DNA of 11,963 nt from Pseudomonadota bacterium. Lineage in GTDB: Bacteria > Pseudomonadota > Alphaproteobacteria > Acetobacterales > Acetobacteraceae. Below the pieces are notes generated by a model that searched no databases, had not been told where the DNA came from, and saw only the letters and a program-made list of their open reading frames with translations. Where the stretch lies: the NCBI GenBank assembly GCA_021845835.1, contig JAJZVE010000071.1:1-11963 (forward strand), read 5' to 3'. Shown piece after piece: positions 1 through 11,963 of this stretch. How positions within the stretch are numbered: the first letter of the stretch is position 1; each line of letters starts with the position of its first letter. Position numbers and translations under genes: made by a program.

Positions 1-42
1 CCACATTTCGCGGGGGCCTATCCCCGCATGTGCGGGGGAACC
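1..42 (-). CRISPR. Leader-proximal end of a type I-E CRISPR array (one repeat, partial spacer)
   Basis: A 29-nt repeat occupies 14-42 and the first 13 nt of a spacer occupy 1-13; the rest lies beyond the left edge. Read on the minus strand the repeat starts GGTTCCCC, contains the perfect hairpin CCCCGCACATGCGGGG (stem CCCCGC/GCGGGG, loop ACAT) and ends with the 8-nt handle ATAGGCCC. This is the class of hairpin repeat cut by Cas6e in type I-E systems, and it has the same orientation as the cas operon, as in E. coli. Only one complete repeat is visible, so the array call rests on its match to the I-E repeat type and its position just after cas2. The same hairpin recurs at 6050-6065 and the same handle at 6103-6110. 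Confidence 0.9.
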
Positions 43-101
43 TATCGCAGGTAAGATATTGGCATTGCTTGATATACGATGTCAAGGAGCGGAAGCGGAG
101 C
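43..101 (-). promoter_or_regulatory. CRISPR leader
   Basis: This 59-bp segment between the cas2 stop codon and the first repeat is more AT-rich than its surroundings. On the minus strand it holds TTGACA at 85-80. CAATAT follows 18 bp downstream (61-56) and is a weak -10 candidate, so the promoter for pre-crRNA is only suggested. Its length is close to the roughly 60 bp that is enough for spacer acquisition in E. coli. Its role as leader follows mainly from position. Confidence 0.7.
62..74 (-). promoter_or_regulatory. Candidate IHF site in the leader
   Basis: The minus strand reads TATCAAGCAATGC. This fits the IHF consensus WATCAANNNNTTR at the WATCAA half and at the first T of the second half, but not at its last two bases. 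The site lies about 20-32 bp before the first repeat, the region where IHF bends the E. coli I-E leader so that Cas1-Cas2 can insert a spacer at the first repeat. The position is good and the match is partial. Confidence 0.4.
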
Positions 102-419
102 TTATTCGCGCGTTGTCATTTCCGGCAAGGAGCGACGCACGAGCAGCATGGCGTCATGAGTGACGATTTCTTTCGGGGGCTCGCCCAGGCTCGCAAGGCC
201 GAGACCGCCGTTGGCGGCAATGTCGGCCCAGGTCATGACGATGCTGCCACGGCGCAACTGGCCGTACCAATCGGCAAGCACCTCCCAAAGCCTGGCGCGC
301 ACCCCGGCGCTCACGCGCGGATGGGCATAGATGCCTGGCGCCAGTTCCAGCATGGCCGAACCAAGAAAGCCACGGTAGCGCGCCTCCACATCGCGGGTAA
401 TGACCACCACCATCGGCAT
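102..419 (-). CDS. cas2: Type I-E CRISPR-associated Cas2 (Cas2e)
   Basis: This 105-aa protein is the bridging subunit of the Cas1-Cas2 integrase, which places new spacers at the leader end of the array. It begins MPMVVVITRDVEARYRGFLG and contains the segment YGQLRRGSIVMTWADI. Both resemble E. coli Cas2 of the I-E subtype, in which the ferredoxin-like core carries a helical/strand extension that contacts Cas1. The length is close to the usual 94-105 aa. Its ATG overlaps the cas1 stop (TAATG at 421-417), which implies translational coupling. The TAA stop lies at 104-102, followed directly by the leader. The gene appears intact. Confidence 0.95.
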   Translation of the reverse strand: MPMVVVITRDVEARYRGFLGSAMLELAPGIYAHPRVSAGVRARLWEVLADWYGQLRRGSIVMTWADIAANGGLGLASLGEPPKEIVTHDAMLLVRRSLPEMTTRE

Positions 420-1300
420 TACTCCACCTCCCCCGCGCTCTTGTCGGGAACGATCAGCAGCTTGATCCGGTCGATCATGGAGGGGATGACGCCGCGCTGG
501 CGGAACAGTTTCGCGGCACGCTGGCGGGTGAGCCGCTCGATCGAATCACCCGACTTCAGTGCCTCCTTTGCGGCACCGAAAGCGATGTCCAGGGTGACGT
601 CGTGGCGAAAGAGATCAGCGATGTCGAGAACGAAAGACTGTCCGGACTCCTCGTGGACGAAGCCCAGTTGCGGAATCGCGCCCAGGGCGGCGACCGCGAC
701 GCAAGCCGCCGCCCTCATGGCACTCGCGGCGTGATTGAGAGCCTGGTTGGGCAGATCCCCGACGCTCGGATTGGCATGGTCATAGTGCCGGCCGCGCCAG
801 GAAATGCCATGCCGCTCGGCAGCGATCTGGTAACTGCGCTTGATGCGGGCCCCTTCCTGCCCGCGCAGGACTTCGATATCGCGCGTCCGCACGATCTCGC
901 CGAAACGGATGGCATACATGGCGCGCGCGACCTCCATGCGGCTCTTCGGATCGGCCCACAGCATGACCTGCGCGCGGGCAACGCCAGAGCTGTCAGGCAT
1001 CAGGGGTGGCGCGGTGTAGAAACGCACGGCCCCTTCGCCGATGGCGGCGAGCGCGCAGCCATGGCGAGCGAGCAGGCGCAACGCATCGTGGGTAACGCTG
1101 GACCCTGGCCCCAGCAGGATGATGGAAATCGCCTGATGCGGAATCTGATAGTCTCCCGCCGCCAGCTCGCCGCCACCGGCGGTGACGAAGCGCAGGCAGC
1201 CGTCTTCGACTTCCAGCCGTCCCCGATCCAGCCACACCAGCCCGTGCCGGTCGGCGTGGGGAATGCGTGCTTTCTCCAGCCCCAGCCGCCCGAGCAGCAT
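419..1300 (-). CDS. cas1: Type I-E CRISPR-associated endonuclease/integrase Cas1
   Basis: This 293-aa protein is the catalytic subunit of the spacer-acquisition integrase. The N-terminal beta domain runs to about residue 95 and the helical catalytic domain follows. The expected metal ligands of the E. coli I-E enzyme (E141, H208, D221) correspond to E149 in VLRGQEGARIKRSY and to H216 and D229 in the block LGFVHEESGQSFVLDIADLF. D226 matches the additional acidic residue. All are present, so the enzyme should be active. The start ATG at 1300 is preceded by GAGAGG inside the end of cas6e, and only 2 nt separate the two genes. The stop overlaps the cas2 start by one base. Confidence 0.97.
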   Translation of the reverse strand: MLLGRLGLEKARIPHADRHGLVWLDRGRLEVEDGCLRFVTAGGGELAAGDYQIPHQAISIILLGPGSSVTHDALRLLARHGCALAAIGEGAVRFYTAPPLMPDSSGVARAQVMLWADPKSRMEVARAMYAIRFGEIVRTRDIEVLRGQEGARIKRSYQIAAERHGISWRGRHYDHANPSVGDLPNQALNHAASAMRAAACVAVAALGAIPQLGFVHEESGQSFVLDIADLFRHDVTLDIAFGAAKEALKSGDSIERLTRQRAAKLFRQRGVIPSMIDRIKLLIVPDKSAGEVE

Positions 1301-1302
1301 GG

Positions 1303-2025
1303 CTACCTCTCACCGGGCCGCAAGAGCAGCATACCGTAACCATAGGCGGTATGACGGCCGATGCCTTTTGCCAGACGCTCGGCGAATGCATCGCCGTCAC
1401 GGATGACGAGCCCGCCATGGAACGTCACATCCGGCCCTTCACGTCTTTTGCCGTTGCGAGAGGCAGTGCTGCGTTCAAGACTGACGAGCCGCGCCTGCGT
1501 CACCTTGGCGGCTTCACCCAATCGCTCGGCGAGCCAGTGGCAATACACGGTCTCGCGGTCGATTTTGTCATCAGGTTGGGGACCGTCGGGATGGCGGCGG
1601 AGAGCTTCCAGCAAAAAGGCATCGACCTCAGCGCCTTTGGGAAAGACGCCTGCGGGCTTCATCAGGCGTCTGACCGGCCGCACCCGCAAATCGAAGGCGA
1701 GGCGGCGACCTTTGGTCCATGTCTCCGGCATGGCTTTGGCGGCAAGCCGGGTTGGATCGCAGATTGCGAGCGCATCGGGCATCCCGGTTTCCTGGGCGGT
1801 TTGCACGAGCGATGCCTGGTCCATTTCGGTGTAAGCATAGAGCGTGGCGTTCGCTGCGCCGGGCGCGACCATCAGACGGAAAGGTTGCAGCGCCGCTTTG
1901 CCGAAGCTCTCACCGAGCAGATGATGCAGCGCGGCGCCCTCATCCATAATCAGGTTGCGATGCGCCGCCCAGCGGCGGAACGACCGCAGGTCCAACGGTA
2001 GGCTGATCAGATGGAGCGCCGTCAT
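1303..2025 (-). CDS. cas6e: Type I-E pre-crRNA endoribonuclease Cas6e (CasE/Cse3)
   Basis: This 240-aa protein binds the repeat hairpin and cuts just after its stem, leaving an 8-nt 5' handle on each crRNA. It remains bound in Cascade. The N-terminus MTALHLISLPLDL, the LHHLLGE segment (candidate catalytic H35, aligned with E. coli H26) and the C-terminal glycine-rich loop GIGRHTAYGYGMLLLRP fit the tandem ferredoxin-fold Cas6e family. Length is typical at about 200-240 aa. Its ATG overlaps the cas5e stop (ATGA, 2025-2022). It should process both the array and the repeat-like hairpins at 6042-6132. Assignment of the catalytic histidine is by eye. Confidence 0.95.
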   Translation of the reverse strand: MTALHLISLPLDLRSFRRWAAHRNLIMDEGAALHHLLGESFGKAALQPFRLMVAPGAANATLYAYTEMDQASLVQTAQETGMPDALAICDPTRLAAKAMPETWTKGRRLAFDLRVRPVRRLMKPAGVFPKGAEVDAFLLEALRRHPDGPQPDDKIDRETVYCHWLAERLGEAAKVTQARLVSLERSTASRNGKRREGPDVTFHGGLVIRDGDAFAERLAKGIGRHTAYGYGMLLLRPGER

Positions 2026-2756
2026 ACGGCGGCCGCTTGCGGCAGGAGGACGCCTTCGACGATCTTGCGTGTGCCGCCATGCAGCCCGGTGCGCCAGTTA
2101 CGTAGGTCCGGCAAATCGATGATGCGATGGACCGTGTCGCCTTCGGAGGGCCCTTCGCCAAGGGGCCAGAGCGCCCGCAACCGCTCTGCGGCATCCTCTT
2201 GCCGGGGAAATTTTTGTAACGCCGCATAAGCGGTTGGCGCCGTGACGAAATCCTTCTGCCGCAAGGGGGCGGACGGCAGGCAAGGCTTGCGGCCGATGAA
2301 CAACGGCCGCGCCGGACGATCCAGCGCCGCCGCGAGCGCATCAAGCGTGAGTTCGCTTTCTGCCGGCGCCAACCGCAAGGCCACAATCATGCAGACGTCC
2401 GGGTGATAGTCGCGCTGGCGGCGATGAGGGGCGCCATAGCTCGCCCCATTGCGTCCCTCGGGCGCTCCCCATGTGGTCCAACCTTTGTCGTTTTTGTCCA
2501 ACTTGGCGTTCTGGGTATCGGTAAGCACGCCAGAGCCACCCTCCCGCTCCCAGCGGGCGGCGAAAATCAGCCGGTCCTGCAGGGCCTGATGCGCTTCCCA
2601 TTCGGTCCGCCGCCAGCCCAGCGCGTTGGCCAGCAGACCGGTCAGCATCGAGACGGCCGGAAAGTCGCGCGTGACGCCCATATGATCGATCGCCACACCG
2701 CCAAAAGCCAGAAGCGGCGCTTCCAGCCTGAGAATCAGCCAGCGATGATCAGGCAT
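2022..2756 (-). CDS. cas5e: Type I-E Cascade subunit Cas5e (CasD)
   Basis: This 244-aa RAMP protein caps the 5' handle of the crRNA at the base of Cascade and contacts Cse1. The N-terminal strand followed by LLAFGGVAIDHMGVTRDFPA is characteristic: in the family LQSWG-type and TRDFPS-type blocks sit near residues 15-35. The central block GRNGASYGAPHRRQRDYHPD and the later RPLFIGRKPCLPSAPL are strong Cas5e signatures. Length matches the family (about 225-250 aa). It overlaps cas7e by 8 bp upstream and cas6e by 4 bp downstream, consistent with one coupled operon. No defect is visible. Confidence 0.95.
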   Translation of the reverse strand: MPDHRWLILRLEAPLLAFGGVAIDHMGVTRDFPAVSMLTGLLANALGWRRTEWEAHQALQDRLIFAARWEREGGSGVLTDTQNAKLDKNDKGWTTWGAPEGRNGASYGAPHRRQRDYHPDVCMIVALRLAPAESELTLDALAAALDRPARPLFIGRKPCLPSAPLRQKDFVTAPTAYAALQKFPRQEDAAERLRALWPLGEGPSEGDTVHRIIDLPDLRNWRTGLHGGTRKIVEGVLLPQAAAV

Positions 2757-3885
2757 CCGGCGCGTCTTTCACCTGTGAAGCGCCCCATGCCGCCAGCGCC
2801 TTGAGTGAAATCCGTTCCGAGCCGCTCAATGGCGTGTCGGCAACGGAGAGGTAACGGCGCAACTCGCCGGTTTCATAGGTTTCGTCGAGCCGCGCGAGAT
2901 GGCTATCGAGCGCCGTGACCGCCTGGTCGAGATCATGGGCAACCGGCTTGCGATAAGCAGCGGCGAGGCTGCGCGGCTGGCGGTCGCCCGCTTCGATCAG
3001 CATCAGTTCGGCGCGGCCATAGGGCGCGGTCGAGCCGCGTTTGGCGCCGGGCGAAACCTCGGCGATCAGGTGAACAAGATTATGGACCACCCGGGCGGCC
3101 AGATCCCGGTCGCGACCGCAATTGGCGGTCAAGCCCGGCAGGTCGATCACCACGTAGCCGTAGAACAGGCCGGAGGTGAGTTCGGTTTCCTGGATGGTGT
3201 CGGCGCCGCTGTCGTCCTCGTCCTTTTTCAGATCATCGACCGCCGTGAAATAATCGCCTTCGGCTTCCTCGGCGTGGACGGTGAAAGCATGGGCCACATG
3301 CAGCGGCGCTTCGATATTGGCCGCCGGGTCGGAGGTGACCATGCGCCCGAACAGAGCGGCGGTCAGACCGCCGGGCAGGATGCTTGCTTCGCGCAAAACT
3401 TTGATGTTGTCCTTGAAAGCCTTGGCCCAGTCGTTGACCGCTACTTTCGCCTCCTTGGCGTCGTTCGTCGCGGCAGCAAGACGTTCGGCCTCGGCCGCGA
3501 GCCAAGAGATTTCAGGTGCGCCGAACAGAAGGGTCTGGCGGCTCTTCTTGCCCTTGTCGGCCTTGTCGCCGTAAACGGCCTTCTGAAATTCCGGTTCGAG
3601 GGCATCGACGATCTCGTCGGCATATCGGCCCCTGAGCGGCTCGATCACCAGTTCGGTAACCAGTTCGCGCGAGCGATAGGCGAGTTTGGCACCGTCGATG
3701 CCGTGCAAGGCATGCGGATCCTTGTCTGCTTTTCGCCAGTGGCGCTTTAGGCATTGCGAGGAAATGCGGGTGCGGAAGGCGCCACCATAGGGTAGGCGCT
3801 TGGCGAGTCCGGTGTCGTCACGGTTCAGCAATGCGGCGGTATAGGAATGCAGCGTGTGGATTTGCAGAAAGCGGGGGGCGGTCAT
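2749..3885 (-). CDS. cas7e: Type I-E Cascade backbone subunit Cas7e (CasC/Cse4)
   Basis: This 378-aa protein forms the six-copy backbone that wraps the crRNA spacer. In E. coli Cascade the thumb of each Cas7 flips out every sixth crRNA base. The N-terminus FLQIHTLHSYTAALLNRDD, then GLAKRLPYGGAFRTRISSQC (residues about 27-46), and later GLFYGYVVIDLPGL and GAKRGSTAPYGRAELMLIE are diagnostic of the Cse4/CasC family. Length is slightly above E. coli CasC (363 aa). The region around residues 215-235 (DDLKKDEDDSGADT) is an acidic insert. The ATG overlaps the cse2 stop by one base (TGATG), indicating coupling. Confidence 0.97.
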   Translation of the reverse strand: MTAPRFLQIHTLHSYTAALLNRDDTGLAKRLPYGGAFRTRISSQCLKRHWRKADKDPHALHGIDGAKLAYRSRELVTELVIEPLRGRYADEIVDALEPEFQKAVYGDKADKGKKSRQTLLFGAPEISWLAAEAERLAAATNDAKEAKVAVNDWAKAFKDNIKVLREASILPGGLTAALFGRMVTSDPAANIEAPLHVAHAFTVHAEEAEGDYFTAVDDLKKDEDDSGADTIQETELTSGLFYGYVVIDLPGLTANCGRDRDLAARVVHNLVHLIAEVSPGAKRGSTAPYGRAELMLIEAGDRQPRSLAAAYRKPVAHDLDQAVTALDSHLARLDETYETGELRRYLSVADTPLSGSERISLKALAAWGASQVKDAPDA

Positions 3886-4460
3886 CAGGCATCTTCCTTT
3901 TGCTTGGCTTCATGCGCCGCGTGATCGAGCCGCCGGTAATAGGCGCGGGCAATATCGCGTGGGGTGGATGTGCTGGCGGGAAACAGAAGCAGCGCGGCGA
4001 TCGCGGCGCAGTCGAAACCGCTTTCGGATTTGCGGCGCGCCGCCAGCATCCGCGCGATGCGTTCCAGCGTCTCGGCCCGCCGATCGGATTCCGCCAAGAA
4101 GCGCATCAGCCGGGTTTCGGAAAGCAACGGTCGCGCTTCGGCGCCCCAGGCAGGATCGCCGCCATCGCAGAGTGAGGCGCCGAGGCGCTGTTTGGGATCA
4201 TGCACAGCCGGCGCCCCCGTCCGTTCACCCTTGGGCGTCAGGATCGCCATGATTTTGACGATCCTCATCCAGGCGTCGGTTCGATTCGCTTCCTCGATGA
4301 AGCCGCACGCGGCCGCCAGACGCCAGAAGGCCGCACAACCCGGCCCGTCGGGCGCCATGCGGCGCAATTCGGCGAGGTCGCCGGTGCCGAGTGGACGCAT
4401 CGCCACGGACAATTTGCCGATTACGGCTTTATAGTCGGCCTTGTTGTTCTCAATCGACAT
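3885..4460 (-). CDS. cse2: Type I-E Cascade small subunit Cse2 (CasB/Cas11)
   Basis: This 191-aa protein is the small all-helical subunit, present as a dimer along the Cascade belly where it stabilises the R-loop. I chose the ATG at 4460 (MSIENNKADYKAVIGKL) because a strong GGAGGAG lies 7 nt upstream. The reading frame stays open farther upstream, but there it overlaps cse1 deeply. The segments RRMAPDGPGCAAFWRL and a basic C-terminal part (LARRKSES, ARAYYRRLDHA) fit CasB proteins. It overlaps the last 11 bp of cse1 and meets cas7e at TGATG. Length is within the family's range (about 160-200 aa). Confidence 0.93.
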   Translation of the reverse strand: MSIENNKADYKAVIGKLSVAMRPLGTGDLAELRRMAPDGPGCAAFWRLAAACGFIEEANRTDAWMRIVKIMAILTPKGERTGAPAVHDPKQRLGASLCDGGDPAWGAEARPLLSETRLMRFLAESDRRAETLERIARMLAARRKSESGFDCAAIAALLLFPASTSTPRDIARAYYRRLDHAAHEAKQKEDA

Positions 4461-6024
4461 GATCGGACTCCTCCAGCTCCGGTTGATCGAACAGCTCCGG
4501 ATGGCGATACCGAATAGTGCTGTAAAAGGCGCGGCGCGCCCTGGCCTCGGCGCGGGGGCGGAACACGCCGGCACAGGGGATGGCGGGTAGCGCGGTTTCG
4601 AACGCGGCCCTGGCGAAACCATACAGCGTCCTGGCCCAGCGCAGCCTTGCCGCCTCCAGCGCCTCCGGCCCCTTGTCTCGCGCCTCCAGACGATCCCAGA
4701 GATGTTCGAAAAAAACGCCGTCCACGGCGTGGTCGAAGCGGCGTTGAGCTTCGCGTGCGTGGGTATAATGATCCTTTTTTCGCTTTTCCCGCTCGCCGCG
4801 CGCCGCGGCCAGCGCCAGGCTGCCGCCGATCGCCTTGTCGAAGACGGCGATCGTCTCGGTCTGTGCCTTCGCAAGCTCGTGCAGTTGCTCGCGCTTCGTG
4901 CCCAGGGCGCGCGAGATTTTGCCGGCAATCGGTAAAATACGGGACTTGAATCCTTCGGTCTTGCTGTTGCCGCGCGCCAGCGCTTCGGCGATCAGCGCCA
5001 TCGTTTCCCGTTCGCCGTCGCAACCGGCCGGCCGGGCGAGTAGCGGCATCTCCCAGTTGCCTGACAGGAGGAGTTCGACAAGCGTCCCATAGTCGAAGTC
5101 ACGGCCGGCCAAGGTGAAGCTCTTGTTGTCGGTCTTGTGAACCGGAGCGAATGGGTCGCCCAACGCACCGTTCAGGTGCTTGGCGTTGATCCGCGTGGTT
5201 TTTGATGTGCCCTTCCACCCGGACAGAACGCCGCCCGCCATGGTCAGCCGAACCCGTCGGCAGACCTCGATGAACCAGAGATCCATATCCTTGAGCTGCA
5301 TCTGGCCGCCCTCGGGCCAGGGCGCAAGCCAGGTCAGGCCAGTGCCGTTTTTGGCATAAAACTCATATCGCTCAAGCTCGCTCTCATACGTGTCGAGAAG
5401 TACAGTCACGTCCCGCCGGAACCGGGCGCCAAGGCGCGGCGTCATGTCTTTGCCTGTCCCTGTCGGTAACGGCGCGAGTGCCAGCATGGGGCGCGAGGAC
5501 GACCCGCCATTCATCCGCGCGATGCCTTGATTGCCCGCCCCGCCATAGCCTTCCCCCGTCTGCAACGACACCAGCGCGAACAGCCAGTCCTCCGGCTCGG
5601 CCTGCCGGGCGACGTCCTGCTTGAGGTCGTGATTTTTCGACGTGATGAGCAGGTCGAGCGCATCGGGGGTGGACACAGGATTACCCAGCGTCACACCCTC
5701 GGGCACCGGCGGCTGAAGCAACGCCGGTCGTGTCCAGTCATCAACGACGAGGTGCCACGGCTCGTCCGCCGCAAAGCCGGGCGTCAGGTCGCGCAAGGCG
5801 GAGACCCAAGTTTCTTCGTCTTCGAAAATTTCGGTTTTGCCCGAACGTCGCAGCGCCAGCGCCGCGAGTTGCACCAGAAACATGTGCCAGCTCGGCCCCT
5901 GATGCGGACGCAACGCCGGAAAACTGTCCACCGCGTCACGCGCCAGAACGGCGAACAGGCCGGGCAGCGTAAGCTGATCATTCGGCACGGCCTGGATCAG
6001 CGGTTGGGTGAGCAGATTATACAT
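4450..6024 (-). CDS. cse1: Type I-E Cascade large subunit Cse1 (CasA/Cas8e)
   Basis: This 524-aa protein recognises the PAM, opens the DNA and recruits Cas3. It starts MYNLLTQPLIQAV, close to the usual N-terminus MNLLxxxWIPV. It carries HQGPSWHMFLVQLAALALRR (residues 41-60) and the glycine-rich block GYGGAGNQGIARMNGG (159-174), conserved in Cse1. The C-terminal four-helix bundle follows about residue 370. Length is near E. coli Cse1 (502 aa). The ATG at 6024 has no clear Shine-Dalgarno (only GGGTGGGTGA before it). It abuts the TGA of an upstream 67-codon ORF, so it may depend on coupling. It lies 25 nt after a perfect Cas6e hairpin and about 265 nt after the predicted promoter. Confidence 0.96.
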   Translation of the reverse strand: MYNLLTQPLIQAVPNDQLTLPGLFAVLARDAVDSFPALRPHQGPSWHMFLVQLAALALRRSGKTEIFEDEETWVSALRDLTPGFAADEPWHLVVDDWTRPALLQPPVPEGVTLGNPVSTPDALDLLITSKNHDLKQDVARQAEPEDWLFALVSLQTGEGYGGAGNQGIARMNGGSSSRPMLALAPLPTGTGKDMTPRLGARFRRDVTVLLDTYESELERYEFYAKNGTGLTWLAPWPEGGQMQLKDMDLWFIEVCRRVRLTMAGGVLSGWKGTSKTTRINAKHLNGALGDPFAPVHKTDNKSFTLAGRDFDYGTLVELLLSGNWEMPLLARPAGCDGERETMALIAEALARGNSKTEGFKSRILPIAGKISRALGTKREQLHELAKAQTETIAVFDKAIGGSLALAAARGEREKRKKDHYTHAREAQRRFDHAVDGVFFEHLWDRLEARDKGPEALEAARLRWARTLYGFARAAFETALPAIPCAGVFRPRAEARARRAFYSTIRYRHPELFDQPELEESDHVD

Positions 6025-6228
6025 TCACCCACCCAACCCAATGCTGAACCCCCGCATGTGCGGGGAAACAAGCCGATTTCGGTTCTGTATCAGATCGAAA
6101 TAGGGCCTATCCCAAGCTGCGTCCTGGGAATCATCTATCGCCGCCGGCACAACTTGCGCATGACGGCCAATCGGCAATGCAAGCGGATGCGTTATGGTTT
6201 TGATGCAAGCAAGAAAACCGGTGTTCAT
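6025..6228 (-). CDS. Possible 67-codon leader ORF upstream of cse1
   Basis: ATG at 6228 is preceded by GGGAGGAA (6240-6233) at an ideal 6-nt spacing, the best ribosome site in this gap. The frame (MNTGFLACIKTITHPLALP...) runs through both pseudo-repeats and the pseudo-spacer. It ends in TGA at 6027-6025, immediately followed by the cse1 ATG (TGAATG). No family is recognised. Third-position GC is only about half, far below the flanking cas genes, so the amino-acid sequence is probably not selected. It may act as a translational coupler for cse1, be the start region of a CreT-like toxin RNA, or be chance. I favour a regulatory role over a functional protein. Confidence 0.3.
   Translation of the reverse strand: MNTGFLACIKTITHPLALPIGRHAQVVPAAIDDSQDAAWDRPYFDLIQNRNRLVSPHMRGFSIGLGG
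6042..6070 (-). repeat. Downstream degenerate CRISPR repeat (keeps Cas6e hairpin)
   Basis: Aligned to the array repeat at 14-42, 21 of 29 positions agree, including an unbroken 16-nt core CCCCGCACATGCGGGG at 6065-6050. The 3' handle region is degraded (GTTCAGCA instead of ATAGGCCC), so the repeat can end a guide but would start a poor one. It lies 25 nt upstream of the cse1 ATG. Confidence 0.88.
6103..6132 (-). repeat. Upstream degenerate CRISPR repeat (keeps 5' handle, re-paired stem)
   Basis: On the minus strand it begins GATTCCCAGG and its last 11 nt, GGGATAGGCCC, equal the end of the array repeat. The stem sequence has diverged but still pairs: CCCAGG with CTTGGG (one G-U wobble), extended by an outer T-A pair. 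Cas6e cleavage after the stem would therefore still yield ATAGGCCC. Retained pairing despite sequence change argues for selection on structure. Confidence 0.8.
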
Positions 6229-6239
6229 GCCGTTCCTCC

Positions 6240-6269
6240 CGTTGATGGGTTACCTTAACGACATCAACG
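6240..6269 (-). promoter_or_regulatory. Inverted repeat abutting a Shine-Dalgarno in the cse1 leader
   Basis: CGTTGATG (6269-6262) and CATCAACG (6247-6240) are perfect 8-bp arms. An inner GTTA/TAAC pair lies between them, closing on AGG. In RNA this forms a two-part stem-loop that ends directly at the GGGAGGAA ribosome site. In DNA it is an operator-like palindrome downstream of the predicted promoter. There is no U-tract, so it is not a standard terminator. Confidence 0.6.
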
Positions 6270-6280
6270 AGAAATACAAT

Positions 6281-6315
6281 AACTATTTTGATCTGATAAT
6301 ACCAGTCCGCCCATA
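6281..6315 (+). promoter_or_regulatory. Predicted Cascade binding site for the pseudo-spacer guide
   Basis: AAC at 6281-6283 is a plausible I-E PAM: some I-E systems accept AA followed by any base, and AAG is the E. coli favourite. TATTTTGATCTGATA at 6284-6298 agrees with guide positions 1-5 and 7-15. Position 6 differs, a base that is flipped out of the helix in I-E Cascade. Positions 16-32 match no better than chance, as expected for a site that is bound without triggering stable Cas3 degradation. The 32-bp footprint spans the cas3 stop codon and the predicted -10 box. Confidence 0.8.
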
Positions 6316-8877
6316 CAGAAAGTCAACGTCTCCAACCTTCAACCGAATCATCCCACCATCCACCACCGGCTCCACCGCTTCGCGGGAATCGATGCCTCCT
6401 GACAGGTGGTCGGGCAAAGTGAAGCCGCTAATCATCTCGCCAAACAGCCCGCGGATCGGCGTGGCAAAGGTGATGCGCGCACCTTCCGCGCCTAACCGGG
6501 TGCGGATTTTTTCCTCATTTCCGGGAAACCGCAGGTCGGCAAAGGGTGTATCGATCGGCATCGCGATACCCTTGGCTGCCATCGCGTCGGCCACGTCCTT
6601 GCCGTAGATGTTGTACCAATAATCCGCCCAATCTTTGCCGAGTTCGGCATTGAGCATCTCGATCCGAACGGGATGCGTCGCGCTTTCGACGAGAAGTCGG
6701 TTCATGTAGGGAATGACCCATTCCGGATGGGTTTCTATGAGCCGTCGCGTCAGCTCCAACCCCGAGACATCGCGGTAAATGCCATTAAGAACGCCAGCGT
6801 CTTTCCAGGCGCCAAGCCCGTTTTCGAAGGCGGGTGCGAGCAGTCTCGCCAATCCCTGTTCCGGTGTCATGACGTGGCATCGGGCGATTTCGAAGCCCGG
6901 CGGCCGGGCAAGCCGATGGCGATGCAGCCTGCCGATGCGCTGGAGCAGGACATCGACAGGGCAGAGGTCGGTCAGAAGGCAATCAGCGTCGATATCGAGG
7001 CTCTGCTCGAGCGTCTGAGTGCCAATGACGATCACCCCGCCTGGTTTGCGTTCATGCGGCGACAATGCGGCTTCCACCGCCTGATCGAGCAACGCGCGGT
7101 CCTCCGGCGCAAACCGGCCATGATGCAGCGCGGGGCCGTCCGCCACCTGCATGAGCAGGATTTCGCCCACCTGCCGCACCGCCTCGAACGTATCGACGGC
7201 AGCCGTCACCGTGTTGCGGATGACGAGCACACGCGCACCTTCCCGCGCCGCGTCCATGGCGATGCGCGCCACCGCCTCGGCCGCCATCGTCGGCACCAGC
7301 GCCATGGCGACGGTTTTTTGCCCCTTCTCCCTCTCCTGCGCGCCACACCCGCGCGGCGTTGCCTCGCTTTTGCCCCACACCGCCGGATAAGGCGCCGCCA
7401 GCGCTTCTTCAAAGGACGGCCTTTGCTTACGCCCCAGCCATTTCGTCCGCGCGACCGACCCCAGCGTCGCCGACATCAGCATCCCATGACCGCCGCGCCC
7501 GAGATGCATCCGGAGCAGGTGGTTCTGCACCTCCGTCATATAGCGGTCGGAAGCGTGAACCTCATCGATCACGAGGAAACCGCGCGAGAGCGCCGCGGCA
7601 CGCAGATGGGCGTGCTTGACCTGCAAGGCAGCGAGCATGGCCTGATCGACCGTGCCAACGGCGACCGTCGCGGCCAGCGCGCGTTTGGTGCTTTCCGCCG
7701 CCCAGCGCGCCAGCAGAAGCGCCTCGTCCGCATCGTCATCCCAGCGCACCTGCCAGTCGGGCAATTTCTGCCCCTCGACCTCACCGGCCCGAAGATAGCC
7801 CGGAACGACGAGAACCGCTTCGGGCCCGCCCCCATCGAACAACCGCCCCATCATCTTGTTCACCCGCCGATGCAATTGGATGGCCGCGGCCCGGGTGGGC
7901 AGTGCGAAATAGAGGCTGTCCACCAGCCCGGCCTCGAACAGGCGCGCAAACCGCCACAATGCCGCTTCGGTCTTTCCCGAACCGGTTTCGGCTTCCAGGA
8001 TGACGAGCGGTTCTTCGAGCGGAAATTCGCCGATCAGGCGTTGCTGCGGTCGCGGCGGCTTGCCTTCGGTGAGCGTCGCGAAATCGGTCCGTCCCGACGC
8101 CAGATCGCGAAAGCGGCGTGTATCGAAGCCGATATCCGCCACCGCTTGGCGCGCTTTGCCGCGAGCCTTCTCGATATACTGGCCGTCGAGATGGGCAACG
8201 AAATTAAAGATGCCCTTGGTCGATCCCAGCCAGTCGGCGAGGGAGACGAGGCCGCACAACAGATGTTGGAAACCCGACACTGTGGGCAGTGGCGTCCCAT
8301 CGCTGGTTTCAAAAGCCTCGGGAAACCACGACCGAAGCAAAACGCCGATTTCGGCGGATGACGCCACCGGATCATAGCCGAGTGCCGGAACGCTTTGCCA
8401 CTGCTTCCCCGCGCGGTCCTCCTTCTCCAGCGCGAAGGGCCGACCATGATGGGCCAGAACGGCAAAGAGGAGGTGTTCGTCGACCCCCCAGTCCCCCAAC
8501 CGGTCGCAATGCAGATTCCGCCTGATCTCTTCCGGCGCATGGCCGCAAAAAATCGCCGCACCCTCCCGCACATGCCCATGAGTTTCGCCACGCCACGCGC
8601 CGTGCGGCCAGCCCTTGGCCTGAAAACCGGGATGCAGCTTGCCGGCGTCATGCAGAAAAACCAGAACGGCAAGGCGCGCGATCTGGGTGTGCGACAACGA
8701 TCCGCCCGCCGCTCGTTCCATCCGGGCGCGCACCACCGGCAAAGTCGCCATGGCCTCGAAACAAGCCGCGACATCGGCGCAATGATGCGCCAGATGATGG
8801 CTTTCCTCGTCGCCGGTTTTCCCCCATGGGGCGCTATACCGCATATCGATCGCCACAACTCCGTCTGAATTAGCCAA
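6283..8877 (-). CDS. cas3: Type I-E CRISPR-associated nuclease-helicase Cas3
   Basis: This 864-aa protein is recruited by Cascade to nick and unwind target DNA. The N-terminal HD nuclease domain shows HHLAHH (27-32), FLHD (74-77), LAHHG (141-145) and LADW (213-216). The helicase part has Walker A ETGSGKT (297-303), DEVH (438-441), SAT (469-471) and QRIGRLHRH (646-654). All key residues are present and the length is near E. coli Cas3 (888 aa). The start used is TTG at 8877 with AAAGG 5 nt upstream; an alternative is ATG at residue 12. The start is 22 bp after the toxin stop codon with no separate promoter seen, so cas3 may be transcribed with the toxin-antitoxin pair. Its last codons overlap the cse1 regulatory region. 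Confidence 0.96.
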   Translation of the reverse strand: MANSDGVVAIDMRYSAPWGKTGDEESHHLAHHCADVAACFEAMATLPVVRARMERAAGGSLSHTQIARLAVLVFLHDAGKLHPGFQAKGWPHGAWRGETHGHVREGAAIFCGHAPEEIRRNLHCDRLGDWGVDEHLLFAVLAHHGRPFALEKEDRAGKQWQSVPALGYDPVASSAEIGVLLRSWFPEAFETSDGTPLPTVSGFQHLLCGLVSLADWLGSTKGIFNFVAHLDGQYIEKARGKARQAVADIGFDTRRFRDLASGRTDFATLTEGKPPRPQQRLIGEFPLEEPLVILEAETGSGKTEAALWRFARLFEAGLVDSLYFALPTRAAAIQLHRRVNKMMGRLFDGGGPEAVLVVPGYLRAGEVEGQKLPDWQVRWDDDADEALLLARWAAESTKRALAATVAVGTVDQAMLAALQVKHAHLRAAALSRGFLVIDEVHASDRYMTEVQNHLLRMHLGRGGHGMLMSATLGSVARTKWLGRKQRPSFEEALAAPYPAVWGKSEATPRGCGAQEREKGQKTVAMALVPTMAAEAVARIAMDAAREGARVLVIRNTVTAAVDTFEAVRQVGEILLMQVADGPALHHGRFAPEDRALLDQAVEAALSPHERKPGGVIVIGTQTLEQSLDIDADCLLTDLCPVDVLLQRIGRLHRHRLARPPGFEIARCHVMTPEQGLARLLAPAFENGLGAWKDAGVLNGIYRDVSGLELTRRLIETHPEWVIPYMNRLLVESATHPVRIEMLNAELGKDWADYWYNIYGKDVADAMAAKGIAMPIDTPFADLRFPGNEEKIRTRLGAEGARITFATPIRGLFGEMISGFTLPDHLSGGIDSREAVEPVVDGGMIRLKVGDVDFLYGRTGIIRSK
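6296..6326 (-). promoter_or_regulatory. Predicted sigma70-type promoter for cse1-cas2 inside the end of cas3
   Basis: On the minus strand TTGACT (6326-6321) is followed after 19 bp by TATTAT (6301-6296). Each hexamer has 5 of 6 consensus bases, but the spacer is 1-2 bp long. Transcription would begin near 6289 and give a leader of about 265 nt before cse1. The -10 box sits inside the predicted Cascade target. No other convincing promoter was found in the gap. Confidence 0.55.
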
Positions 8878-8899
8878 GCGCGCCTTTAATTAATCTCAT

Positions 8900-9232
8900 C
8901 TATTCCAAGATAGTTGAGAGCTTCGCCAGCACTTCATCGACAATGGCCGCCGATAGACTTTCGAGTTTGCGGCCACGCCGGGAAGCGATGTCGAGGGCGC
9001 GAGGCTGATCGCAGCGCACGACGCCGGTTGTCTGAGTGCCTGCGCCGGCCAGAGATACTGCGAAGCCTGCCGTACGGGCAAAATTGCCGCCAGTCGTGAT
9101 CGGCAGCACCACAGGCGTCTTCGTCAGGCGGTTGAATGGGCCCGGCGATACGACCAGCACAGGGCGCGTGCCCTGCTGTTCATGGCCGGACGTAGGATCG
9201 AGCGAGACGAGATAAATATCACCCCGCTCCAT
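8900..9232 (-). CDS. MazF/PemK-family endoribonuclease toxin, ChpB-like
   Basis: This 110-aa protein starts MERGDIYLVSLDPTSGHEQQ at the ATG that overlaps the antitoxin stop (ATGA); the frame is open further upstream inside the antitoxin. It is closest in pattern to ChpB/PemK: GDIYLV, then QQGTRPVLVVSP (19-30), PITTGGNFAR (45-54, with the usual catalytic Thr/Ser region) and a later VVRCDQPRALD (71-81). These toxins cleave mRNA at short motifs and are neutralised by the antitoxin encoded just before them. Length fits the family (110-120 aa). cas3 follows 22 bp later on the same strand. Confidence 0.92.
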   Translation of the reverse strand: MERGDIYLVSLDPTSGHEQQGTRPVLVVSPGPFNRLTKTPVVLPITTGGNFARTAGFAVSLAGAGTQTTGVVRCDQPRALDIASRRGRKLESLSAAIVDEVLAKLSTILE

Positions 9233-9489
9233 CACAGCAGCTCGTTGCCGACCGGCTTGGCGTCGAGCCATTTCTGATCCTCGGCGCTCAGATCGGCCGA
9301 GGGATCACATTGCGCCAGCAACTCAGCAAGCGTGTAGCGGGGCCGTGCGGACGGTTCGACCACGAGGCGGCCATTGTCCACGGCAAGTCCGACCTTGGCG
9401 CCGGCCGCCAGATGAAGAACATCGAGCAGTGCGGGAGGGACGGCGAGCATGATCGAACCTCCCACCTTGCGGAGACTTGTTGTGTGCAT
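9232..9489 (-). CDS. MazE/AbrB-family antitoxin, ChpS/PemI-like
   Basis: This 85-aa protein begins MHTTSLRKVGGSIMLAVPPA, the swapped-hairpin AbrB DNA-binding fold typical of MazE. The turn AAGAKVGLAVDNGRLVVEP is the second half of the fold. The C-terminal tail (about residues 50-85, acidic, LAELLAQCDPSADLSAEDQK) would wrap around and inhibit the toxin. A GGAAG lies 9 nt before ATG. The stop overlaps the toxin start by one base. It likely represses its own promoter through the palindrome at 9509-9526. Confidence 0.9.
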   Translation of the reverse strand: MHTTSLRKVGGSIMLAVPPALLDVLHLAAGAKVGLAVDNGRLVVEPSARPRYTLAELLAQCDPSADLSAEDQKWLDAKPVGNELL

Positions 9490-9508
9490 GAGAAGAGTCT
9501 TCCTTTAA

Positions 9509-9547
9509 ATTATACAAAAATATAATACGGCATTGCCCGCCCTTCAA
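9509..9547 (-). promoter_or_regulatory. Toxin-antitoxin promoter with palindromic operator
   Basis: On the minus strand TTGAAG (9547-9542), 17 bp, then TATATT (9524-9519) make a good sigma70-type promoter. A perfect 6-bp inverted repeat, ATTATA/TATAAT with 6 nt between (9526-9509), overlaps the -10 box. This is where an autorepressing MazE-like antitoxin would bind. The stretch is sharply AT-rich in GC-rich DNA. It may also be the promoter that serves cas3. Confidence 0.65.
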
Positions 9548-9602
9548 GGCTTTTTTTGGGTTGCACGATCCAACCAGTGCTTGATTTGCGACAGGTGAGA
9601 TC

Positions 9603-9648
9603 ATACCCAAAGCACCCTGCCTGTTCGCTGATCGGCAGGCCCGGGTAT
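9603..9648. repeat. Nested inverted repeat
   Basis: The outer arms ATACCC (9603-9608) and GGGTAT (9643-9648) enclose the inner arms CCTGCC (9616-9621) and GGCAGG (9634-9639), with a 12-nt loop and an asymmetric internal loop of 7 and 3 nt. A cruciform or bulged hairpin is possible. No T-run follows, so a terminator is not supported. Confidence 0.5.
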
Positions 9649-9674
9649 CCCATCCAAGGTAGAGCCTTGCCGAA

Positions 9675-9699
9675 GATACACTATAGGTAATAGTGTATC
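9675..9699. repeat. Perfect 10-bp inverted repeat, operator- or recombination-core-like
   Basis: GATACACTAT (9675-9684), AGGTA, ATAGTGTATC (9690-9699). The arms are perfect, AT-rich and closely spaced, as in a dimeric repressor operator or a tyrosine-recombinase core. A tyrosine recombinase is encoded about 0.8 kb to the right, but no link is shown. There is no T-run. Confidence 0.6.
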
Positions 9700-9944
9700 A
9701 GAACATCCCACCCCCTCCCCTCGCCACACCGCGCCCGACAACCAGCCGCACGGCCGCGAACACCGGCATATCCGGCCAGCGCAGAGCGAGAACAAGAAGC
9801 AAAAATCAGCGAAGTTTCCGCAAGCGAAGGCATGGCGGTGCGCCCGATAAGCCTCGAGAGGCGGAGAACTTTCCACTGTACACGGAACGCCCATTCTGAT
9901 ACAGTTTTCGGAGAATCTCGCCCAAACCGCTGAAAGGCCCGCCC

Positions 9945-10211
9945 ATGGCCGAACCGATCCAGCCCTCTCTCTTCCCCGACCAGGCCTGCTTCACCCGCAT
10001 CCGCCCCGACATGAACGAATGGCGCTTCTACCACCTCGCCGTCTGGCCCGATCTCTTCGGCCACGCCCTGCTCGCGCGCCACTGGGGCCGCATCGGCACC
10101 CAGGGCCGCCTCCGCCTCGACCCCCACCCGGACCCCGGCGCGGCCATCAACGCCCTCGCCTCCCTTGCCCGCGCCAAGCGCCGTCGCGGCTACCGCGAAA
10201 CTCCGGCGTGA
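9945..10211 (+). CDS. WGR-domain protein
   Basis: This 88-aa protein consists almost entirely of a WGR domain. After a short lead, FTRIRPDMNEWRFYHLAVWPDLFGHALLARHWGRIGTQGRLRLD spans about residues 16-59 with the signature WGR at 47-49, and a basic tail (ARAKRRRGYRETPA) follows. WGR domains occur in PARPs and in small bacterial proteins, often on plasmids and integrated elements, and are thought to bind nucleic acid. The exact role here is unknown. The start is well supported by GAAAGG 7 nt upstream. A GTG overlapping its TGA (10208) opens a long frame to the recombinase, but I place that start at 10520. Confidence 0.85.
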   Translation: MAEPIQPSLFPDQACFTRIRPDMNEWRFYHLAVWPDLFGHALLARHWGRIGTQGRLRLDPHPDPGAAINALASLARAKRRRGYRETPA

Positions 10212-10252
10212 GCCAGGCGGCCAAGCCCGCCAGGGCAAAGGGAAAGGCAAGA

Positions 10253-10299
10253 GCGGGGGCGCTGCCCCCGCGCCCCCGCCAGGGCCACGCCGGCCCTGG
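10253..10299. repeat. REP-like pair of GC-rich palindromes
   Basis: Two perfect hairpins lie side by side: GCGGGGGC/GCCCCCGC with a GCT loop (10253-10271), and CCAGGGCC/GGCCCTGG with an ACGCC loop (10279-10299). Tandem palindromes of this flavour are dispersed between genes in many GC-rich alphaproteobacteria. Their presence suggests that 10212-10519 is intergenic even though one frame is open across it. Confidence 0.6.
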
Positions 10300-10403
10300 A
10301 CCCGGCAGCCCGAACCCATCTTCCGCGCGCAGCATCAGCGCCGCGGCCAGAGCATCTCAGGTGGCGTCTGAAGCGGCCATCGGCCCCCGCGCGGCCAAGC
10401 GCG

Positions 10404-10437
10404 TTATCCACAAAACCCTGAGTAAGTCTGTGGGCAA
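10404..10437 (+). promoter_or_regulatory. DnaA-box-like inverted pair
   Basis: TTATCCACA (10404-10412) is a perfect DnaA box. Sixteen bases later TGTGGGCAA (10429-10437) is an inverted box with two mismatches. One perfect 9-mer can occur by chance, and no iterons, AT-rich unwinding region or replication initiator gene is visible, so this is not called an origin. Confidence 0.35.
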
Positions 10438-10519
10438 GCCTGGGGGCGCGCGAAAGACCGCGCCGGTATCACCGCGGGTCAGCAATTCCGCTCCTCCGGC
10501 CGCGCGTCCGGTCGACGGC

Positions 10520-11098
10520 ATGAGCCTCTACGACGCCACCGGCGCCCGGAAATATCTGACCCGCAGCGAGCGCGACGCCTTCCTCGCCGCCGCCGAGCAT
10601 GCCGACCGCCAGGTCCGCACCCTCTGCATGACCCTCGCCTATGCCGGCTGTCGGTTGTCCGAGGCGCTGGCGCTCACCGTCGATCGCGTCGACCTCGCCG
10701 CCGGCGTGCTGGTGTTCGCCACTCTGAAGAAGCGCCAGGGTGGCCATTACCGCGCCGTGCCGGTGCCCTCTGCCCTGCTCGATGCCCTCGATCTGGTGCA
10801 TGGCATCCGCGAACACCAATCCCGCCGCGGCAAAGGGCGCGGCGAACGCCTCTGGCCGTGGTCACGCATGACCGGTTGGCGCGCCGTGCATACGGTCATG
10901 CAGGAAGCCGGCCTCGCCGGCCCCCACGCCTCCTCCAAGGGCCTCCGCCACAGCTTCGGCGTCACCGCCGTCTCCGCCGGCATCCCCCTCAACCTCGTCC
11001 AGAAATGGCTCGGTCACGCCCAGCTCACCACTACCGCCATCTACGCCAACGCCGTCGGAACCGAGGAAAAAGACATCGCCAAAAAAATGTGGGGGTGA
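10520..11098 (+). CDS. Short tyrosine recombinase/integrase (catalytic domain only)
   Basis: This 192-aa protein from ATG (MSLYDATGARKYLTRSERDA) is a tyrosine recombinase of the phage-integrase family. It carries R45 (YAGCRLSEAL), a lysine at 70-71 (TLKKRQGG), R143 in SKGLRHSFGVTA, H166 in WLGHAQLTTT and the nucleophile Y175 (AIYANA). The usual first histidine of the HxxR motif is Lys140. It lacks the N-terminal core-binding domain of full-length integrases. The same frame is open back to a GTG at 10208 that overlaps the WGR stop, but that extension is low-complexity (Ala, Pro, Arg) and crosses REP-like palindromes and a DnaA box, so I prefer 10520. It may promote movement or resolution of the element. 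Confidence 0.85.
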   Translation: MSLYDATGARKYLTRSERDAFLAAAEHADRQVRTLCMTLAYAGCRLSEALALTVDRVDLAAGVLVFATLKKRQGGHYRAVPVPSALLDALDLVHGIREHQSRRGKGRGERLWPWSRMTGWRAVHTVMQEAGLAGPHASSKGLRHSFGVTAVSAGIPLNLVQKWLGHAQLTTTAIYANAVGTEEKDIAKKMWG

Positions 11099-11165
11099 GA
11101 TTAGGCAAGCGCGGGCTGGATACACATTTCTGCCAAGTGGCTAACGCACATCCAAGGAGTCCCGA

Positions 11166-11405
11166 ATGGACAGCACCGTCGATGTGACCATCCCGGTTGA
11201 GCCGGAGGCCGCCAAGGCGCTCGAAAATCCTGCGCGTCGTGAGGCAGTGGGGCGCTACCTAAGCGGCCTGCTCAAGGAAGGACATATTCCCGCAGCTCTC
11301 GCGTCGGCAATCGCCGACGCCAAACGCGAGGCTCGTGCGAGGGGCCTGACGGACGAAGGCATTGACGCTGAGCTTGAGGCTTGGCGGGCCGAACGTAGAG
11401 CGTGA
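11166..11405 (+). CDS. Type II antitoxin of a PIN-toxin pair
   Basis: This 79-aa protein (MDSTVDVTIPVEPEAAKALE...) has AAGGAG 7 nt before ATG. It has a helix-rich middle (NPARREAVGRYLSGLLKEG) and a C-terminal segment ARGLTDEGIDAELEAWRAER. Small proteins of this pattern usually sit directly before PIN-family toxins. Its TGA overlaps the GTG start of the next gene (GTGA, 11402-11405), the usual coupled arrangement. I cannot name the DNA-binding fold. It looks intact even though its partner does not. Confidence 0.75.
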   Translation: MDSTVDVTIPVEPEAAKALENPARREAVGRYLSGLLKEGHIPAALASAIADAKREARARGLTDEGIDAELEAWRAERRA

Positions 11406-11810
11406 TCGTCGTCTTCGACGCCTCGACCTTCGTTTCGGCAGCCCTCAAAGCGAAAAGCCTTCCTGAGCGGGCGCTACTGCGCGCTGTGAGCGCGCCAAAC
11501 CGTCTGCTTCTGTCGCAGGCGGTTGAGGATGAATATCGCGAAGTCATTTTTCGCCCGAAGTTTGATCGCTTCGTCGCGGCCGAACGTCGTCAGCGAATCC
11601 TCGATATCGTGGTGTTTGCCGCGGAGCGGCGTCGGACCCACCGAAACTATTCGAGAGTGCCGTGACCCGAAAGATGATAAATACTTGATTTTGGCCGCCG
11701 TTGGTGGAGCAGATGTCATCGTGAGCAGCGACATACGTCACTTACTCTCGATGCACCCGTGGCGTGGGATTCCTATCCTGTCTCCAGTTAACTTTCTTGC
11801 CCTCTTTTGA
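11402..11810 (+). pseudogene. PIN-domain toxin, frameshifted
   Basis: The first frame starts at GTG 11402 (MIVVFDASTFVSAALKAKSL) and would end prematurely at 11665. The homologous continuation is in the next frame from about 11628 (GVGPTETIRECRDPKDDKY...) to the TGA at 11808-11810. Together they form a complete PIN ribonuclease of the putative-toxin family: D6, E44 in VEDEYREVI, the Asp of CRDPKDDKYL and the Asp of IVSSDIRHL are all present. Skipping one base at about 11627 restores the frame. It could be a real inactivating mutation, a sequencing error or, less likely, recoding. Both halves remain well conserved, so the shift is recent if real. Confidence 0.8.
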
Positions 11811-11963
11811 CCGAGGAAATTCGAGGAATATGGTCTGCGGACGCGAAGCGCGCATGCTTGGCGCCCCGAGCAGACGGACGCCAGCAAGTGCCTTTTATCG
11901 TTCGATGGTTACGCCGCTGCCTGCGTCAACGCGGGCGCCCTTGTATCACCGGCCGCGCCAGAT

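Follow-up and report, generated by a model that had tools for sequence, protein, structure and literature searches.

A putative CreR-type guide between cas3 and cse1 and its AAC-flanked target in an alphaproteobacterial type I-E CRISPR-Cas locus

Liu et al., writing in Cell Host Microbe in 2023, reportedly described CreRs as cas-regulating RNAs of CRISPR types I-B, I-E, and V-A. Three articles present CreRs of these types as agents of autorepression acting via partial complementarity to a promoter (PMC13131331, PMC12737573, PMC12948488). The seed is strict in E. coli except at the sixth position, according to PMC4288178, and in the CreA guide positions 6 and 12 are described as free, with position 6 unpaired, in PMC8501985. 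For Acidiphilium and Acetobacteraceae, no such elements were found among the titles and abstract openings searched.

The window, which here means the whole stretch of 11,963 nucleotides analyzed, carries a type I-E CRISPR-Cas locus with cas3, cse1, cse2, cas7e, cas5e, cas6e, cas1e, and cas2e as an operon on the minus strand. The cas3 gene (6283-8877) matched NCBIfam helicase and HD domain models, and cse1 (cas8e, 4450-6024) matched TIGR02547 with 49 bits, below the cut-off of 70.05. Among the remaining genes (102-4460, minus strand), cas7e, cas5e, cas1e, and cas2e scored above their NCBIfam cut-offs, cas6e reached 44.6 bits against a cut-off of 45.2, and cse2, without an NCBIfam match, was assigned by position only. 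Only one CRISPR array repeat lies inside the window, GGTTCCCCCGCACATGCGGGGATAGGCCC at 14-42 on the minus strand. The nearest named relatives are Acidiphilium sp., with Cse1 identities of 80% (L002) and 76% (P0007). Two further features were seen near cas3 and beyond: a MazEF-like toxin-antitoxin pair directly upstream of cas3 (8900-9489, minus strand), all matches of which fall below curated cut-offs, and, by eye, open reading frames resembling a broken PIN-type toxin gene at 11402-11810 (plus strand), with a frame change near 11660.

The gap between cas3 and cse1 measures 258 nt in the window. The first-pass annotation had placed in it, at 6042-6132 and in array orientation, two diverged repeats around a 32-nt spacer, the upstream one keeping the array handle and the downstream one the full hairpin. 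This description stands: the unit occupies 6131-6042 of the minus strand, and exact copies of both elements recur in the array repeat. The upstream degenerate repeat, psi-R1 (6103-6131, minus strand), combines a 7-bp hairpin with the exact array 5' handle ATAGGCCC (6110-6103); it shares 17 of 29 bases with the array repeat, and its hairpin is formed by bases different from those of that repeat. The psi-spacer follows (6071-6102, 32 nt), with the seed and the target match in bases 1-15 (6102-6088). The downstream degenerate repeat, psi-R2 (6042-6070, minus strand), has lost the handle and kept the stem, its hairpin CCCCGCACATGCGGGG being intact at 6065-6050 and ending 25 nt before the cse1 start codon. 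Each element occurs twice in the window, ATAGGCCC at 14-21 (array repeat) and 6103-6110, both on the minus strand, with a chance expectation of 0.18, and CCCCGCACATGCGGGG at 22-37 and 6050-6065, with a chance expectation of 0.00. A 95-nt RNA from 6134 to 6040 folds better than 200 of 200 shuffles (z -3.67), and a search of Rfam gave no match at E up to 1. Cleavage of the type carried out by Cas6e in E. coli would release a mature guide RNA from 6110 to 6050 (minus strand), whose predicted 61 nt agree with the length claimed earlier.

No target had been named for this guide. One is now added at 6284-6298 on the plus strand, where 14 of 15 bases equal spacer bases 1-15, the sole guide-target mismatch being at position 6 (chance expectation of the match 0.00). 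The site overlaps the last codons of cas3 and is flanked by AAC (6281-6283, plus strand), a putative PAM that overlaps the cas3 stop codon, lies 256 nt from the cse1 ATG, and recurs as the same trinucleotide at the target in all ten loci used below. Besides the guide itself, no other site in the whole window exceeds eight of ten seed positions. A tentative promoter was read by eye, from relatives, beside the PAM (6252-6279, minus strand), with TTGTAT at 6279-6274 and a weak TAAGGT at 6257-6252. In the window, L048, and L069, an A and then TTG(TAT/ACA/ATT) come after GTT, the complement of the PAM, and L048 shows, also by eye, TTGACA-17-TTTGAT beside the target; the promoter of the window is called putative because a sigma-70 consensus scan of the gap found none. 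As a PAM check, array spacers were compared with plasmids and phages, which returned nothing besides a 28-nt exact match between an L031 array spacer and a Shinella replicon (NZ_CP069303.1:703146-703173).

Type I-E loci were gathered through Cse1 searches of genomes (1992 look-ups, many repeated) and one scan each of genome contigs and plasmids; viral contigs yielded no Cse1 relative. This gave 43 loci, of which 42 were counted, L044 having no upstream sequence, and the short fragments G051, G093, and G1011 and a Hydrogenophilus plasmid match were left out of the comparison. A detector built on structure only (hairpin, handle AT...CC, second hairpin, within -700 to +60 of cse1) found the two-hairpin unit upstream of cse1 in nine of the 42, namely the window locus, L069, L034, L041, L039, L035, L042, L071, and L043. 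A tenth, L048 of Acidiphilium sp. PA, escaped the detector because its psi-R1 stem is poor and was added by homology; the window locus is included in the counts of both nine and ten.

An AAC-flanked match at 8-10 of the ten seed positions is present in all nine detector loci. The match is complete in the window, L069, L034, and L043, reaches nine in L041, L039, L042, and L071 as well as in L048 (mismatch at position 3), and falls to eight in L035, a weak case equaled by 9 of 945 null spacers. When the flank is ignored, nine of ten loci still have AAC beside their best site, and in L042 AAC-flanked and CAC-flanked sites tie at nine. With 945 array spacers as null guides, 5-14 per region reach 8/10 and 0-3 reach 9/10 with AAC, and the single 10/10 among them is the guide of L034 itself. 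With the hairpin rule dropped, scanning the 42 loci (full handle, 9-10 of 10) recovered the nine expected loci and one chance hit, L008, with L035 below the line; a looser handle (3 of 4) brought seven more chance hits. Among 955 array-type sites, five have a seed hit within -600 to +30 of cse1, and AAC stands at one, again the L034 guide. Extending the two-hairpin rule to whole loci produced 956 units across the 43 loci, and AAC-flanked matches at 9-10 of 10 seed positions, no more than 900 nt away, numbered 12. Eight of these are upstream of cse1, and four, which represent the noise level, come from ordinary spacers with guides inside arrays (L072, L074, L033, L078).

Across the ten guide-target pairs, matches at positions 1 to 20 number 9, 10, 8, 10, 9, 0, 10, 9, 9, 9, 10, 2, 8, 6, 7, 5, 4, 0, 5, and 4. 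The high values at positions 1-5 and 7-11 prove little, because these were the search criterion; position 6 and positions 12-20 lay outside it. Positions 6 and 18 match in none of the ten pairs and position 12 in two, or 2/30 together, against 30/50 at positions 13-17. Both matches at position 12 come from the window and L048; these two loci are closely related, and the ten pairs therefore do not amount to ten independent cases. Judged from these alignments, the mismatch pattern is Cascade-shaped. Guide and target also vary in concert: positions 7-11 read GATCT in the window and TCTTT in L069, in guide and target alike, and seed matches to the own target sum to 93, compared with a mean of 37.6 and a best of 87 in 100,000 permutations. 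The expectation that the seed would be conserved between related loci was thus not borne out; it changes together with the target.

This pattern makes it seem very improbable that the unit no longer functions and is the decaying remnant of an earlier array or of an old self-targeting spacer: across ten loci the seed matches are retained, positions 6, 12, and 18 fail, and guide and target change jointly, whereas neutral decay yields no such period. Both repeats are degenerate, as such a leftover would be, and in L034 a genuine array in the cas3-cse1 gap has the guide as its final unit. This array (L034:8829-9589) has 13 repeats and near-identical spacers, its last spacer being the self-targeting guide, and may offer a view of how such guides arise. 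The strands of guide and target bear on another alternative, in which the two are inverted repeats of one transcript that pair as RNA and act as an attenuator. They lie on opposite strands in eight of ten loci, so that cas3 read-through RNA could pair with the guide; in L041 and L035, however, guide and target share a strand and the RNAs cannot pair, and RNA pairing accounts for neither AAC nor the six-base mismatch period, which leaves this alternative with hardly any credit. The original proposal of a CreR/CreA-like Cascade guide is instead supported, at the level of sequence, by the local AAC-flanked target, the guide-target covariation, and the Cascade-type mismatch positions in ten loci.

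Layout and distribution vary among these loci. The mini-array lies between target and cse1 in six (the window, L048, L069, L041, L039, and L035), where some 13-32 nt, by approximate starts, separate the end of the last hairpin from the start codon. In L034, L042, L043, and L071 it is the guide that comes first, upstream of the target. The last three of these, which are related, were also seen to carry long, nearly perfect hairpins between target and cse1, in the cse1 5' leader. The spacing of 32 nt given earlier applies to the window and fails as a general feature, since spacers measure about 20-22 nt in four of ten loci (L069, L041, L071, and L035). Guides of this length approach the reduction by 12 bases that would cost Cascade two Cas7 segments. 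E. coli Cascades with shortened spacers are reportedly the subject of a paper by Kuznedelov et al. from 2016.

In a Cse1 tree of 41 rows, in which L047 sits on a very long branch, the ten CreR-positive loci occupy four separate parts. The unit had been expected to be kept in related I-E loci, and this is true in part: of the ten loci, counting the window, whose Cse1 reaches 50% identity or more, three (the window, L048, and L069) have it and seven lack it. The cas3-cse1 gap of these seven is at most 32 nt in six and 286 nt in L074. The element is patchy among relatives and has therefore been gained repeatedly or lost often.

A small open reading frame of 67 codons (6228-6025, minus strand) starts between target and guide, continues across the mini-array, and ends immediately ahead of the cse1 ATG. 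Its ribosome site is good, GGAGG standing six bases upstream of its own ATG, and it might encode a leader peptide or a creT-like toxin. An open frame of this kind arises in 6% of shuffles. Between the window and L048 (67 and 68 codons), differences are spread over the three codon positions as 25/21/24, with 8 synonymous and 36 replacement changes; this even spread indicates that no protein is being conserved, and the reading as a conserved protein was rejected for this lack of coding constraint. Two metagenome proteins match the frame with opposite conservation patterns, P0002 keeping 16/33 codons before the unit and 33/34 after it, and P0001 32/33 before and 27/34 after. Selection acting only on the mini-array part of the frame fits P0002 and is contradicted by P0001, and this idea was dropped. 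In L069 no equivalent ORF with a ribosome site was found. L035 and L041, on the other hand, have a small ORF in common between target and mini-array (-316 to -91 and -301 to -88 from cse1, 74 and 70 aa), with the pattern SRSERRR..W..A.KWL...VWYR; it looks coding, with 17 synonymous codon changes and differences of 30/28/40 by codon position, and is a candidate creT-like or leader gene.

These frames bear on the alternative that a small toxin (ORF 6228-6025) is the main product of the targeted promoter, the guide being a CreA antitoxin that leaves the cell addicted to Cascade. In favor of this CreTA arrangement, the 67-codon ORF lies between target and guide; the ORF, with its ribosome site, comes after the target, L035 and L041 share their coding-looking frame at an equivalent place, and a translated CreT toxin is described for the type I-E cas3-casA gap of Citrobacter rodentium in PMC12055562. 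Against it stand the absence of coding constraint in the window and L048, the lack of an equivalent frame in L069, the opposed patterns of the two metagenome matches, and L034, where the 27 nt between the end of the target and cse1 leave no room for a toxin gene. Since CreT toxins need not be conserved, the missing ORF conservation does not dispose of CreTA, which we nevertheless regard as unlikely. The general CreR role fits all ten loci, and some lineages may add small toxins.

The explanation favored here, with good though incomplete confidence, is that the mini-array at 6131-6042 is a CreR-type guide predicted to bring the cell's own Cascade to 6284-6298 and to repress the genes from cse1 to cas2. 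The promoter beside the target would drive cse1 and, in the window, the mini-array too; Cas6e would cut both psi-repeats, and the released guide would load into Cascade. Bound through the seed, Cascade would block the promoter without Cas3 cutting, which is proposed because pairing fails past about position 15. Since Cascade would block its own promoter, free Cascade is proposed to reduce its own production, a brake that would be released once array crRNAs or anti-CRISPRs draw Cascade off, as reported for CreR elsewhere. A more specific form of CreR repression, possible but rather doubtful, is that of a governor, in which a guide in the Cascade mRNA leader would shut its own promoter, so that each cse1 transcript would bring one copy, and the Cas6e cut that frees it would also trim the cse1 leader to about two dozen bases. 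The layout that this governor needs, in which the mini-array follows the target and immediately precedes cse1, occurs in six of ten loci; in the other four, the guide is upstream.

A hidden guide is thus tied to a concrete target, and a search rule for more of them is at hand (handle, hairpin, and seed match with 6, 12, and 18 free, AAC within a few hundred bases). The loci provide natural guide-target pairs that co-evolve in at least four parts of the Cse1 tree, as well as natural short guides for the study of Cascade size, and Cascade autoregulation in alphaproteobacterial type I-E systems becomes directly testable.

Among known systems, tracr-L of Streptococcus pyogenes type II-A is alike in that a crRNA-like RNA with an 11-nt match directs the effector, without cleavage, to the promoter of its own cas genes, and differs in using Cas9 and tracrRNA where Cascade and a mini-array would act here (PMC8616872). 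The CreTA of C. rodentium, as described in PMC12055562, shares the type I-E context, the cas3-casA gap, and a psi-spacer target that overlaps a promoter element, a putative one in the window; its guide precedes the ORF and lies on the other strand, its PAM is ATG, and its ORF is toxic, whereas in the window guide and cse1 are on one strand. CreTA/CreA of Haloarcula and Halobacterium hubeiense (PMC8501985, PMC9458426) resembles the window unit in two divergent psi-repeats that supply a 5' handle of 8 nt and a 3' handle, in a seed that pairs over 1-5 and 7-11, in a PAM beside a promoter, which in the window is putative, and in a guide downstream of the targeted promoter. The features that define this guide in PMC8501985 (psi-R, psi-S, and PAM-adjacent seed pairing at 1-5 and 7-11) all have counterparts in the window, with AAC as the putative PAM; the haloarchaeal systems are of type I-B, with a TTC PAM and a demonstrated toxin, in contrast to the present loci, in which no conserved toxin was seen. 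The CreRs are presented as mini-CRISPRs in cas loci, with a partial match to a cas promoter, no obligatory toxin, and a proposed Cascade autorepression. The window likewise has, in its cas locus, a crRNA-like unit whose repeats are degenerate, and a limited seed-type match upstream of cas genes, AAC presumably serving as the working PAM. It differs in the AAC flank, the cas3-cse1 position, and a mini-array placed before the cse1 ribosome site, to which spacers of about 20-22 nt are added in four of the loci compared here. CreR guides being already reported for type I-E, the window unit would probably represent a further member of this kind with variant features.
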